This document shows positions 1-64,000 of a DNA stretch of 64,000 bases, piece after piece; within the stretch, counting starts at the first letter, position 1, and every line of letters begins with the position of its first letter. Both the position numbers and the translations under genes were made by a program. The DNA comes from Olleya sp. Bg11-27 (GTDB taxonomy: Bacteria; Bacteroidota; Bacteroidia; Flavobacteriales; Flavobacteriaceae): positions 3,487,001-3,551,000 of the forward strand of contig NZ_CP025117.1 in NCBI RefSeq assembly GCF_002831645.1, in the 5' to 3' direction. The notes under the pieces are model-generated. The model made no database searches. It was not told the origin of the DNA and saw nothing but the letters and a program-made list of their open reading frames with translations.

Positions 1-1042
1 CATCACGACCGTAGTGTGACTCTGGATAAATAATACCACCATTACCTTCTCCTCCAATAACCGCGTTGTTTTTTTTCATTAAAGCAACGACATTGACTTC
101 ACCTACCGCAGAGGCTTCATACGTACCACCATGCTTTTCTGTAATATCACGTAAGGCTCTAGTCGAACTCATATTACTAACTGTATTCCCTGGGTTTTGG
201 CTCAATATCCAATCAGCACAAGCGACAAGCGTATACTCTTCTCCAAACATGTCTCCATTTTCATCCATAAAAGCTAATCTATCGACATCCGGATCTACAA
301 CAATACCAAAATCAGCTCTGTGCTTCTTTACTTCGTTAGACAAATCGCCTAAATGCTCTTTTAACGGCTCTGGATTGTGCGGAAAATGACCTGTTGGATC
401 ACAATATAACTTAACAGCTTCGACGCCTAAACGCTCTAATAATAACGGAATTGCAATCCCTCCTGTACTATTTACACCATCAACAACGACTTTAAAATTA
501 GCATCTTCAATGGCTTTTTGATTTACATATTCCAAATCTAAAACCTCATCAATATGTATATCAATATAGGCGTCATTTTTAGTAATTTGCCCTAAGTCAT
601 CAACCTCTGCAAAGGTCATCGCATCAGATTCGGCTATCTCTAAAATTTTCTGTCCTTCTGCGCCATCTAAAAACTCACCTTTCGCGTTCAACAATTTTAA
701 AGCATTCCATTGTTTTGGATTATGACTAGCAGTTAATATAATTCCACCATCCGCATGCTCCATAGGTACAGCAATCTCCACTGTAGGTGTTGTAGACAAC
801 CCTAAATCCACAACGTGAATTCCTAATCCTACTAACGTATTCATTACTAAATTTTGAATCATATCCCCAGACAATCGCGCATCACGACCAACAACAACTT
901 TATAGTCCGTTTTGTTGCGCTGCTGCTTCAACCAAGTCCCATAAGCTGATGCAAACTTTACAGCATCAATTGGTGTTAAATTTTCTCCAACGGTTCCTCC
1001 AATGGTTCCTCTTATTCCTGATATAGATTTTATAAGTGTCAT
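1..1042 (-). CDS. glmM: Phosphoglucosamine mutase / phosphohexomutase family, 3' end missing
   Basis: Reading the minus strand from the ATG at 1042 gives about 347 residues before the window edge, so the C-terminal domain is missing. The active-site phosphoserine loop TASHNP is near residue 106, the metal-binding loop DPDVDR near 243-248, and the sugar-binding loop appears as GEGNGG near the cut end. These mark the alpha-D-phosphohexomutase family, which isomerises hexose 6- and 1-phosphates; in this phylum such genes are usually called GlmM, feeding UDP-GlcNAc synthesis. Substrate cannot be fixed from sequence alone. The ATG overlaps the upstream acyltransferase stop (ATGA), suggesting translational coupling. 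Confidence 0.88.
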   Translation of the reverse strand, partial: MTLIKSISGIRGTIGGTVGENLTPIDAVKFASAYGTWLKQQRNKTDYKVVVGRDARLSGDMIQNLVMNTLVGLGIHVVDLGLSTTPTVEIAVPMEHADGGIILTASHNPKQWNALKLLNAKGEFLDGAEGQKILEIAESDAMTFAEVDDLGQITKNDAYIDIHIDEVLDLEYVNQKAIEDANFKVVVDGVNSTGGIAIPLLLERLGVEAVKLYCDPTGHFPHNPEPLKEHLGDLSNEVKKHRADFGIVVDPDVDRLAFMDENGDMFGEEYTLVACADWILSQNPGNTVSNMSSTRALRDITEKHGGTYEASAVGEVNVVALMKKNNAVIGGEGNGGIIYPESHYGRD

Positions 1043-2109
1043 TCTCTAAATTTATTTTTAAGTTTTAAAAAATAGCTTTCGAAATATTTATAAGACAAAT
1101 GTGCTATTGTAATAGTTAATGCAAAGGTCATTATATACATCAAGATCATAGTTAATCTATCATTAAATAAGTCCGCCTTTTGTAGTTTCAAAAATAAGAA
1201 AACTACAGCGTTTAATGCGATAACATGATACATATATAATCCGTAAGATATTTTCCCTAAATAATTAAGTGCTTTATTTTTAATTTCGACTCCAAAATTA
1301 TTGTGTGCAATGGTGTGTATAAATAGACCAAACAGTACCATTGTTAGTAGATCAAATAACACTCTAGATTCAAAATGCAATATAGACGTTGTAAAGTATA
1401 ACAAAGTTAAAAAGACAATCGTTATAGGGATTAACTTCGATTGTTTCAAAAACTCTAATTTCTTTTTTTCTTCAAGAATAGCAATAATTCCTCCAAAAAA
1501 CAGAAAGAAAAAGACCATACTAAACTCACTTAAGACACTAAAAAATTCTAAATGAAACATGACAAAATACAAGCTTGTAAAAACAATCAAAAATTGTACT
1601 ATTTTATTTTTACTAATCAAAAACAATACTGGCGCGATAACAATATAAAACTGCTCTTCAATACCAATAGACCACAATATTTCTAAAACACCTCCTGGCA
1701 TATGTAATTTTGCAAATACATTGGGTAAGAAAAAAGTAGTCCATAAAATACCTTCGGATAATTGGTAATTATTTTCAAAAGGGATGCCTAGTTGGGGTAA
1801 AATTACCCAATAAAATAAAAATCCAAAAATGACAATCAAATAATATAAAGGGAAAATTCTTAAAATTCGTCTAACATAAAATTTCCGAATCGAAAAAACG
1901 CCTTTTTGTTTAGCGTTATAAATTAATTTGATAATTAAAAAACCACTTAATACAAAAAACATATAAACTGCTTCTGTACCGCGATTAAAAACCGAGGCTT
2001 CTAAAAAATAAGGAAGTCCTTGATTTCGAGTTAATTGTGGCAAATGAAAAAGTACAACAAAAACTGTAAGCACAAAACGTAAAACATCTAAATTGGGTAA
2101 TCGCTTCAA
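1039..2109 (-). CDS. Acyltransferase 3 family membrane protein (OafA/YrhL type)
   Basis: A 356-residue polytopic membrane protein with about ten hydrophobic segments, the typical N-terminus NLDVLRF..F..LFH and the motif WSIGIEEQFY near residue 146. This family transfers acetyl or other acyl groups to surface glycans; the real acceptor is unknown. The start is TTG at 2109: a stop lies only 9 bases upstream in frame and no ATG occurs near the conserved N-terminus. It ends by overlapping the ATG of glmM by four bases, so both probably share a transcript. Divergent from the gene at 2150 with only 40 bases between. Confidence 0.85.
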   Translation of the reverse strand: MKRLPNLDVLRFVLTVFVVLFHLPQLTRNQGLPYFLEASVFNRGTEAVYMFFVLSGFLIIKLIYNAKQKGVFSIRKFYVRRILRIFPLYYLIVIFGFLFYWVILPQLGIPFENNYQLSEGILWTTFFLPNVFAKLHMPGGVLEILWSIGIEEQFYIVIAPVLFLISKNKIVQFLIVFTSLYFVMFHLEFFSVLSEFSMVFFFLFFGGIIAILEEKKKLEFLKQSKLIPITIVFLTLLYFTTSILHFESRVLFDLLTMVLFGLFIHTIAHNNFGVEIKNKALNYLGKISYGLYMYHVIALNAVVFLFLKLQKADLFNDRLTMILMYIMTFALTITIAHLSYKYFESYFLKLKNKFRE

Positions 2110-2149
2110 ATTGTAAAAATTAGAGGTTAAAAATACATATATTTATAAG

Positions 2150-2743
2150 ATGAATTTTTTAGCACACATATATCTTTCCGGAAATAACAAAAAAATAACT
2201 ATTGGCAACTTTATTGCTGACGGTATTAGAGGTAATAAATACGACCATTTTGAGGACGAAATCCAAACAGGAATCCTATTACATTTACAAATTGACACCT
2301 TTACGGACGCACACCCAACAGTACGAAAAAGCACGAAACGCTTACACGAAAACTATGGGCATTATTCGGGTATTATTGTAGACATTTTATACGATCATTA
2401 TTTAGCAAAAAACTGGTCTAAATATTCTGACGAACCCTTGGCAGACTATATCGATCATTTTTACGAAACGCTTGAGGATAATTTTGAAATTTTACCGCAA
2501 CGTATTCAAAAAATGATGCCGCATATGTTAGCCGATAACTGGTTATTAAGTTATGCGTCTATTGAAGGGATAGCTAAGGTCTTAGAAGGCATGAATACTA
2601 GGACTAAAAATCGATCTAAAATGAATCTGGCCGTTAACGAGTTACAAGAATTTTATAATGAATTTGAAGCTGAATTCACTAGCTTTTTTGATGATTTAAT
2701 TACTTTTTCAAACGAAACATTAACAAATTTACAATCTAAATAA
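2150..2743 (+). CDS. ACP phosphodiesterase-like protein (AcpH / DUF479 family)
   Basis: The 197-residue product begins MNFLAHIYLS and contains GNFIADGIRG, QIDTFTDAHP and YDHYLAKNW, hallmarks of the AcpH family, related to HD-domain metal hydrolases. AcpH in E. coli removes 4'-phosphopantetheine from acyl carrier protein; whether Bacteroidota members do the same is not established. The His and Asp residues expected for metal binding (LAHIYL, FIADG, DTFTDAHP, YDHYLA) are present. The stop lies only two bases before the next ATG (gamma-glutamyltransferase), so the two genes are probably cotranscribed. Confidence 0.8.
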   Translation: MNFLAHIYLSGNNKKITIGNFIADGIRGNKYDHFEDEIQTGILLHLQIDTFTDAHPTVRKSTKRLHENYGHYSGIIVDILYDHYLAKNWSKYSDEPLADYIDHFYETLEDNFEILPQRIQKMMPHMLADNWLLSYASIEGIAKVLEGMNTRTKNRSKMNLAVNELQEFYNEFEAEFTSFFDDLITFSNETLTNLQSK

Positions 2744-2745
2744 AA

Positions 2746-4425
2746 ATGAAAAAACTACTTTTAGTCACGTTTATTCTTAGTGTTTTTTTTAGTTGTAAAA
2801 CAGAAAAAACACGTGGTTTAATTGCCGATAAAGCTATTGTTGTTTCTGCTCGAGAAGAAGCCTCTAACATTGGAACCGCTATTTTAAAACAAGGTGGAAA
2901 TGTATTTGACGCTATGATTGCAACAGATTTAGCTTTAGCCGTTTGCTACCCTTATGCGGGTAATATTGGAGGTGGTGGCTTTATGGTTTATCGTTTAGAA
3001 GATGGTCGTGTTGGGGCTTTAGATTATCGCGAAAAAGCCTCAAAATCTGCCACAAAAAACATGTATTTAGACAGTTTAGGTCATGTTATTCCTGACTTAA
3101 GTACAAAAGGCGCATTAGCAGTTGGGATACCTGGTACAATTGCAGGTCTATTTGAAGTACATGACAAATTTGGGACCTTACCTATAGAAACAATCATGCA
3201 GCCTGTTATAGATTTAGCAAAACGTGGTTTTGTCGTTACCAAAAAAGACCAAGCTGTTTTAGATGAGAAACGTCAGGTCTTTTTAGAAGTAAACAAAACC
3301 CCTATGCTTTTTAGTCAAACATGGAAGGCTAACGACACCATCAAACAACCCAACTTAGCAAAAACATTAGAAGCCATTATGCGTAATGGTAGGGATGAAT
3401 TTTATAAAGGTGAAACTGCAAAAAAACTAGCAGCTTTTATTCAAGAGAATGGCGGTATTATAAGCACTGAGGATTTAGCGAGTTACGAAGCTAAATGGAG
3501 AACACCTGTTACTTTTGAATACGATAATTTAAATATCATATCTATGTCACCGCCTTCTAGTGGTGGGATTTGTTTAGCACAAATCATGTTACAAATTGAA
3601 GATTATGAGTTAGACGAATTTGGACATAATACACTCAAAACTATTCAAGTCATTACTGAAGCAGAACGTCGTGCGTATGCGGACCGAAGCTTTTATTTAG
3701 GGGACCCTGATTTTGTAACCATCCCACAAGACCATTTAATTAGTGCTAATTATTTAAATGGTAGAATGGCTGATTTTAGTTTTGATAAAGCGACACCATC
3801 CACTGAAGTGTCACATGGAAAAGTAGATATTATTGAAAGTAATGAAACAACACACTACTCCATTGTCGATCAATTTGGAAACGCAATTGCGGTAACAACA
3901 ACTTTAAACTCTGGGTATGGTTCTAAATTATACAGTCCAGAATTAGGCTTCTTTTTTAACAACGAAATGGATGATTTTTCTAGTAAGCCCGGCATCCCAA
4001 ACGTTTATGGGCTAATAGGTGCAGAAGCAAATGCGATAGTCCCAGAAAAGCGCATGCTAAGCTCAATGACACCAACTATTGTAGAAAAAGACGATAAACT
4101 ATTTATGACTTTAGGAACGCCTGGAGGCTCTACTATTATTACCTCCGTTATGCAGACTATTTTAAATGTACACGAATTTGAAATGACTATGCAAGAGGCT
4201 GTTAATGCGCCACGATTCCACCACCAATGGTTGCCCGATACTATCAGAATGGAACCGGACTCATTTTCGGCAGAATTAATAGCACAACTACAAGCAAAAG
4301 GTTATTCTATAAATCAAGAGAATGCAGATGTTATTGGTAAAGTTGATGGTATTTTAGTTTTAGAAAATGGACAGCTAGAAGGCGGTGCGGATAGACGTGG
4401 AGATGATACCGCTATTGGTTTTTAA
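2746..4425 (+). CDS. ggt: Gamma-glutamyltransferase, lipoprotein form
   Basis: This 559-residue protein matches gamma-glutamyltransferase / glutathione hydrolase, an autoprocessing Ntn hydrolase that cleaves gamma-glutamyl bonds. A lipoprotein leader ends at VFFSC (Cys17), placing it in the envelope. The large subunit has NIGGGGFMVY; the processing site and catalytic Thr are in ETTHYSIVD, with Thr368 as the expected nucleophile; further conserved blocks are LNSGYGS, SSMTPTI and TLGTPGGS. The C-terminus is complete. It follows the AcpH-like gene by two bases. The lipid anchor replaces the cleaved signal peptide seen in E. coli Ggt. Confidence 0.93.
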   Translation: MKKLLLVTFILSVFFSCKTEKTRGLIADKAIVVSAREEASNIGTAILKQGGNVFDAMIATDLALAVCYPYAGNIGGGGFMVYRLEDGRVGALDYREKASKSATKNMYLDSLGHVIPDLSTKGALAVGIPGTIAGLFEVHDKFGTLPIETIMQPVIDLAKRGFVVTKKDQAVLDEKRQVFLEVNKTPMLFSQTWKANDTIKQPNLAKTLEAIMRNGRDEFYKGETAKKLAAFIQENGGIISTEDLASYEAKWRTPVTFEYDNLNIISMSPPSSGGICLAQIMLQIEDYELDEFGHNTLKTIQVITEAERRAYADRSFYLGDPDFVTIPQDHLISANYLNGRMADFSFDKATPSTEVSHGKVDIIESNETTHYSIVDQFGNAIAVTTTLNSGYGSKLYSPELGFFFNNEMDDFSSKPGIPNVYGLIGAEANAIVPEKRMLSSMTPTIVEKDDKLFMTLGTPGGSTIITSVMQTILNVHEFEMTMQEAVNAPRFHHQWLPDTIRMEPDSFSAELIAQLQAKGYSINQENADVIGKVDGILVLENGQLEGGADRRGDDTAIGF

Positions 4426-4477
4426 ATCAAAACATTTAGCACTATATTTACTCGTTTAATTTTTACAAATTCACATC

Positions 4478-5191
4478 ATGAAACCAAAAAAAATCATAAA
4501 AATAATAGCCGGAGTAATCGTGTTTTTCACACTGCCAAGCTTACTCTTTTTTGGCTTCGTTTACTTTAAATATAACGAAGAGTTACCTATTGCAACACCA
4601 TCCAAACAAGCCGATATTTTAGCTTACAAAATGTTAATTTCACTAAATGCCGATGCCTATAAAGCGACAAATCATATCGAATGGACCTTTAGAGGTAAAC
4701 ATCATTACAACTGGAATAAAAAAGAGAATCTAGTCGAAGTCTATTGGAAAGATAATAAAGTCGATTTAGACTTAAATAATCCATCCAACAATATCGCCTA
4801 TGTTAATAATTCAAAAATTGACAGCGAAGAAAGTATTACGGTAATACAAACAGCTATAGAGTATTTTAATAATGATTCTTTTTGGCTAGTAGCGCCCTAC
4901 AAGGTTTTTGATAAAGGTACCACTAGAAGCATTGTCAAACATAACAATAAAAACGCCTTATTGGTTACTTATAAATCAGGAGGAAGTACGCCTGGAGATT
5001 CTTACTTATGGATTTTAGATGAAAACTATAAGCCAACTAAATTTAAAATGTGGGTTGATATTTTACCAATTGGAGGTTTAGAAGCCACTTGGAGCGACTG
5101 GAAAACGACCGACACCGATGCCCAATTACCAACCCATCATCAATTATTCTTTTTTGAATTAAATATGGGAGAGGTTAAAACAAGCTTATAA
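4478..5191 (+). CDS. Unrecognised membrane-anchored protein
   Basis: A 237-residue protein I do not recognise. A single hydrophobic segment at about residues 8-28 acts as an anchor or uncleaved signal. The rest is soluble, rich in Trp, Tyr, Asn and Asp (ATNHIEWTFRG, HHYNWNK, SYLWILDENY, MWVDILPIGGLEATWSDW) and reads like a beta-rich domain with regularly spaced aromatics. It follows ggt on the same strand by 52 bases and could share its transcript. No catalytic motif is evident. A periplasmic or outer-leaflet location is inferred from the anchor only. Confidence 0.7.
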   Translation: MKPKKIIKIIAGVIVFFTLPSLLFFGFVYFKYNEELPIATPSKQADILAYKMLISLNADAYKATNHIEWTFRGKHHYNWNKKENLVEVYWKDNKVDLDLNNPSNNIAYVNNSKIDSEESITVIQTAIEYFNNDSFWLVAPYKVFDKGTTRSIVKHNNKNALLVTYKSGGSTPGDSYLWILDENYKPTKFKMWVDILPIGGLEATWSDWKTTDTDAQLPTHHQLFFFELNMGEVKTSL

Positions 5192-5248
5192 TAGCATAAA
5201 ATAGCCTTTAGTAATAAAAATCACTTCGCTTGACACCTTTTACTTTAT

Positions 5249-5276
5249 GCCTTTTGCCTTTTGCCTTTTGCCTTTT
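5249..5276. repeat. Short tandem repeat, 4 x 7 bp
   Basis: Four perfect copies of the 7-base unit GCCTTTT lie between the convergent genes ending at 5191 and 5289. The tract is pyrimidine-rich on the plus strand. No hairpin is formed with it, so it is not an obvious terminator. Copy number could vary between strains by slippage. Confidence 0.85.
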
Positions 5277-5288
5277 GTATTATAAAAA

Positions 5289-5813
5289 CTACTTCCCTTT
5301 CTGCCCTACAAACTGCTGTTCTTTAGATTTAAATAAGACATTAAATGTTGTTAAGCTTCCATAAATACGAGTAATATACTGTTGTAAATCTATTTTTTCT
5401 TGTTCCTCAAGATTACTAGAATTCACTTTTTGTTCCATCACTCGTAAACGGTCTCTAACCATAGTTATTTTCTTAAAAAAGTCTTCAATTTTTATCTCTT
5501 TACTTTTTAAATTTCCATCGGCAGGCTTTAATTCTAATAGCCCACCTCTCCATTTGTCACCAATCGGCACGATTTCCGAAACATCGCTATACTTTTTCAA
5601 TATTTGAACTAAACTACTCTCAATATCAAAAAAACTAATAGTATCCACTTCGTTTTCTGAAGCTTCTATAATTTCAAAGGTATCATCTAAAGCTATGGTT
5701 TCTAAACCATTTTCAATAAAAGTAACCCAATACTGCTTACTATCTACGTTAGTAACCACTCCTTTCCCGTGTTCAGGGTGATTAATTCGAGAACCTACTC
5801 CTAATATTTCCAT
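5289..5813 (-). CDS. Conserved hypothetical protein with an N-terminal Tudor/KOW-like domain
   Basis: A 174-residue soluble protein. Residues 5-50 (VGSRINHPEHGKGVV...YWVTF) look like the small beta-barrel Tudor-like domain at the C-terminus of PcrA/UvrD helicases; the UvrD in this window ends with a comparable VGNRVKHLKFGRGDV. The remainder is mostly helical, with a charged middle (SKEIKIEDFFKK) and a C-terminal helix. Function is unknown; the domain resemblance is by eye. The gene is divergent from uvrA with 128 bases between the starts. The ATG at 5813 fits the domain start. Confidence 0.7.
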   Translation of the reverse strand: MEILGVGSRINHPEHGKGVVTNVDSKQYWVTFIENGLETIALDDTFEIIEASENEVDTISFFDIESSLVQILKKYSDVSEIVPIGDKWRGGLLELKPADGNLKSKEIKIEDFFKKITMVRDRLRVMEQKVNSSNLEEQEKIDLQQYITRIYGSLTTFNVLFKSKEQQFVGQKGK

Positions 5814-5896
5814 AACTACTGATTTTATAATTTCAAAAGTAATAATTATTAAGAAAATCCTAACGAACTGCCCTTCAAAAAGAATTACAAAAAGCG

Positions 5897-5904
5897 TATC
5901 TTTG
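5897..5904 (+). promoter_or_regulatory. -7 box of the uvrA promoter (Bacteroidota type)
   Basis: TATCTTTG matches the Bacteroidota sigma-A -7 consensus TAnnTTTG exactly and lies 38 bases before the uvrA ATG. No good TTTG -33 box stands at the usual spacing (TTCA is there instead). Confidence 0.6.
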
Positions 5905-5941
5905 CTACTTTGTCTATTTACAGATAAAGTTTACAAATGCT

Positions 5942-8773
5942 ATGGCTAATTTTGAAGAAAACATAGAGGTTAAAGGTGCTAGAGCGCATAACCTTAAAAA
6001 TATTGATGTCACTATTCCTCGTGAAAAACTAGTCGTTATTACTGGTCTATCAGGTAGTGGTAAATCGTCTTTAGCATTTGACACGATTTATGCTGAAGGA
6101 CAACGCCGTTATATCGAAACGTTTTCTGCTTATGCCAGACAATTTTTAGGAGGTTTAGAACGTCCAGATGTTGATAAAATTGATGGTTTATCTCCTGTTA
6201 TTGCTATCGAGCAAAAAACAACGAGTAAATCACCACGATCTACGGTTGGTACGATTACCGAAATTTATGATTTTTTACGTCTGTTATATGCTAGAGGTAG
6301 TGATGCCTATAGTTTTAACACTGGCGAAAAAATGGTGAGTTATAGTGACGACCAAATCAAACAATTAATTTCTGAAAGTTATAAAGGCAAACGTATTAAT
6401 ATTTTAGCGCCTGTAGTCCGTTCTAGAAAAGGACACTATCGCGAATTATTTGAGCAAATAGCCAAGCAAGGCTTTGTAAAAGTGCGTACCGATGGAGAGA
6501 TTAAAGATTTAGTTAAAGGCATGAAACTGGATCGTTATAAAAATCATGATATCGAAATTGTTATTGATCGTTTAAAAATTGACGATGATGTTGATAATGA
6601 TAAGCGTTTAACCGAAAGTATTAATACAGCCATGTATCATGGTGATGATGTGTTAATGGTTATCGATCAAGATACGCAAGAAGCACGTTATTTTAGTCGT
6701 AGTTTAATGTGTCCAAGCTCTGGTATTTCTTACCCAAATCCAGAACCTAACAATTTTTCGTTTAACTCTCCAAAAGGGGCTTGCGACAATTGTAATGGTA
6801 TTGGAACCTTGTATATGGTTAATGAGAACAAGATTATTCCTGATGATTCTTTATCCATAAAAGCAGGAGCTTTAGCCCCTCATGGTCCTGAAAAAAAGAG
6901 TTGGATTTTCAAACAATTTGAAACCATTGCAGAACGTTATCATTTTAAATTAAGTGATCCCTATAAATCTATCCCGAAGGAAGCCAAACAAATTATTATG
7001 TTTGGAGGAAATGAAAAATTTTCTGTAGAAAGTAAAACACTCGGTATTACTAGAGATTATAAAATTGACTTTGAAGGTGTTGCTAATTTTATTGAAAATC
7101 AATATGAAAATGCAGAATCAACCGCTCTTAAACGTTGGGCAAAAGATTACATGGACAAGGTTGAATGTCCAGTTTGTGAAGGTGCTAGACTAAAAAAAGA
7201 ATCTTTATATTTTAAAGTTAATGGGCAAAATATTGCTGAATTAGCGAATAAAGACATTAGTGACTTAGCGGTTTGGTTTAAAGACTTACCAAAACATTTA
7301 ACTAAGAAGCAATTTAAAATTGCGGAAGAAATTATAAAAGAAATTAGTGCTAGACTTCAATTTTTATTAGATGTTGGTTTAGATTATTTATCGGTAAACC
7401 GAAGTTCAAAATCCTTATCTGGTGGTGAAGCACAACGTATTAGACTAGCCACACAAATTGGATCACAACTGGTTGGGGTGCTCTATATTTTAGACGAACC
7501 CAGTATTGGTTTACACCAACGTGATAACGAAAAGCTAATCAATAGTTTAGTTTCTTTACGTGATATAGGAAACTCAGTTATCGTCGTAGAACATGATAAA
7601 GATATGATAGAACGTGCTGATCATGTTATAGATATCGGTCCTAGAGCTGGGAAACATGGTGGTGAAATTATTAGCCAAGGCACGCCTAAACAATTACTAA
7701 AAGAAAGTACGTTAACCGCTAATTACCTTAATGGAAAACTAAAAATAGAAGTTCCTGAAAAGCGTCGTGAAGGTAACGGACTCTTTCTAGAGCTAAAAGG
7801 CTGTACAGGAAATAACTTAAAAAATGTATCCGTAAAATTTCCGTTAGGAAAAATGATTGGGGTAACAGGTGTTTCTGGTAGTGGTAAATCGACATTAATC
7901 AACGAAACCCTCTACCCTATTTTAAATGCGTATTATTTTAACGGTGTTAAAAAACCGATGCCGTACAAAAGCATAAAAGGTTTAGAACATATTGATAAAG
8001 TTATTGATATTAACCAATCACCAATTGGTCGTACACCAAGAAGTAATCCTGCGACGTACACCAAAACCTTTGACGAAATCCGTAGCTTATTTGCTAAAAT
8101 ACCAGAAGCTATGATCCGTGGTTACAAACCTGGGCGATTTAGTTTTAATGTTAAGGGGGGGCGTTGCGAAACCTGTAAAGGTGGTGGTTTACGTGTTATT
8201 GAAATGAATTTTCTACCTGATGTATATGTCGAGTGTGAAACCTGTCAAGGCAAACGTTTTAATCGCGAAACATTAGAAATTAGATACAAAGGAAAAAGTA
8301 TTAGTGATGTTTTGAATATGACCATTAATGATGGGGTTGATTTTTTTGAAAATATTCCTAAAATTCATAGAAAGCTAAAAACTATTAAAGATGTTGGTTT
8401 AGGTTATATTACCTTGGGACAGCAAAGCACAACACTGTCCGGTGGAGAAGCACAACGTATAAAACTGGCAACAGAATTAAGTAAACGTGACACCGGAAAT
8501 ACGTTTTACATTTTAGACGAACCAACAACAGGACTTCACTTTGAAGACATTAGAGTATTAATGATTGTTTTAAATGAATTAGCTAACAAAGGAAATACCG
8601 TTTTAATTATAGAGCATAATCTTGACGTTATTAAAACCGTAGACCATATTATTGATATTGGTTACGAAGGCGGAAAAGGTGGTGGAAAAGTAATCGTAGA
8701 AGGCACACCTGAACACGTAGCAAAACATAAAAAAAGTTATACTGCTAAGTTTTTGAAAAAAGAACTTATGTAG
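5942..8773 (+). CDS. uvrA: Excinuclease ABC subunit A
   Basis: The 943-residue product is full-length UvrA, the damage-recognition ATPase of nucleotide excision repair. It shows two ABC ATPase units: Walker A GLSGSGKS at residues 35-42 and GVSGSGKST near 645, ABC signatures SGGEAQRI near 493 and 833, and D-loop regions DEPSIGLH and DEPTTGLH. The main zinc module is intact (CETC...CETC near 742-768). In the first insertion module the leading pair is CPSS near residue 257 instead of CxxC, while CDNC near 281 is kept. It is a single gene with its own promoter, not linked to uvrB or uvrC here. Confidence 0.97.
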   Translation: MANFEENIEVKGARAHNLKNIDVTIPREKLVVITGLSGSGKSSLAFDTIYAEGQRRYIETFSAYARQFLGGLERPDVDKIDGLSPVIAIEQKTTSKSPRSTVGTITEIYDFLRLLYARGSDAYSFNTGEKMVSYSDDQIKQLISESYKGKRINILAPVVRSRKGHYRELFEQIAKQGFVKVRTDGEIKDLVKGMKLDRYKNHDIEIVIDRLKIDDDVDNDKRLTESINTAMYHGDDVLMVIDQDTQEARYFSRSLMCPSSGISYPNPEPNNFSFNSPKGACDNCNGIGTLYMVNENKIIPDDSLSIKAGALAPHGPEKKSWIFKQFETIAERYHFKLSDPYKSIPKEAKQIIMFGGNEKFSVESKTLGITRDYKIDFEGVANFIENQYENAESTALKRWAKDYMDKVECPVCEGARLKKESLYFKVNGQNIAELANKDISDLAVWFKDLPKHLTKKQFKIAEEIIKEISARLQFLLDVGLDYLSVNRSSKSLSGGEAQRIRLATQIGSQLVGVLYILDEPSIGLHQRDNEKLINSLVSLRDIGNSVIVVEHDKDMIERADHVIDIGPRAGKHGGEIISQGTPKQLLKESTLTANYLNGKLKIEVPEKRREGNGLFLELKGCTGNNLKNVSVKFPLGKMIGVTGVSGSGKSTLINETLYPILNAYYFNGVKKPMPYKSIKGLEHIDKVIDINQSPIGRTPRSNPATYTKTFDEIRSLFAKIPEAMIRGYKPGRFSFNVKGGRCETCKGGGLRVIEMNFLPDVYVECETCQGKRFNRETLEIRYKGKSISDVLNMTINDGVDFFENIPKIHRKLKTIKDVGLGYITLGQQSTTLSGGEAQRIKLATELSKRDTGNTFYILDEPTTGLHFEDIRVLMIVLNELANKGNTVLIIEHNLDVIKTVDHIIDIGYEGGKGGGKVIVEGTPEHVAKHKKSYTAKFLKKELM

Positions 8774-8866
8774 CCTACATAATTATAAAATTACTCTTAA
8801 ACAAAAACATTAAAAAAAATAAAATAACCAAAACACAAAGGCAATAAGCTTAAATAAATACAGAAT

Positions 8867-9556
8867 ATGACAGAAGAAAAACATCCAAAAGGTTGGAATG
8901 AGAAAAAAACAAACGATTCTTGGGCGATTTTTAAAATCATGGGAGAGTTTGTTAATGGATTTGAAAAAATGAGTGCTATTGGACCATCGGTTTCAATTTT
9001 TGGTTCGGCACGTACCAAACCTGATAATAAATATTACAAATTAGCAGAAGATGTAGCAGCAAAAATAGTCAATGCAGGTTACGGTGTTATAACTGGTGGT
9101 GGACCAGGTATTATGGAAGCAGGTAATAAAGGGGCACATTTAGCTGGAGGTACATCTGTTGGATTAAATATAGAATTACCATTTGAACAACATGATAATC
9201 CATATATCGATTCTGATAAAAGCATCAATTTTGATTACTTTTTTGTTAGAAAAGTAATGTTTGTAAAATACTCTCAAGGATTTGTGGTTATGCCAGGAGG
9301 ATTTGGAACATTGGACGAATTATTTGAAGCGATTACTTTAATACAAACTAACAAGATTGAAAAATTTCCTATCATACTAGTTGGTACAGATTTCTGGGCT
9401 GGATTAATGGACTGGGTAAAATCAACTTTATTAGGGAAGTTCTCAAATATTAGCGAAAAAGATCTAGACTTAATACATTTAGTAGATACTTCAGAAGAAG
9501 TTGTTACTATTTTAGATAATTTCTACAAAGATTACGGCTTAAGTCCTAATTTTTAA
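8867..9556 (+). CDS. LOG-family (TIGR00730) nucleoside 5'-monophosphate phosphoribohydrolase
   Basis: This 229-residue Rossmann-fold protein carries the family motifs GGGPGIMEAGNKGA (about residues 75-88) and PGGFGTLDE (about 142-150). Plant LOG and bacterial homologs hydrolyse cytokinin riboside monophosphates; other bacterial relatives act on AMP or similar nucleotides, so the physiological substrate is open. The N-terminal 30 residues are lysine-rich and precede the core fold. It stands alone, 94 bases after uvrA, and is followed by a strong hairpin at 9579-9616. Confidence 0.9.
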   Translation: MTEEKHPKGWNEKKTNDSWAIFKIMGEFVNGFEKMSAIGPSVSIFGSARTKPDNKYYKLAEDVAAKIVNAGYGVITGGGPGIMEAGNKGAHLAGGTSVGLNIELPFEQHDNPYIDSDKSINFDYFFVRKVMFVKYSQGFVVMPGGFGTLDELFEAITLIQTNKIEKFPIILVGTDFWAGLMDWVKSTLLGKFSNISEKDLDLIHLVDTSEEVVTILDNFYKDYGLSPNF

Positions 9557-9578
9557 AGTTATAGCACTATAGATTTTA

Positions 9579-9616
9579 AACTTTTAAGGTGTCTTCTAAA
9601 AGACATCTTAAAAGTT
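9579..9616 (+). terminator. Long hairpin after the LOG-family gene
   Basis: Arms 9579-9595 and 9600-9616 pair over 17 bp with one G-T wobble around the loop CTAA. A short AT-rich stretch follows (ATTTTATAA), so it is a plausible but not textbook rho-independent terminator. The next 230 bases up to 9847 hold no gene that I can support. Confidence 0.6.
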
Positions 9617-9847
9617 ATTTTATAACTGATTACCCCTTCTTGTTATAAAACTATTGAAATCAGGAATTAGACCTCCTAAAACCAACACTTCACAATAATC
9701 ACATTTTCAACACATTAACTAATATTTGTAAAAATATTATTGCAAAGAAAAAACTATTAACACAGATGTTTCGTATTTATTAATAGGAATATCTTAAATT
9801 TCGATAACAGATTTCAACGTTAAAACACTAAAGATTATAAAATTCAA

Positions 9848-12679
9848 TTGAGACTAAACTATTCTTTTTTTTTAGTATTCTTATTTGGTAGTATTTCGGC
9901 TTTAAGCCAAAATAGTATTGATATTAATGCGCTATTTGACACCGAGAAACATAGTATTGCAATCACCCAAAACATACGGTATCAAAATAAAAGTAATACC
10001 CCTTTAGATACTATTTATCTAAACGATTGGAGCCATAGTTACTCCTCTAAAACAACGCCTTTAGCAGAACGTTTTGCAGACGAATTTAAAGCCACTTTTC
10101 TATTTGCAGCCAATGAGGACAGAGGTTTTACAGTCGTTACTAGTATACAAGAATCTAATCAAGAGGTCTTTTATCAACGCTTAAAAGCGCATCCCGATGT
10201 CTTAAAAGTTACTTTAAATACACCCCTTGCTCCCAATGAGTATTATGACTTAACCTTGAACTATATTGTTCAAATTCCGAATAATAAATTTACAAGATAT
10301 GGTGTCACCGGAAATGGTGACTATAATTTACGCTTTTGGTACATTACACCTGCTGTTTTTGATGGTCAATGGCACTATTATAGTAATAAAGATTTAGAGG
10401 ATCTTTTTGTAGAACCCGCTAATATCAGCCTTAAGGTTACTTATCCCAATAATTTCACTCCGATATCCGAGTTAGATTTAATTGAAAGCAAAACAATTAA
10501 CAGCCTCGCTTACACTGAATTTAAAGGCGAAAACAGGACAAATACGAAGTTGTCCTTAGTTAAAACCAACGACTACAATACGGTTGAAACAGACTTTTTT
10601 ACCATTCAGTCTAATATAGATGATGAAGATTTGGATCCAACCAAAGTGGCAATATTATCAGACAAAGTTGCGCAGTTTATCACCACTAACCTTGGTGATT
10701 ATCCGCATAAAAAAGTATTATTAACATGGATAGACTACAAAAAAGACCCTATTTATGGTCTTAATCTATTACCTGATTTTATTAGACCCTTTGAAGACAC
10801 ATTTCAATATGAATTAAAACTACTAAAAACCACTTTAAAAGTATATTTAGAAAACACTCTTTTAATAAATCCGCGTGAAGAACAATGGTTATTGGATGCT
10901 ATTCAAATATATTATTTAAGAAAATATGTAGAAGATTTTTACCCTAATCAGAAGATTTTAGGAAAACTTGCTGATGTTTGGGGTGTTAGAGCTTTTCATG
11001 CTTCCGATCTAAAATTTAATGATCAATATCCTTTTTTATACATGCATATGGCGCGTACAAATATTGATCAGCCGATTGGAATGGCTAAGGATTCCCTATT
11101 AAAATTCAATAAAAACATATCCAATAAATATAAAGCAGCGATAGGCTTAAATTATTTAAATGATTTTGTGGGCGATACTATTGTAGACAAAACACTAAGT
11201 GATTTCATCAAACAAACGAAGTTAAAAAGAACCACACCAGAAGATTTTAAATCTTTAATCATTTCTAAAACAGACAAAGACCTTAATTGGTTTTTTGATG
11301 ATTATGTTACCACTAGTAAAAAAATAGATTTTAAGATCAAGCGTATAAAAAAAACAGAGGACTCTATTACTATTACTCTAAAAAATCTAAGGAATAACAC
11401 GATGCCTATTTCTTTATTTACGTTAGAGAATGATAGTATTACCTCTAAACAATGGATTAATGGTTTTTCTGGCACAAAAAAAGTAACTATAGCAAACAAA
11501 GATGTTGACCAACTAGCACTAAACTACGACTATACGATACCCGAATTTAACCAACGTAATAACTATAAAAAATTAGATGGTTTTTTCCTAACTAACAAAC
11601 CGCTTCAGTTTAGATTATTTAAAGACATTGAAGATCCTAATTATAATCAGGTGTTTTTTATGCCAGAGTTTGAATATAACTTCTACGATGGATTATCACC
11701 AGGCTTAAAACTGTACAATAAAACACTATTAAGCAAACGTTTTTTATACAAAATAAGTCCAAAATTTGGATTTAAAAGTAAGCAGGTGGTTGGTAGCGCC
11801 TCCTTAATTTATAACGCAAGACCAGAAGGCTCTGACAATTACAGAACGAGATATGGGCTATCTGGAAATTATTATAATTACGCTCCTAATTTAACGTATA
11901 CTTCATTTAAACCTTTTATTGATTATAATTTCAGAAACCACAAAAACTTAAGAGATAACAAGCGTAAATACCTATCTTTTAGATATGTCAATATTAATAG
12001 GGAAATAGATGCTACAGGAGAGTTTGAAACTACTGGAGAACCAAAGTACTCCGTATTTAATGCCAAATTTGGTGTTGTTGATAATAATTTAAAAGAGCAT
12101 GCTTCTGTATTTACAGACCTACAACTAGCTAAAGACTTTGGTAAAATTTCAGCAACCTTAGAGTTTAGAAACTTAAACACACGCAATAAGCAATTTAATG
12201 TCAGAGTATTCTCTGGTTTATTCCTCTACAATAATAGCTATCAAGATTCTGACTTTTTTAGTTTTGCATTAGACCGTCCAACAGACTATTTATTTGATTA
12301 TAATTATTTAGGGCGAAGTGAACAAACCGGACTTTTAAGTCAACAACTTATTATTGCTGATGGTGGTTTTAAGTCCAAACTAACTCACCCCTTTGCAAAC
12401 CAATGGATGACCACCGTTAACACAAGTGCAACACTTTGGAGGTACATCATGTTATATGGTGATGCTGGAGTTATAAAAAATAAAAACTTCAGTCCAGAAT
12501 TTGTTTATGACTCAGGTATTAGACTAAACTTAGTTGAAGATTATTTTGAACTATACTTTCCATTATACTCCAACTTAGGTTGGGAAATTGGACAACCTAA
12601 TTACGATGAAAAAATCAGGTTTATCGTAACCCTTTCCCCTAAAACACTTTTAGGCCTATTTACCCGTCGTTGGTATTAG
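9848..12679 (+). CDS. M1 peptidase-like protein lacking the zinc motif, with C-terminal barrel-like region
   Basis: A 943-residue exported protein; signal peptide residues 1-20 end at ALSQ. The N-terminal half follows the M1 aminopeptidase plan, but where HEXXH-x18-E should stand there is TTLKV followed by QWLLDAIQIYY near residues 331-355, so the zinc ligands appear lost. From about residue 590 the sequence has alternating beta strands with aromatics (MPEFEYNFYDG, GLSGNYYNYAP) and ends in a hydrophobic aromatic strand with Trp-Tyr, suggesting an outer-membrane barrel. The start is TTG at 9848, right before the signal peptide; no ATG lies between the upstream stop and the leader. Function is unknown; it could be a non-catalytic surface factor. 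Confidence 0.75.
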   Translation: MRLNYSFFLVFLFGSISALSQNSIDINALFDTEKHSIAITQNIRYQNKSNTPLDTIYLNDWSHSYSSKTTPLAERFADEFKATFLFAANEDRGFTVVTSIQESNQEVFYQRLKAHPDVLKVTLNTPLAPNEYYDLTLNYIVQIPNNKFTRYGVTGNGDYNLRFWYITPAVFDGQWHYYSNKDLEDLFVEPANISLKVTYPNNFTPISELDLIESKTINSLAYTEFKGENRTNTKLSLVKTNDYNTVETDFFTIQSNIDDEDLDPTKVAILSDKVAQFITTNLGDYPHKKVLLTWIDYKKDPIYGLNLLPDFIRPFEDTFQYELKLLKTTLKVYLENTLLINPREEQWLLDAIQIYYLRKYVEDFYPNQKILGKLADVWGVRAFHASDLKFNDQYPFLYMHMARTNIDQPIGMAKDSLLKFNKNISNKYKAAIGLNYLNDFVGDTIVDKTLSDFIKQTKLKRTTPEDFKSLIISKTDKDLNWFFDDYVTTSKKIDFKIKRIKKTEDSITITLKNLRNNTMPISLFTLENDSITSKQWINGFSGTKKVTIANKDVDQLALNYDYTIPEFNQRNNYKKLDGFFLTNKPLQFRLFKDIEDPNYNQVFFMPEFEYNFYDGLSPGLKLYNKTLLSKRFLYKISPKFGFKSKQVVGSASLIYNARPEGSDNYRTRYGLSGNYYNYAPNLTYTSFKPFIDYNFRNHKNLRDNKRKYLSFRYVNINREIDATGEFETTGEPKYSVFNAKFGVVDNNLKEHASVFTDLQLAKDFGKISATLEFRNLNTRNKQFNVRVFSGLFLYNNSYQDSDFFSFALDRPTDYLFDYNYLGRSEQTGLLSQQLIIADGGFKSKLTHPFANQWMTTVNTSATLWRYIMLYGDAGVIKNKNFSPEFVYDSGIRLNLVEDYFELYFPLYSNLGWEIGQPNYDEKIRFIVTLSPKTLLGLFTRRWY

Positions 12680-12781
12680 TAAATTCTTAACATTTTTTAA
12701 TTTCACATAGATAATTTACAGATTAAAAGGATAATATGTAGTTATTTTGAATTATTCTCATTTTTTTAAGCTTTTTTGCTC

Positions 12782-12812
12782 TTGTAGAATCCACAAATTA
12801 TGATTAAATTTG
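12782..12812 (+). promoter_or_regulatory. Promoter of the E1 gene
   Basis: TTG (12782-12784), 20 bases, then TAAATTTG (12805-12812) fit the Bacteroidota TTTG/TAnnTTTG promoter. The expected transcript start near 12819 lies downstream of the ATG at 12800, so it supports translation from the ATG at 12833. Confidence 0.6.
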
Positions 12813-12832
12813 TTTCAAATAATTCCTTACCT

Positions 12833-15244
12833 ATGCAAACAAAAGCTAACACCAAAAAAGACTTGTCTTTTGAAGATTTTAAAACTGAAGTACTAAATGA
12901 CTATCACATTGCTGTTACCAGTCGTGAGTGTAGTTTATTAGGGCGTCGAGAGGTGTTAACTGGAAAGGCTAAGTTTGGGATTTTTGGAGATGGTAAAGAA
13001 GTACCACAATTAGCAATGGCTAAAGCTTTTAAAAACGGAGACTTTAGATCTGGTTACTATCGTGACCAAACCTTTATGATGGCTATTGGAGAATTAACTA
13101 TTCAACAATTTTTCTCAGGATTATACGCCAATACAGATTTAGCAGAAGAGCCTATGTCTGCAGGTCGCCAAATGGGGGGACACTTTGCAACACATAGTTT
13201 AGATGCTAATGGTAACTGGAAAAACCTTACCAAACAAAAAAATTCCAGTGCAGACATCTCTCCTACCGCAGGACAAATGCCTAGACTTTTAGGTTTAGCA
13301 CAAGCTTCTAAAATTTATAGAAATGTAAAAGGTATTGATACTACCAACTTTTCTGTTGAAGGAAATGAAGTTGCTTGGGGTACCATTGGTAATGCAAGTA
13401 CAAGTGAAGGTTTATTTTTTGAAACTATTAATGCTGCAGGTGTTTTACAAGTCCCTATGGTTATAAGTGTTTGGGATGATGACTATGGTATCTCTGTACA
13501 CGCAAGACATCAAACTACAAAAGAAAATATATCAGAAATCCTTAAAGGGTTTCAACGTGATAAAACAAGCAAAGGTTACGAAATCTTACGTGTTAAAGGT
13601 TGGGATTATGCTAACTTAATGGCCACGTATGAAGAAGCTGCAAAAATAGCAAGAGAAGAACACGTTCCTGTTTTAATACATGTTAACGAGTTAACACAAC
13701 CTCAAGGTCATTCGACTTCAGGATCACACGAGCGTTACAAAGATAAAGACCGTTTAAATTGGGAGGCCAAAAACGACTGTAACGTAAAAATGCGTGAATG
13801 GCTGATAGAAAATAATATCGCCACTGACGAAGAGTTATTGACCATTGAAAAAAGCATTAAAAAAGACGTTAGAGATGCTAAAAAATTAGCATGGACTAGC
13901 TACTTAAAACCAGCTTTATCTGAAAGAGCAGAATTAACGACACTTTTAAAAACGGTAGCTAATTCTAGCCCAAATAAAGTGTTTATAGAAAAACTAGCAA
14001 ACGAATTAGCTGACATATCAGAACCTAATAGAAAAGATTCAGCATCAGCTGCAAGACGCGCTTTACGTTATGTTATTGCTGAAAGCACAGCAGAAAAACA
14101 ACACTTAATAGATTGGATTGATAGCTTTTTTGCTAAAGTGCAACCTTTATACAGCTCAGACTTGTATAATGAAAGTAAAACAGCTGCTATTCATATCAAA
14201 GAAGTTAAACCAACATACGACCAAAACGCAGAAGACGTTGATGCTCGTGTGGTTTTAAGAGAAAACTTCGATTATATATTTAACAAATATCCAGAAACTT
14301 TAATTTTTGGAGAAGACGCAGGAAAGATTGGTGATGTTAACCAAGGTTTAGAAGGTTTACAAGACAAATATGGAGAGTTACGTGTTTCTGATGTTGGTAT
14401 TAGAGAAGCGACTATTTTAGGTCAAGGTATTGGTATGGCAATGCGTGGTTTACGCCCAATTGCTGAAATCCAGTATTTAGATTACATCATGTATGCCCTT
14501 CAAATTATAAGTGATGATTTAGCAACTTTACGCTACAGAACAAAAGGCCGTCAAAAGGCACCATTAATAATACGTACTCGTGGTCACAGATTAGAAGGTA
14601 TTTGGCATTCAGGTTCTCAAATGGGAGGTGTTTTAAATTTAGTACGAGGAATACACGTTTTAGTACCAAGAAACATGACTAAAGCTGCTGGGTTTTATAA
14701 CACGTTATTAAAAAGTGACGAGCCTGCTTTAGTAGTAGAGTGTTTAAATGGTTATAGATTAAAAGAACAGTTACCGACTAATATTGGTGAATTTAAAACA
14801 CCTATTGGTGTTGTCGAAACAATTAAAGAAGGTGCTGATATTACTTTAGTATCTTATGGGTCAACATTAAGAATCGTACAGCAAGCAGCCAAAGAGTTAG
14901 TTGAAGTTGGTATTGATGCAGAGATTATTGATGTACAATCCTTGTTACCTTTTGATATCAATCATGACATTGTAAAAAGTGTTCAAAAAACAAACCGTTT
15001 AATGGTTATAGATGAAGATGTCCCTGGAGGTGCTTCTGCTTACATTTTGGATGAAATACTAAATAAACAAGACGCTTTTAAATATCTAGACAGTCAGCCA
15101 AAAACACTGGCAGCTAAGCAACACAGACCGGCTTATGGTACTGATGGAGATTACTTCTCTAAACCATCTACAGAAGATGTCTTTGAAGCTATATACGCTG
15201 TAATGCATGAAGCAAATCCCAGTAATTTTCCTAAATTGAGATAA
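12833..15244 (+). CDS. Fused alpha/beta E1 of a 2-oxoacid dehydrogenase (branched-chain type)
   Basis: An 803-residue thiamine-diphosphate enzyme with both E1 subunits in one chain. Residues about 20-330 are E1-alpha-like (RSGYYRDQTFM, QMGGHFATHS, WGTIGNASTSEG for TPP/Mg), and about 460-800 are E1-beta-like (FGEDAGKIGDVNQGL, REATILGQGIGMA, YLDYI, PGGASAYILDE). It would decarboxylate a 2-oxoacid and pass the acyl group to E2, probably for branched-chain keto acids; E2 and E3 are not in this window. I chose the ATG at 12833 over one 33 bases upstream because the promoter -7 box lies between them. A perfect palindrome terminator follows. Confidence 0.92.
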   Translation: MQTKANTKKDLSFEDFKTEVLNDYHIAVTSRECSLLGRREVLTGKAKFGIFGDGKEVPQLAMAKAFKNGDFRSGYYRDQTFMMAIGELTIQQFFSGLYANTDLAEEPMSAGRQMGGHFATHSLDANGNWKNLTKQKNSSADISPTAGQMPRLLGLAQASKIYRNVKGIDTTNFSVEGNEVAWGTIGNASTSEGLFFETINAAGVLQVPMVISVWDDDYGISVHARHQTTKENISEILKGFQRDKTSKGYEILRVKGWDYANLMATYEEAAKIAREEHVPVLIHVNELTQPQGHSTSGSHERYKDKDRLNWEAKNDCNVKMREWLIENNIATDEELLTIEKSIKKDVRDAKKLAWTSYLKPALSERAELTTLLKTVANSSPNKVFIEKLANELADISEPNRKDSASAARRALRYVIAESTAEKQHLIDWIDSFFAKVQPLYSSDLYNESKTAAIHIKEVKPTYDQNAEDVDARVVLRENFDYIFNKYPETLIFGEDAGKIGDVNQGLEGLQDKYGELRVSDVGIREATILGQGIGMAMRGLRPIAEIQYLDYIMYALQIISDDLATLRYRTKGRQKAPLIIRTRGHRLEGIWHSGSQMGGVLNLVRGIHVLVPRNMTKAAGFYNTLLKSDEPALVVECLNGYRLKEQLPTNIGEFKTPIGVVETIKEGADITLVSYGSTLRIVQQAAKELVEVGIDAEIIDVQSLLPFDINHDIVKSVQKTNRLMVIDEDVPGGASAYILDEILNKQDAFKYLDSQPKTLAAKQHRPAYGTDGDYFSKPSTEDVFEAIYAVMHEANPSNFPKLR

Positions 15245-15264
15245 ATTATTTTTAAAACTATAGC

Positions 15265-15296
15265 AAAGCACTTATAATTATAAGTGCTTTTTTTAT
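15265..15296 (+). terminator. Rho-independent terminator after the E1 gene
   Basis: A perfect 26-base palindrome at 15265-15290 (AAAGCACTTATAA and its complement) runs into a T tract on the plus strand. It separates the E1 gene from the T9SS substrate gene. Confidence 0.9.
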
Positions 15297-15326
15297 ATCT
15301 TTAATCTAATTATAACTTTTAATTTA

Positions 15327-18083
15327 ATGAAACGCTATTCATCAATATCAAAAGTCCTCACTATATTATTTTTATTTTTCAGTTTATACACTCAAGCTCA
15401 AGGCGAATCTGCAAACTGGTATTTTGGTAATTTTGCTGGATTAACCTTCAATTCCGGTAATCCCGTTGCGTTAATTGATGGTGCCTTAGCGACTATGGAA
15501 GGGTGTGCTACAATCTCCGATCCTAACGGGAATTTACTATTCTATACAGATGGTAAAACAGTTTGGGATAAAACCCATAATATAATGCCCAACGGCGTTG
15601 GTTTAATGGGCGATAGTTCTAGTACAGAGTCTGCTATTATTATTCCAAAACCAGGATCAAATACTTCTTATTATATTTTCACAACAGATAAACCCAACTA
15701 TTTTCTTTCTCCTAACGATCCCATCGAAGGTCTGAATTACTCAGAAGTGGATATGCAATTAAACAATGGATTGGGTGACGTTGTTTCAACTAATAAAAAT
15801 AACCATTTAATAACATACGATGCTAATAACGCCTTACAAAACGAATATAAAAACTCAGAAAAACTAACTGCAGTAACACATAGTAATGGTGTTGATGTCT
15901 GGGTAATTACTCAATTTATAAATAAATTTTTCGCTTTTCAAGTTACAGCAAATGGTGTTATTGAAACTCCTTTAACCTCCACAGTCCCCCAAAACGTGTT
16001 TCCTAGATTTAATCAAGAAGGCTCCAATATTACGGCTATTGGATATTTAAAAGTATCTCCTGATGGGAAGCAAATCGCAATAGCCCATAGCTCTGTTAAT
16101 TCAGGAACACCTGATACTGGATTAAAAAAATCAGGTCGAGTACTACTATATGACTTCAACAACACAACTGGACAAGTCACTAATGAACGACTCATTTTAG
16201 ACAACTCTTATCCTTATGGCGTAGAGTTTTCTCCTGATTCAAAATTACTATATATTACGGCAACAGTGTTTAGTATTAGTAATACTTTTGTAAATAGTAG
16301 CTTAATACAATACAATACAGAAGCTAATGATATTGCGTCTTCAAGAATATTTATAAATACCTCTCAAAATGTGGCAGGCGCTTTACAATTAGCTATTGAC
16401 GGAAAAATTTATCGTGCAGGTTATATCTTATTTGGTCAAGGTTCTCATTTGTCTGTTATAAACAATCCCAATGATTTAGGTGTTAGTTGTAATTATTCAC
16501 ATAACACTTTTTACCTTCAAGGGAAAAGAGCTCAAATTGGCTTACCTCCTTTTATTCAATCAATTTTTAAGTTTTCTTTTAATTATGAGAATATTTGTGC
16601 TAATGATAATACACATTTTTTTATAACATCAGAAGACCCATATGATAGTGCTTTATGGGATTTTGGAGATGGAACAACCTCTAATCAATCAGATGCTTAT
16701 CATAATTATACACAACCAGGTTTTTATACCGTAAGTTTAACAATGTCGATTAATGGCGTTGATTATGCTCCTTTAATAAGGCAAATAAATATTTCAGAAG
16801 CACCTGAAGTTATTCAAATCCCTTATGATTTAATTGCATGCGACTCATTTGATGCCAATGCAACAGATGGTATAACTTCGTTTAATTTAAATAATGCGAA
16901 TAATGAATTAGTAATAAATCCATCAGAAACTTTTCAAGTATTCTATTACCATACGCTAGAAGATGCAAATAATGACGAATATAACACGACAGCAATAAAC
17001 CCTATTTATACAAATCAATACAACCAAGAGGTTTTAGTTGCAAAAGTTACTAAGCCTAACAGCGATTGTTATAACATTGCTCACGTTAGGTTAAGCACAA
17101 CACAATCTATAGATGTTGGGGTTTATCAAATAGAAACTTGTGACCCTGACAATAGCGGTGATGCTATTTTTAACTTAGAAACCGTTAGAAATGATATTAT
17201 AAATAACTTATCCTTAAATGGAATAACTATTGTTAACTTTTATCTTAATCAAGAAGATGCATCTAATAACTTAAACAGTTTAGCTGATAATCACATCTCT
17301 AGTAATGCGACGCTTATTATAGGCATCACTAATGATAATGTCTGTTATGGTACTGGTCAAGTAGACCTTATTTTAAATGGCTTCCCTGTTATAAATAATC
17401 AAAATTTTGACATCTGCCTATCAGATTTACCACTAACCATAGATTCAGGTTTAAACTCAACACTAGCTAACAACTATGATATTACATGGAGTACCAATCA
17501 TACAACAAATAGCATAGAAATTAATCAAGCAGGTACATATAGTGTCACTATAACCGACCCTATTTTAGATTGTGAAAAAACCATAGATATTGTGGTTACA
17601 CACATTCCTTTGCCAGAAATTGAATCTATAACTATTGCCGATTATACAGCTACTATTTTATTGACTACTGCTCATGATAATTTTGAATTTGCTATGGACA
17701 ATGAGCTAGGAAGTTTTCAGTCCTCAAATGTGTTCAACAACTTAGCACCCGGAATACATACCGTTTATATTAGAGATATTAATCATTGTGAGATCATTTC
17801 TAGTATCATAAAAGTCATTGGTTTCCCTAAGTACTTTACCCCAAATAATGATAATACTCATGACTATTGGAATATAACAGGTTTAGATCAAAACGCTTAC
17901 CCTAACCTTCAAATATTTATTTACGATCGATATGGTAAATTGCTATCTGCTTTCAACCCTTTAACAACAGTAGGGTGGGATGGTAAACATAATAAAAAAG
18001 CACTACCACAAAGTGATTATTGGTATAGTCTACAATTACCAGAAGGCACAACCTATAAAGGTCATTTTACTCTAAGACTATAA
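15327..18083 (+). CDS. Large surface protein with PKD domain and T9SS type B sorting domain
   Basis: A 918-residue secreted protein: signal peptide to about residue 24 (LYTQAQG), a propeller-like region at about 25-410 (ESANWYFG, DGKTVWDK, VSPDGKQIAIAH), a PKD-like domain with WDFGDGT near 443, further beta domains, and a C-terminal gliding-motility-type sorting domain from about 830 (PKYFTPNNDN..DYW, IYDRYGKLL, GWDGKHN, DYWY). The latter directs export through the type IX secretion system and attachment to the surface. Similar proteins are putative adhesins; the ligand is unknown. It sits between a terminator and the DUF202 gene only 8 bases downstream. Confidence 0.9.
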   Translation: MKRYSSISKVLTILFLFFSLYTQAQGESANWYFGNFAGLTFNSGNPVALIDGALATMEGCATISDPNGNLLFYTDGKTVWDKTHNIMPNGVGLMGDSSSTESAIIIPKPGSNTSYYIFTTDKPNYFLSPNDPIEGLNYSEVDMQLNNGLGDVVSTNKNNHLITYDANNALQNEYKNSEKLTAVTHSNGVDVWVITQFINKFFAFQVTANGVIETPLTSTVPQNVFPRFNQEGSNITAIGYLKVSPDGKQIAIAHSSVNSGTPDTGLKKSGRVLLYDFNNTTGQVTNERLILDNSYPYGVEFSPDSKLLYITATVFSISNTFVNSSLIQYNTEANDIASSRIFINTSQNVAGALQLAIDGKIYRAGYILFGQGSHLSVINNPNDLGVSCNYSHNTFYLQGKRAQIGLPPFIQSIFKFSFNYENICANDNTHFFITSEDPYDSALWDFGDGTTSNQSDAYHNYTQPGFYTVSLTMSINGVDYAPLIRQINISEAPEVIQIPYDLIACDSFDANATDGITSFNLNNANNELVINPSETFQVFYYHTLEDANNDEYNTTAINPIYTNQYNQEVLVAKVTKPNSDCYNIAHVRLSTTQSIDVGVYQIETCDPDNSGDAIFNLETVRNDIINNLSLNGITIVNFYLNQEDASNNLNSLADNHISSNATLIIGITNDNVCYGTGQVDLILNGFPVINNQNFDICLSDLPLTIDSGLNSTLANNYDITWSTNHTTNSIEINQAGTYSVTITDPILDCEKTIDIVVTHIPLPEIESITIADYTATILLTTAHDNFEFAMDNELGSFQSSNVFNNLAPGIHTVYIRDINHCEIISSIIKVIGFPKYFTPNNDNTHDYWNITGLDQNAYPNLQIFIYDRYGKLLSAFNPLTTVGWDGKHNKKALPQSDYWYSLQLPEGTTYKGHFTLRL

Positions 18084-18091
18084 TTTTTTAA

Positions 18092-18355
18092 ATGAAAGAA
18101 AAAACACCCCTAACCACTAGAGACTGGCTAGCTATAGAACGGACTAAGCTTGCTAACGAGCGTACGTTTTTAGCTTATTTCAGAACCTTTTTAGTCATTT
18201 TAGGAACAGGAATAACTATTTTAAAGCTAGACCTTTTTGCTGACCTTAAAAACTACGGTATAATACTAATTGGCATAGCACCGATCATTTTAATTATTGG
18301 TGTTTTCAGATTATTTAAGGTTAAACGTACTATTAAAAAGCATTATAAAGTTTAA
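18092..18355 (+). CDS. DUF202 (YidH-type) small membrane protein
   Basis: An 87-residue protein with TRDWLAIERTKLANERTFLAYFRTF, the DUF202 signature (here listed in part only: LANERTFLAYFRT), and two transmembrane helices at about 34-50 and 58-76. The family is widespread in bacteria and has no settled function. It starts eight bases after the T9SS substrate stop and may be cotranscribed with it. Confidence 0.85.
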   Translation: MKEKTPLTTRDWLAIERTKLANERTFLAYFRTFLVILGTGITILKLDLFADLKNYGIILIGIAPIILIIGVFRLFKVKRTIKKHYKV

Positions 18356-18398
18356 TTTTGAAATTAGTTTCGCTTACGTGGAAATAAAATATTTTGTA

Positions 18399-18869
18399 AT
18401 GAAAGCAGTATCCGTAGTCACCATACGTAAAGAGTTAAAGCACAAAACCAATGAAGAGTTGGCAGAGCTGTGCTTACGACTATCCAGATTTAAAAAAGAA
18501 AACAAAGAACTACTCACCTATTTACTTTTTGAAGCCGATAGTGAAGCTGGGTATATAGAAACGGTTAAAGCTGAAATTGACGAACAATTTGAACTAATAA
18601 ATACCGATAGTTTTTTTTACATCAAGAAAAGTGTTCGTAAGATTTTAAGAAACACTAAAAAGTACATCAGATATTCGCTTAACAAAGAAACTGAAGTCGA
18701 ACTACTACTCTATTTTTGCAAAAAGCTTAGAACTATGAAACCGTCAATTTCAAGAAATACAACGTTAACCAATTTGTATGATCGAAATATTGAAGCCATT
18801 ACCAAAAAGATATTAGCATTACACGAAGACTTGCAGTATGACTATAATTTGGAGTTGGAAGATATGTAA
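18399..18869 (+). CDS. Small helical hypothetical protein
   Basis: A 156-residue protein I do not recognise by name. It is almost wholly helical and charged (KELKHKTNEELAELCLRL, RFKKENKELLTYLLFEAD), with a central Lys/Arg-rich stretch (KKSVRKILRNTKKYIRYSL). The open frame extends upstream into the DUF202 gene, but the ATG at 18399 is the sensible start since the upstream part overlaps that gene. A bidirectional terminator follows at 18925. Confidence 0.7.
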   Translation: MKAVSVVTIRKELKHKTNEELAELCLRLSRFKKENKELLTYLLFEADSEAGYIETVKAEIDEQFELINTDSFFYIKKSVRKILRNTKKYIRYSLNKETEVELLLYFCKKLRTMKPSISRNTTLTNLYDRNIEAITKKILALHEDLQYDYNLELEDM

Positions 18870-18924
18870 ACTCCTATTTTACATCAAAAAAAACACTTAT
18901 AATCAATTCTAACAACAAAAAAAT

Positions 18925-18950
18925 AGCCAACCTAACCGGTTGGCTTTTTA
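18925..18950. terminator. Bidirectional terminator between convergent genes
   Basis: AGCCAACC (18925-18932) and GGTTGGCT (18938-18945) form an 8-bp stem with a 5-base loop; T run on the right and A run on the left allow use by both the plus gene ending at 18869 and the minus gene ending at 18969. Confidence 0.88.
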
Positions 18951-18968
18951 ATATTATCTCTATAGCAT

Positions 18969-19529
18969 TTATGCCGTTTGCATGTTATGTTTCCCTTCGT
19001 AAATCTCTTCGATTAGCTTTTTATTAAATGCAGGTAAATCATCAGGATTACGGCTAGTTACTAAACCTTCGTCTACGACAACTTCACTATCCTTCCATTT
19101 TGCTCCCGCGTTTACTAAATCTCTTTTTATCGAGTTAAACGACGTTACTTTACGCCCTTGTAAAACATCGGCTTCTACTAATAACCATGGTGCATGACAA
19201 ATGGCAGCTACTGGCTTCTTATTAGCGAAGAATGATTTAATAAAACGTATCGCATCTGGATTACGCCTTAGTTTATCTGGATTAATAACACCTCCCGGTA
19301 ATACTAACGCATTGTAATCATCTTGCGTTACTTGATCTAAGGTTTTGTCTACATCGTAACTATTGCTCCAGTTACCGTCTTCCCAACCTTTAATTTGTCC
19401 TGATTGTTCTGAGACGATGTGTACGTCTGCGCCTGCTTCTTTTAAAGCTTGCATGGGTTGTTTTAATTCACTTTCTTCAAATCCATTGGTTGCCAAAATG
19501 GCAACTTTCTTTCTATCTAAGTTTTCCAT
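18969..19529 (-). CDS. DJ-1/PfpI family class I glutamine amidotransferase-like protein
   Basis: A 186-residue protein of the PfpI/YhbO type. It has VAILATNGFEESEL at the N-terminus (Glu18 near the active site), LVLPGG at 76-81, and the nucleophile elbow AICHAPWLL with Cys111 and His112. Members have been described as stress proteins, proteases or glyoxalase/deglycase enzymes; the exact activity is debated. Cytoplasmic, single gene, bordered by a terminator downstream. The ATG at 19529 fits the family start. Confidence 0.9.
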   Translation of the reverse strand: MENLDRKKVAILATNGFEESELKQPMQALKEAGADVHIVSEQSGQIKGWEDGNWSNSYDVDKTLDQVTQDDYNALVLPGGVINPDKLRRNPDAIRFIKSFFANKKPVAAICHAPWLLVEADVLQGRKVTSFNSIKRDLVNAGAKWKDSEVVVDEGLVTSRNPDDLPAFNKKLIEEIYEGKHNMQTA

Positions 19530-19694
19530 TGTTCTGTTTTTGGTTTTATTTATTATTACTTCGATTCACATCTAAAGTACTAAAAACACCCGCGTTTATA
19601 GCATTACAGAACAGGTTTAACTTTGATTTAATAGGTTTTGTTAAAGGCTTTTATGCAAGTGTTAAATACAGAATTATAACGTTAAAATATTTAA

Positions 19695-20060
19695 CTATTT
19701 AGGCTCAACAATTAAATAGACAGAAGTACTATCGCCAACATTTAAGACTTCATGTTCGCTAATTTCATCTTTAGACCAGGTCACTCCCGTTGTTACAGGA
19801 ATAGTACGCGTCCCTTTTGCATCCGTAATTTGAAACGTGCTTCCGGCTAAAGTATAGCCAAAATGTGGTTTATGATAGTGCTTTTGGTGCCCCACATTTG
19901 GTGGAAATGTACACTTCAATACACGTTGCTTTTTCGTTTCGTGTAATACTTCGCAAACCTTTTTTCCTTCCCAACCAGCTTCTAAAGGATCAGGAAGCGT
20001 TTGCACTGTTTTACAGGCAGAAAACAAAAACAGGAATACGATTATATAATATGGTTTCAT
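19695..20060 (-). CDS. Cupin-fold lipoprotein
   Basis: A 121-residue lipoprotein with a leader ending in LFSAC (Cys16) and a single cupin barrel at about 40-118 (HQKHYHKPHFGYTLAGS, SKDEISEHEVLNVGD). The His residues of HYHKPHF and the later EHE could hold a metal. No enzyme activity can be assigned. It follows holA on the same strand by 25 bases, so it may be cotranscribed with it, although the functions look unrelated. Confidence 0.78.
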   Translation of the reverse strand: MKPYYIIVFLFLFSACKTVQTLPDPLEAGWEGKKVCEVLHETKKQRVLKCTFPPNVGHQKHYHKPHFGYTLAGSTFQITDAKGTRTIPVTTGVTWSKDEISEHEVLNVGDSTSVYLIVEPK

Positions 20061-20085
20061 CTTTTGATAAATAAATTAATAAAAA

Positions 20086-21090
20086 CTAGTACATAATTTT
20101 GACCAACATTTCTTTAAGTAAATCACCTTGAGGTACAGCATTACTGTCTACCCCTTTGCTTTTACCATCAAACTCGCGTAACGTCCCAATAACTTGACTA
20201 ACTTTACGCATGGGATAGTGGCGTGCTGCTTCAAGGTATTCGTTTACAAAATAGGGATTAACTCGCAAGGCAGATGCTACTGCACGAGGGTTTTTATCCG
20301 ACATCCCATGTAAATGTAGCAATTGAGAGAAAAAACTAAATAATAAAGACACGGTTAAAACCATCGGGTTATCTTTAGGATTCTCTGCAAAATAATGCAC
20401 AATTTTAAACGCTTGTGCCATATTTTTTGATCCAATGGCTTTACGCAACTCAAAATTATTGTAATCTTTACTTATTCCTATATTTTCTTCAATATGATCC
20501 GGAGTTATTTGCGTGTCTCTAGGCAAGACTATTTGCAACTTATCTAGCTCGTTACTTAATTTACTTAAATCTGTACCTAAAAACTCCACCAACATTTGTG
20601 AAGCTTTTGGTGTAATCGAATACCCTTTTGGTGATAATACACGACTAATCCAATCTGGCACTTGGTTTTCGTACAGTTTTTTACTTTCATAAACGTAACC
20701 TGATTTTTTAATCTCTTTATAGACCGCTTTACGTTTATCTACCTTTTTATATTTATAACAAATAACCAAAACCGTTGTAGGTTGTGGGTTTTTAGCATAA
20801 GCAACTAATTGGTCTATTGTTCTAGCCAAGTCCTGTGCTTCTTTTACAATGACCACCTGGCGTTCTGCCATCATTGGGTAACGTTTGGCATTACTAACAA
20901 TATCTTCTACTGTTACATCCCGACCGTACAATACCATTTGGTTAAAACCACGTTCTTCCTCCGTTAAGACGGTTTTTTCTATGTAATCAGAAATTTTATC
21001 AATATAATAGGCCTCCTCACCCATTAATAAATAGATAGGTTTAAGGTTCTTATTTTTTATATCAGTGACTAACTGTTTGACTTCGTCCAA
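20086..21090 (-). CDS. holA: DNA polymerase III subunit delta
   Basis: A 334-residue AAA+-like protein matching the clamp-loader delta subunit: PIYLLMGEEAYYIDKI near residue 18, FNQMVLYGRDVTVEDI, the central SNELDKLQIVLP and the C-terminal helical collar. It opens the beta sliding clamp for loading. The start is TTG at 21090, immediately before the conserved N-terminus; the nearest internal Met is residue 23 inside the conserved block. It is divergent from the HSDR_N gene, with 71 bases between. Confidence 0.92.
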   Translation of the reverse strand: MDEVKQLVTDIKNKNLKPIYLLMGEEAYYIDKISDYIEKTVLTEEERGFNQMVLYGRDVTVEDIVSNAKRYPMMAERQVVIVKEAQDLARTIDQLVAYAKNPQPTTVLVICYKYKKVDKRKAVYKEIKKSGYVYESKKLYENQVPDWISRVLSPKGYSITPKASQMLVEFLGTDLSKLSNELDKLQIVLPRDTQITPDHIEENIGISKDYNNFELRKAIGSKNMAQAFKIVHYFAENPKDNPMVLTVSLLFSFFSQLLHLHGMSDKNPRAVASALRVNPYFVNEYLEAARHYPMRKVSQVIGTLREFDGKSKGVDSNAVPQGDLLKEMLVKIMY

Positions 21091-21107
21091 AGGAAAAAAT
21101 TTAAAAA

Positions 21108-21138
21108 TTTGGTTTTTGACTTTTGAAGTTTAACTTTG
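21108..21138 (+). promoter_or_regulatory. Promoter of the HSDR_N gene
   Basis: TTTG (21108-21111), 19 bases, TAACTTTG (21131-21138): an essentially perfect Bacteroidota housekeeping promoter. The ATG at 21162 lies 24 bases beyond. Confidence 0.75.
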
Positions 21139-21161
21139 AAAAAAAAACTGAATACTAATTA

Positions 21162-21614
21162 ATGCAAGAGTTAAACTTTCCAAAGTTTGAGTTTCGATTC
21201 AAAAATAACGAAAATAAAGTATCTATTTTTGATGTTATACGTAAAAGATTTATGGTCTTACAACCCGAAGAATGGGTAAGGCAACACTGTGTACATTATT
21301 TAATAACGATTAAGAAGTACCCTATCTCTTTAATTAACGTCGAAAAAGAACTAAAAGTCAACGATTTAAAAAAACGTTATGACATTGTTGTCTTTAATAC
21401 AGACGGAAGTATCCATTTAATAGTAGAGTGTAAAGCGCCTAAAATAGAAATAAAACAAAACACATTTGACCAAATAGCACGTTATAATTTAGCTTTAAAC
21501 GCGACGTATTTAATGGTTACCAATGGTATTAATCATTATTATTGTAACATGGACTTTGACGCAGAAAAGTATCATTTTTTACAAGACATACCAGAATATA
21601 ACGCACAACAGTAA
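21162..21614 (+). CDS. Orphan HSDR_N-domain protein (PD-(D/E)XK-like)
   Basis: A 150-residue protein that resembles the N-terminal nuclease domain of type I restriction HsdR subunits. The core YDIVVF...IHLIVECKAP (about residues 73-99) gives the Asp and Glu-x-Lys of a PD-(D/E)XK fold, and an upstream QPEEWVRQHCVHYL matches the family. No helicase domain and no hsdM or hsdS gene lies nearby, so this is a stand-alone domain, as commonly seen in this phylum. A real nuclease role is unproven. Downstream gene follows after 38 bases. Confidence 0.82.
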   Translation: MQELNFPKFEFRFKNNENKVSIFDVIRKRFMVLQPEEWVRQHCVHYLITIKKYPISLINVEKELKVNDLKKRYDIVVFNTDGSIHLIVECKAPKIEIKQNTFDQIARYNLALNATYLMVTNGINHYYCNMDFDAEKYHFLQDIPEYNAQQ

Positions 21615-21652
21615 GTAAAACACTAAATAACAAATCCATAAACACCACTTTT

Positions 21653-22639
21653 TTGAACATAGCAGTAGTCATATTAAATTGGAACGGAAAAGCATTGCTT
21701 GAGCAATTTTTACCATCAGTAGTCACGTATTCTAAAGGTGCTACAATTTATGTCGCGGATAATGCGTCTACAGATGCTTCTGTACCCTTTTTAAAAGCGA
21801 ATTACCCAGACGTAAAAATCATTCAAAATAAAGAAAATGGTGGTTATGCCAAAGGTTATAATGATGCGCTACGTTACGTGGACGAGGATATTTACTGTCT
21901 ATTAAATAGCGATATAGAGGTCACGCCTAACTGGTTAACACCGATACTTGATACTTTTAATACAGACAATGAAACCGCTATTATTCAACCAAAAATTTTA
22001 GATTACAAAGATAAAACCAAGTTTGAATACGCCGGAGCTGCTGGTGGCTTTATAGATAAATATGGTTATCCTTATTGCAGAGGGCGTCTTTTTGATACTA
22101 TAGAAGAAGACACTAATCAATATCCTAATGCTTCCATTTTTTGGGCGTCGGGTGCTTGTTTCTTTATAAGAAAATCTACTTTTAGAGCATTACATGGTTT
22201 TGATGACACTTTTTTTGCACATATGGAAGAGATTGATTTATGTTGGCGTGCCTTTAATTATGGTTATAATACAAAATACATTGGCGAGTCTACCGTATAT
22301 CATGTTGGTGGTGCTACCTTAAATGCAGGAAGTCCCAGAAAAACATATCTTAATTTTAGGAATAGTTTATTTACGATAACTAAAAATGCAGACGGCAATT
22401 TACTGTCATTAATTTTAACCAGATTAGTCTTAGACGGTGTTGCTGCTACAAAGTTTTTATTTAGTTTAAAATTTAAACATATTTTGGCAATACTAAAAGC
22501 ACATTTATCGTTCTACAAGCATCTAAATTCGCTTTTAAAAGCAAGAAAACAAAGTCCGCACAAAGCAAACTATTTTACAAAAAAGTCGGTTGTATGGTCT
22601 TATTTTGTTGATAAAAAGCGTAATTTTAATCAATTATAA
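21653..22639 (+). CDS. Glycosyltransferase family 2
   Basis: A 328-residue GT-A glycosyltransferase. It starts IAVVILNWNGKALL, has ADNASTDAS (nucleotide binding), a GGYAKGYNDAL block, LLNSDIEV as the DxD-type metal site near residue 85, and FFAHMEEIDLCWRAF as the C-terminal ED element. This resembles rhamnosyl or similar transferases for envelope glycans; donor and acceptor are unknown. The start is TTG at 21653, which gives the family N-terminus; no ATG is in frame nearby. A C-terminal hydrophobic/basic tail suggests membrane association. Confidence 0.88.
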   Translation: MNIAVVILNWNGKALLEQFLPSVVTYSKGATIYVADNASTDASVPFLKANYPDVKIIQNKENGGYAKGYNDALRYVDEDIYCLLNSDIEVTPNWLTPILDTFNTDNETAIIQPKILDYKDKTKFEYAGAAGGFIDKYGYPYCRGRLFDTIEEDTNQYPNASIFWASGACFFIRKSTFRALHGFDDTFFAHMEEIDLCWRAFNYGYNTKYIGESTVYHVGGATLNAGSPRKTYLNFRNSLFTITKNADGNLLSLILTRLVLDGVAATKFLFSLKFKHILAILKAHLSFYKHLNSLLKARKQSPHKANYFTKKSVVWSYFVDKKRNFNQL

Positions 22640-22690
22640 TCCTTTTAGCAAAAATTTTGTTAAACCGTATTTTAACATTTTAATTATTTA

Positions 22691-22698
22691 TACTTTTG
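22691..22698 (+). promoter_or_regulatory. -7 box of the OmpA-family gene
   Basis: TACTTTTG matches TAnnTTTG and lies 33 bases before the ATG at 22732. No TTTG stands at the best -33 spacing. Confidence 0.5.
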
Positions 22699-22731
22699 GC
22701 GAGTATAAATTTAATTTATCATTCAACAATT

Positions 22732-23589
22732 ATGAAAAAAATCCTTTTACTAAGTGCAAGTGCACTTTTATTATTAAGCTCATGTGTATCTAAAAAAGAA
22801 TTTGCTGCATTAGAAGCAAAACAACAAGAAACACAGGATTTATTAAACACAGCAACTGTTAAACTGAATTCATGTTTATCTGACGAAGCAGCATCTGCAG
22901 CACGTCTTAAAGAACTACAAGCACGTTTATCAGATATGAAAGCAAATAACCTTGCTTTAATTGAAAGTACTAAAGACATGACCATGTTAACGGCGCAAGG
23001 TGCTAAAAACGTTGAGAAATCTTTAGAAAGTTTAAAAGAAAAAGACTTAAGAATTACAAGATTACAAGACGCGTTAACTAAAAAAGATAGTGTAACATTA
23101 GCGTTAGTAACAAGTCTTAAAAAAGAAGTTGGATTAAATGATCCAGATATCGAAATCAATGTTGAGAAAAGCGTTGTATTTATCTCTTTATCTGATAAGT
23201 TATTATTCCAAAGTGGAAGCTATTTTATTTCATCTAGAGCAAACGACATCTTAGGAAAAGTTGCAACAGTAATTAATGGAAAGCCTGACTTTGAAGCAAT
23301 GGTAGAAGGTCATACAGACAACGTACCTTACAACAAAGGTGGTGTTTTAGTAGACAACTGGGACTTAAGTGTTAAACGTAGTACAGCTATTGTTAGAGCA
23401 TTACAAGACTTAGGTGTTGATCCTAAACAATTAATTGCAGCAGGACGTGGTGATCATTTACCTTTAGTGGCTAATGACTCTCCTACAAACAGAGCAATTA
23501 ACAGAAGAACTAAGATTTATATCTTACCAAAGATTGATCAATTCTACGAAATGATTGAAACAGAAATGAAAAGTTTATCTAAAGAATAA
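22732..23589 (+). CDS. OmpA-family peptidoglycan-associated lipoprotein
   Basis: A 285-residue lipoprotein. The leader ends in LLSSC (Cys18); a coiled-coil region follows at about 25-120 (ALEAKQQETQDLL, LKEKDLRITRLQDAL), then the OmpA C-terminal domain at about 150-265 with VEGHTDNVPY, WDLSVKRSTAIVRAL and GRGDHLPL...NRAINRRTKI, which binds peptidoglycan. It should link the outer membrane to the cell wall. An in-frame TTG 36 bases upstream is rejected because it lies inside the -7 box and would hide the lipoprotein leader. A terminator follows. Confidence 0.93.
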   Translation: MKKILLLSASALLLLSSCVSKKEFAALEAKQQETQDLLNTATVKLNSCLSDEAASAARLKELQARLSDMKANNLALIESTKDMTMLTAQGAKNVEKSLESLKEKDLRITRLQDALTKKDSVTLALVTSLKKEVGLNDPDIEINVEKSVVFISLSDKLLFQSGSYFISSRANDILGKVATVINGKPDFEAMVEGHTDNVPYNKGGVLVDNWDLSVKRSTAIVRALQDLGVDPKQLIAAGRGDHLPLVANDSPTNRAINRRTKIYILPKIDQFYEMIETEMKSLSKE

Positions 23590-23613
23590 GTTTTCTTTTA
23601 TATCAAACAGAAA

Positions 23614-23642
23614 AGCTCAACCGAAAGGTTGGGCTTTTTTTA
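23614..23642 (+). terminator. Rho-independent terminator after the OmpA-family gene
   Basis: AGCTCAACC (23614-23622), loop GAAA, GGTTGGGCT (23627-23635) with one G-T pair, then a T run. Textbook form. Confidence 0.92.
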
Positions 23643-23744
23643 TATCTCATTTTAAAAATTAGACTACACGATTATAATTCCCTCGAGGACACCACTGAAA
23701 ACATAGCATTTATCCATAAATACAGGGATAAAACAACTATTGCC

Positions 23745-24092
23745 TTATTTGTGACACCAAACAGACAACTCATTCCCTGAAGGGTCCAAAAAGTGAAATC
23801 GACGACCACCAGGAAACGAAAAGATAGCCACACTTAACGTTCCTCCTAATTCTAGTATTTTAGCTTTAGCGACATTTAAATTATCGTGATAGATAACGAT
23901 TAAAGCACCATTTGCTATTGGTTGTTCCGTTTTTTCAAACCCACCAGAAATCCCACTTGCTTCAAATGCAATGTAATGCTCTCCATAATCTGTAAATTGC
24001 CATCCAAAGACTGTAGTATAAAAGCGTTTTATAACTTCTAAATCATGAGCTTTAAACTCGACATAATTAATATGGTTGTTGGTTGGTTTCAT
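23745..24092 (-). CDS. VOC (glyoxalase/bleomycin resistance) family protein
   Basis: A 115-residue protein with the vicinal-oxygen-chelate fold: INYVEFKAHDLEVIKRFYTTVFGWQF at the start (in part), a glycine-rich middle and HFLDPSGNELSVW at the end, where the Glu would be a metal ligand. Such small one-domain members have many possible substrates, so no reaction is given. The 3' gene of a run of minus-strand genes, two bases after the membrane protein at 24094. Confidence 0.85.
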   Translation of the reverse strand: MKPTNNHINYVEFKAHDLEVIKRFYTTVFGWQFTDYGEHYIAFEASGISGGFEKTEQPIANGALIVIYHDNLNVAKAKILELGGTLSVAIFSFPGGRRFHFLDPSGNELSVWCHK

Positions 24093-24093
24093 T

Positions 24094-24582
24094 TTAAAAC
24101 AAATTTAATTTTACCACATCATACAGCATATATGATATAATTATTGGGACGTATAGTAAGCCTAAAAAGTAAAAATAATGTTTATCTAAACCTGCTTTTA
24201 TACTATTTAAAAGAGGGCTCGTTTTAAAAAGAATTGAGTAACACATATTTAATACTTTATAAAATACTAGAAACAGAAAAGGCAACATCGAGACACATAA
24301 TACCCATTTATTTAAATCTATTTTTAATGAATTTCCCGTTACAACAACTAATAGAAAGACTATTAATGCATTTATTACACTTATAAGGTAAACCTTATTA
24401 ATTGCTAATTCATCATGAATAAATAGTAAAGAAAAAGCATGTATTAATAATAAGAAAAGTATTATTTCTTGAATAAAAGAGACTTTAAAATAAAGACAAA
24501 CACAAAGTATGAAAACCACAAAAAAAGAAACAGAAGCTATTATTAATATTCTAACATAGCTATCAATCTCTTGTATATTCAC
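24094..24582 (-). CDS. Hypothetical multi-pass membrane protein
   Basis: A 162-residue protein with four or five transmembrane helices (about 10-32, 34-52, 62-84, 92-110 and 138-158) and short polar loops. I do not recognise a family. It starts with GTG at 24582 (NIQEIDSYVRI) and sits between the Sua5-type gene (11 bases upstream) and the VOC gene (one base downstream), so it is probably in the same transcript. No charged residue inside the membrane suggests a transport mechanism. Confidence 0.65.
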   Translation of the reverse strand: MNIQEIDSYVRILIIASVSFFVVFILCVCLYFKVSFIQEIILFLLLIHAFSLLFIHDELAINKVYLISVINALIVFLLVVVTGNSLKIDLNKWVLCVSMLPFLFLVFYKVLNMCYSILFKTSPLLNSIKAGLDKHYFYFLGLLYVPIIISYMLYDVVKLNLF

Positions 24583-24593
24583 TTTAATTTAAT

Positions 24594-25214
24594 TTAAAAA
24601 ATTTCTAGACTCCCTTTTCCTTCTCTAATAACCTCAGGTTCATCACCCGATAAATCTATAATGGTTGATCCTTGATTATCTCCGTAACCGCCATCAATAA
24701 CTAAATCGACAAGATTGCCCCATTTTTCTAGTATTAACTCTGGATCTGTAGTGTATTCTAAAATGGTATCTTCATCTCTAATAGATGTCGATACAATTGG
24801 GTTACCTAATGCTTTAACTATTTCTAAAGCAATAGCATTATTAGGCACACGGATACCCACTTCTTTTTTCTTTTTAAAAGCTGCTGGTAATGTTTTCGAG
24901 CCTGGCAAAATAAAGGTATATGGCCCAGGTAATGCTCTTTTTAATATTTTAAATGTAGTACTGTCAATTTGCTTAACATAATCTGATAAATTACTTAGAT
25001 CATGACAAATAAAAGAGAAGTTAGCTTTTTCAAGCTTAACTCCCTTTATTCTTGCGATACGCTCTAATGCTTTAGAGTTAGTGATATCACAACCTAAACC
25101 ATAAACGGTATCTGTTGGGTAAATAATAAGGCCTCCTTTTTTTAGGATATTTACAACCTTTTTAATCTCTTTAGGATTAGGGTTTTCTTCGTAAATCTTA
25201 ATAAATTCAGCCAT
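24594..25214 (-). CDS. Threonylcarbamoyl-AMP synthase family (Sua5/YciO/TsaC)
   Basis: A 206-residue protein with the YrdC-type fold: GGLIIYPTDTVYGLGCD (about residues 27-43), KRALPGPYTFIL, KKKEVGIRVPN and NPIVSTSIRDED. Enzymes of this fold make threonylcarbamoyl-AMP for the t6A modification of tRNAs decoding ANN codons; the YciO subgroup has an uncertain role, and a separate full-length Sua5 may exist elsewhere. It lies 18 bases after uvrD on the same strand, so may be cotranscribed. Confidence 0.87.
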   Translation of the reverse strand: MAEFIKIYEENPNPKEIKKVVNILKKGGLIIYPTDTVYGLGCDITNSKALERIARIKGVKLEKANFSFICHDLSNLSDYVKQIDSTTFKILKRALPGPYTFILPGSKTLPAAFKKKKEVGIRVPNNAIALEIVKALGNPIVSTSIRDEDTILEYTTDPELILEKWGNLVDLVIDGGYGDNQGSTIIDLSGDEPEVIREGKGSLEIF

Positions 25215-25232
25215 AATTAGTGTTTTAAAATG

Positions 25233-27572
25233 TTATCCTATAAGCTGCAGTTTTGCAAAACGTAATAATAGTTTCTTTTTACCACCAAACTCAAAATTAA
25301 TTTCTGCCTTAACATCCGCACCTTTGCCTTCTATGCTAAGTACATCTCCTCTACCAAATTTTAAGTGTTTTACTCTATTACCTACTGCTAATTCTCCTTC
25401 AATTAAGTTAGCCTCTACTGATGGGACTACTTCTGAAGCTTTTTTTAATTTTTTTGGTACACTGATTTCGAAGTTTACCGGTTCTTTCTTTTTTGCCAAT
25501 TTCTTTTGTAATTTAGGTTGTACTGCTTTTTTAAATCTAATTTTATTTGGTGGTGTATCTCCAAAAATATCTGCTGATAACATTGGGTTAATACGTCTCT
25601 CTTCTATTGGAGTAATGATATCTAAAAACTGGTCGTCTATTTCTTCAATAAAACGACTAGGCTCAGAATCTACTAATTTTCCCCAACGGTAACGAGACAA
25701 TGCATACGTTAAATATGCTTTTTTCTCTGCTCTGGTCAAAGCGACGTAAAACAAACGACGCTCTTCTTCTAGTTCGCTACGCGTATTCATACTCATTGCA
25801 CTTGGAAACAAATCTTCTTCTAATCCAACGACAAAGACATTACTAAACTCCAATCCTTTAGACGAGTGAATAGTCATTAACGCTACGTGATCAGGATCTC
25901 CTTTATCGCCATCTAAATCTGTTGCTAAGGCTACATCTTCAAGAAACTCGGCTAAATCATCTTTAGAATCAGCGATTTCTAATTGACCTTCAACAAAATC
26001 TTTAATACCGTTTAATAATTCTTCGACATTCTCCAAACGCGTCACCCCTTCAGGCGTACCATCTTTATTAAACTCTTTAATTAAACCACTCGTTTTAGTC
26101 ACATATTCCGCTAAATCAAAAGCATTCGCTGTTTGATTCATTACTTGATAACTTTTAATAAGCGTTACAAAATCTCTAAGCTTATTTTTAGTTCCTGCAT
26201 TTATATTTATGTCTACGGTATCTATATTTTCTAATAAACCAAAAATAGTTTTACCACTTTCATTAGCCGCAACCATTAAACGATCAATAGTTGTTTGACC
26301 AATACCACGACCTGGATAATTAATAACACGTTTTAAAGCTTCCTCATCAGAAGAATTTAAAATCAAACGTAAATACGCGGTCACATCTTTTATTTCTTTT
26401 CTTTGATAAAAAGACAATCCTCCATAAATACGATATGGAATACTTCTTTTACGCAACGCTTCTTCCATTGCACGAGATTGCGAATTGGTACGATATAAGA
26501 TAGCAAAATCACTGTTAGGTACGTGATCTGTCATTTTTGTTTCCCAAATAGCACTTGCTACAAAACGCCCCTCGTCACCATCTGTTAAACTGCGGTGTAC
26601 TTGCACTTTTGGACCTTCAACATTTGCTGTCCAAACGATCTTATCCAATTTTGTTTGGTTATGCTCTATTACCGAGTTAGCTGCACCAACAATATTTTTT
26701 GTTGAACGGTAATTTTGCTCTAAACGGTACATCTTAACATCGTCATAATCCTTTTGGAAATTTAAGATATTACTGATGTTTGCTCCCCTAAAGGCATAAA
26801 TACTTTGTGCATCATCACCTACGACACATATATTTTGAAAACGGTCCGCTAATGCACGAACGATTAAATACTGACTATGGTTTGTATCTTGGTACTCATC
26901 CACCAAAATGTATCTAAACTTATCTTGATATTGTGCTAAAACCTGAGGGAATCTTGTTAATAACTCATTGGTTCTTAAAAGTAAATCATCAAAATCCATG
27001 GCTCCAGCTTTAAAGCAACGCTCTACATAAGCTTGATATATCTCCCCCATTTTTGGACGTCTAGACATCACATCAGCCTCCTTCAATTCTGGATTATTAA
27101 AATAAGCCTTAACGGTAATCAAACTGTTTTTGTAAGATGAAATTCGGCTATAAACTTGTTTCGTTTTATACAAATCCTTATCTAAGCCCATTTCTTTTAT
27201 GATAGACCCCATCAATTTCTGAGAATCTTGGGTGTCATAAATCGTAAAATTACTTGGGTAGCCTAAATGATGTCCTTCAAAACGAAGAATTTTAGCAAAA
27301 ACAGAATGAAATGTTCCCATCCATAAGTTTTTAGCCTCACTAGCACCAACTATTTCTGCAATTCTGCCTTTCATTTCCTTAGCCGCCTTATTAGTAAAGG
27401 TTAATGCTAAAATATTAAATGAGTCAATACCTTTGCTCATTAAATAGGCTATCCTGTAGGTAAGTACACGTGTTTTACCCGATCCTGCACCTGCGATAAT
27501 AATCATAGGTCCATCTACTTGAACGGTAGGCTCGTACTGTGCTTCGTTTAACTGACTTAGATACTTTTCCAA
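25233..27572 (-). CDS. uvrD: UvrD/PcrA-type ATP-dependent DNA helicase
   Basis: A 779-residue superfamily 1A helicase with all motifs: Walker A AGAGSGKT (27-34), LTFTNKAAKEM, VDEYQDTN (about 226), GDDAQSIYAFRGA, QNYRST, TIHSSKGLEF and VALTRAEK. The last 50 residues (VGNRVKHLKFGRGDV...) form the Tudor-like domain which in PcrA binds RNA polymerase. It works in nucleotide excision repair and in removing RecA or stalled complexes. The start is TTG at 27572; the N-terminus YLSQLNEAQ is the usual beginning in the family. Confidence 0.95.
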   Translation of the reverse strand: MEKYLSQLNEAQYEPTVQVDGPMIIIAGAGSGKTRVLTYRIAYLMSKGIDSFNILALTFTNKAAKEMKGRIAEIVGASEAKNLWMGTFHSVFAKILRFEGHHLGYPSNFTIYDTQDSQKLMGSIIKEMGLDKDLYKTKQVYSRISSYKNSLITVKAYFNNPELKEADVMSRRPKMGEIYQAYVERCFKAGAMDFDDLLLRTNELLTRFPQVLAQYQDKFRYILVDEYQDTNHSQYLIVRALADRFQNICVVGDDAQSIYAFRGANISNILNFQKDYDDVKMYRLEQNYRSTKNIVGAANSVIEHNQTKLDKIVWTANVEGPKVQVHRSLTDGDEGRFVASAIWETKMTDHVPNSDFAILYRTNSQSRAMEEALRKRSIPYRIYGGLSFYQRKEIKDVTAYLRLILNSSDEEALKRVINYPGRGIGQTTIDRLMVAANESGKTIFGLLENIDTVDININAGTKNKLRDFVTLIKSYQVMNQTANAFDLAEYVTKTSGLIKEFNKDGTPEGVTRLENVEELLNGIKDFVEGQLEIADSKDDLAEFLEDVALATDLDGDKGDPDHVALMTIHSSKGLEFSNVFVVGLEEDLFPSAMSMNTRSELEEERRLFYVALTRAEKKAYLTYALSRYRWGKLVDSEPSRFIEEIDDQFLDIITPIEERRINPMLSADIFGDTPPNKIRFKKAVQPKLQKKLAKKKEPVNFEISVPKKLKKASEVVPSVEANLIEGELAVGNRVKHLKFGRGDVLSIEGKGADVKAEINFEFGGKKKLLLRFAKLQLIG

Positions 27573-27594
27573 ATTGCTTGTTTTTTTAAGGTTA

Positions 27595-27602
27595 CAAAAA
27601 TA
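27595..27602 (-). promoter_or_regulatory. -7 box of the uvrD promoter
   Basis: On the minus strand TATTTTTG matches TAnnTTTG and is 22 bases from the TTG start at 27572. A good -33 box is not visible. Confidence 0.5.
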
Positions 27603-27651
27603 GTTAATGTAACCGTTTTAACCCCTTGTATTTGTCAATAATTATAAACAA

Positions 27652-29220
27652 TTACTCATCTTTTGTACCATCTCCTGCCATAGCAGAGAATAAACCAGCT
27701 TGAGTATTTTTCCAAACAAAATTAAAAACAGACTTTGTTTGATCTCTTGTCACAGTTTTAGTATCACTATTCCTAAAGTTATCTAACTGATCCTTACTGT
27801 TTTTAGATACAAAAAGATTAATCAATCCAGATAGTAATCTGTTTTTTTCTTTCCCATTATCCTTAAGTAAGATGATATCAAATTGATTATACTTCGTTTT
27901 TAGATTAACTTTTGAAGTTATCACATTTCCGTCAATGGTAAAAAATGTTTGGACTAAATCACCTTCCAACTTTAAATTTAGATTAGGTGTCATAAATTGA
28001 TTCAAATCTTCTGCTTTTAGAAGCCCCAAATCAGCTTTAAAAACAAATTGATCTGTTTTATCTGTAACATCAAAAGACCAATTTATTTTAAGCGGTGTGT
28101 TGTTCATAAAAAAACAATCGATATCTATTTTAGTCTTATTTATGTCCAACATGGCATTATTAACGTTACTAAAAACACCATTAAAATTAGAGAAAGTTAA
28201 TTGTCCTGCTGCATTATCTGCTTTTACCTTTTCTTGATAATTAATAGTACCGTTGTTTATTTTAACAGCCTCAAACTGGAGGTTAAAACCAAGATCCCGT
28301 AACGACTTACTATACATGTTTTTACTCGTCAAATCATCAGCGACTAGCTTATCTCTATAAATATTAAATACAGGAGTATCAATTAATATAGCATCCGAAG
28401 CAAACCCTATTGGTTTTTTATTCTGAAACTGAATTTTTTGATTTTGGATTTCTATTTTAGGAATGTCTAACTCAAAATGATCACGCTCTGTTATTATCAT
28501 TTTGGACAAAGCTTCTTTTGAATATTTAGTCTTTAATTTAAAACCTGAAGCTACCACTTTACTATTATCTACTGTTACATGTGCTAATGTTATATTTTCA
28601 AAATCATTAGCTTGATAGTGTAAACCATCCATGACTATAGACGATTTATTAAACTCAAAAGGGGCATCGTTTTTTTTACTTGTATCCACTTGAAAATCCG
28701 TCATCAAAAAATCTACTTTTTCTGCTTTAGCTACAAGCGAATCATTCTGAGCATTATACATCTCAAAAAAGGCATTATCCAGTGTTATCTGATCGACTGT
28801 CAAGACTTGTTTCAACTTATCAAATATAGATTGGTCTTCCTCCTCTATATTAACTTTTCTATCGTGATAATACTTAATTTTCGGATTACTAAAATGAATA
28901 GTATGGATTGCAAAATTATTATTAACCACATAGTCCCAATAGCTAAGCCCTTCTATAGCAAAAGATGACATTGTAATTATTGTATTAACCTTTCCCGTCG
29001 TTTGACCTTTAATATTTAAAGATGGATTTTTTAAAGTAATACCTCCCGAAAGGATACTAATATCCGAATTATCATATTGGAAAGAGATATGCTCAGGCAA
29101 ATTAGAAATGTAGTTTTCTAATTTATTTTTCGCTATTGCTTTTGTTATAAATACCCCAATTATAAAGAGCACCAAAACGATAGCAATTGCAATCCCTATT
29201 TTTTTTCTTTTATCACTCAT
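27652..29220 (-). CDS. AsmA/DUF748-like membrane-anchored protein
   Basis: A 522-residue protein with an N-terminal transmembrane helix at about 8-29 and a long periplasmic beta-rich repeat (ISFQYDNSDISILSGGITLKNP in part; KVDFLMTDFQVD; LTFSNFNGVFSNV), like the AsmA/DUF748 proteins related to lipid-transfer bridges. The C-terminus (FNFVWKNTQAGLFSAMAG) is typical of these families. A role in envelope lipid transport is inference only. It is a single gene, 79 bases upstream of uvrD. Confidence 0.75.
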   Translation of the reverse strand: MSDKRKKIGIAIAIVLVLFIIGVFITKAIAKNKLENYISNLPEHISFQYDNSDISILSGGITLKNPSLNIKGQTTGKVNTIITMSSFAIEGLSYWDYVVNNNFAIHTIHFSNPKIKYYHDRKVNIEEEDQSIFDKLKQVLTVDQITLDNAFFEMYNAQNDSLVAKAEKVDFLMTDFQVDTSKKNDAPFEFNKSSIVMDGLHYQANDFENITLAHVTVDNSKVVASGFKLKTKYSKEALSKMIITERDHFELDIPKIEIQNQKIQFQNKKPIGFASDAILIDTPVFNIYRDKLVADDLTSKNMYSKSLRDLGFNLQFEAVKINNGTINYQEKVKADNAAGQLTFSNFNGVFSNVNNAMLDINKTKIDIDCFFMNNTPLKINWSFDVTDKTDQFVFKADLGLLKAEDLNQFMTPNLNLKLEGDLVQTFFTIDGNVITSKVNLKTKYNQFDIILLKDNGKEKNRLLSGLINLFVSKNSKDQLDNFRNSDTKTVTRDQTKSVFNFVWKNTQAGLFSAMAGDGTKDE

Positions 29221-29388
29221 CTTATAAAGATAAAACTTACATTTATAATCACAATTTTTTATAAATATCTTAACATCAGCACGCCATTTGATTGATTCCT
29301 TTATGTATTAAAACTGCAGTATTTAACGCTTCAAAAAGGCCTTTTATTTTTTTATAACACTAAATGCATCCAAATTATAGATATTCCT

Positions 29389-29396
29389 TATTTTTG
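29389..29396 (+). promoter_or_regulatory. -7 box upstream of the glutamate synthase-like gene
   Basis: TATTTTTG matches TAnnTTTG, 20 bases before the ATG at 29417. No -33 TTTG at the usual spacing. Confidence 0.5.
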
Positions 29397-29416
29397 ATAA
29401 AATCTTTTCTTAAAAT

Positions 29417-30970
29417 ATGGACACATTTGTAAACTTTTTTTCAAACATTTCTTGGTGGCTTTGGATAATCATTGTACTAGTTATAATTGCTATACGTGAT
29501 ATTTTTCAACGTAAACATACCATTAGTCACAATTTTCCTATCGTCGGACACTTTAGGTATATGCTTGAAAAAATCGGTCCAGAACTAAGACAGTATTTGG
29601 TGGCCAATAATAGAGAAGAATTACCTTTTAATCGTATTGAACGTGGATGGATTTATGCCTCTGCTAAGAAAGAAAATAATTACGAAGGATTTGGTACGGA
29701 TAGAGATATTTACGCACATCAGCACATTTTTGTAAACAATGCTATGATGCCTTACAAGGTCGAAGATAATCATCCACATGCTGAAGACAAGTGCTTTTTG
29801 CCTTGCGCAAAGGTTATGGGTGAATTTAGTAATCGTAAAAGACCATTCAGACCTGGATCTGTTATTAATGTCTCTGCGATGAGTTTTGGCTCACTTTCCG
29901 CAAAAGCGATAGAATCTTTAAATAAAGGTGTTAAAATAGCTGGAGCTTATCATAATACAGGTGAAGGTGGTTTATCTCCATACCACAAAAATGGTGGAGA
30001 TGTTGTGTTTCACTTTGGAACAGGCTATTTTGGAGTAAGAGCGGAAGATGGTGGATTCTCTATGGACAAAATGGTTAAATTAGTAGAAGACAATCCATTT
30101 GTTAGAGCTATTGAAGTTAAATTATCTCAAGGTGCAAAACCAGGAAAAGGTGGTGTATTACCAGGCGCAAAAATAACACCTCAAATTGCTGAAATTAGAG
30201 GTGTAGAAGTTGGAAAAGATGTACTCTCTCCTCCAAATCACAAAGCATTCTCAAATGTTCCTGAGCTAGTTGATTTTATTGAAGCTATTGCCGAAAAAAC
30301 AGGATTACCCGTTGGTATTAAAGCTGCGATTGGTAAATTGGAACAATGGGAAGAATTAGCTGATATTATGGTTAACACAGGAAAAGGTCCTGATTTTATT
30401 ACTGTTGATGGTGGTGAAGGTGGTACTGGTGCAGCACCTCCAAGCTTTGCAGACCACGTTAGTTTACCTTGGGTTTACGGCTTTGGGGACTTATATAAAC
30501 TGTTTCAAAGTAAAGGATTAAGCGAACGTATTGTGTTTATTGGTAGTGGTAAATTAGGATTCCCTGCTAAAGCAGCTATGGCGTTTGCAATGGGTGCCGA
30601 TTGTATTAATGTTGCACGTGAAGCTATGATGAGTATTGGTTGTATACAAGCACAAGTTTGTCATACTAATACTTGCCCAAGTGGTGTTGCTACACAAAAC
30701 AAATGGCTACAAAACGGAATTGACCCAACGTTAAAATCGGAACGCTTAGCACAATATTTTAAAACGTTTAGAAAAGAATTTATAGAAATCACACATGCTG
30801 CTGGTTACGAACATCCATGCGAGTTTAAAATGACAGATATTGAAGTTAATGTAGACGATCATAATTTATCTTCAGAATTAAATAGCACTTATGGTTATGA
30901 TAAAACTGTCGTTCCTTTTAATGGAATACAAAGCTTGAAAGATTGTAAGCATTTAGGTGGACAAAATTAA
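29417..30970 (+). CDS. FMN-binding glutamate synthase family protein, membrane anchored
   Basis: A 517-residue protein equal to the FMN/iron-sulfur domain of glutamate synthase, without the amidotransferase domain. A transmembrane helix lies at about residues 12-28. Motifs: SAMSFGSLSAKAIESLN (FMN site), GEGG, VKLSQGAKPGKGG, ITVDGGEGGTGAAP, and the cysteines CIQAQVCHTNTC for a 3Fe-4S cluster near residues 412-423. Whether this form makes glutamate or has another redox role is not known. Single gene with its own -7 box and a terminator. Confidence 0.9.
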   Translation: MDTFVNFFSNISWWLWIIIVLVIIAIRDIFQRKHTISHNFPIVGHFRYMLEKIGPELRQYLVANNREELPFNRIERGWIYASAKKENNYEGFGTDRDIYAHQHIFVNNAMMPYKVEDNHPHAEDKCFLPCAKVMGEFSNRKRPFRPGSVINVSAMSFGSLSAKAIESLNKGVKIAGAYHNTGEGGLSPYHKNGGDVVFHFGTGYFGVRAEDGGFSMDKMVKLVEDNPFVRAIEVKLSQGAKPGKGGVLPGAKITPQIAEIRGVEVGKDVLSPPNHKAFSNVPELVDFIEAIAEKTGLPVGIKAAIGKLEQWEELADIMVNTGKGPDFITVDGGEGGTGAAPPSFADHVSLPWVYGFGDLYKLFQSKGLSERIVFIGSGKLGFPAKAAMAFAMGADCINVAREAMMSIGCIQAQVCHTNTCPSGVATQNKWLQNGIDPTLKSERLAQYFKTFRKEFIEITHAAGYEHPCEFKMTDIEVNVDDHNLSSELNSTYGYDKTVVPFNGIQSLKDCKHLGGQN

Positions 30971-30993
30971 TCTAAAACTATAGAACTAAAAAA

Positions 30994-31022
30994 AGAGGAT
31001 TCAACTGAATCCTCTCTTTTAG
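30994..31022. terminator. Terminator between convergent genes
   Basis: AGAGGATTC and GAATCCTCT (within 30994-31015) form a 9-bp stem with loop AACT; A run to the left and T run to the right make it usable by the plus gene ending at 30970 and the minus gene ending at 31039. Confidence 0.88.
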
Positions 31023-31038
31023 TTTTTAAATTTATATT

Positions 31039-32796
31039 TTAACTACTTCTTAAAACATGTATAGAGGCCAATACAGATCTAACAACACCACTGTTATCAG
31101 TGAAATCACCAGAAACAGTCACATCTATATAGTCTCCAACTGCTCCAAAATTAGTTAAATTGAATTGAAGTGTATTAGGTGCAGAATGATCAATATCTAT
31201 ACCTACTTCAAGAATAAAACTTGATGGTGAATTGGTTGTATATATTCCCGGTGTTATAGCCCCTCCCAATAATACAAAACTAGTAGTATTGGTTTGATGA
31301 CCAACACGAAAAGAAGTTCCCCCTGAATTTAGACTTCCACTAAGGTTAATTATATAATAATCCACAGGATCATTATCTATTTGCACACTAATGTATTCTG
31401 TAACCGCTGTACAAGCAATGATATTCCCCACATTTGTAACACTAGAGTTAAAAGGAAGCATTGTAGTTGTTTGAAACGTATCAAAATCTACACCTTCTAA
31501 AGTATAATCTGCCAAAGCTGAACACTCTAATATATTAAATGAAAAACTACCATTAGTAACTTCCACAGAAGAATAAGTACTACCATAATCTATAGCTATA
31601 TAGCCGTTAGTAACATTCGCGTTAGCACAATCTACTAGATTACCTGAAATATTTATTGCAGAAACAGTTGTCATAGCAATACTACCATAGTTAGTATCTA
31701 CAGAAAACGGTCCTATTGTAGTACTGTACGCCTCTATCCCACATTGATCAAATGCTTTTAATGTTAACGTTTCATTCGCTGGAATTAAGCCACAAATTTC
31801 ACCACTTCCATTAGAGAACCCTGTTCTAGGATAGATTGCACCACTTCTCCATAACTCGACACGCATATTAGAAAAAGGCACTCCAGAACCATCATCCATA
31901 GTCATACACAATGTTACTGTAGGAAACTGTGCATCGCAATTCCACCAAGAAAAATGAGACACTTCTCCAACATACTTACCACCTATTAACGTTGCTATTC
32001 CATCTTCTACCCAATACCCATTAACCTCATCAAAGTGCCATAATGGTATTGTTGCAGGAGCTACGCCTGTTTGTGCCGCATCTACAGGCATTTCAATATC
32101 AGCATAATGACCATCTGCTATATTTAATTCTTGACCAGCATCTCCTCTTAATTCTACATTTAACATACCATAAGATTCTAAGACACGTGCTTCTCCTACT
32201 TGATTTACCGCCTGTAAACTTCCTGGCATAATAATATTATTATCTGGATTTGATGGATCCAAATAATACATTTTAACGTCTACATTACCAGAATATGCAT
32301 TACCATTATCGTCTTTAAAACTTCCATCAAAGGTCACTTTTGCTCCATTTGGTAATACTACATCACTGACTGATCCAGACGAAATTGTAGCTATAACATT
32401 ATCTTGGACTAACATGATTTTAATCATATTAGTGCCTTGTGTTGGCACGACAGTTCTCATTCCTTTTAAATATCCTGATTTATCCGCAATGATATACGCT
32501 TGCTTCTCTTTTACACTGGCATTTTTGATAATAAACATCCCATTAGCATCTGTAGAGGCTATTTTTGCCCCAATACTAACCACTGTGTTTTCAATTGGTA
32601 AGTTGTTTTCATCTACAATACGTCCCATAAAATTGCTTTGGATAGTCGCTCCTAGATCAAGCTGGGAATTTCCAGAATTACCATCTGGAATAGTAGGCGT
32701 ATCTACTCCTTCGTTTGGATTACAAGATGTAAATACTGTTCCTAACACTACCATTAGGCTTAGTATGAGTTTGAAATTTTTGTTTAGCATATTCAT
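31039..32796 (-). CDS. Large carboxypeptidase-regulatory-like lipoprotein, copy A
   Basis: A 585-residue lipoprotein: leader ending in VFTSC (Cys25), a low-complexity Pro/Asp linker, a carboxypeptidase-regulatory-like beta domain at about 55-115 (GRIVDENNLPIENTVVSIG), a second beta domain with KVTFDGSF and YYLDPSNP, a module with HFSWWNCDAQFPTV near 280, and a C-terminal beta module ending IHVLRSS. It is a tandem paralog of the gene at 33046-34806: the N-terminal ~290 residues are almost identical, the C-terminal half is more diverged. Probably surface or periplasmic; binding partner unknown. The island promoter element lies at 32821-32853. Confidence 0.85.
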   Translation of the reverse strand: MNMLNKNFKLILSLMVVLGTVFTSCNPNEGVDTPTIPDGNSGNSQLDLGATIQSNFMGRIVDENNLPIENTVVSIGAKIASTDANGMFIIKNASVKEKQAYIIADKSGYLKGMRTVVPTQGTNMIKIMLVQDNVIATISSGSVSDVVLPNGAKVTFDGSFKDDNGNAYSGNVDVKMYYLDPSNPDNNIIMPGSLQAVNQVGEARVLESYGMLNVELRGDAGQELNIADGHYADIEMPVDAAQTGVAPATIPLWHFDEVNGYWVEDGIATLIGGKYVGEVSHFSWWNCDAQFPTVTLCMTMDDGSGVPFSNMRVELWRSGAIYPRTGFSNGSGEICGLIPANETLTLKAFDQCGIEAYSTTIGPFSVDTNYGSIAMTTVSAINISGNLVDCANANVTNGYIAIDYGSTYSSVEVTNGSFSFNILECSALADYTLEGVDFDTFQTTTMLPFNSSVTNVGNIIACTAVTEYISVQIDNDPVDYYIINLSGSLNSGGTSFRVGHQTNTTSFVLLGGAITPGIYTTNSPSSFILEVGIDIDHSAPNTLQFNLTNFGAVGDYIDVTVSGDFTDNSGVVRSVLASIHVLRSS

Positions 32797-32820
32797 AATT
32801 TAAAAATTTAATTGTTTCAC

Positions 32821-32853
32821 CCTTATATAAACTTACCTATACTTTTGTTACCC
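32821..32853 (-). promoter_or_regulatory. Island promoter element, site A
   Basis: On the minus strand GGGTAAC (32853-32847), exactly 19 bases, then TATAAGG (32827-32821), followed by TGAAACA. The ATG at 32796 is 24 bases further. Same layout as sites B, C and D. Confidence 0.65.
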
Positions 32854-32901
32854 TGTTTTTAAAATTAGTTACTAATCAGTCAACTCTTATGTGCCAAATA
32901 C

Positions 32902-32922
32902 TATTATTATTATTATTATTAT
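32902..32922. repeat. Trinucleotide microsatellite (TAT)7
   Basis: Seven perfect TAT units lie upstream of site A in the 249-base gap between the two paralogs. This type of tract can change length by slippage; whether it affects transcription is unknown. Confidence 0.85.
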
Positions 32923-32987
32923 TGATAAACTTAGAAAACGATTAACTTTTATTAACTAAATTAAGCAAAGACTCGCTATTTGAAAAC

Positions 32988-33028
32988 AAAAAAAAAGAAG
33001 GTTCAAATTGAAACCTTCTTTTTTTTTA
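32988..33028 (-). terminator. Terminator after lipoprotein copy B
   Basis: AGAAGGTT (32996-33003) pairs with AACCTTCT (33012-33019); the A run at 32988-32996 is a U tract on the minus strand, suiting the gene ending at 33046. A T run to the right makes it potentially bidirectional. Confidence 0.8.
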
Positions 33029-33045
33029 AACATTGTTATATCTTT

Positions 33046-34806
33046 TTAAACCCCTCTTAATACGTGAATTGTTATTGACAAATCTCTAGAAACACCATTA
33101 TTATCAACAAATCCTCCTGTTATTACCATATCAATATACTCTCCAATAGCTCCAAAATTATTAAGCGTAAACTGTAATGTATCAGGCATTCCAAAATCCA
33201 TATTTATTCCTGTTTCTACATAGAAACTATTAGCGGATGATGCCGTGTACGTTCCAGGTACTATTGATTGACCAAAAACAACCAATCCATTACCAGTAGC
33301 TGTTTGATTACTAACATTAAACGACAATCCATCACTTCCTGTTCCTCCATTTAAATTGATTAAATAATAGTCTACAGGATCATTATCTATTTGAACAGTT
33401 ATAAACTCCGTGACTGCACTACACGCTATTAAGTTTCCAACATTAGGATTATCAAAACTAAATGGAAGTGCTGTTGTGACTTGCAAACTATCATAATTAA
33501 CACCTTCTAAAGTAAAATCAGATAAAGATGCACATTCTGTTACGTTAAACGTAAAACTACCATCAACAACGGTTACTGCAGAAAAAACACCGCCATAATT
33601 TACTGTCACGTAACCATTTGTGACATTTATATGATCACAATCTACTAAAGACCCCGTTATACTTGTTGAAGAAACCGTTGCCATAGTAATATCACCATAA
33701 TTAGTATCTGTAGAAAATGGCCCTATAGAACTTGTATAAACCACTACACCACATTGATCTAAAGCTTTTAACGTTAAAACTTCATTAGCTGGAATTAATC
33801 CACAAATCTCACCAAAGCCATTTGAAGATCCAACTCTAGGATATGTCGCACCACTTCTCCATAATTCAACATTTATATTAGAAAAAGGTATTCCTACACT
33901 ATCCACAATGGTCATACATAATGTTACTGTAGGAAACTGCGCATCACAATTCCACCAAGAAAAGTGAGACACTTCTCCAACATACTTACCGCCTATTAAC
34001 GTTGCTATTCCGTCTTCTACCCAATACCCATTAACCTCATCAAAGTGCCATAATGGTATTGTTGCTGGCGCCACTCCTGTTTGTGTCGGATCTACAGGCA
34101 TTTCAATATCAGCATAATGACCATCTGCTATGTTTAATTCTTGGCCAGCATCTCCTCTTAATTCTACATTTAACATACCATAAGATTCCAAAACACGTGC
34201 TTCTCCTTGTTCATTTACTGCTTGTAAACTTCCTGGCATAATGCTATTAATATCTGGATTTGACGGGTCCAAATAGTACATTTTAACAGCTACATTACCA
34301 GAATAAGCATTACCATTATCGTCTTTAAAGCTTCCATCAAAGGTCACTTTTGTTCCATTTGGTAATTGCACATCGCTTACTGCACCAGATGAAATTGTAG
34401 CAATAACATTATCTTGGATTAACATGATTTTAATCATATTAATCCCTTGCGTAGGTACTACGGTTCTCATCCCTCTTATATACCCAGATTTATCCGCTAT
34501 TATATACGCTTGTTTTTCTTTTACACTAGCATTTTTGATAATAAACATACCATTAGCATCTGTTGACGCTATTTTTGATCCAATACTAACGACTGTATTT
34601 TCAATAGCTAAATTGTTTTCATCTACAATGCGCCCCATAAAATCTCTCTGGATAGTCGCTCCTAAATCTAGTTGAGAACTACTTGGATTATCAACAGGCA
34701 CATCGGGCATATCAACATCTTCGTTTGGATTACATGATGTAAATACTGTTCCTAATACAACCATTAGGCTTAGTATGAGTTTGAAGTTTTTGTTTAGAGT
34801 ATTCAT
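33046..34806 (-). CDS. Large carboxypeptidase-regulatory-like lipoprotein, copy B
   Basis: A 586-residue lipoprotein, same architecture as copy A: leader ending VFTSC, acidic/proline linker, carboxypeptidase-regulatory-like domain, KVTFDGSF domain, the HFSWWNCDAQF block, then beta modules ending IHVLRGV. The first ~290 residues differ from copy A at few positions, while the last ~290 share only the framework, which suggests duplication followed by either gene conversion of the 5' half or selection on it. It lies just downstream of the LytTR regulator gene (84 bases from 34806 to 34891) and is preceded by site B. Confidence 0.85.
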   Translation of the reverse strand: MNTLNKNFKLILSLMVVLGTVFTSCNPNEDVDMPDVPVDNPSSSQLDLGATIQRDFMGRIVDENNLAIENTVVSIGSKIASTDANGMFIIKNASVKEKQAYIIADKSGYIRGMRTVVPTQGINMIKIMLIQDNVIATISSGAVSDVQLPNGTKVTFDGSFKDDNGNAYSGNVAVKMYYLDPSNPDINSIMPGSLQAVNEQGEARVLESYGMLNVELRGDAGQELNIADGHYADIEMPVDPTQTGVAPATIPLWHFDEVNGYWVEDGIATLIGGKYVGEVSHFSWWNCDAQFPTVTLCMTIVDSVGIPFSNINVELWRSGATYPRVGSSNGFGEICGLIPANEVLTLKALDQCGVVVYTSSIGPFSTDTNYGDITMATVSSTSITGSLVDCDHINVTNGYVTVNYGGVFSAVTVVDGSFTFNVTECASLSDFTLEGVNYDSLQVTTALPFSFDNPNVGNLIACSAVTEFITVQIDNDPVDYYLINLNGGTGSDGLSFNVSNQTATGNGLVVFGQSIVPGTYTASSANSFYVETGINMDFGMPDTLQFTLNNFGAIGEYIDMVITGGFVDNNGVSRDLSITIHVLRGV

Positions 34807-34843
34807 AATTTATAGTTTTAAGTGTTCAATATTAATTGTTCAA

Positions 34844-34876
34844 CCTTATATAAACTGGCTTATGATTTTGTTACCC
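34844..34876 (-). promoter_or_regulatory. Island promoter element, site B
   Basis: Minus strand GGGTAAC (34876-34870), 19 bases, TATAAGG (34850-34844), then TTGAACA. The ATG at 34806 is 37 bases further. Flanks also match site A (ACAAAA after GGGTA, and AGTTTATATAAGG). Confidence 0.65.
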
Positions 34877-34890
34877 TATTTTTTTAATCT

Positions 34891-35631
34891 TTATTTAAAT
34901 AACCCCAAAAAAGCCTTTTTATTGGTTTTAGAAATAGGCACACGATACTCATTATCTAAAACGACATAACCTTCATTTTCAAAATGTCTTACCTTTTCTA
35001 AATTAATAATATGTGATTTATGACACTTAAAGAATGTGGCGTTAAGTAACTTTTCAAATCGTCCTAGATTATAAGAACTGGTTATTGTTGTATCATTTAT
35101 TAAATGAATTTTAGTATACCCCTCATACCCTTCTAAATGCATCACTTCTTCCTGAGGAATAAAAGACATCCCCTTAGCTGTTGGCACTATAATTTTGTTA
35201 TTGTTAGATAGTGTACTAGATAATAAGTTTACCAATTTATGATTGCTATCTATGTCCACTTTTGTTTTTATAACTGAAATGGCTTTTTTTACCGCTACAA
35301 TTAAATCTGCATCATCAATGGGTTTTAACACATAATCTATTGCGTTTTGTTTAAAAGCCTCAATAGCGTACTCGCTATATGCTGTCACAAAAATAATTTG
35401 AAAATCAATAACGTTTAATTGCGCTAATAAATCAAACCCATTAATTCTAGGCATTTCAATATCTAAAAACACGATGTCTGGTTGATTGTTTTGCAATGCA
35501 CTTATAGCATCTTCTGGCTTCTGAAAGGTATTCAGAATAACAAGTTCTGGAAATAATTTCCCTATTTTTTGCTCTAAGCCTTTAAGGTTAGAAATTTCAT
35601 CATCAATTAATATAGCAGTAGGTGCGCTCAT
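34891..35631 (-). CDS. LytTR-family response regulator
   Basis: A 246-residue regulator: receiver domain at 1-125 with Asp10/Asp11 pocket (ILIDDE), phospho-acceptor Asp57 in FLDIEMP, Thr in VTAYSEYA and Lys in YVLKPID; LytTR DNA-binding domain at about 150-246 (KGMSFIPQEEVMHLEG, FFKCHKSHIINLEKV, VPISKTNKK). These bind pairs of 9-base direct repeats. It starts three bases after the sensor kinase stop, so both form one operon. Its gene lies directly upstream of the paired lipoproteins, which are candidates for its targets. Confidence 0.94.
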   Translation of the reverse strand: MSAPTAILIDDEISNLKGLEQKIGKLFPELVILNTFQKPEDAISALQNNQPDIVFLDIEMPRINGFDLLAQLNVIDFQIIFVTAYSEYAIEAFKQNAIDYVLKPIDDADLIVAVKKAISVIKTKVDIDSNHKLVNLLSSTLSNNNKIIVPTAKGMSFIPQEEVMHLEGYEGYTKIHLINDTTITSSYNLGRFEKLLNATFFKCHKSHIINLEKVRHFENEGYVVLDNEYRVPISKTNKKAFLGLFK

Positions 35632-35634
35632 AAA

Positions 35635-38481
35635 TTACAATTGGCTAATTATAAAGGTCGATATATTCCCTCTATCGTTTAATTCCGGATGGAGCTCTTC
35701 TTCAGAATAAGAAATATTCCATAATTCGGATTTATTTAAATATCGTATTCGGTCTTCCAGTACATTGGACGACTTGACTCTTTTAGTATTTCTTTTTTGA
35801 GTATTCATAAAACCAACACCATCATCGATAATCTTAACTTGGATCTTTTTATCTGATAAGGGCACAATACTAATACAAACTTTTCCATTATCTAACTTAT
35901 TAAAAATACCATGATTAATAGCATTTTCTACTATGGGTTGTAATAGCATCGTTGGTAGTTTTATTTGTTTACTGTTAATAGCGTCATCTATTTTAAAGAC
36001 ATACTCAAACTTATCTTTAAAACGCAGTTTTTCAATATCTAAATAGTTTTTAATTAATTTAATTTCTTCATTTAGACTGATTTCAGTTTGTTTTGACAAT
36101 TCAAAAAACTGGCGAATTAATTTAGAAAACTTAACCAGATAAGCTTCAGAAGCTTCAATCTCGTTATTATTAATATAATATTGTATGGCTGCCAAAGAGT
36201 TGAATACAAAATGAGGATTCATTTGAGACCGTAACGCTTTTAATTGAATTTCGGTTAACCTCTTTTCTTGCATCAACTGGCTATTTTTCTTCTCTTGACT
36301 CTGTTTACTAACTTTCCAAACAACATAAACGATGCTTGCGATAGCCAACACAGTCATTACTATCTTAACCCAAATATATTGCCACCATAACGGAGTAATT
36401 GAAAAATTTAGTTGCTTTTTTATCTTATTAGATTTAATATTAAGCGTGTAATCTCCAGGCATTACATTATTAAAACTAAAACTACTAGCACTAGCTAATA
36501 CCCAGTTTTTATTTATTGGTTCTAATTTATAACTGTAACTAAACCCCGTATCTAAATCAGAAAAATCGATATTAGAAACTATAAAATTAAGCGTGTTATT
36601 ATCTTGATATTTAAACTCGGAATGAGCTGTTGTTATCGCTTGGTTATTATAACTCGCTTTATCAATATAAATATCTAATAATTGAGATTGACAGGTTATA
36701 TTTTCAGGTAAAATAGCAATACCATAATTAGTACTAACCATCAACTTATCTTGATAAACCAATACATTACTAACGCTATTTGATGGCAGCCCGTTGTTTA
36801 TATTAATTTTTATCTGAAACTGATACCCCTCTTCTTTTTTTATATATTTTAAAACACCAGACTCCGTAGACAACCAAATGGTATTATCTTTTACATAAGC
36901 ATTATTCACAATTAAAAACTCCGATTGAGGTAACTGTTTAACAGTGTTTAAATCTGATATAAATGTTCCAAATCCATCTGTATTTAACAGTATTTGAGTA
37001 TCCGAAACTTTAGTTATACTCAGTATAGATTTATTAAACTCTTGGTTTGAAAAATTAATGGTTTCGCACGTTTCATTTTTCAATTGCTTTAACCCATTTG
37101 AGGATGCTATTAAAAGCTTATCGCCAAACGTCATAATTTGGTTTATTCCGCTTTGCGAATACTTTTTTTCTACTTTAAATGTTTTCGGGTTTATTTTATT
37201 AATCCCAAAGGAATATCGGCTATATAGGAACTTGTCTAAAGATACTATTTGACGCGCCTTATCATTGACTCCATAAATAGTATCTTCTAAATCAACATCT
37301 GTAATTACTTCCTTTTTTGAAACTTTTATATGTTTTTTAGATATATAAAATTCGGTATTTAACGCCTCTAAGTAAGAGGCACCATAAAGATAACTAGACT
37401 CTTGAATAAAAGGAACGAATTTATTTTTTGACGTCTCATATTTATAAAATCCTTTATTAAAAACATTAGCTATAATTTTATTATTTACACAGCTAATATT
37501 GGTGACACTCTCCTCTTCTAAACAGTATTTTATATTTTGTTTTTCTTTTGGCAAATGATAAATACCATTGGTAAACGTCGTTACCCAAATAGATCCTGAA
37601 GCATCAATAAAACCGAAATGCGCGTTTAACCGCTTTGGAATATAATATGTTTTTGTAATGTGCAAATCACTATCTAAAATGCCCACAAAACCTTGCCCTG
37701 AAATTTGAATTTGATTATTGACTAAATTCAATCTTACATGTTTAGACTGTGCAAGACCTATTTCTTCTTTAAAATTTCTTTTATATAATTTTAAAGTATT
37801 GAGATTAAAAATATTGTATTGTTTATCATTTACCCAGTAAAATAGACTGTCGGTAATTTGACCTCTCACATGGAGCTTATCAATAATACTATTAAAGTGA
37901 AATTTCTTAATTGTGTGATCATTTTTATCTTGAATAAAAACAGTATCCAATGCCACATTAGTTTTATAACCTAACACCGTTTTATGCTTGATATAACTAT
38001 TTGTTCCTAAACTTCCAATTTTATAATCTAATAAAACCTTCCATTTACCTTCTTTCAAAACATGAAACCTATTAGAACTTGTCAAAAACACGTCGTTACC
38101 AACCTGGCTTGAAAAAATAGGATTAAAAATTTCTCCTTTCAATTCACTTTCAAAAGCATAGACACTATCATTTTCAATATAACCTAATTTAGAAGCTTTG
38201 GATAAGTACCAAAGCCTGCCATCCGGTGTTGGATAGATTCCCCAAATATCATTATTAGATAACCCCTCTTTGGTCGTAAATGTTTTTATGGTATTCCCGT
38301 TATATTTCACCAAACCTTTATCCGTGGCTATCCATAAAAAACCTTTTTGATCCTGCGCCAATTTATAAACATGATTACTAGGTAAACCATCTTTAGTTGT
38401 ATAATTGGTAAATTGTTGCGCAAAAGAAAAACCCCATATCAAAAAGGATAATAATGTGATATGGTGTTTTTTATATTTCAA
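35635..38481 (-). CDS. Sensor histidine kinase with beta-propeller sensor (LytS-like kinase core)
   Basis: A 948-residue hybrid membrane sensor without a fused receiver. Signal peptide residues 1-21; a two-component-regulator propeller at about 25-600 (TKDGLPSNHVYKLAQDQKGFLWIAT in part; GLSNNDIWGI; NGLPSNSVSNV); a Y_Y_Y-type beta domain at about 620-695; one transmembrane helix at about 700-720; and a His_kinase core with NPHFVFNSL (His near 754) and the ATPase motifs PIVENAINHG and IDDGVGF. The start is TTG at 38481. Such propeller sensors in this phylum often sense glycans or cell-surface signals, but the ligand is unknown here. Confidence 0.93.
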   Translation of the reverse strand: MKYKKHHITLLSFLIWGFSFAQQFTNYTTKDGLPSNHVYKLAQDQKGFLWIATDKGLVKYNGNTIKTFTTKEGLSNNDIWGIYPTPDGRLWYLSKASKLGYIENDSVYAFESELKGEIFNPIFSSQVGNDVFLTSSNRFHVLKEGKWKVLLDYKIGSLGTNSYIKHKTVLGYKTNVALDTVFIQDKNDHTIKKFHFNSIIDKLHVRGQITDSLFYWVNDKQYNIFNLNTLKLYKRNFKEEIGLAQSKHVRLNLVNNQIQISGQGFVGILDSDLHITKTYYIPKRLNAHFGFIDASGSIWVTTFTNGIYHLPKEKQNIKYCLEEESVTNISCVNNKIIANVFNKGFYKYETSKNKFVPFIQESSYLYGASYLEALNTEFYISKKHIKVSKKEVITDVDLEDTIYGVNDKARQIVSLDKFLYSRYSFGINKINPKTFKVEKKYSQSGINQIMTFGDKLLIASSNGLKQLKNETCETINFSNQEFNKSILSITKVSDTQILLNTDGFGTFISDLNTVKQLPQSEFLIVNNAYVKDNTIWLSTESGVLKYIKKEEGYQFQIKININNGLPSNSVSNVLVYQDKLMVSTNYGIAILPENITCQSQLLDIYIDKASYNNQAITTAHSEFKYQDNNTLNFIVSNIDFSDLDTGFSYSYKLEPINKNWVLASASSFSFNNVMPGDYTLNIKSNKIKKQLNFSITPLWWQYIWVKIVMTVLAIASIVYVVWKVSKQSQEKKNSQLMQEKRLTEIQLKALRSQMNPHFVFNSLAAIQYYINNNEIEASEAYLVKFSKLIRQFFELSKQTEISLNEEIKLIKNYLDIEKLRFKDKFEYVFKIDDAINSKQIKLPTMLLQPIVENAINHGIFNKLDNGKVCISIVPLSDKKIQVKIIDDGVGFMNTQKRNTKRVKSSNVLEDRIRYLNKSELWNISYSEEELHPELNDRGNISTFIISQL

Positions 38482-38505
38482 TAGTATTTCGTTTAGTCGT
38501 TATGA

Positions 38506-38513
38506 CAAAAGTA
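38506..38513 (-). promoter_or_regulatory. -7 box upstream of the sensor kinase
   Basis: On the minus strand TACTTTTG matches TAnnTTTG, 24 bases before the TTG start at 38481. This suggests that the kinase/regulator pair uses the housekeeping sigma factor, unlike its lipoprotein neighbours. Confidence 0.5.
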
Positions 38514-38600
38514 ATGTTTTAAGCCTTTATTAATTTTTCTTAAAAGTAATACCCTGTTTAAAACCATTTTCTCTTAACTAATTATAAGCCTAAAAACTTA

Positions 38601-39734
38601 TTAATCGGTAGTTACACTGTTTCCGTTAGCGACTAATGTATTATAATCAGTAACTCCCTGACCTGTTGGCGGTGCCAAAGTTTGTTGGCCATCTAGCCTA
38701 ACACTCTTACCTGAAAAAGGTGGCGAAATTGCAACTAATTGACTTAAAACAGCATTAACATCTGAAGAGCTAAAATTATTACTTGGAAAATAGACTTGAC
38801 TAAATGAAGTTAAAGCAGGAAAGCTGATTGTTGTCAAGCTAGTATTATTGTACAAATTAAAAGAAGATGCTGCTGTTACTAATTGCGGTAAATTGATTGT
38901 TACCAACTGAGGATTAAGAGAAATTGTAAATTGAGTCACAGATACTAAAGATGACAAATCGACACTGGTCAATACGTCATTATTAAAAATACCCAAATTA
39001 CTATTTGTGCTTGTTAAATTAGACAAATCTAACGTTATTAAATTAGGATTATTATATACAACAACTGCATTACTAGTAGTAATACTACTTAAATCTAATG
39101 CTGTTAAATTTACATTATCTTCAAACTCTATACTATAGATATCGGTTAGATTACTTACTACTACATTATTCACATTACTATTACGCAGATAAAACTCATG
39201 AACATCTGAAAGTGCTGAAAAATCTACCTGTTGTAAAGACGTTGTATTTAAATCAGCACTTCCCTCGATATACAAATAATAGGATACTTTTTCTAAACTT
39301 GATAAATCTAAAGCGGATACTAATGGGTTATCACTAAACCTTATGTCCTGACTAACTTCTACTAAATTAGAGATATTTATAGTTGTTAAAGCTATATTGT
39401 CTTCAATAATCAAGTTTACCAACTGAGAAACACCTGACAAATCTAAAGTCGTCAGTTGTGTTGTATTTTCTACATAAATAAACTGTGTCATAGCTCCTAT
39501 TTCATTTTGAATTTTTACAACAGCCTCGGCATCTGTTATCCCTCCATTAAAATAAACATAAGTTAAACCAGAAGTTGCCTGACCATCTGTTCCATCGGTA
39601 CCATCGATGCCATCTTGACCATCCACTCCATCGACACCATCCTGACCGTCAACGCCATCAACACCATCGACTCCACAAGACATCGCTAAAATTAATACTA
39701 CACTACATAATAGTTGTTTAAAAATCATCTTCAT
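38601..39734 (-). CDS. Lipoprotein with collagen-like tract and leucine-rich repeats
   Basis: A 377-residue lipoprotein with leader ending LAMSC (Cys20). Directly after the lipidated Cys comes a G-x-D triplet tract (residues 21-52; GVDGVDGQD type), then receptor-L-domain-like leucine-rich repeats at about 75-320 with recurring xxLTTLDLSxL units (TTLDLSG, TTINISNL, SALDLSSL, LITLDLSNL, TSVDLSSLV), and a variable tail. It resembles BspA-like/L-domain surface proteins for protein or glycan binding. Start two bases after the preceding gene stop (39737), likely part of one operon running from site C. Confidence 0.85.
   Translation of the reverse strand: MKMIFKQLLCSVVLILAMSCGVDGVDGVDGQDGVDGVDGQDGIDGTDGTDGQATSGLTYVYFNGGITDAEAVVKIQNEIGAMTQFIYVENTTQLTTLDLSGVSQLVNLIIEDNIALTTINISNLVEVSQDIRFSDNPLVSALDLSSLEKVSYYLYIEGSADLNTTSLQQVDFSALSDVHEFYLRNSNVNNVVVSNLTDIYSIEFEDNVNLTALDLSSITTSNAVVVYNNPNLITLDLSNLTSTNSNLGIFNNDVLTSVDLSSLVSVTQFTISLNPQLVTINLPQLVTAASSFNLYNNTSLTTISFPALTSFSQVYFPSNNFSSSDVNAVLSQLVAISPPFSGKSVRLDGQQTLAPPTGQGVTDYNTLVANGNSVTTD
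39579..39674 (-). repeat. Collagen-like (Gly-x-Asp)n coding tract
   Basis: About ten triplets of Gly-x-Asp (x = Val, Gln, Ile, Thr) are coded by 9-base imperfect repeats (GGT GTT GAT type). Codons vary between units, so the tract is conserved at protein level and is not just a DNA microsatellite. Confidence 0.8.
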
Positions 39735-39736
39735 AA

Positions 39737-40045
39737 TTATTGTTCTTTATTTGCGTTATAAAAATCTAAAGCTTCAAAAAATGGAAAGCCAAAGAAAGGA
39801 CCTCCTTCTTTATACATGGTTATTTTTACACCATCCAAAAAATCACCAGAAAATTTAATATCATGGACATCTGCTTCCGTTAATTTCCTGTCGTGGAGTA
39901 AATAGTACTTTACTATTTCCATCTTTTTAACATCACTTAATTGTTTTGTCGTTTCTGTCGTCGCTTCATCTTTAGCAACTTGTTCTTTACAATTAAAAAC
40001 AAGCAAGCCAAGACAAAAGACCAAATACTTTAGTTGTGTTTTCAT
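39737..40045 (-). CDS. Small lipoprotein
   Basis: A 102-residue lipoprotein, leader ending LVFNC (Cys18). The mature part is Lys/Glu/Thr-rich, followed by LSDVKKMEIVKYYLLHDRKLTEADVHDIKF in part and a C-terminal GGPFFGFPFFEALDFY. Family unknown. The frame is open further upstream to 40069, but the ATG at 40045 gives the complete leader. It starts 11 bases after the preceding stop (40056) and ends three bases before the next gene. Confidence 0.7.
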   Translation of the reverse strand: MKTQLKYLVFCLGLLVFNCKEQVAKDEATTETTKQLSDVKKMEIVKYYLLHDRKLTEADVHDIKFSGDFLDGVKITMYKEGGPFFGFPFFEALDFYNANKEQ

Positions 40046-40055
40046 GTTTTTCAAT

Positions 40056-40502
40056 CTACAAGACTTCATCTATTATTACACAAAACTCCACTTCTATACT
40101 ACTATAAACAATATCTAATCGTATTTCGTCTCCTACAGCTGTTCCTGCACGTTGACAGGTCACGGTCACCTGCTGTTCTTGACCACTATCTAAGGTTAAA
40201 AACCCTATACCTGTCTCGTTAAGCTCATTTACATTAGTCGTGAAAAATATAGTTGGCGAGCTTGAAAATGAGGCGATTTCTATTCCTGGTGCGCCAAAAG
40301 GGCCATTACTTGCATTTGGAAAATATTGCGTATTCAATTCAGACTCTGCAATTATTGTTTGATCATTATTACTATTATCTAGGTAAGAAAACCCTTGATA
40401 ATTACATTCCGTTTCGTTTGTTGCATCATTATTGGTGTCATCATCATTATTACATGATGTAACAAGACATAATAAAACTAGTATATATGTTATTTTTTTC
40501 AT
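40056..40502 (-). CDS. Small lipoprotein, paralog of the gene at 41507
   Basis: A 148-residue lipoprotein with leader ending LVTSC (Cys17) and an Asn/Asp-rich linker (NNDDDTNNDAT). The mature domain aligns with that of 41507-41962: CNYQGFSYLDNSNN against CDYEGYDALDTSNN, ELNTQYFPNASNGP against ELTTDFFYTSSNGP, and the same end EFCVIIDE / EFCVKIDE. Conserved Cys residues (CNY, TVTC, FCV) could form disulfides. Function unknown. Member of the operon from site C, 59 bases after the gene at 40562. Confidence 0.75.
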   Translation of the reverse strand: MKKITYILVLLCLVTSCNNDDDTNNDATNETECNYQGFSYLDNSNNDQTIIAESELNTQYFPNASNGPFGAPGIEIASFSSSPTIFFTTNVNELNETGIGFLTLDSGQEQQVTVTCQRAGTAVGDEIRLDIVYSSIEVEFCVIIDEVL

Positions 40503-40561
40503 CTTTATAAATTTTTATAATTTTCAATATTACTTTTTTAGGTTAAAAAAACGATTTAAGG

Positions 40562-41242
40562 TTAATCTAACATTAATCCTAAAGTCCCTTCATAATGACC
40601 TGTAATCGTTGTTCCGCTTGTATCTAAAAAAGTATAATCTAAATCAATCGTACTATTTGAAGGTGTTGAATAATCTATATTAATGGCATTTATGATTACC
40701 ATTGGTCCAGATGTTCCAACATAAGACCAAATACCATTAGCTTCTTGTATATGACAAAAATCAAGTCCATTTTCTGTTCCAAAAGTAGGATCCGGTTCTA
40801 AATCATACCCTAATAAAGAATCTGCTGAATACCCTGCATTAAATCCGCTTGTTAATACACTAGATGCGATATAAGTATTTCCTGAACTAATGACTCCTGA
40901 TGTTAAACTTGGATTAGAAGCGCCTGCTAATATTTTTAACTTTACCATATTGGTTGTGTTATCTGAAAAGCCATAAGCATAACCAATACCTACATCTCCA
41001 AAAGAATCTGTCATCCTACCATCTGTAAAGAAAAAATTATAATAATCTGGAAAAGTATCTCCATTGGCATCTGCTTGATCAATGGTAATGTAAGCATTCT
41101 CCGTTCCGTTAAACGTACCGCTAATTGTAAAACCATCTGTTGGTGTAGCTGGAGTTGTTTGCGCGTCGTCATTATTATCACAACCAACTAGCGTTATGGT
41201 TAATAAGATTAATAATACTTTAAGTGTTTTTAATGTTTTCAT
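40562..41242 (-). CDS. Lipoprotein of unknown family
   Basis: A 226-residue lipoprotein with leader ending TLVGC (Cys21), Asp/Asn/Thr-Pro linker, then one beta-rich domain (DGFTISGTFNGTENAYITID in part; MVKLKILAGASNP; IWSYVGTSGPMVIINA; GHYEGTLGLMLD). Looks like a small jelly-roll or lipocalin-like surface domain, but I do not recognise the family. It is the first gene after site C at 41267-41299 and heads the run of lipoprotein genes down to 38601. Confidence 0.75.
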   Translation of the reverse strand: MKTLKTLKVLLILLTITLVGCDNNDDAQTTPATPTDGFTISGTFNGTENAYITIDQADANGDTFPDYYNFFFTDGRMTDSFGDVGIGYAYGFSDNTTNMVKLKILAGASNPSLTSGVISSGNTYIASSVLTSGFNAGYSADSLLGYDLEPDPTFGTENGLDFCHIQEANGIWSYVGTSGPMVIINAINIDYSTPSNSTIDLDYTFLDTSGTTITGHYEGTLGLMLD

Positions 41243-41266
41243 AATTAAATTATTTTAAGTGTTCAT

Positions 41267-41299
41267 CCTTATATCAATAAGCGTATAAAAATGTTACCC
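41267..41299 (-). promoter_or_regulatory. Island promoter element, site C
   Basis: Minus strand GGGTAAC (41299-41293), 19 bases, TATAAGG (41273-41267), then ATGAACA. The ATG at 41242 is 24 bases further. The middle of the spacer differs from A and B, so the two boxes and their distance are the conserved part. Confidence 0.6.
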
Positions 41300-41313
41300 T
41301 AAATTTAAAGTTA

Positions 41314-41475
41314 TTATGTATCTTTTCTCACATGGATAGTCCCTGTAATAAACTTTGTAACTCCTGCGCTATCTGTAAAATCACCAGAAAAAGCAACGTC
41401 AATATACTCTGTTTGATTTCCAAAATTTGATATTATAAATTCAAAAATTCTGTGTCGTTGTAATAGTTGTAATTA
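41314..41475 (-). pseudogene. Decayed C-terminal fragment of the large lipoprotein family
   Basis: The minus strand from 41451 to the stop at 41316-41314 reads 45 codons (NFGNQTEYIDVAFSGDFTD, ending GTIHVRKDT) that align with the last module of copy A (NFGAVGDYIDVTVSGDFTD, ending ASIHVLRSS), 19 of 41 positions identical. Upstream, two stop codons and apparent frameshifts interrupt the frame within 25 bases, and no N-terminal part remains. So this is the remnant of a third family copy, placed just before site C in the same way that copy B lies just before site A. Confidence 0.75.
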
Positions 41476-41506
41476 CTACTTAAGCTTGGTTTCGAAGGTC
41501 TTATCA

Positions 41507-41962
41507 TTAATGATATTCATCAATCTTTACACAAAACTCGGCATCCAATCCAGAACCTGTCACTATAAATTGCATTCCTTCACCAACTGCACTTCCTGTT
41601 GCTAAACACGTTACATTTACAGTTTGTATAACACCATCAATACTTAATTGACCTGTTCCAGCAGCGTTTGCAGTAACAACTGTGGTAACAAACCAAAAAT
41701 CGCCAGGATTACTAGTTTCATAAATTTCCACTTCAGGCCCATTCGATGACGTATAGAAAAAATCTGTAGTTAATTCTGCTTCAGGTATTAAAGTCGTCGT
41801 ATTGTTTGACGTATCTAAAGCATCGTAACCTTCATAATCACATGCTGAAGTTTCTGGTTCATCGTCTATCCCGTCATCCGCAGGACATCCAGAACCAATT
41901 ATAAATAACGCTACTACCAATAATGTAATTGGGGAAATTGCTTTTAAAATCTTCTTTTTCAT
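41507..41962 (-). CDS. Small lipoprotein-like protein, paralog of the gene at 40056
   Basis: A 151-residue exported protein. The N-terminal hydrophobic stretch at about 10-25 ends GSGC (Cys26), likely lipidated. An acidic linker follows, then the domain shared with 40056-40502 (see that entry), ending EFCVKIDEYH. Starts four bases after the Lgt-like stop (41967), so it is cotranscribed with it: a lipid-transfer-like enzyme and a lipoprotein in one operon. Confidence 0.72.
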   Translation of the reverse strand: MKKKILKAISPITLLVVALFIIGSGCPADDGIDDEPETSACDYEGYDALDTSNNTTTLIPEAELTTDFFYTSSNGPEVEIYETSNPGDFWFVTTVVTANAAGTGQLSIDGVIQTVNVTCLATGSAVGEGMQFIVTGSGLDAEFCVKIDEYH

Positions 41963-41966
41963 TGTA

Positions 41967-42767
41967 TTAGGTTTTAATTAAGTTAATATTACTTTGTTTA
42001 TAAAATTTAAAATAAAAATAGCTCGAAGCACAAATAAGACACAATCCAATAGCCTGAGAATGTGATAATATATTTTCAACTACATAACCTCTTTCATCTC
42101 CTCTAAACAGCTCTAAAATCCCTCGACCAAAACCATACAATATTAAGTATGCTAAAAATATTTGCCCTGTAAATTGCTTTCGGTTTTTAATAAATAGAAG
42201 TATCAATAGTATTATCATTAAGACGGTCACTTCATACAATTGCGTAGGATGAACGGCTACATCATGCGTGGTTGGGAAAACTATCCCAAAACCACTATTC
42301 GTTGGATGTCCAAAACAACAACCCGCTGCAAAACAACCTAAACGTCCTATGGCATGAATTATAACTGTAGTTACTGCTAAAATATCTAACATTGGTAATA
42401 CAGGTATTTTGTGCTTTTTTAAATACCAAATAACAACTGGAACAATAACTATAAACGAGCCATAAAAGACATAACCACCATTAAAGCTGCTTAAAATTAA
42501 ACTTGGATTATTAATATACAACATGGGATCTTGCAGATAAAAAAACAACTTACCGCCTACAAAGCCTGCAATAAAAACCAAGTAAAAAAAAGTGTTTGAT
42601 AAATTAGTAATCCCTAATGTTTTTTTAGCACTCCATTTAGTATATAACGCCGCTATTAAAGTCCCTAGCGCTATTAAAGTAGCATAACTATATACGGTAA
42701 CTTGTGTCAAACCAAAAAGACGAGAAAAAAATTCAGGTAACGAAAAATCAAATAGCTCTGGAAACAT
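41967..42767 (-). CDS. Lgt-family membrane protein (divergent prolipoprotein diacylglyceryl transferase)
   Basis: A 266-residue polytopic protein with about seven transmembrane helices. It keeps family landmarks: GGYVFYGSF (97-105), IGRLGCFAAGCCFGHPTN (140-157), HPTQLYE (173-179) and FRGDERG (about 225-231). Compared with E. coli Lgt, the essential His of the GGxxFHG loop is Tyr102 and the Asn of GRLGNF is Cys145, with an added Cys-Cys pair at 150-151. It belongs to the CC-type Lgt subfamily, so true Lgt activity is uncertain. Context is striking: it lies in a lipoprotein island and shares a transcript with one lipoprotein. Confidence 0.85.
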   Translation of the reverse strand: MFPELFDFSLPEFFSRLFGLTQVTVYSYATLIALGTLIAALYTKWSAKKTLGITNLSNTFFYLVFIAGFVGGKLFFYLQDPMLYINNPSLILSSFNGGYVFYGSFIVIVPVVIWYLKKHKIPVLPMLDILAVTTVIIHAIGRLGCFAAGCCFGHPTNSGFGIVFPTTHDVAVHPTQLYEVTVLMIILLILLFIKNRKQFTGQIFLAYLILYGFGRGILELFRGDERGYVVENILSHSQAIGLCLICASSYFYFKFYKQSNINLIKT

Positions 42768-42787
42768 GTTTTATGTTTTTTTTTAAA

Positions 42788-42831
42788 ATAAATCGGCAAT
42801 ACATGTTATTACTAACTTATTGCCGATTTAT
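42788..42831. promoter_or_regulatory. 14-bp perfect inverted repeat before the Lgt-like gene
   Basis: ATAAATCGGCAATA (42788-42801) and its exact complement (42818-42831) enclose a 16-base loop, ending 20 bases from the ATG at 42767. It is in the leader if site D is used. It could be an attenuator-type hairpin or an operator; only a weak U-rich stretch (ATTTATTTT) follows on the minus strand. Confidence 0.7.
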
Positions 42832-42892
42832 ATAGAAAGATTAATAGCAAATCAAAAATAACATACAACCTCTAGCAAATACCTTACTATTG

Positions 42893-42932
42893 CATGACAC
42901 GTTAGTTTCATGTCATGAAAAGTGGTTTTCAT
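42893..42932. promoter_or_regulatory. Two overlapping hairpins in the leader of the Lgt-like gene
   Basis: CATGACA (42893-42899) pairs with TGTCATG (42911-42917); ATGAAAA (42915-42921) pairs with TTTTCAT (42926-42932). The arms share 42915-42917, so the hairpins exclude one another. The rest of the 404-base gap 42768-43170 has no gene that I can support. Confidence 0.45.
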
Positions 42933-42975
42933 TAAATCAACTATACCACTTGAACTGTTAATTATTGGTCTACGT

Positions 42976-43008
42976 TTTTATATAAAAACAACCTTTGTTT
43001 TGTTACCC
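42976..43008 (-). promoter_or_regulatory. Island promoter element, site D
   Basis: Minus strand GGGTAAC (43008-43002; preceded by another G), 19 bases, TATAAAA (42982-42976). Upper box and spacing equal sites A-C; the lower box has AA in place of GG. The Lgt-like gene starts 209 bases further, giving a long leader. Confidence 0.5.
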
Positions 43009-43170
43009 CTAAATTTGATTCTTTTATTAAATTCGTTTTAAATCACAATATATATGCATTCAATAACAATGTAAAAACACTAATTTACAATTGAAGTTTT
43101 GATCGTATCCACGTATTCCTTGTACAATAAAATAAAAGACATTAAGTTTGCTATATAAACTAAACCTACT

Positions 43171-43689
43171 ATGGAACAACAGATTTTAAACTTATTAATG
43201 TACACTATCCCCTCTGTAATAACAGGAGCTATCGCTTATCTTTTTTTTAGACAACATATGCAAAATGAAGAAGAGCGTCGTAAATTTAATATCTTAAAAA
43301 CCTTAAGTAAAGAATCTTTACCTGTAAGACTACAAGCCTATGAGCGTCTAACTTTGTTTTTAGAACGCATCTCACCAAATAAATTATTACTGCGTGTTGC
43401 CCCATTATCATCAGACAAGCAGTCTTATGAAGACTTATTAATAAGCAGTATTGAACAAGAGTTTGAACACAACTTAGCACAACAAATCTATTTAAGTGAT
43501 GATTGCTGGACTATTATTAAGGCTTCAAAAAGTGCAACCATCCAATTGATTAGAAAAGTAAGTATGAGCGATAAAATTGACTCTGCTCACAAATTAAGAG
43601 AAGCCATTTTAAACGAAATGTTGGACAAACCAGCACCAAGTAACGCTGGATTACATTATATCAAAAAAGAAGTCGGAGAAATCTGGTAA
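43171..43689 (+). CDS. Conserved membrane-anchored protein of unknown function
   Basis: A 172-residue protein: one transmembrane helix at about 8-25, then a basic/acidic helix (FRQHMQNEEERRKFN) and a helical cytoplasmic domain with LPVRLQAYERLTLFLERISP, LISSIEQEFEHNLAQQIYLSDD in part and a C-terminal GLHYIKKEVGEIW. I regard it as a Bacteroidota-specific conserved family with no known role. It is transcribed away from the Lgt-like gene and ends at a bidirectional terminator. Confidence 0.75.
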   Translation: MEQQILNLLMYTIPSVITGAIAYLFFRQHMQNEEERRKFNILKTLSKESLPVRLQAYERLTLFLERISPNKLLLRVAPLSSDKQSYEDLLISSIEQEFEHNLAQQIYLSDDCWTIIKASKSATIQLIRKVSMSDKIDSAHKLREAILNEMLDKPAPSNAGLHYIKKEVGEIW

Positions 43690-43710
43690 CCTTTTAAAGG
43701 TTCATAAAAA

Positions 43711-43740
43711 AAGTCCTATCAAACGATAGGACTTTTTTTT
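43711..43740. terminator. Bidirectional terminator
   Basis: AAGTCCTATC (43711-43720), loop AAAC, GATAGGACTT (43725-43734): a perfect 10-bp stem with A run on the left and T run on the right, between convergent genes ending at 43689 and 43769. Confidence 0.93.
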
Positions 43741-43768
43741 ATCTAAATATGATTATAACCCCTAGAGA

Positions 43769-44686
43769 TTACTCTATTGGCACAGTGGATCTAAATTCAT
43801 CATGATTTTCATACTTATCCTGAGCATACAAATACCCTTGTAACCACCAATCTTCCATTAGTTTTTTATTAAAAATCAACGAGTTTTCCGTTAACTTAGT
43901 TGGTGTATAATACAAGTTAAGCTTTACATTCCTATGTTTTGCCGCCAATTTACCTATTGCAATATCTCCTTTTTCTACTTGGTCCAATAAATGCCCGAAC
44001 AGATTTATCATTAACGAAAACGGATTTTTCCCTAACACTTTATTGTATTCTAAGTTTTCACTTTCTAAAACAATAGCATCCACCTCTGTAGCCCCTCTTA
44101 AAATAGCCTCTCTAATTGGTATTACACAACCCAATCCTCCATCTGCATACTCAAATCCATCTTTTATAGCTAAGGACATAAACGGAATATAATTGCAAGA
44201 AATCCAGATCCATTCGCAAAACTCATCGTAATCATAATCGTTAATTGACTTATACTCTACGCGGTTTTTAGATAAATTAGTAACCGTAACAACCACATCT
44301 TCTTTAGTGGCTTTAATAGTATCATATTCTGCTTTAGTAAAATGTACTTTAATATGCTTTTTAAGATTTTTACTTTCACCAAAAGTGCGTTTCTTTTTCA
44401 AAAATTGCAACGCTGTGTTAAAATAATTAATAGAAACATATTCTCTATCCCCTTTCTTTTTAACCACAAACGGATTAATACTAAAAATAGAATTCTGATT
44501 AACATGCGTATAAATATCGTACAGCTTACCAATATTTCCAGTAGCTAAATGCGGAATTAATAGACTTCCAGTAGATGTTCCCAAAAACATATCGTACTGT
44601 TTACCTTCTTGTTCTATTAAATGTTGTGCAACTCCTCCTGCAAATGCACCTTTACTTCCTCCTCCAGATATGACTAATGCTTTCAA
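43769..44686 (-). CDS. Patatin-like phospholipase
   Basis: A 305-residue protein with oxyanion loop GGGSKGAFAGG (8-18), nucleophile elbow GTSTGS (Ser38) and the catalytic Asp182 in ADGG, the Ser-Asp dyad of patatin lipases. No signal peptide; probably an intracellular or membrane-surface acyl hydrolase. The start is TTG at 44686, one base after the stop of the M1 aminopeptidase (44688), so the two are translated from one mRNA. The lipid substrate is unknown. Confidence 0.9.
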   Translation of the reverse strand: MKALVISGGGSKGAFAGGVAQHLIEQEGKQYDMFLGTSTGSLLIPHLATGNIGKLYDIYTHVNQNSIFSINPFVVKKKGDREYVSINYFNTALQFLKKKRTFGESKNLKKHIKVHFTKAEYDTIKATKEDVVVTVTNLSKNRVEYKSINDYDYDEFCEWIWISCNYIPFMSLAIKDGFEYADGGLGCVIPIREAILRGATEVDAIVLESENLEYNKVLGKNPFSLMINLFGHLLDQVEKGDIAIGKLAAKHRNVKLNLYYTPTKLTENSLIFNKKLMEDWWLQGYLYAQDKYENHDEFRSTVPIE

Positions 44687-44687
44687 A

Positions 44688-46760
44688 TTATTGTTTTTGG
44701 TTGTCCTGCAAATTACTAATTATAGATTTATATTTTTCATTTTCAGATAACAATTCTAAAAGTTGTTTCGCAAAACTCTTGAATCTCCAATTATGATGCC
44801 TTGAAGCCGTTATTAAACTTGATAAAGCATCCTGATTAAACAATCCTAAACTGCTCAAAACATCAAATGCATTTTGGCGTAACTGAAAGCCATGTTCTGA
44901 TGCCGTATACCCGACCAATTCATTATAAAATGTCGTTTTACTATCTTCTTCATATCCTGGAGTTGCAATTGCCAAAGCCAACCACAGCGTTCTTACATTA
45001 TAATCATTAAAACCATAAATTGTCTTCGTTTGGTCTAAATACACCTCTCGCTTTTGCGGAAAATTGGCCCAAAGGTTATAAAGAGCAGCTTCATTTGTGA
45101 TATAAGATTGATCATCAAGTAACGTTTCGTAATATTTCTGAAATTTCAAAGGAATCTTTTGCAACCCCAAAGCCAAGGTTTGTCTTAATTGTATTTGGCC
45201 TGATTGAAACGCTTCCTCTATCAAATCATCTGACGTTGGATATTCAGGTGTTGACACCGCTTCTTCCAAAACTGCAACTTGAATAGCATAAAACCCTTTT
45301 GGCAATTCAGTTATCAAGCTTGACGGAATATAGTTGTCCTCAGCATCTGTTCTATAACTTAAATACGGATCTGTTTTCATGGTTAATAAAAACGATGACG
45401 TTTCATTCTTTCGTAAAGCAACTGCCATCTCTTCCTCTAAAACATCAGAAGACAGTAACCATTGTGCCACAAACCCTGTCAAATCCTGACCTGATGTTTT
45501 TTCTACTTCTTTTATAAAATCATTGGTTTCTACATTTTTAAACGCGTTAGCTTTCAAATATATCTTTACAGCCTTTTTAAACGCCTTGTCACCTACTTTC
45601 TCGCGTAAAGTATGTAATGCCCAAGCTCCTTTTTTATAAAACGTCGTGCTGCTTGATTTTGGATCTAGTAACGAGGTGCTCTCTCCAGCCACATCTTGCG
45701 CTATCAATTCTTGAGCATATTGGTAGAGTTGCCAATAGTAATAGTCCTCTCCAAAAATATCACGTTCTGCTAACAACGCATAATACGTTGCAAAACCTTC
45801 TTGTAACCAATGGTGTGTTCCTGAGGTTTCCGTCACCAAATCTCCAAACCACTGGTGCGCCAACTCGTGCGCATTAACATTAACGTAGTTTTTGTCCACA
45901 AAACTAGTCCTGTCAATCATAAAATAGTCACTAAAAATGGTACAACTGGTATTTTCCATTCCCGAATACAAAAAGTCCTTTACTGGTACTTGCTTGTAGT
46001 TTTGCCAAGGATAAGGTACGCCTATTTCATCTTCTAAAAAATCAAATAGTTGCTTAGTGTAACGATAAGTAGGTTCTACTTTAGCCGAATCTTCTGGGTA
46101 GTAATATAACGCTATTGGTATTCCGCTCTTGGAGGTGATTACCTGTTTCTCATATTTACCAATTGCCAATGCAACAAGATAACTTGACATTGGTTTTTGC
46201 ATGTCGTAATGCCAAGTGGTCGTTGAGTCATTACTAATTTTATCGATTAATGCACCGTTAGCAATAACCTGATAGTCTTTATCATAAGTAATTGACAAGT
46301 CAAATTCGATTTTATCATTCATGTCATCAATACTTGGCAACCAATGGCTTGTATATTTACCTTGACCTTGCGTCCAGATTTGATGAGAATTTTCTTTTTC
46401 CGTGAAGTAGAGTGCTTTTTTGGGAACCAAAAAATAGATTAATTTAAAAGAGTAAATAGAATCCTTCAAAAAATCACCTCTGTGTTTTTTAAATACAATC
46501 ATGTCCTCTTTTAGACTCGCTTCAGCTTTTAAATTACTATCATGTATCTCAAAATGACGAATATTATTCCTTGAGTTTATAAATACCGAATCAATTTCTT
46601 TTAAAACTTTAAATTTATAAGTCACTCCTCCAACAATCATCTTTTCTGCTGTTTTAAACCCTATTTGAGCATCAATGGATATAAAATCAATAAATTCAGT
46701 TTGTTGCGCTTTCGCTGAAAGACATAAAAACGTAATAAATAGTACAAAAAGGTATCTCAT
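44688..46760 (-). CDS. M1 family aminopeptidase
   Basis: A 690-residue exported enzyme: signal peptide 1-18 (LCLSAKAQ), substrate loop GMENTS near 270, zinc site HELAH near 297-301 followed by the third ligand in LQEGFATYY (E 18 residues later), then the C-terminal helical domain with HEAT-like repeats to the end. It releases N-terminal residues from peptides in the periplasm or at the surface. It is cotranscribed with the patatin-like gene. Contrast with the gene at 9848, where these residues are missing. Confidence 0.94.
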   Translation of the reverse strand: MRYLFVLFITFLCLSAKAQQTEFIDFISIDAQIGFKTAEKMIVGGVTYKFKVLKEIDSVFINSRNNIRHFEIHDSNLKAEASLKEDMIVFKKHRGDFLKDSIYSFKLIYFLVPKKALYFTEKENSHQIWTQGQGKYTSHWLPSIDDMNDKIEFDLSITYDKDYQVIANGALIDKISNDSTTTWHYDMQKPMSSYLVALAIGKYEKQVITSKSGIPIALYYYPEDSAKVEPTYRYTKQLFDFLEDEIGVPYPWQNYKQVPVKDFLYSGMENTSCTIFSDYFMIDRTSFVDKNYVNVNAHELAHQWFGDLVTETSGTHHWLQEGFATYYALLAERDIFGEDYYYWQLYQYAQELIAQDVAGESTSLLDPKSSSTTFYKKGAWALHTLREKVGDKAFKKAVKIYLKANAFKNVETNDFIKEVEKTSGQDLTGFVAQWLLSSDVLEEEMAVALRKNETSSFLLTMKTDPYLSYRTDAEDNYIPSSLITELPKGFYAIQVAVLEEAVSTPEYPTSDDLIEEAFQSGQIQLRQTLALGLQKIPLKFQKYYETLLDDQSYITNEAALYNLWANFPQKREVYLDQTKTIYGFNDYNVRTLWLALAIATPGYEEDSKTTFYNELVGYTASEHGFQLRQNAFDVLSSLGLFNQDALSSLITASRHHNWRFKSFAKQLLELLSENEKYKSIISNLQDNQKQ

Positions 46761-46964
46761 AAATAGTTTTAAACAAGGATTAGACCAAAATACAATTTTT
46801 TGTGATGTGTTAACTCCTCTTTCTTTTGATTTCCTTTAGAGGGAAATCAATATTCATTCTCCTTTTTCCAAAAAGAGGAGAGCTACTTAGTGACAAACCT
46901 TGCATTATATACATCAATGTTCTTTCTTTTATAATTTGAGACATAGCGGTACAATTACCAAAAA

Positions 46965-47080
46965 CTTCTCGATACAATTTGCTCATGCTTCACGAATCAC
47001 TCGAAGTGACGTTGTGTTTATCTGTGAATTGTCTGTTAGAGTGGCTCGATCTTTTAGAGACGTATCTCTTAAAAACTTTA
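46965..47080. repeat. Interspersed intergenic repeat, locus 1
   Basis: The block CTTCTCGATACAATTTGCTC...CACTCGAAGTGAC (46965-47010) recurs at 50499-50544 with few changes, and the following block GTCTGTTAGAGTGGCTCGAT...GAGACGTATC (47031-47067) resembles 50441-50476. It forms most of the 438-base gap before recG. The 81-codon open frame over it is not a credible gene. Similar degenerate repeats are common between genes in marine Flavobacteriaceae. Confidence 0.7.
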
Positions 47081-47198
47081 CACAATCAATAATTGTTTCA
47101 TTCCAAAAATCGCTTAAAATTAGCAAATCACACCAAGCCACGTAATGCTACTCATTTTAACTTTCACTTTAAATCAAAATACATTAATTTCGTTGTCT

Positions 47199-49301
47199 AT
47201 GAGTACTAACTTACAAACTCCAATAGATTACTTAAAAGGTGTTGGGCCAAATCGTGCAACTTTATTGCGCAAGGAGTTGGGTATTCATACCTATCAAGAT
47301 TTAATAAATCTGTTTCCAAATCGGTATTTGGATCGTACAAAATATTATAAAATCAACCAATTATTACCTAATGCTGCCGAGGTACAAATTATTGGTAAAA
47401 TCACAAAATTTGAAGAGATTGCTCAGAAAAGAGGCAAGCGATTAGTTGCGACTTTTAAGGACGAAACTGGCACCATGGAATTGGTTTGGTTTAGAGGTCA
47501 AAAATGGATTAAGGAAGGGTTAAAATTAAACGCAACTTATGTCATTTTTGGAAAAACAAACTTGTTTGCAAACAAGTATAATATGCCACATCCTGATATC
47601 GAATTATTGTCAGAACATGAAGCTAATTTACGCAGTGCGATGCAAGCGATTTATCCTTCAACAGAAAAATTAGCTAACAGAGGAATTAGCAATCGCGTGA
47701 TGACAAAAATCATGCAAAATTTGTTCCTTGAAACCAAGGGGAGATTTGTTGAAACCTTGTCCGAAAAACTACTCTCAGAAAACAAATTAATTTCGAAATC
47801 TGAAGCCCTTTTAAATGTTCATTTTCCAAAAGACCAAACAGCCCTTTCTAAAGCTGAATTTAGACTGAAATTTGAAGAATTATTTTACATACAATTACAA
47901 TTAATTCTTAAAAATCTAATTCATAAAGCAAAAATTAAAGGCTTCCCTTTTGAAACGGTTGGCGCTCATTTTAATTCGTTTTTCAAAAACCATTTACCGT
48001 TTGAATTAACCAATGCACAGAAGCGCGTATTAAAAGAAATCAGAGCAGATTTAGGCAGTAATGCGCAAATGAATCGCCTTTTACAAGGTGATGTTGGCTC
48101 TGGAAAAACCATAGTTGCATTAATGTCAATGTTAATAGCGGTTGACAATGGTTTTCAAGCTTGCTTAATGGCACCGACTGAAATTTTGTCAGTACAACAC
48201 TATAATGGTTTACTAGAACTATGTAATGAATTAGAAATCAAAATAAAACTACTCACAGGTTCAAGTAAAACTTCAGAACGGAGAGAAATACACAAAATGC
48301 TAGAAAGTGGTGAATTAGACATTTTAATTGGCACACATGCTGTTTTAGAAGATAAGGTTAAATTCAACAATTTGGGACTCGTAATTATTGACGAGCAACA
48401 CCGTTTTGGAGTCAAGCAACGTTCTAAGCTTTGGAAAAAAAACAGTCTTCCGCCTCACGTTTTAGTCATGACAGCAACTCCAATTCCGAGAACATTAGCG
48501 ATGTCTGTTTATGGCGATTTAGACATCTCCGTAATTGACGAATTACCCCCTGGAAGACAGCCCATAAAAACGGTCCATAGATACGACTCCAATCGACTAA
48601 AAGTATTCCGTTTTATTCGTGACGAAATTGCTAAAAAAAGACAGGTCTATATTGTCTATCCTTTAATACAAGAAAACGCTCAGATGGACTACAAGGATCT
48701 GATGGATGGTTACGAAAGTTTGACCCGAGATTTTCCGATGCCCGAGTATCAAATATCCATTGTTCATGGTAAAATGAAACCCGCAGATAAGGAGTTTGAA
48801 ATGCAACGTTTTGTTAAAGGCGAAACTCAAATTATGGTAGCAACTACAGTGATTGAAGTTGGCGTAAATGTGCCCAATGCTTCGGTCATGGTAATTGAAA
48901 GTGCTGAGCGTTTTGGACTGTCACAATTACACCAATTAAGAGGTCGTGTTGGACGTGGTGCAGAGCAAAGTTATTGCATCTTAATGACCAGTCATAAATT
49001 ATCAGAAAACAGTAAAACACGTGTCCAAACCATGACCAGTACAAATGATGGTTTTGAGATTGCAGAAGTGGATTTACGACTTCGTGGGCCTGGAGATATT
49101 ATGGGGACCCAACAAAGCGGAATCTTAAATTTACGCATTGCAGATATTGTAAAAGACAACGACATTTTGCAACATGCACGTTATTGGGCAAAAGACCTTT
49201 TAACTAAAGATCCAAGTTTAAGTAGTCCTGATAATGCAATTATATTAGAGACGTACCGACAAATGAGTAAATACAAAAACATCTGGAACTACATTAGCTA
49301 A
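47199..49301 (+). CDS. recG: ATP-dependent DNA helicase RecG
   Basis: A 700-residue superfamily 2 helicase. N-terminal wedge domain at about 5-170 (TPIDYLKGVGPNRATLL, LFPNRYLDRT), Walker A GDVGSGKT near 297-304, DEQHRFGVKQR near 398, TATPIPRTLA, the motif VHGKMKPADKE and the end block LHQLRGRVGRG. RecG remodels stalled forks and branch-migrates Holliday junctions. The ATG at 47199 is chosen over an in-frame start 54 bases upstream since MSTNLQTPIDYLKG is the usual beginning. The next gene follows after three bases. Confidence 0.95.
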   Translation: MSTNLQTPIDYLKGVGPNRATLLRKELGIHTYQDLINLFPNRYLDRTKYYKINQLLPNAAEVQIIGKITKFEEIAQKRGKRLVATFKDETGTMELVWFRGQKWIKEGLKLNATYVIFGKTNLFANKYNMPHPDIELLSEHEANLRSAMQAIYPSTEKLANRGISNRVMTKIMQNLFLETKGRFVETLSEKLLSENKLISKSEALLNVHFPKDQTALSKAEFRLKFEELFYIQLQLILKNLIHKAKIKGFPFETVGAHFNSFFKNHLPFELTNAQKRVLKEIRADLGSNAQMNRLLQGDVGSGKTIVALMSMLIAVDNGFQACLMAPTEILSVQHYNGLLELCNELEIKIKLLTGSSKTSERREIHKMLESGELDILIGTHAVLEDKVKFNNLGLVIIDEQHRFGVKQRSKLWKKNSLPPHVLVMTATPIPRTLAMSVYGDLDISVIDELPPGRQPIKTVHRYDSNRLKVFRFIRDEIAKKRQVYIVYPLIQENAQMDYKDLMDGYESLTRDFPMPEYQISIVHGKMKPADKEFEMQRFVKGETQIMVATTVIEVGVNVPNASVMVIESAERFGLSQLHQLRGRVGRGAEQSYCILMTSHKLSENSKTRVQTMTSTNDGFEIAEVDLRLRGPGDIMGTQQSGILNLRIADIVKDNDILQHARYWAKDLLTKDPSLSSPDNAIILETYRQMSKYKNIWNYIS

Positions 49302-49304
49302 GTT

Positions 49305-50375
49305 ATGACCACAAAAAACACTGACGTACTAATTATTGGCGCTGGACTAACAGGCTTAACACTAGCCTATTTACTTAAATCGTTAAACGTAAAAACAACT
49401 ATAATCGAAGCTAATACACGTATTGGCGGGCGCATTGTAACCAAACGCAATACTAATGAAGCACCAATAGATCTTGGAGCAACATGGCTTGTACCTCAGC
49501 AAACAAACGTTTTGAACTTACTAAAAACACTAAATATTGAGGTTTTTGAACAGTTTTACGGAGCAACCGCAATTTACCAACCAGATCCTAATAAACAAGC
49601 GCAACTAGTAGCTTTACCCAATAATGAATCGGTGAGTTACCGCATTAAAAACGGAACACAAACCCTAATTGAAACGTTAGCGGACCAATTAGACAGTACA
49701 AGTATTCAAACCGATACTAGCGTAATTTCAATTCAGCTTAAAGCGGAATACCTAGAAGTAAAAACGAATAAGCAGACCTACCATTCAACATATGTGATTT
49801 CGACCCTACCTCCTGCTTTATTTAATCAAAACATTAGCGTAACACCGGAATTACCCGAAGTTATAACGGACGTTTTATCAAAAACACATACCTGGATGCA
49901 CAACTCCATTAGAGCTGGCTTTACCTATAAAACCCCTTTTTGGAAACACCCGCAAAGCAGTGGGACTATTTATGCCAATTCAGGACCTTTACAAGAGTTT
50001 TATGACCATTGTAACGCTGAGCAATCCCTATATGCTCTAAGTGGTTTTATGAGCGCTAATTTGCACGATTTAGGCAAAAAACAACGCAAACAATTAGCTT
50101 TAGACCAATTACAAAGCTATTATGGCGACCAAGCCTTAGAGTATTTAAGTTACGAAGAGTGCGTATGGATTGCTCAAAAACACACGATTAAACCAGATAA
50201 CAACTTTTTAATGCCTCAGCAAAATAACGGGCACCCACTTTATCAAGAACGCTATTTAAATGAAAGACTTTTTATTGCTGGAGCAGAAACTAGCCCAGTG
50301 TTTTCAGGTAAAATGGAAGCTGCTGCTAGTAGTGCCATGCATGTTTTTAATTCGCTTAAAGCGGAAATTAATTAA
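49305..50375 (+). CDS. Flavin amine oxidase-like FAD-dependent oxidoreductase
   Basis: A 356-residue FAD protein: dinucleotide-binding DVLIIGAGLTGLTLA (about 7-21) followed by IIEANTRIGGRI (38-49), a substrate region with ATWLVPQQ, and the C-terminal FAD motif LFIAGAETSPVFSGKMEAA. It fits the monoamine oxidase/NAD(P)-binding-8 group; substrate is not predictable. Starts three bases after recG, so the pair is cotranscribed, although a functional link to recG is unlikely. Confidence 0.88.
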   Translation: MTTKNTDVLIIGAGLTGLTLAYLLKSLNVKTTIIEANTRIGGRIVTKRNTNEAPIDLGATWLVPQQTNVLNLLKTLNIEVFEQFYGATAIYQPDPNKQAQLVALPNNESVSYRIKNGTQTLIETLADQLDSTSIQTDTSVISIQLKAEYLEVKTNKQTYHSTYVISTLPPALFNQNISVTPELPEVITDVLSKTHTWMHNSIRAGFTYKTPFWKHPQSSGTIYANSGPLQEFYDHCNAEQSLYALSGFMSANLHDLGKKQRKQLALDQLQSYYGDQALEYLSYEECVWIAQKHTIKPDNNFLMPQQNNGHPLYQERYLNERLFIAGAETSPVFSGKMEAAASSAMHVFNSLKAEIN

Positions 50376-50383
50376 GTTTTAAT

Positions 50384-50547
50384 TGCTCCTCTATACAATT
50401 TGCTCATATAACAGAAATCACACAACAGTAAGCACATCTCGTCAGTTCGAGTGCGGCGACCTTAGGAGACGTGTATCGAGAACCTCTTTTCAAATACGCT
50501 TCTCCATACAATCTACTCATGCTTCACAAATCACTCGAAGTGACATT
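50384..50547. repeat. Interspersed intergenic repeat, locus 2
   Basis: Three degenerate blocks in the gap between the flavin enzyme and miaE: CTATACAATTTGCTCAT at 50391-50407, GTCAGTTCGAGTGCGGCGAC...GTGTATCGAGAAC at 50441-50483, and the almost full block at 50499-50544 (CTTCTCCATACAATCTACTC...CACTCGAAGTGAC). The last one matches locus 1 at 46965-47010. The recG-flavin enzyme pair thus lies between two repeat loci of the same orientation. Confidence 0.7.
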
Positions 50548-50570
50548 ACTTTAATAGTATAAAATATAAT

Positions 50571-50578
50571 TATCTTTG
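50571..50578 (+). promoter_or_regulatory. -7 box of the miaE promoter
   Basis: TATCTTTG matches TAnnTTTG exactly, 49 bases before the miaE ATG at 50627. The -33 region is weak. The box starts just after the repeat at locus 2. Confidence 0.55.
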
Positions 50579-50626
50579 CATTACGTATAAAGGCTTAACG
50601 CCAAAACCTAAAAGTTAACGACAATC

Positions 50627-51208
50627 ATGCTTCACCTTAAATTAGAAACCGATCCACGCTGGGTTACTATCGCCGAGTCTAACATAGAAGAAATCCTTAC
50701 AGACCACGCCTGGTGCGAGCAAAAAGCGGCCACTAATGCGATTACGATTATTACGCATAACTCGGAAAAAGTCGATTTAGTCACAGAGCTTTTAGAATTA
50801 GCTAAAGAAGAATTGGAACACTTTCAAATGGTTCATGAAATCATTAAAAAACGGGGTTATACTTTAGGTCGCGAGCGTAAAGACCATTATGTTAACGAAC
50901 TTTATAAGTTCATGAATAAAGGCGGAAGCAGATTACAATCGATGGTTGATCGCTTATTATTCTCGGCAATGATAGAAGCCAGAAGTTGCGAGCGTTTTAA
51001 ACTATTATCGGAACGTATAAACGATGAAGAACTCTCTAAATTTTACTACGAATTAATGGTTAGTGAAGCAGGACATTACACAACATTTATCACTTTTGCT
51101 AGAAAATACGGTCAAGATATTGATGTTGATAAACGCTGGCAAGAGTTAGTAGAATTTGAAGGCGAATTAATTAAAAGTTACGGAACAAGCGAAGGAATCC
51201 ACGGATAA
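50627..51208 (+). CDS. miaE: tRNA-(ms2io6A)-hydroxylase
   Basis: A 193-residue diiron protein of the ferritin-like fold. Ligand-bearing segments: DHAWCEQKAATNA (Glu31 region), AKEELEHFQMV (Glu-x-x-His near 67-70), MIEARSCERF and VSEAGHYTTF (Glu/His pair). MiaE hydroxylates the isopentenyl group of ms2i6A37 in tRNAs reading UNN codons and needs oxygen, fitting an aerobic marine bacterium. The ATG at 50627 fits the family N-terminus. Single gene with its own -7 box. Confidence 0.93.
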   Translation: MLHLKLETDPRWVTIAESNIEEILTDHAWCEQKAATNAITIITHNSEKVDLVTELLELAKEELEHFQMVHEIIKKRGYTLGRERKDHYVNELYKFMNKGGSRLQSMVDRLLFSAMIEARSCERFKLLSERINDEELSKFYYELMVSEAGHYTTFITFARKYGQDIDVDKRWQELVEFEGELIKSYGTSEGIHG

Positions 51209-51276
51209 CCTAACCTGCCAGTCTTCAAAATAATTAAATTTTAGTAGTAATTGCGTGATTACACATAAGAAAAGGC

Positions 51277-51426
51277 ATGGAATGCATGGTAAAAACCACC
51301 GGTGATTCACCCTCTAATTTTGATGGCATTCTATACAAACCTTGTAATGACGCTCTCTCTTTTATTCGCGAAGACAACAATCTTCAAAACATATTCATTT
51401 TAATGAATAAACAACTTAAAACATGA
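51277..51426 (+). CDS. Candidate small protein overlapping the GNAT gene
   Basis: A 49-codon open frame beginning ATG GAA TGC ATG, ending at a TGA that overlaps the ATG of the GNAT gene by ATGA. The product is mostly polar with GDSPSNFDGILYKP in the middle and a lysine-ended tail; no signal peptide. It has no recognised relative. The exact four-base overlap is the main evidence for it being real; a decayed fragment or a leader peptide is equally possible. Confidence 0.35.
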   Translation: MECMVKTTGDSPSNFDGILYKPCNDALSFIREDNNLQNIFILMNKQLKT

Positions 51427-51953
51427 CTTTCACCCCTTTTCCTGAACTACAAACTACTCGTCTACTGTTAAGACAAGTCACTGTTAAAGATAGCGCTATG
51501 GTACTCTATTTAAGATCTGATAAAACGATAAATAAGTATATTCAAAGACCTCCAGAACGACAAACCAGAACCATAACTGATGCAGTCAAGCATATTACAA
51601 TGTTAACAGATCAAATAGAAAGCAATACGTCTATCACTTGGGGAATAACACTACAAAATACAACTGAAATAATTGGCACAATCTGTTTATGGAATTTTTC
51701 AAAAGGACATACAATTGCTGAGGTTGGCTACGATTTAAGTCCAAAACATCATAACAAAGGACTTATGTCCGAAGCGTTACAGGCCGTTATCAATTTTGGT
51801 TTTAATCAGTTACCATGCATTACTATTGTTGCATTTACTCAATTTAGAAACGCTAATTCTATTAAGCTTTTAGAAAACAATGGCTTTGGTTTAAATAAAA
51901 CCTTAAAAGACCCAGACAACAGTAACAACTTGATTTTTGAGCTATTTGAGTAA
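51423..51953 (+). CDS. GNAT family N-acetyltransferase (RimJ/RimL-like)
   Basis: A 176-residue acetyltransferase: ELQTTRLLLRQVTVKDS at the start, GTICLWNF for strand beta4, AEVGYDLSPKHHNKGLMSEAL with the acetyl-CoA loop (about 105-122) and RNANSIKLLENNGFG near the C-terminus. This matches the RimJ/RimL-type branch that acetylates protein N-termini, amino sugars or small amines. Acceptor unknown. Confidence 0.88.
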   Translation: MTFTPFPELQTTRLLLRQVTVKDSAMVLYLRSDKTINKYIQRPPERQTRTITDAVKHITMLTDQIESNTSITWGITLQNTTEIIGTICLWNFSKGHTIAEVGYDLSPKHHNKGLMSEALQAVINFGFNQLPCITIVAFTQFRNANSIKLLENNGFGLNKTLKDPDNSNNLIFELFE

Positions 51954-52161
51954 TATTAGATAAAACAAACTTATAAACATAAATTCTTGAATCCTAAGTT
52001 TTAAAACAGGCATTCACTCTTGTTGGCAACTCCCTACTTGTAAGTGTAAAATCATTCTGTTTTAAAATTAAAAAACTAACTTCGCTTAAATACAGCCTCA
52101 ACTTATTAAACACTTACCCTGTCACAAAGTTTGCACCAAAAAATAGTTATCAAATAATAAA

Positions 52162-52623
52162 ATGAAAATAATAGATTACATTTTTGGAACAAAAAAGACT
52201 TTTAATCACCCCATATTAGGAACATTAACAAGTGAAAGAATAAAAGGGAACAACAAAACTAAAAACTATTCTTGGCAAACAACTGTTCTACTAAAAGGGA
52301 ATACAGAAGAAACTTATATTATTTTAGAAGGAAATACCTCCAGTCCTTTTTCTAATCACCTAACAGCCATTAGTCAATTAATTGAAAATTGGGACAATGA
52401 CTATTTACCTAAAATCGAGAATAAGATTAATGACAATGGTCTTAATAAAATTGAAAAATACTCTAATTGGAAAACTGATTTCTATTTAGCTGCAATCTAC
52501 CCGATAAGTGATAAAAATGAGACATTTGAATTAACACTAGAGCCCTTAGACAAGGAAAAAGACGATCACATTAGCATCGTGTTAAAAAACAAGGTAATCA
52601 CAAAAATCGAAAAATATGACTAA
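52162..52623 (+). CDS. Unrecognised soluble protein
   Basis: A 153-residue cytoplasmic protein with no signal peptide. It starts MKIIDYIFGTKKTFNHPILG and contains a YIILEGNTSSPF strand pair, a helical ISQLIENWDNDYLPKIENK in part, and a beta-rich end (FELTLEPLDKEKDDHISIVL in part). It resembles small accessory proteins often found near polymorphic-toxin loci, but this is not firm enough to assign a role. It stands alone, with gaps of about 200 bases on both sides. Confidence 0.65.
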   Translation: MKIIDYIFGTKKTFNHPILGTLTSERIKGNNKTKNYSWQTTVLLKGNTEETYIILEGNTSSPFSNHLTAISQLIENWDNDYLPKIENKINDNGLNKIEKYSNWKTDFYLAAIYPISDKNETFELTLEPLDKEKDDHISIVLKNKVITKIEKYD

Positions 52624-52854
52624 TTTTTATTGAGTCTTTAAACACTTTAATGAATACTACTAATTAAAGATCTATCTCTGAGACTTCTAACAAACACAAG
52701 ACTATGTTGGTTTATTTAATAACACGAGTCCTTAAATCGCTGGACAAATACTGTACACCACTGTTTAATATTAGCAAAATCTAATATCTTTAGGTCTTAT
52801 TATTAAAAACTAACTTAACTAAATTGAAAACCATTAGTTTAAATTAAAAACTGC

Positions 52855-53805
52855 ATGACAAATATTGAAAGAGAAGATATTCAAATAATAAGTCGACATA
52901 GTAACTGGTCCAAACAAAGCATTGACACACTTTTAAAACAGGAGATTTATAGTGATAAAACCGCTTGGCAGAAATTCTTAAATCTTTTTTTTATCAGTTT
53001 AGGGGTTAGCTTTACAACCGCAGGGATAGTATTCTTTTTCGCCTATAACTGGGCGGACTTACATAAGTTTATAAAAATAGGTTTAATAGAAGTTTTAATT
53101 ATAGCGACCACTTGTATCGTTTTATTCTCTAAACTAAATTTAGACATAAAAAATATAATTTTAACTGGAGCCTCCATTTTAGTAGGTGTGTTATTTGCTG
53201 TATTTGGGCAAATCTATCAAACAGGCGCTAATGCGTATGACTTTTTCCTGGGTTGGACAGTTTTTATAACGCTTTGGGTCGGCATTTCTAATTTTGCTCC
53301 GTTATGGCTTGTTTTTATAATATTAGTAAACACGACACTTATATTATACACTGAGCAGGTTGCAAATGATTGGTCTAATATTTTTAATCTCACCTTATTT
53401 TTTGTTGTTAACACCTTGTTTTTAATCGTCGCTTTACTGGTAAAAAAACACTCAAAAACTATTAAAATCCCCATTTGGTTTACTAACAGCATAGCCTTAA
53501 TTGCTATTTTTTTTAGTACCGTAGGTATTAATGAAGGCATTTTTAACGAACACAAATTTTCTTTTTTCATATTATTATTAATCACAATAGTATGTTACGC
53601 GGCAGGTCTTAAATATGGCTTAAAAGTAAAAAGTGGTTTTTATCTTGCAATAATTCCGTTCAGTATTATCATTATTATTTGTAGTTTAATTCTCAACCTA
53701 TCACATAGTGATGGTATCTTTTTTATCATCGGTTTATTTATTATTTCTAGTATTACAGTGGTCATTAAAAACCTAATTAGCCTTCAAAAAAAATGGACAA
53801 ACTAA
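52855..53805 (+). CDS. DUF2157 membrane protein
   Basis: A 316-residue protein with a soluble N-terminus of about 45 residues (IISRHSNWSKQSIDTLLKQE) and eight to nine transmembrane helices. The block GQIYQTGANAYDFFLGW near residues 118-134 is the DUF2157 signature. Function unknown. First gene of a three-gene overlapping operon with DUF4401 and GDYXXLXY proteins; the overlap with the next gene is 13 bases. Confidence 0.88.
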   Translation: MTNIEREDIQIISRHSNWSKQSIDTLLKQEIYSDKTAWQKFLNLFFISLGVSFTTAGIVFFFAYNWADLHKFIKIGLIEVLIIATTCIVLFSKLNLDIKNIILTGASILVGVLFAVFGQIYQTGANAYDFFLGWTVFITLWVGISNFAPLWLVFIILVNTTLILYTEQVANDWSNIFNLTLFFVVNTLFLIVALLVKKHSKTIKIPIWFTNSIALIAIFFSTVGINEGIFNEHKFSFFILLLITIVCYAAGLKYGLKVKSGFYLAIIPFSIIIIICSLILNLSHSDGIFFIIGLFIISSITVVIKNLISLQKKWTN

Positions 53806-54869
53806 ATAACAAAAAAGCTTTTTTAGCTGCCATTAGTGCATCGCAAGGCCTTGAATTTGAATACAACGAAAAAGCAATTTTAGAGGACTATAACATCCAA
53901 GGAGAAAACAAATCTAGTTTAACGATTAAAATACTTACCGTTATTGGAGGTTTTCTAGCCACTCTTGCCTTTCTTGCTTTTTTACTAATTGCGGGACTAT
54001 ATAATTCGGAAGAAGGCTTATTGCTCTTTGGTGCCCTTTTTATAATTATTGCTATTTGGTTAAATACAGCGTATGACACCCTTATTATTGATACTTTTAG
54101 CGTATCCACTTATATAATAGGCTTTATATTACTAACTTTTGGACTAGCAGAAATGCGGGTTGACATAAATATTGTAACAGTAGTCATTAGCCTTATTGCG
54201 ATTATCTCGCTATTTATTACACAAAACTATATTTTGTCTTTTATTTCCATATTGACCATTAGTTGTAGTTTTCTTACGCTAATACTCTTCAATGATTTAT
54301 ATGATTTGATTCATTTATACATTGTCATAACCACCTTACTTTTAACTTACATCTTTTCTAATGAAGCTTTATTAATATCTTCCAACGTCAAAATATCTAA
54401 ATTATATAATCCCAGTCGCATTGGCTTAATAATAGCTTTATTGTTTGGACTGATTGCGGTTGGTAAAAAACATATAATACCACTGTCGACAAGTCAGATT
54501 TGGTTACCATCCATCGTTATGTTTTGTGTTATTATTTATTTAGTGTATCGCATTTTAAAGATTATCAACATAAAGACACTTAAAAGCCGCCTGTTAATTT
54601 ATGCTTTAAGTTGTTTAATCTTAATACCTCTAGTCTTCTCTCCTTCCATTTTAGGAGCATTAATTATTATTTTATTAAGCTTTTTAGTCAATTACAAAAC
54701 GGGACTGGCTATTGGTATCATTTCATTTATCTATTTTATCTCACAATATTATTATGACTTAAATTACACACTATTAACGAAGTCTATCATTTTGTTTTCA
54801 TCTGGAATAGTATTTCTAATATTTTATTTATTCACTTCTAAAATACCACACTCTAATGAAAAAATATAA
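53793..54869 (+). CDS. DUF4401 membrane protein
   Basis: A 358-residue protein, soluble N-terminal ~45 residues then about ten transmembrane helices. DUF4401 partners DUF2157 in many proteobacterial and Bacteroidota genomes; the shared topology suggests that the two form a membrane complex. It overlaps the upstream gene by 13 and the downstream gene by 14 bases, strong evidence for translational coupling. No catalytic motif visible. Confidence 0.82.
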   Translation: MDKLNNKKAFLAAISASQGLEFEYNEKAILEDYNIQGENKSSLTIKILTVIGGFLATLAFLAFLLIAGLYNSEEGLLLFGALFIIIAIWLNTAYDTLIIDTFSVSTYIIGFILLTFGLAEMRVDINIVTVVISLIAIISLFITQNYILSFISILTISCSFLTLILFNDLYDLIHLYIVITTLLLTYIFSNEALLISSNVKISKLYNPSRIGLIIALLFGLIAVGKKHIIPLSTSQIWLPSIVMFCVIIYLVYRILKIINIKTLKSRLLIYALSCLILIPLVFSPSILGALIIILLSFLVNYKTGLAIGIISFIYFISQYYYDLNYTLLTKSIILFSSGIVFLIFYLFTSKIPHSNEKI

Positions 54870-55344
54870 GTGGATCATAATTCTTGTTAACCTAATCATT
54901 TTACTTGGATTTTTAAACTATTCTATTTTAAAAAAAGAAACCATACTTTCCGATGGGCAGCTTGTTTTATTAGAATTAGCACCTGTTGACCCTAGATCAC
55001 TAATGCAAGGAGACTATATGACTTTAAGATATGCTATTTCACAAAACACATCTAATGATAGTATTTCTAAAAGAGGGTATTGTGTTGTTAAACTAGACGC
55101 GAATGGGATTGCAAAAAAAGTAAGATTACAAGACGGTAAGACTCCCATACATACTAACGAATTTCTGATACGTTATAACTCTAAATCAACACGAGGAATA
55201 ACTATAGGTGCTGAATCATATTTCTTCCAAGAAGGCGATGCTTCTAAATTTGAAAAAGCGAAGTATGGTGGTGTAATGGTGGATAATAAAGGCAATAACC
55301 TTTTGGTTGGTTTATACAATGAGCAAAAGCAACAGATAGAATAA
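54856..55344 (+). CDS. GDYXXLXY domain protein
   Basis: A 162-residue protein with one N-terminal transmembrane helix (about 5-22) and the motif MQGDYMTLRYAIS (about residues 52-64), which defines the family; the C-terminal part is a beta domain with FFQEGDASKFEKAKYGGV. It completes the DUF2157-DUF4401-GDYXXLXY triad. The role is unknown; an extracytoplasmic partner of the two membrane proteins is the natural guess. Confidence 0.9.
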   Translation: MKKYKWIIILVNLIILLGFLNYSILKKETILSDGQLVLLELAPVDPRSLMQGDYMTLRYAISQNTSNDSISKRGYCVVKLDANGIAKKVRLQDGKTPIHTNEFLIRYNSKSTRGITIGAESYFFQEGDASKFEKAKYGGVMVDNKGNNLLVGLYNEQKQQIE

Positions 55345-55447
55345 TCTCAATAAGACATACGACTAAACCGAGTATAATATTAAACATTTTTCACAGCTTA
55401 AACACTGGTAAGAATTATTTAAAAATATTAAAATGACCATAATCACT

Positions 55448-57091
55448 ATGTTAAAAAAACTATCCCTAATTTTATTATTATTCTGTTCTTGTGTAGACAC
55501 AGCCCCTCCAATTGTTATTAGAGAAACCGTTACTGAAGCCATGGTTATAGAACAAGAAAAATTATGTCCAGATAAATATGAAATTGAAACTATAGAAAAG
55601 AATATTCATGCGTTTATTGATACCACTAGTGTTGATGTAATAAAAACGAGATTAAAAGCCAATTTAGATTATTATTTAAATAATAAAGACACCATCATAA
55701 AAACGTTGGCATATTATGAAAAAAGTGAAGATGACGAGTTTAAAAGCAAAACAAAATTATACTTACCTGACGAAGAAAGTTACAGTGACAATGAAAACAT
55801 GTTCTTAAAACTAGTCAATAACAATCATATAAATTATAGAGATACAGTACAAAGCGGCACCTATTTTAATCAAACCTTTAAAGAACACAAATCAGCTTTA
55901 GAAACTAGAGTAAGAAATAATGGCGCTACTGTCTTCAAATTTGAAACTGAGAAAACGATTCAACCACATTATTCCTTAAATTTTGATTCCGAAAAAGAAT
56001 TAAGAATAATGAATATTTATTATCATGATGGTACAACTAACACAACCCCAACTCCTATTGAATCGTATTCATTCCCTCTAAACGCTATCCCTGTGGACAA
56101 AATGAAACATGTTGATAGTTTACAAATGGAATTTAAAATTATGTATTTGTCTAAAATTGATTCTATTCATTTTAAAAACAATGAAATAGGTGTACAAAAA
56201 GGACCTTTTAAACTCCTTAAAATGACAGATAATTATTTAGAATACGAAACACCTGACGACTATTATCCATACCATAAAGGATCAATTATTGAAGAAATTT
56301 ATTATAATAAAGACGGAAAAATCTTAGACACCGAATTTAGTATCAGTAATTGCTCTACCAAAACTATAGAAGAAAAATATGAGCAACAATTACATTATAA
56401 GAAAGCATATTCCGAGTACTTAAATACCGTAAACACAAAAGAGCAACTATTTTTGACTTTAAAATACCTTGATCTAAAACATTATAATGCAGCATTAAAA
56501 GAAACCAGAAAAACAAAAATAGCGTTAAAAGGAAATGTTGATTCATTTACATTATATCTGGAAAACAGAAGAGATACTATTACCTTTTTAACGACACTTA
56601 AAAATACGTCTCCTGTAAAAAAATTATACTTACACAAACTAGAAGACACCACAGAATTTATTGACAAAAACGGAAAAATAATAACCTCTATTCCATCACC
56701 TATTAATTTTCTATATTCATCACAAACACATCACTATTCTGAACACTATTTTTATACAGATACGGAAGATACTTACAAAAAAACTTATTATTATATTAAT
56801 CAAGAGCAACAAGTTGTTTCTAAGCTACCTTATTCTCAAATGGATTATTTAACGCCGTCATTATTACAAGTTAGAGAAAACGACAAAGATGGTTTTAAAT
56901 TTTTATCTACCGAAAAAAATCAATTATTATCAGACAAAACATTCACCCGTTCATTTGTTATGCGCTATACAGGTGAAGGGATTAGTGTGCACAACGACGA
57001 AGGAAACTACATGCTCTATGACCAAAACAATACCTTAATTACATATGATTCTGGAAAAGTCACAAAAATAACCCTGAAAGACATGTTATAA
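55448..57091 (+). CDS. Large lipoprotein of unknown family
   Basis: A 547-residue lipoprotein with leader MLKKLSLILLLFCSC (Cys15). An upstream in-frame ATG at 55433 is possible but spoils nothing and is less economical. The mature protein is rich in Lys, Asn and Tyr, with helices at about 30-110 and beta strands after that; blocks such as YYHDGTTNTTPTPI, YYNKDGKILDTEFS and HKLEDTTEFIDKNGKI look like repeats with the WG or MORN flavour but without clean periodicity. No family recognised. 88 bases after the GDYXXLXY gene. Confidence 0.7.
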   Translation: MLKKLSLILLLFCSCVDTAPPIVIRETVTEAMVIEQEKLCPDKYEIETIEKNIHAFIDTTSVDVIKTRLKANLDYYLNNKDTIIKTLAYYEKSEDDEFKSKTKLYLPDEESYSDNENMFLKLVNNNHINYRDTVQSGTYFNQTFKEHKSALETRVRNNGATVFKFETEKTIQPHYSLNFDSEKELRIMNIYYHDGTTNTTPTPIESYSFPLNAIPVDKMKHVDSLQMEFKIMYLSKIDSIHFKNNEIGVQKGPFKLLKMTDNYLEYETPDDYYPYHKGSIIEEIYYNKDGKILDTEFSISNCSTKTIEEKYEQQLHYKKAYSEYLNTVNTKEQLFLTLKYLDLKHYNAALKETRKTKIALKGNVDSFTLYLENRRDTITFLTTLKNTSPVKKLYLHKLEDTTEFIDKNGKIITSIPSPINFLYSSQTHHYSEHYFYTDTEDTYKKTYYYINQEQQVVSKLPYSQMDYLTPSLLQVRENDKDGFKFLSTEKNQLLSDKTFTRSFVMRYTGEGISVHNDEGNYMLYDQNNTLITYDSGKVTKITLKDML

Positions 57092-57216
57092 ATAACATAT
57101 TGACAACAACGACATACAAAGGGATAAAAGGTTTTTTTTTACCCCAAATACTTAAGTCGTTTTTATATAATTAAAGTGGATCGCTTACCACAGGACTAAT
57201 TATGTATGTATGTGTA

Positions 57217-58455
57217 CTACTTTTTTTCATCTGATACATAAAGCACTTCACCTGTTTTATCTATATAATTTTTTTTAGGATTTCCATTGATATCATGTAT
57301 TGACGCGACACCATTAAAAAACGGAGTAGCATTAAAAAAACGAGGTTTTATAATATAATCCCCTTCCTTATTTATATAACCTAAAATATGGGTATATTCT
57401 CCTGTTTTTACACCAACAATAGCAATTCCATCGACAAAAGGTCGAGCGGAACTAAACTTAGGGGCAATAACCTGCTTTCCTTTTTTATCGATATAACCAA
57501 ATAAAACGTCTCCGTTTTCTTCTTCTCGACCATTTCTAATACCTACAGCTGCTAATCCTTCTGTAAAACCTTCAGCATAATCGTACGACAAAGTAATCAC
57601 CCACTTTCCTTCTTTATTAATAAATCCTTTTTTATCTCCAAAATAACTAGCCACCGCAAGCCCTTCTTGAAAAGGTTCTAATTCTGCAAATTCAAAAGGG
57701 ATGACAACTTCGTTTAATGTGTTTATCATTCCCTTTTTATTGTAACTTTTATTGACAATAGCGTAACCCTCTATAAACGGTTTAACCTCACTATACATTA
57801 ACGGGATAACCTCATTACCTGAACCATCAATAAATCCCCAAAAACCTTCCTTACTAACTGCGGCATAACCTTCAAAAAAATCTTCAACCCTATCATATTT
57901 AGGCGTTACAATATAGTCTCCTTTTTTATTAATAAAACCATACTTATCATCAATCTTTACCGCTGCAAAACCTTCAAAAAACGCATTAGCTTCATCAAAT
58001 ATTGGTTCAACAATTACAGCACCACTTTTATCAAGATAACCATACTTTTGTTCGTACTGATCTTGTCTAAAAACCACCATTCCTTCACTAAAATGAAATA
58101 CAAAACCATATTGTATTGGAATTACAACGTCTCCTTTGGTATTTACAAAACCATATTTACCATTTAGTCTCACGCTTGCTAAACCATCAGTAAAATAACG
58201 TACACGATCGTATATAAAACCAGTAAGCTCTTCTCCTTCTTCATCAATAAAACCATCTTTTCCGTTAAGTCCGACACCTATAACACCATTTGAATACCCT
58301 TCAAAATCAGTATATATTGGCTCTATAACCATCTCTCCAGAATAGTTAATAAACCCCAATCTCCCATTCACTTCTATAGGAAGCAGCTTATTTTCGTTAT
58401 TTTGACAACTTAACACTGTACTTAACGTGATAACAAACAGTAGTATTCTAGTCAT
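57217..58455 (-). CDS. WG-repeat lipoprotein
   Basis: A 412-residue lipoprotein with leader ending VLSC (Cys17) and about eleven WG-type repeats of roughly 35 residues, each with G-[FY]-[IVL]-[DN]-x-x-G followed by VI-P-x-Y and F-x-E-G-x-A-x-V. The unit order is regular along the whole protein. WG proteins are surface or periplasmic and of unknown function. The start is ATG at 58455: the frame runs on upstream to a TTG at 58488, but only the ATG gives a direct leader. It is convergent with the gene ending at 57091. Confidence 0.88.
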   Translation of the reverse strand: MTRILLFVITLSTVLSCQNNENKLLPIEVNGRLGFINYSGEMVIEPIYTDFEGYSNGVIGVGLNGKDGFIDEEGEELTGFIYDRVRYFTDGLASVRLNGKYGFVNTKGDVVIPIQYGFVFHFSEGMVVFRQDQYEQKYGYLDKSGAVIVEPIFDEANAFFEGFAAVKIDDKYGFINKKGDYIVTPKYDRVEDFFEGYAAVSKEGFWGFIDGSGNEVIPLMYSEVKPFIEGYAIVNKSYNKKGMINTLNEVVIPFEFAELEPFQEGLAVASYFGDKKGFINKEGKWVITLSYDYAEGFTEGLAAVGIRNGREEENGDVLFGYIDKKGKQVIAPKFSSARPFVDGIAIVGVKTGEYTHILGYINKEGDYIIKPRFFNATPFFNGVASIHDINGNPKKNYIDKTGEVLYVSDEKK

Positions 58456-58672
58456 AAGTATAATTTTATTATGTTCAGTAAAATGCAAACATAAAAAATA
58501 ATGCCTTCATTCTATTATGATCTAAACCATTCTCCTTAAACCACAATCTTTCTTTATAATAACTTATCACTAACTCTGTTGAAAACTATTCGGTTTTTCT
58601 AATTTAAAAATTAACTTTACAGAGTAAAATTAATTATACGCCTTCCAATGCTACTCTTAAATCCATAATACT

Positions 58673-58831
58673 ATGACCCAAAAAAACATAGTCATCATTT
58701 GCCTAATCGTGCTAAACATAAACACCTGTTTTAGCCAAGGCGTGGTCAATCATAATTTTCATGATGCATACGATAACATTAATGAATATGAAGTCTTTAA
58801 AGACATTTTTGAAGAAATAGACAACAATTAA
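58673..58831 (+). CDS. Candidate small secreted protein
   Basis: A 52-codon frame with a textbook exported leader: MTQKNIVIICLIVLNINTCF then SQG, with cleavage expected before Gln22 or so, leaving about 30 acidic residues (HDAYDNINEYEVFKDIFEE). TAACTTTA at 58612-58619 is a weak -7 box. It lies in the 450-base gap between the WG lipoprotein and the MORN-like gene. Short frames may be chance; the signal peptide is the reason to list it. Confidence 0.5.
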   Translation: MTQKNIVIICLIVLNINTCFSQGVVNHNFHDAYDNINEYEVFKDIFEEIDNN

Positions 58832-58905
58832 TATTGACCAAAGAATAAAGTCCTACTAAAAAGCGAATCAAACCTGCCTACAATCAAAAGTAAAAGTGAA
58901 AAAAT

Positions 58906-60318
58906 ATGAAAACGAAATTAGTTCTATTTGTTGCACTTTTAATTAGCACAACAGCTATTAAAGCACAACGTACAACAACAAAAGAAATTAGCCATCCTGT
59001 ATATGGCAAAGCAACAGTAGAAACTTCTTTTGATCAAAATGATCACATCGCACAACAAGCCACTTTCACAAAAGATACACTACTAACTAATGGAAAGATA
59101 GAAATAGGTGAAATAATCTTATATCACCCTAATGGTAAAGTTAGTGCTAAAGGCGATTTTTCAACAATTATCAAAAAAACTTTTTTTGGTGAAGAAAGCA
59201 CTCGTGAGCAACAAGGAAAATGGCTTCAATATAATGAAGATGGGCAGTTAATTGCGTCGTTGTTTTACAAAGACAATAAAATGAATGGCGCTTACACTTC
59301 CTTTCATAAAAATGGTAACATAGAGCTTGTACTAAATTATGAAGATGGTACAACAACTGGAACCTCAAAATCTTATTTTATTAACAAGCAGTCGCACCGC
59401 GTATTACAGTATAAAAAAAACATCATTTTTAATGTAGATGAATTTTATAATATTGAAGGAACTCCTGTTAAATATGGGAGCTTAAAAGATGGAAACGGAA
59501 CCTTGGATATCTATGATTTACAAACAGGTAAAATAAGTAAAACATACACTTATGAGAATGGCACCCCTAATCTTATTGACCTAAAAACCATAGCAACAGC
59601 CAAAGGTAACAGCATTGAAAAAACGTATAAAAATAATAGTGGACAAAAGATAAAGATTGTCAGAACATTAAATGATAAACTTGAAGGATTACAAGAAGAG
59701 TATAATTACAAAGGACAGTTAAAAGATGCTGATTATTATGTTGAAGACAAAAAGCATGGCACCCAAACTAGGTACATCGACGATGGGACTTTGTTTTGGC
59801 AAGATACTTATGCAAACAATAAAAAAATAGGTGCTTTTAAACATACTGCTGAAAATTCTGGAGCTGAAGGCAATAGCAATCAAAATAATAAGGTTACCAT
59901 GCTAGAAGGGTTTTACGATACTAACCAAAAAATAACAGGTCCATATACCGCCTACTTAGGCGAAGATAGAATTATAGTTTTATCAGGAACATACGAGAAG
60001 AACTATAAAACAGGGCTATGGAAAACATTCAATGCTAACGGAATAGTAACCAAAGAGACCAACTACTTTCAATTTGACTCCAAAAAGATATCCGTAAAAG
60101 AATACGATGTCATTAATAATAAACCTGTATTAAAAAGTGATATCAATTATTTGAATAACACCTATGATGGCTCATTTAAAACCTACCATCCTAATAAAAA
60201 ACCAGAACAAACAGGATTTTATAACAAAGGTAAAAAGGAAGGTACTTGGAAATCTTACGATACTACAGGCAAACTTATAAAAGAAACAAAATATAATAAC
60301 GGAACACTTGTAGACTAA
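58906..60318 (+). CDS. MORN-variant (YwqK-like) repeat protein
   Basis: A 470-residue secreted protein, signal peptide to about residue 20 (STTAIKAQ). It carries repeats of the MORN_2 form, Y-x-x-N-G-x-x-x-G-x-W/Y: YHPNGKVSAKGDF, YNEDGQLIASLFYKDNKMNG, HKNGNIELVLNYEDG, NANGIVTKETNYF, YHPNKKPEQTGFYNKGKKEG, YDTTGKLIKETKY. In the genome such proteins are called toxin-antitoxin system YwqK-family antitoxins, but that role is not shown. Probably periplasmic or surface exposed. Confidence 0.83.
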   Translation: MKTKLVLFVALLISTTAIKAQRTTTKEISHPVYGKATVETSFDQNDHIAQQATFTKDTLLTNGKIEIGEIILYHPNGKVSAKGDFSTIIKKTFFGEESTREQQGKWLQYNEDGQLIASLFYKDNKMNGAYTSFHKNGNIELVLNYEDGTTTGTSKSYFINKQSHRVLQYKKNIIFNVDEFYNIEGTPVKYGSLKDGNGTLDIYDLQTGKISKTYTYENGTPNLIDLKTIATAKGNSIEKTYKNNSGQKIKIVRTLNDKLEGLQEEYNYKGQLKDADYYVEDKKHGTQTRYIDDGTLFWQDTYANNKKIGAFKHTAENSGAEGNSNQNNKVTMLEGFYDTNQKITGPYTAYLGEDRIIVLSGTYEKNYKTGLWKTFNANGIVTKETNYFQFDSKKISVKEYDVINNKPVLKSDINYLNNTYDGSFKTYHPNKKPEQTGFYNKGKKEGTWKSYDTTGKLIKETKYNNGTLVD

Positions 60319-60354
60319 TACCAACTAAATACTTAAAAAAGGAAACCTATCAGA

Positions 60355-60690
60355 ATGAACTATCACAATAAAAATTTTAAGCCCGTTACCAATTCTGACA
60401 ATGCAGAAACCTCCGCTGAAACCATTTTTAAATATAAGCAAAATGGGGCCATTTTGACAGCCAAGTATAGCGGTGGACAAATTATAGAAGGACATTTAAT
60501 AGGGATCGTAGATCAAAAAGGATGTATAGATATGCGCTACCATCAGATTAATAAAAAAGGTGAGTTAATGACAGGTGTATGCCAATCTAAACCTGAAATC
60601 ATGGCAAACGGAAAAATCAGACTACATGAAAACTGGACATGGACTTCTGGCGATCAATCAAACGGATCATCAATTTTAGAAGAAATATAA
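60355..60690 (+). CDS. Conserved small protein (labelled n-acetylglutamate synthase in some flavobacteria)
   Basis: A 111-residue protein: MNYHNKNFKPVTNSDN, ETIFKYKQNG, YSGGQIIEGHLIGIVDQ, IDMRYHQINKKGELMTG and NGKIRLHENWTW. The pattern of beta strands and the C-terminal NGSSILEEI are typical of a small Bacteroidota family that is often named after acetylglutamate synthase with no support from structure. I assign no function. Lies 8 bases before the next gene and 37 after the MORN-like gene. Confidence 0.78.
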   Translation: MNYHNKNFKPVTNSDNAETSAETIFKYKQNGAILTAKYSGGQIIEGHLIGIVDQKGCIDMRYHQINKKGELMTGVCQSKPEIMANGKIRLHENWTWTSGDQSNGSSILEEI

Positions 60691-60697
60691 ATACAAT

Positions 60698-61714
60698 ATG
60701 CTAAATAGCAAAACACAAATAACCGGTTACTTAACAATCCTATTTAACCTTTATTCGATAGGTGTTTTTTCTCAAACAGACTATCAAATCACTGGCTTTT
60801 CAGAACACTATACTGGACTATTAACTATCGACAAAGGCTTTGAAGAGGACGTTTTTAAAAAAGGTAGTATTTCAATTTTCAAAACTGATACTACAAAAAG
60901 CATCATTACTATCCAATCCGAAGAATTAACCATAGACTTTGATACTGATGGCAACATACAAACTAATGTTTTAGAAATTCCTTATGGCAATCAAAGTATT
61001 ATAATAGCTAAAGATTTCAATTTTGATGGTCTCCCAGATTTAGCGATTATGGATGGTCAAAATAGTTGCTATCATGGGCCTTCTTTTCAAATATATCTTC
61101 AAACGGGTGACCGTTTAAAACATAGTCCCGAATTTACAAGATTAGCACAAGATTACTGTGGTATGTTTTTTATAGATTATGATAATCAAACAATCCATAC
61201 GTCAACTAAAAGCGGGTGTTGTTGGCATCAATATTCGGAGTTTAAAGTGGAATACAATGCACCTGTTGCTGTAAAGATTTTAGAAATTGGATTAAGCGCC
61301 GATGGTATTTTAGAGGACCATTTAGAAAAAACTAGAGTTGGCAATCAAATGGTCGAAAAAAAATATAACGCTTTAAGTGATGATATAGATGTTACTTTAA
61401 TCTATGCGTTAACCTTTAAAAATGGAAAAAAAATGGAATTATATCATGCCACTGCCTATAACGAGTTTTTACTATATGCCTTTAGGGATAAGGATGAAAA
61501 AATTGAATTTGCCTACACCGATCAATTTGTTTTTGATAAAAATAAAAACACGTTAACCTTTACTAATCAAGATGTAACTTACCAAATCTATAATGGCGGT
61601 ATTATTATAAGCACACCAAAGCAAAAAACCGATCTTAAAGCAGAAAATATAGAAGAAAACACCTCACTGTCTAGTCTATCTGAGTTATCCTTGAATAATT
61701 TAATAGTAGAATAA
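60698..61714 (+). CDS. Secreted FG-GAP/Ca-loop-like protein (XAC2610-like)
   Basis: A 338-residue exported protein with signal peptide to about residue 26 (SIGVFSQT). The block KDFNFDGLPDLAIMDG near residues 107-122 is a DxDxDG calcium-type loop as in FG-GAP and XAC2610-like proteins, and ends in a conserved NSCYHGPSF / CCWHQYSEF pair. The C-terminal part is beta-rich and finishes with a Ser/Leu tail. Function unknown; follows the preceding gene by seven bases. Confidence 0.75.
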   Translation: MLNSKTQITGYLTILFNLYSIGVFSQTDYQITGFSEHYTGLLTIDKGFEEDVFKKGSISIFKTDTTKSIITIQSEELTIDFDTDGNIQTNVLEIPYGNQSIIIAKDFNFDGLPDLAIMDGQNSCYHGPSFQIYLQTGDRLKHSPEFTRLAQDYCGMFFIDYDNQTIHTSTKSGCCWHQYSEFKVEYNAPVAVKILEIGLSADGILEDHLEKTRVGNQMVEKKYNALSDDIDVTLIYALTFKNGKKMELYHATAYNEFLLYAFRDKDEKIEFAYTDQFVFDKNKNTLTFTNQDVTYQIYNGGIIISTPKQKTDLKAENIEENTSLSSLSELSLNNLIVE

Positions 61715-61802
61715 CCCAACTTATTTTTCAGATTTTAATTAACCATTATTAAATGATCTCATTTAGTAAACAAGTGGTACCGCATTAAAACAGCTAATAC
61801 TC

Positions 61803-62363
61803 ATGAAAATTATATTAAAACACGTTATACTTATTAGTCTTTTGACCGTAATTGTTTCTTACGGCTATAAACAGGAAGACACTAAAAGAGCAACTAACAC
61901 TTTAAAACTTAATAATCAAACATTAAAAAAGAAGGAAGTCGCCGAATTATTTACTCATAATCTAAAAAACGGACACAATCTAGTCAAACTAATGGACGAC
62001 AATTGGACGTTACTATATTATGCTGACGATAGATGCTCGGGAAGTACCGAGGGTGAGAAAATCAATTTATCAAAACCTGAAATTGAAAAAATGATAATCA
62101 TAAATGTAAAAAATGATAGTGAATATGCTTGGGCCTGTAATAAAAGAGCACCATACTATTATGATTTTAATTTTGATCTAAACAAACAAATTGAAAACTG
62201 GGATAATTTTGAGTTACAATCTAGTGACTACTCTGACTCCCCGAAAAAAGAAAAAGACGTGTTTTATATTTTTGGAGCTGGCGATTCTGATTATATCAAA
62301 CTTACTATTGGAGCAAAAAACTTAATTACAAAGCTAAAATATAGTAGTATAGACCCAGGATAA
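61803..62363 (+). CDS. Unrecognised exported protein
   Basis: A 186-residue protein with a hydrophobic N-terminus (ILISLLTVIVSYGYK) that looks like a signal peptide. The mature part has TLLYYADDRCSGSTEGEKINLSKPEIEKMI in part, EYAWACNKRAPYYYDF with Cys residues that could pair, and a beta-rich end (IFGAGDSDYIKLTIGAKNLIT in part). No family recognised. Two short open stretches before and after it (62407-62500, 62949-63107) are not supported as genes. Confidence 0.65.
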   Translation: MKIILKHVILISLLTVIVSYGYKQEDTKRATNTLKLNNQTLKKKEVAELFTHNLKNGHNLVKLMDDNWTLLYYADDRCSGSTEGEKINLSKPEIEKMIIINVKNDSEYAWACNKRAPYYYDFNFDLNKQIENWDNFELQSSDYSDSPKKEKDVFYIFGAGDSDYIKLTIGAKNLITKLKYSSIDPG

Positions 62364-62505
62364 TACTGCCCTAAAAAAGAAATTAAGTAAAGACTAATAT
62401 TACTAGGACCTCAAGTAAAATTAATGCAACATCCTAAACAACAAACTCATCGTACATTATACACAAGAACAATTAAAGAATATCTAAATTCAAAAAAATA
62501 AAAAT

Positions 62506-62970
62506 ATGGGATTTAACATTTCGGGATTATTAATAAAAGGTCAAACAGATAACGCTCAAATCAATACGCTTTTAGAAAGTCATATAGCTTTTTACAAAAC
62601 GGTTAGTTTTGAAGAAGCGACAAGCAGCTTCCGGGACGATAACACTGTAGACATTTTACAAACAAAAACAGGGACGTTAATAATTACCGAACTCGGTCAG
62701 ATTTATGACATTTCAACTTTTGAGACAGACATTATACAATTCATGATTTCTGATGTATCAGACACCTACTATTTCGAAAAATACACTAATGGAAAATTAG
62801 ACAGAAAATACATTTATTCACAGGGAGAAATTCAAGAAAATGAGGGACAAGGCATAATAAAAGAAGACGACGATGTTTTAGATTTGATTTGGGAATTTAC
62901 TGACACCTTTTTGCAGAATGGTTTTATGGAAAATAGGTTTGATCAAAAATTTAAACGATATACACTATAA
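62506..62970 (+). CDS. Unrecognised soluble protein
   Basis: A 154-residue cytoplasmic protein without signal peptide. It starts MGFNISGLLIKGQTDNAQIN and consists of alternating helices and strands, acidic near the end (QENEGQGIIKEDDDVLDLIWEF in part). It may be an immunity-like or accessory protein of the kind found in variable tracts, which is only a guess. Preceded by 142 and followed by 201 bases without a clear gene. Confidence 0.6.
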   Translation: MGFNISGLLIKGQTDNAQINTLLESHIAFYKTVSFEEATSSFRDDNTVDILQTKTGTLIITELGQIYDISTFETDIIQFMISDVSDTYYFEKYTNGKLDRKYIYSQGEIQENEGQGIIKEDDDVLDLIWEFTDTFLQNGFMENRFDQKFKRYTL

Positions 62971-63171
62971 AAAGACAATCCTCATTAAAAATCAAACCCA
63001 TAAAATATATTTTACCTAGAGAACAAACTTATCAAGCTAATTCGCTATTTCTAAAAGAATTTGAAGCAAAATCAATAGCACACTATGTTACACATTGGGA
63101 GGTCTAAACAGTGGACGCCATGTGTATGATACATTTAAAATGACTACATTCATCCTATAAAATATCACAAA

Positions 63172-64000
63172 ATGAAAATAATAAAAACAAAAATAGTTTA
63201 CAATAAAGCCGGCTTCATTAAAAGAAAAACAGCTTTTTTGACACTATTCCTCTTTTTTAGCATACTTTTTTTAAGCACTATAAATGCGCAAACGTATAAT
63301 GGGGATATTCATTTTAAAAATCAAGATGACCTAAATAAAGCCTTTAGTGCAGGAGGAATTTTAGAACACATTTCCGATATAAAAGGGACTCTTATTATTG
63401 GAGACAAAACCAATGGTAGTGATATCACAACACTAACAGCACTCTCTAAAATTAAAACCATATCTAAAGGTTTATATATTACTAGTAATTTAAAATTGAA
63501 ATCTTTAAAAGGGTTAGAAGCACTTGTTAAAGTTTCTAACATAGAAGTTTCAGCAAATATCTGTTTACAAAATTTAGAAGGATTAAATAATTTAAAAACG
63601 GTAGAGGAACAATTTAGAATAGCTCATAACACGGCACTTATTTCTTTTAAAGGGTTAACCAATTTACAGACCGTTGGTGAATTTGAGGTGTTTTTAAATA
63701 GTAAATTAAACAGTTGCGAAGGATTAGAACAACTAACGACCATAACAACACATTTAACTATTGATGATAATGATGAATTGTTAACCATAGCCGCATTACA
63801 AATTCAGTCCATTGGAGAAGTCCTAAAAATTGCTGGTAATCAAAAATTAGAAACATTAAAAGGTTTAGAAAGAATAACTAGTATAAAAACATTAGTCATT
63901 AATGACAATAAAAGCCTGACCACTTTACAAGGGTTAGAACATTTAGAAAGCATCAGTAACGGCGCTTTAATAAGAGGTAATACTGCTTTAAAAAACTTGG
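63172..64000 (+). CDS. Secreted leucine-rich (receptor L-domain-like) protein, cut by right edge
   Basis: From the ATG at 63172 the frame stays open to the window end (276 codons). Signal peptide to about residue 40 (SILFLSTINAQ), then repeats of about 22-24 residues with LKGLE-type units (LKSLKGLEAL, LQNLEGLNNL, ISFKGLTNL, NSCEGLEQL, LETLKGLERI, LTTLQGLEHL). This is the receptor-L/BspA-like solenoid also seen in the lipoprotein at 38601. C-terminal domains, including any T9SS sorting signal, lie outside the window. Confidence 0.82.
   Translation, partial: MKIIKTKIVYNKAGFIKRKTAFLTLFLFFSILFLSTINAQTYNGDIHFKNQDDLNKAFSAGGILEHISDIKGTLIIGDKTNGSDITTLTALSKIKTISKGLYITSNLKLKSLKGLEALVKVSNIEVSANICLQNLEGLNNLKTVEEQFRIAHNTALISFKGLTNLQTVGEFEVFLNSKLNSCEGLEQLTTITTHLTIDDNDELLTIAALQIQSIGEVLKIAGNQKLETLKGLERITSIKTLVINDNKSLTTLQGLEHLESISNGALIRGNTALKNL

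Follow-up and report, generated by a model that had tools for sequence, protein, structure and literature searches.

What do four copies of one bipartite sequence do in a short stretch of the Olleya sp. Bg11-27 genome? Within the window, the whole 64,000-nucleotide stretch of DNA analysed, the pattern GGGTAAC-N19-TATAA occurs four times, always on the minus strand, against a chance expectation of 0 in 100 dinucleotide shuffles. Element 1 (GGGTAACA / TTTATATAAGG) is located at 32821..32853, element 2 at 34844..34876, element 3, which has the TTGATATAAGG form, at 41267..41299, and element 4 (TTTATATAAAA) at 42976..43008. Exactly 19 bp separate the boxes, and the second box reads TATAAGG in three elements and TATAAAA in one. 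The initial annotation had given these coordinates, strand, gap and second boxes, all of which were borne out. It had also placed three elements 24-37 bases before the ATG of a lipoprotein gene; the measured distances for elements 1 to 3 are 24, 37 and 24 bases, and each product has a lipobox (FTSC, FTSC and LVGC, respectively). The fourth element, ascribed to the leader of an Lgt-like/lipoprotein operon, indeed stands 208 bases ahead of an Lgt-family gene, after which comes the gene of a probable lipoprotein. The view that the elements are not of the housekeeping flavobacterial type holds too: TAnnTTTG overlaps 0 of the 4 elements, and this promoter was rejected; one TAnnTTTG was found well downstream in the leader behind element 4.

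All the genes behind the elements lie on the minus strand. The target of element 1 encodes a 585-aa lipoprotein (31039..32796) with a CarboxypepD_reg match below the curated cut-off. The 586-aa lipoprotein gene behind element 2 (33046..34806) is its tandem paralogue (80.7% identical, 487 aa), so that these two of the four window sites are not fully independent. Element 3 precedes the gene of a 226-aa lipoprotein (40562..41242), relatives of which at two other loci (L140 and L133) likewise have the element ahead. Behind element 4, the Lgt-family gene (41967..42767; PF01790 at 173.9 bits; the genome has three LGT matches) is followed by the gene of a 151-aa probable lipoprotein (41507..41962), judged so by eye and matching no Pfam family. 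A hairpin with a 14-bp stem (42788..42831, minus strand; -19.2 kcal/mol, z -4.6), which is not among the results of the terminator scan, lies in the leader that separates element 4 from the Lgt-like ATG. Its inverted repeat is preserved in locus L132 of genome G154, as is element 4 itself, in the GATATAA form. More generally, lipoproteins of the window types (51-69% identity) retain the element in two further species of this genus and in a second genus (L130, L138, L169). The majority of targets are lipoproteins or small probable exported proteins.

A genome-wide search for the pattern had been proposed in the initial annotation. The exact pattern turned out to be rare, with 7 sites in the 4.31-Mb genome and 0 in the reversed control. 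At all 7 sites an ORF begins 26-210 bases past TATAA, and in 4 of the 7 the first ORF has a lipobox, as counted with a simple pattern. Over 10 genomes of the genus, 42 exact matches were obtained as compared to 1 in the reversed control. Relaxing the boxes to two mismatches gave 135 matches in the own genome versus 177 in the control, so that only near-exact sites are trustworthy. With a longer consensus and three mismatches, 7 matches were obtained versus 1 in the control; six were the sites already known and the seventh (L037) was left out of the counts. When the gap was allowed to vary over 149 genomes, the reversed control was equal or higher in most rows, showing that the signal is swamped by background. 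The boxes and their spacing are common to 48 non-redundant sites whose identity over 110 bp is below 60%, while spacers and flanks differ. Outside the search pattern, conservation reaches 90% at T23, 83% at T24, 85% at A31, 85% at T35 and 96% at R36.

One genomic copy outside the window is back-to-back with the gene of an ECF sigma factor (G000:1247230-1247808, 193 aa), far from the window in the same genome. The protein scores 52.4 bits against TIGR02937 (sigma70-ECF; curated cut-off 42.9) over residues 25-180. Pfam recognises region 2 only (PF04542, 25.6 bits for a cut-off of 24). Regions 1.1 and 3 are lacking, and the AlphaFold model, of modest confidence (pLDDT 67.6), predicts one helical part at 8-94 and another at 112-192, with 97-119 as a linker of low confidence. 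In a fold search the best PDB matches were largely ECF sigmas, with 2 of the 151 reaching E 0.001; a weak local match to a -35-binding domain (3hug chain K) covered 61 columns with an rmsd of 1.2 (E 0.72). In 27 homologues the presumed recognition helix, YAYARKKKS, does not vary. The lipoprotein encoded at this sigma locus has a mostly beta model (pLDDT 81.5), and neither its sequence nor its fold gave a useful PDB match. Residues 149-287 of the 585-aa window lipoprotein weakly resemble it (E 0.004), and resemble the corresponding lipoprotein of a relative (L039) with E 1e-4. Six ORFs inside the sigma gene and some further ORFs behind chance matches were excluded from the targets.

The association between element and sigma gene was followed in the best 80 of 153 loci with a relative of the sigma. 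The exact element was found within the upstream stretch retrieved in 74 of these 80, invariably on the strand divergent from sigma, and a slightly looser pattern raised this number to 79, with 67 within 150 bp. In the same 80 loci, the gap to the KATATA box was 17 in 139 sites, as compared to 4 sites for every other gap from 5 to 40 taken together. The exact element was found on the sigma strand in none of them, suggesting that the sigma gene is not autoregulated through the element. Many ECF sigmas are autoregulated, and an anti-sigma encoded alongside is common too, but neither trait is obligatory. The element still accompanies sigma genes whose products are as little as 54% identical, and it is found in another family of the order as well. 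Across genera, it is present in 18 of the 19 that carry the sigma and in 6 of the 130 without it (Fisher p 3e-17), where a sigma may have been overlooked, since 22 candidates were scored per genome; the reversed-control pattern is present in 6 of the 149 genomes. Within one genus, the corresponding numbers are 14 of 15 and 0 of 6 (p 1e-4), with 11 candidates scored per genome and the same proviso. Some exceptions were observed. Locus L079 has no element upstream of sigma, two others (L224, L227) have none within 1.5 kb, and in genome G096 the sigma is present and the exact element was not found. G362 has no exact element in its whole genome, and its sigma is without region 4. Conversely, four of the six matching genomes without a clear sigma have chance-like matches, and in the other two (G051, 88% complete, and G089, 82% complete) the element precedes lipoproteins of these families. 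Overall, judged from the genomes compared, the element appears to hardly change across the many genera that carry the sigma.

From these comparisons of sequences, the elements very probably constitute the -35/-10 promoter of this single ECF sigma factor. The initial annotation had likened them to ECF-sigma-type bipartite promoters before lipoprotein operons, a reading supported by their rarity, their gene context and their linkage to one sigma in relatives. The sequence recognised would be about GGGTAACAA-N13-TTKATATAARGNTR. Transcription would probably start at the purine located 5 bases past TATAA; from the conserved T35-R36, starts are predicted near 32818, 34841, 41264 and 42973 for elements 1 to 4. 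The product of the gene after the sigma gene carries TPRs and a hydrophobic segment. Such a partner ORF follows sigma in 76 of 79 loci, and the segment is present in all 10 of the 76 that were looked at. The best match of the partner to an anti-sigma family is not significant (E 0.11); its topology is putative, and it is probably the anti-sigma of the ECF sigma. An envelope signal would release the sigma, and RNA polymerase guided by it may then transcribe a small set of genes for lipoproteins and further exported proteins. This candidate regulon comprises the four transcription units of the window, the lipoprotein gene divergent from the sigma gene, a gene whose product resembles outer-membrane proteins (OmpA-like, judged by eye) and a gene for a short peptide with a double-glycine leader.

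Three other explanations have to be weighed against an ECF promoter read by this sigma. The elements could be binding sites of an activator, such as the neighbouring LytTR response regulator, ahead of an ordinary promoter. A LytTR/kinase pair does sit between two window elements, a LytTR relative stands beside a lipoprotein homologue in L130, and two element-bearing loci (L125, L156) contain short kinase matches (105-146 aa). However, a LytTR relative was found in only 2 of 144 loci, one being the window itself (L005) and the other L130, and in 0 of the best 80 of 153 sigma loci, although 79 of these have the element; LytTR control was rejected on these counts. Moreover, the second box resembles TATAA and keeps one spacing, and TAnnTTTG, which occurs once in the extended leader behind element 4, overlaps no element. 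The likeness of AGTTTAT to LytTR half-sites, also put forward in the initial annotation, fares no better: the stretch occurs in 2 of the 4 window sites, and position 22, where it begins, is unconserved in the 48 non-redundant sites. We consider an activator site very improbable.

That several ECF sigmas read the promoter, or chiefly another one, the neighbouring sigma being one reader only, is very unlikely as well. In its favour, Sigma70_r2 is matched 23 times in the genome, overlap between ECF regulons has been discussed for F. psychrophilum (PMC9723704), and two genomes have real-looking elements with no sigma found. Yet both of these genomes are incomplete, only one protein of the own genome matches the neighbouring sigma at E <= 1e-20, and the presence of the element tracks this sigma across genera and within one genus. 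Finally, the two window copies ahead of tandem paralogues could suggest a leftover non-coding repeat, duplicated or mobile, with no regulatory role. This is hardly credible in view of boxes and spacing being conserved without flanking similarity at the 48 sites and of the excess of exact matches over the reversed control in the genus.

To our knowledge, Bacteroidota have many ECF sigmas and few with a known promoter. Here, one sigma was paired with its candidate promoter by sequence comparison alone, and a candidate regulon can be listed in any genome carrying this sigma. The pairing suggests a common control for lipoproteins that have no Pfam family above cut-off. Some flavobacteria seem to use this sigma to turn on sets of lipoproteins and exported proteins, and we regard the regulon as a new one, of an already known type, in a minority of flavobacteria. 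It is possible, though we propose it tentatively, that one ECF sigma with an almost unchanging promoter forms a dedicated switch for sets of surface lipoproteins that vary between species, in many genera and at least two families. Such a switch would recruit operons that acquire the element, one of them with its own Lgt paralogue, and would sense the envelope via the TPR anti-sigma while leaving its own gene uncontrolled.

No title or abstract among those compared was about this promoter, of which a prediction may exist in the ECF classification. The system resembles ECF (group 4) sigmas with class I anti-sigmas, such as E. coli RpoE/RseA, in its two-domain 193-aa sigma, in a neighbouring gene whose product has a hydrophobic segment where one is expected and in a bipartite promoter with an AAC-bearing -35 box, a feature of ECF promoters. 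It differs in its -10 sequence (KATATAA), in having no element before the sigma gene itself and in a partner with TPRs and without a significant anti-sigma family match. As in F. psychrophilum SM6, a flavobacterial promoter motif is assigned to ECF sigmas. The SM6 motif, ascribed to the seven ECFs of that species with their shares left open, carries a CGT box at -10 ahead of genes that include those for T9SS and Band-7 (PMC9723704), whereas the present element carries KATATAA and stands mostly before genes for lipoproteins and exported proteins. In Porphyromonas gingivalis, PorXY-SigP likewise involves a Bacteroidota ECF sigma serving envelope functions; it is reported to regulate type IX secretion genes together with a two-component system (PMC4800418).

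An exact pattern search recovered, on the minus strand of the window, the four copies of a bipartite promoter-like element that the initial annotation had reported at 32821-32853, 34844-34876, 41267-41299 and 42976-43008. GGGTAAC-N19-TATAARR had exactly these four matches in the window and none in 100 shuffles. Across the single-contig genome of 4.31 Mb, GGGTAAC-N19-TATAA was found seven times, as compared to zero for the reversed pattern. At the seven sites, the first ORF starts 26-210 bases downstream of TATAA, and four of the seven ORFs carry a lipobox, in agreement with the link to lipoprotein genes that the annotation had proposed. The three copies outside the window precede an outer-membrane-protein-like gene (L001, judged OmpA-like by eye), a lipoprotein gene beside an ECF sigma factor gene (L002) and the gene of a double-glycine-leader peptide of 70 aa (L003:1231-1443, minus strand). 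This peptide matched ComC below the cut-off (E 0.048) and is possibly an exported peptide of the regulon.

The L002 element lies 44 bases upstream of the 193-aa sigma gene (G000:1247230-1247808) and points away from it. The sigma scored above the cut-offs of the curated ECF model TIGR02937 (52.4 bits vs 42.9) and of Pfam Sigma70_r2 (25.6 vs 24). Its AlphaFold model (pLDDT 67.6) shows two helical parts with a low-confidence linker between them. ECF sigmas made up most of the best PDB matches (M. tuberculosis SigL and SigH, AlgU, BldN, E. coli sigma-E). E 0.001 was reached by 2 of the 151 matches, TM to the query was at most 0.43 among the matches shown, and whole-chain superposition was poor.

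We then collected the best 80 of 153 sigma relatives; 26 aligned relatives from these loci were 68-92% identical to the Olleya sigma. The exact element was present in 74 of the 80 loci, every time on the strand divergent from the sigma gene. When the first G, the base preceding ATATA or a base of TATA was allowed to vary, the element was found upstream of the sigma in 79 loci, and in 67 of them it lay no more than 150 bp from the start of the sigma gene; only L079 showed no upstream element even with this looser pattern. Because the sigma strand of the 80 loci carried no exact site, the sigma gene does not seem to be autoregulated through the element. Of the 20 sigma loci in a sample of the order, own genome included, 16 had the exact element no farther than 1.5 kb away, a count that rose to 18 when A was allowed at the first G. 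These elements lay beside sigmas of down to 53-54% identity and, in one case, in a genome of another family.

Co-occurrence was studied using GGGTAACA-N16-KATATA in 149 genomes of the family, one per genus. The sigma distribution is patchy: clear orthologues (at least 53% identity) occur in 19 of the 149 genera, and in the order sample the sigma is present in 20 of 296 genomes. The element was present in 18 of the 19 sigma-bearing family genomes (the miss being G096), as compared to 6 of the 130 others, which include three with 31-34% relatives only; the reversed control matched in 6 of 149 (Fisher p 3e-17, shared ancestry being ignored). Of the six matches in genomes without a clear orthologue, four look like chance; the other two lie upstream of lipoprotein genes from the same families and come from genomes with completeness of 88% and 82%. 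Because ancestry might confound the family-wide association, we searched inside a single genus, g128, taking every one of its 15 sigma-bearing species and the 6 without the sigma among those listed. The element occurred in 14 of the 15 and in none of the 6 (p 1e-4). Over all 35 genomes of that search, it was found in 18 of 19 with the sigma and 1 of 16 without, against 2 of 35 for the reversed control.

Sigma region 4 recognises the -35 box. In 2 of the 15 sigma-bearing g128 species (G309 and G362), region 4 is missing: from base 1498 of the corresponding loci, L226 and L227, a frame fuses sigma region 2 to the TPR protein encoded by the next gene. The neighbouring element reads AGGTAACC in one locus and is absent from the other; elsewhere in the genome, G309 retains an exact element and G362 has none. 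The two loci are alike and probably derive from one event, so the loss of region 4 together with the change of the element is only suggestive.

The second gene was present behind the sigma in 76 of 79 loci, the remaining three having none by the rule applied; in the eightieth, the sigma runs off the contig. Its product is mostly about 245 aa long. All 10 proteins examined of the 76 have a hydrophobic segment near residues 82-110 (best segment alone scored), with the TPR region C-terminal of it. Judging from where its gene lies and how the protein is laid out, it may be an anti-sigma factor; none of the anti-sigma family models confirmed this identity. In the available text of a study of class I anti-sigmas, such a factor lies nearby for only 6% of Bacteroidetes ECFs (PMC7406223).

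The spacing is nearly fixed: the gap to the KATATA box was 17 in 139 cases, and the remaining gaps between 5 and 40 together accounted for 4. From 245 sites, we retained 48 with less than 60% mutual identity over 110 bp, a few of which are chance matches. T23, T24, A31, T35, R36 and A38 were kept though unforced by the search; A8 and G/T25 were also conserved, but were forced in loci from the family-wide search. The consensus is GGGTAACAA-N13-TTKATATAARGNTR. Taking R36 as +1 would place GGGTAAC at -35 to -29 and TATAA at -9 to -5.

With the loose pattern, we clustered the first ORFs behind 206 distinct sites from the window, the sigma loci, and the genus and family hits (200 ORF records; one site had no ORF and the rest merged). 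These records are not independent because most stem from sigma loci. The largest cluster is a single family of 79 lipoproteins, all with a lipobox, followed by 62 small proteins of 138-178 aa without one and 16 of a PKD family (DUF7619/DUF7849, one member checked) with the element 90-303 bases away. Smaller clusters comprise 7 small lipoproteins, 5 window-type lipoproteins, 4 outer-membrane-protein-like products and two further lipoprotein groups of 3 each; the remainder are pairs, singletons, ORFs within the sigma gene, or chance. Outside this genome, the element precedes window-type lipoproteins in two congeneric species (L130, L138) and in another genus (L169, 51% identity). A window lipoprotein weakly shares a domain with the sigma-locus lipoprotein of a relative (E 1e-4; 0.004 against the own-genome copy).

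One of three LGT-family matches in the genome lies behind element 4, the copy at 42976-43008 (window 41967-42767, minus strand); the others are at G000:661435-662115 and, best-scoring, 3963980-3964834. Just before the Lgt-like start, in the leader, a hairpin with a 14-bp stem (42788-42831, minus strand) folds at -19.2 kcal/mol (z -4.6) and is kept in G154 (L132). It might serve as an attenuator or mark where a short leader RNA ends; it was not among the hits of the terminator scan. At 34891-38481 (minus strand), a LytTR regulator and a propeller-type kinase adjoin the lipoprotein genes. Relatives of both adjoin the lipoprotein homologue of L130, and L125 and L156 show short matches to the kinase.

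Overall, the promoter family noticed in the initial annotation is real, and the element most likely serves as the promoter for a single ECF sigma that, in flavobacteria possessing it, governs lipoproteins and exported proteins. Among the titles and abstracts listed by text searches, none dealt with this promoter; within the literature searched, the promoter, its sigma reader and its regulon appear undescribed. The kind of system is known. The accessible part of a review describes target motifs as inferable for ECF groups and mentions that groups lacking autoregulation are being addressed (PMC8103513). As far as its available text goes, the F. psychrophilum promoter map gives a single ECF-ascribed motif, with CGT at -10, unlike the element described here.
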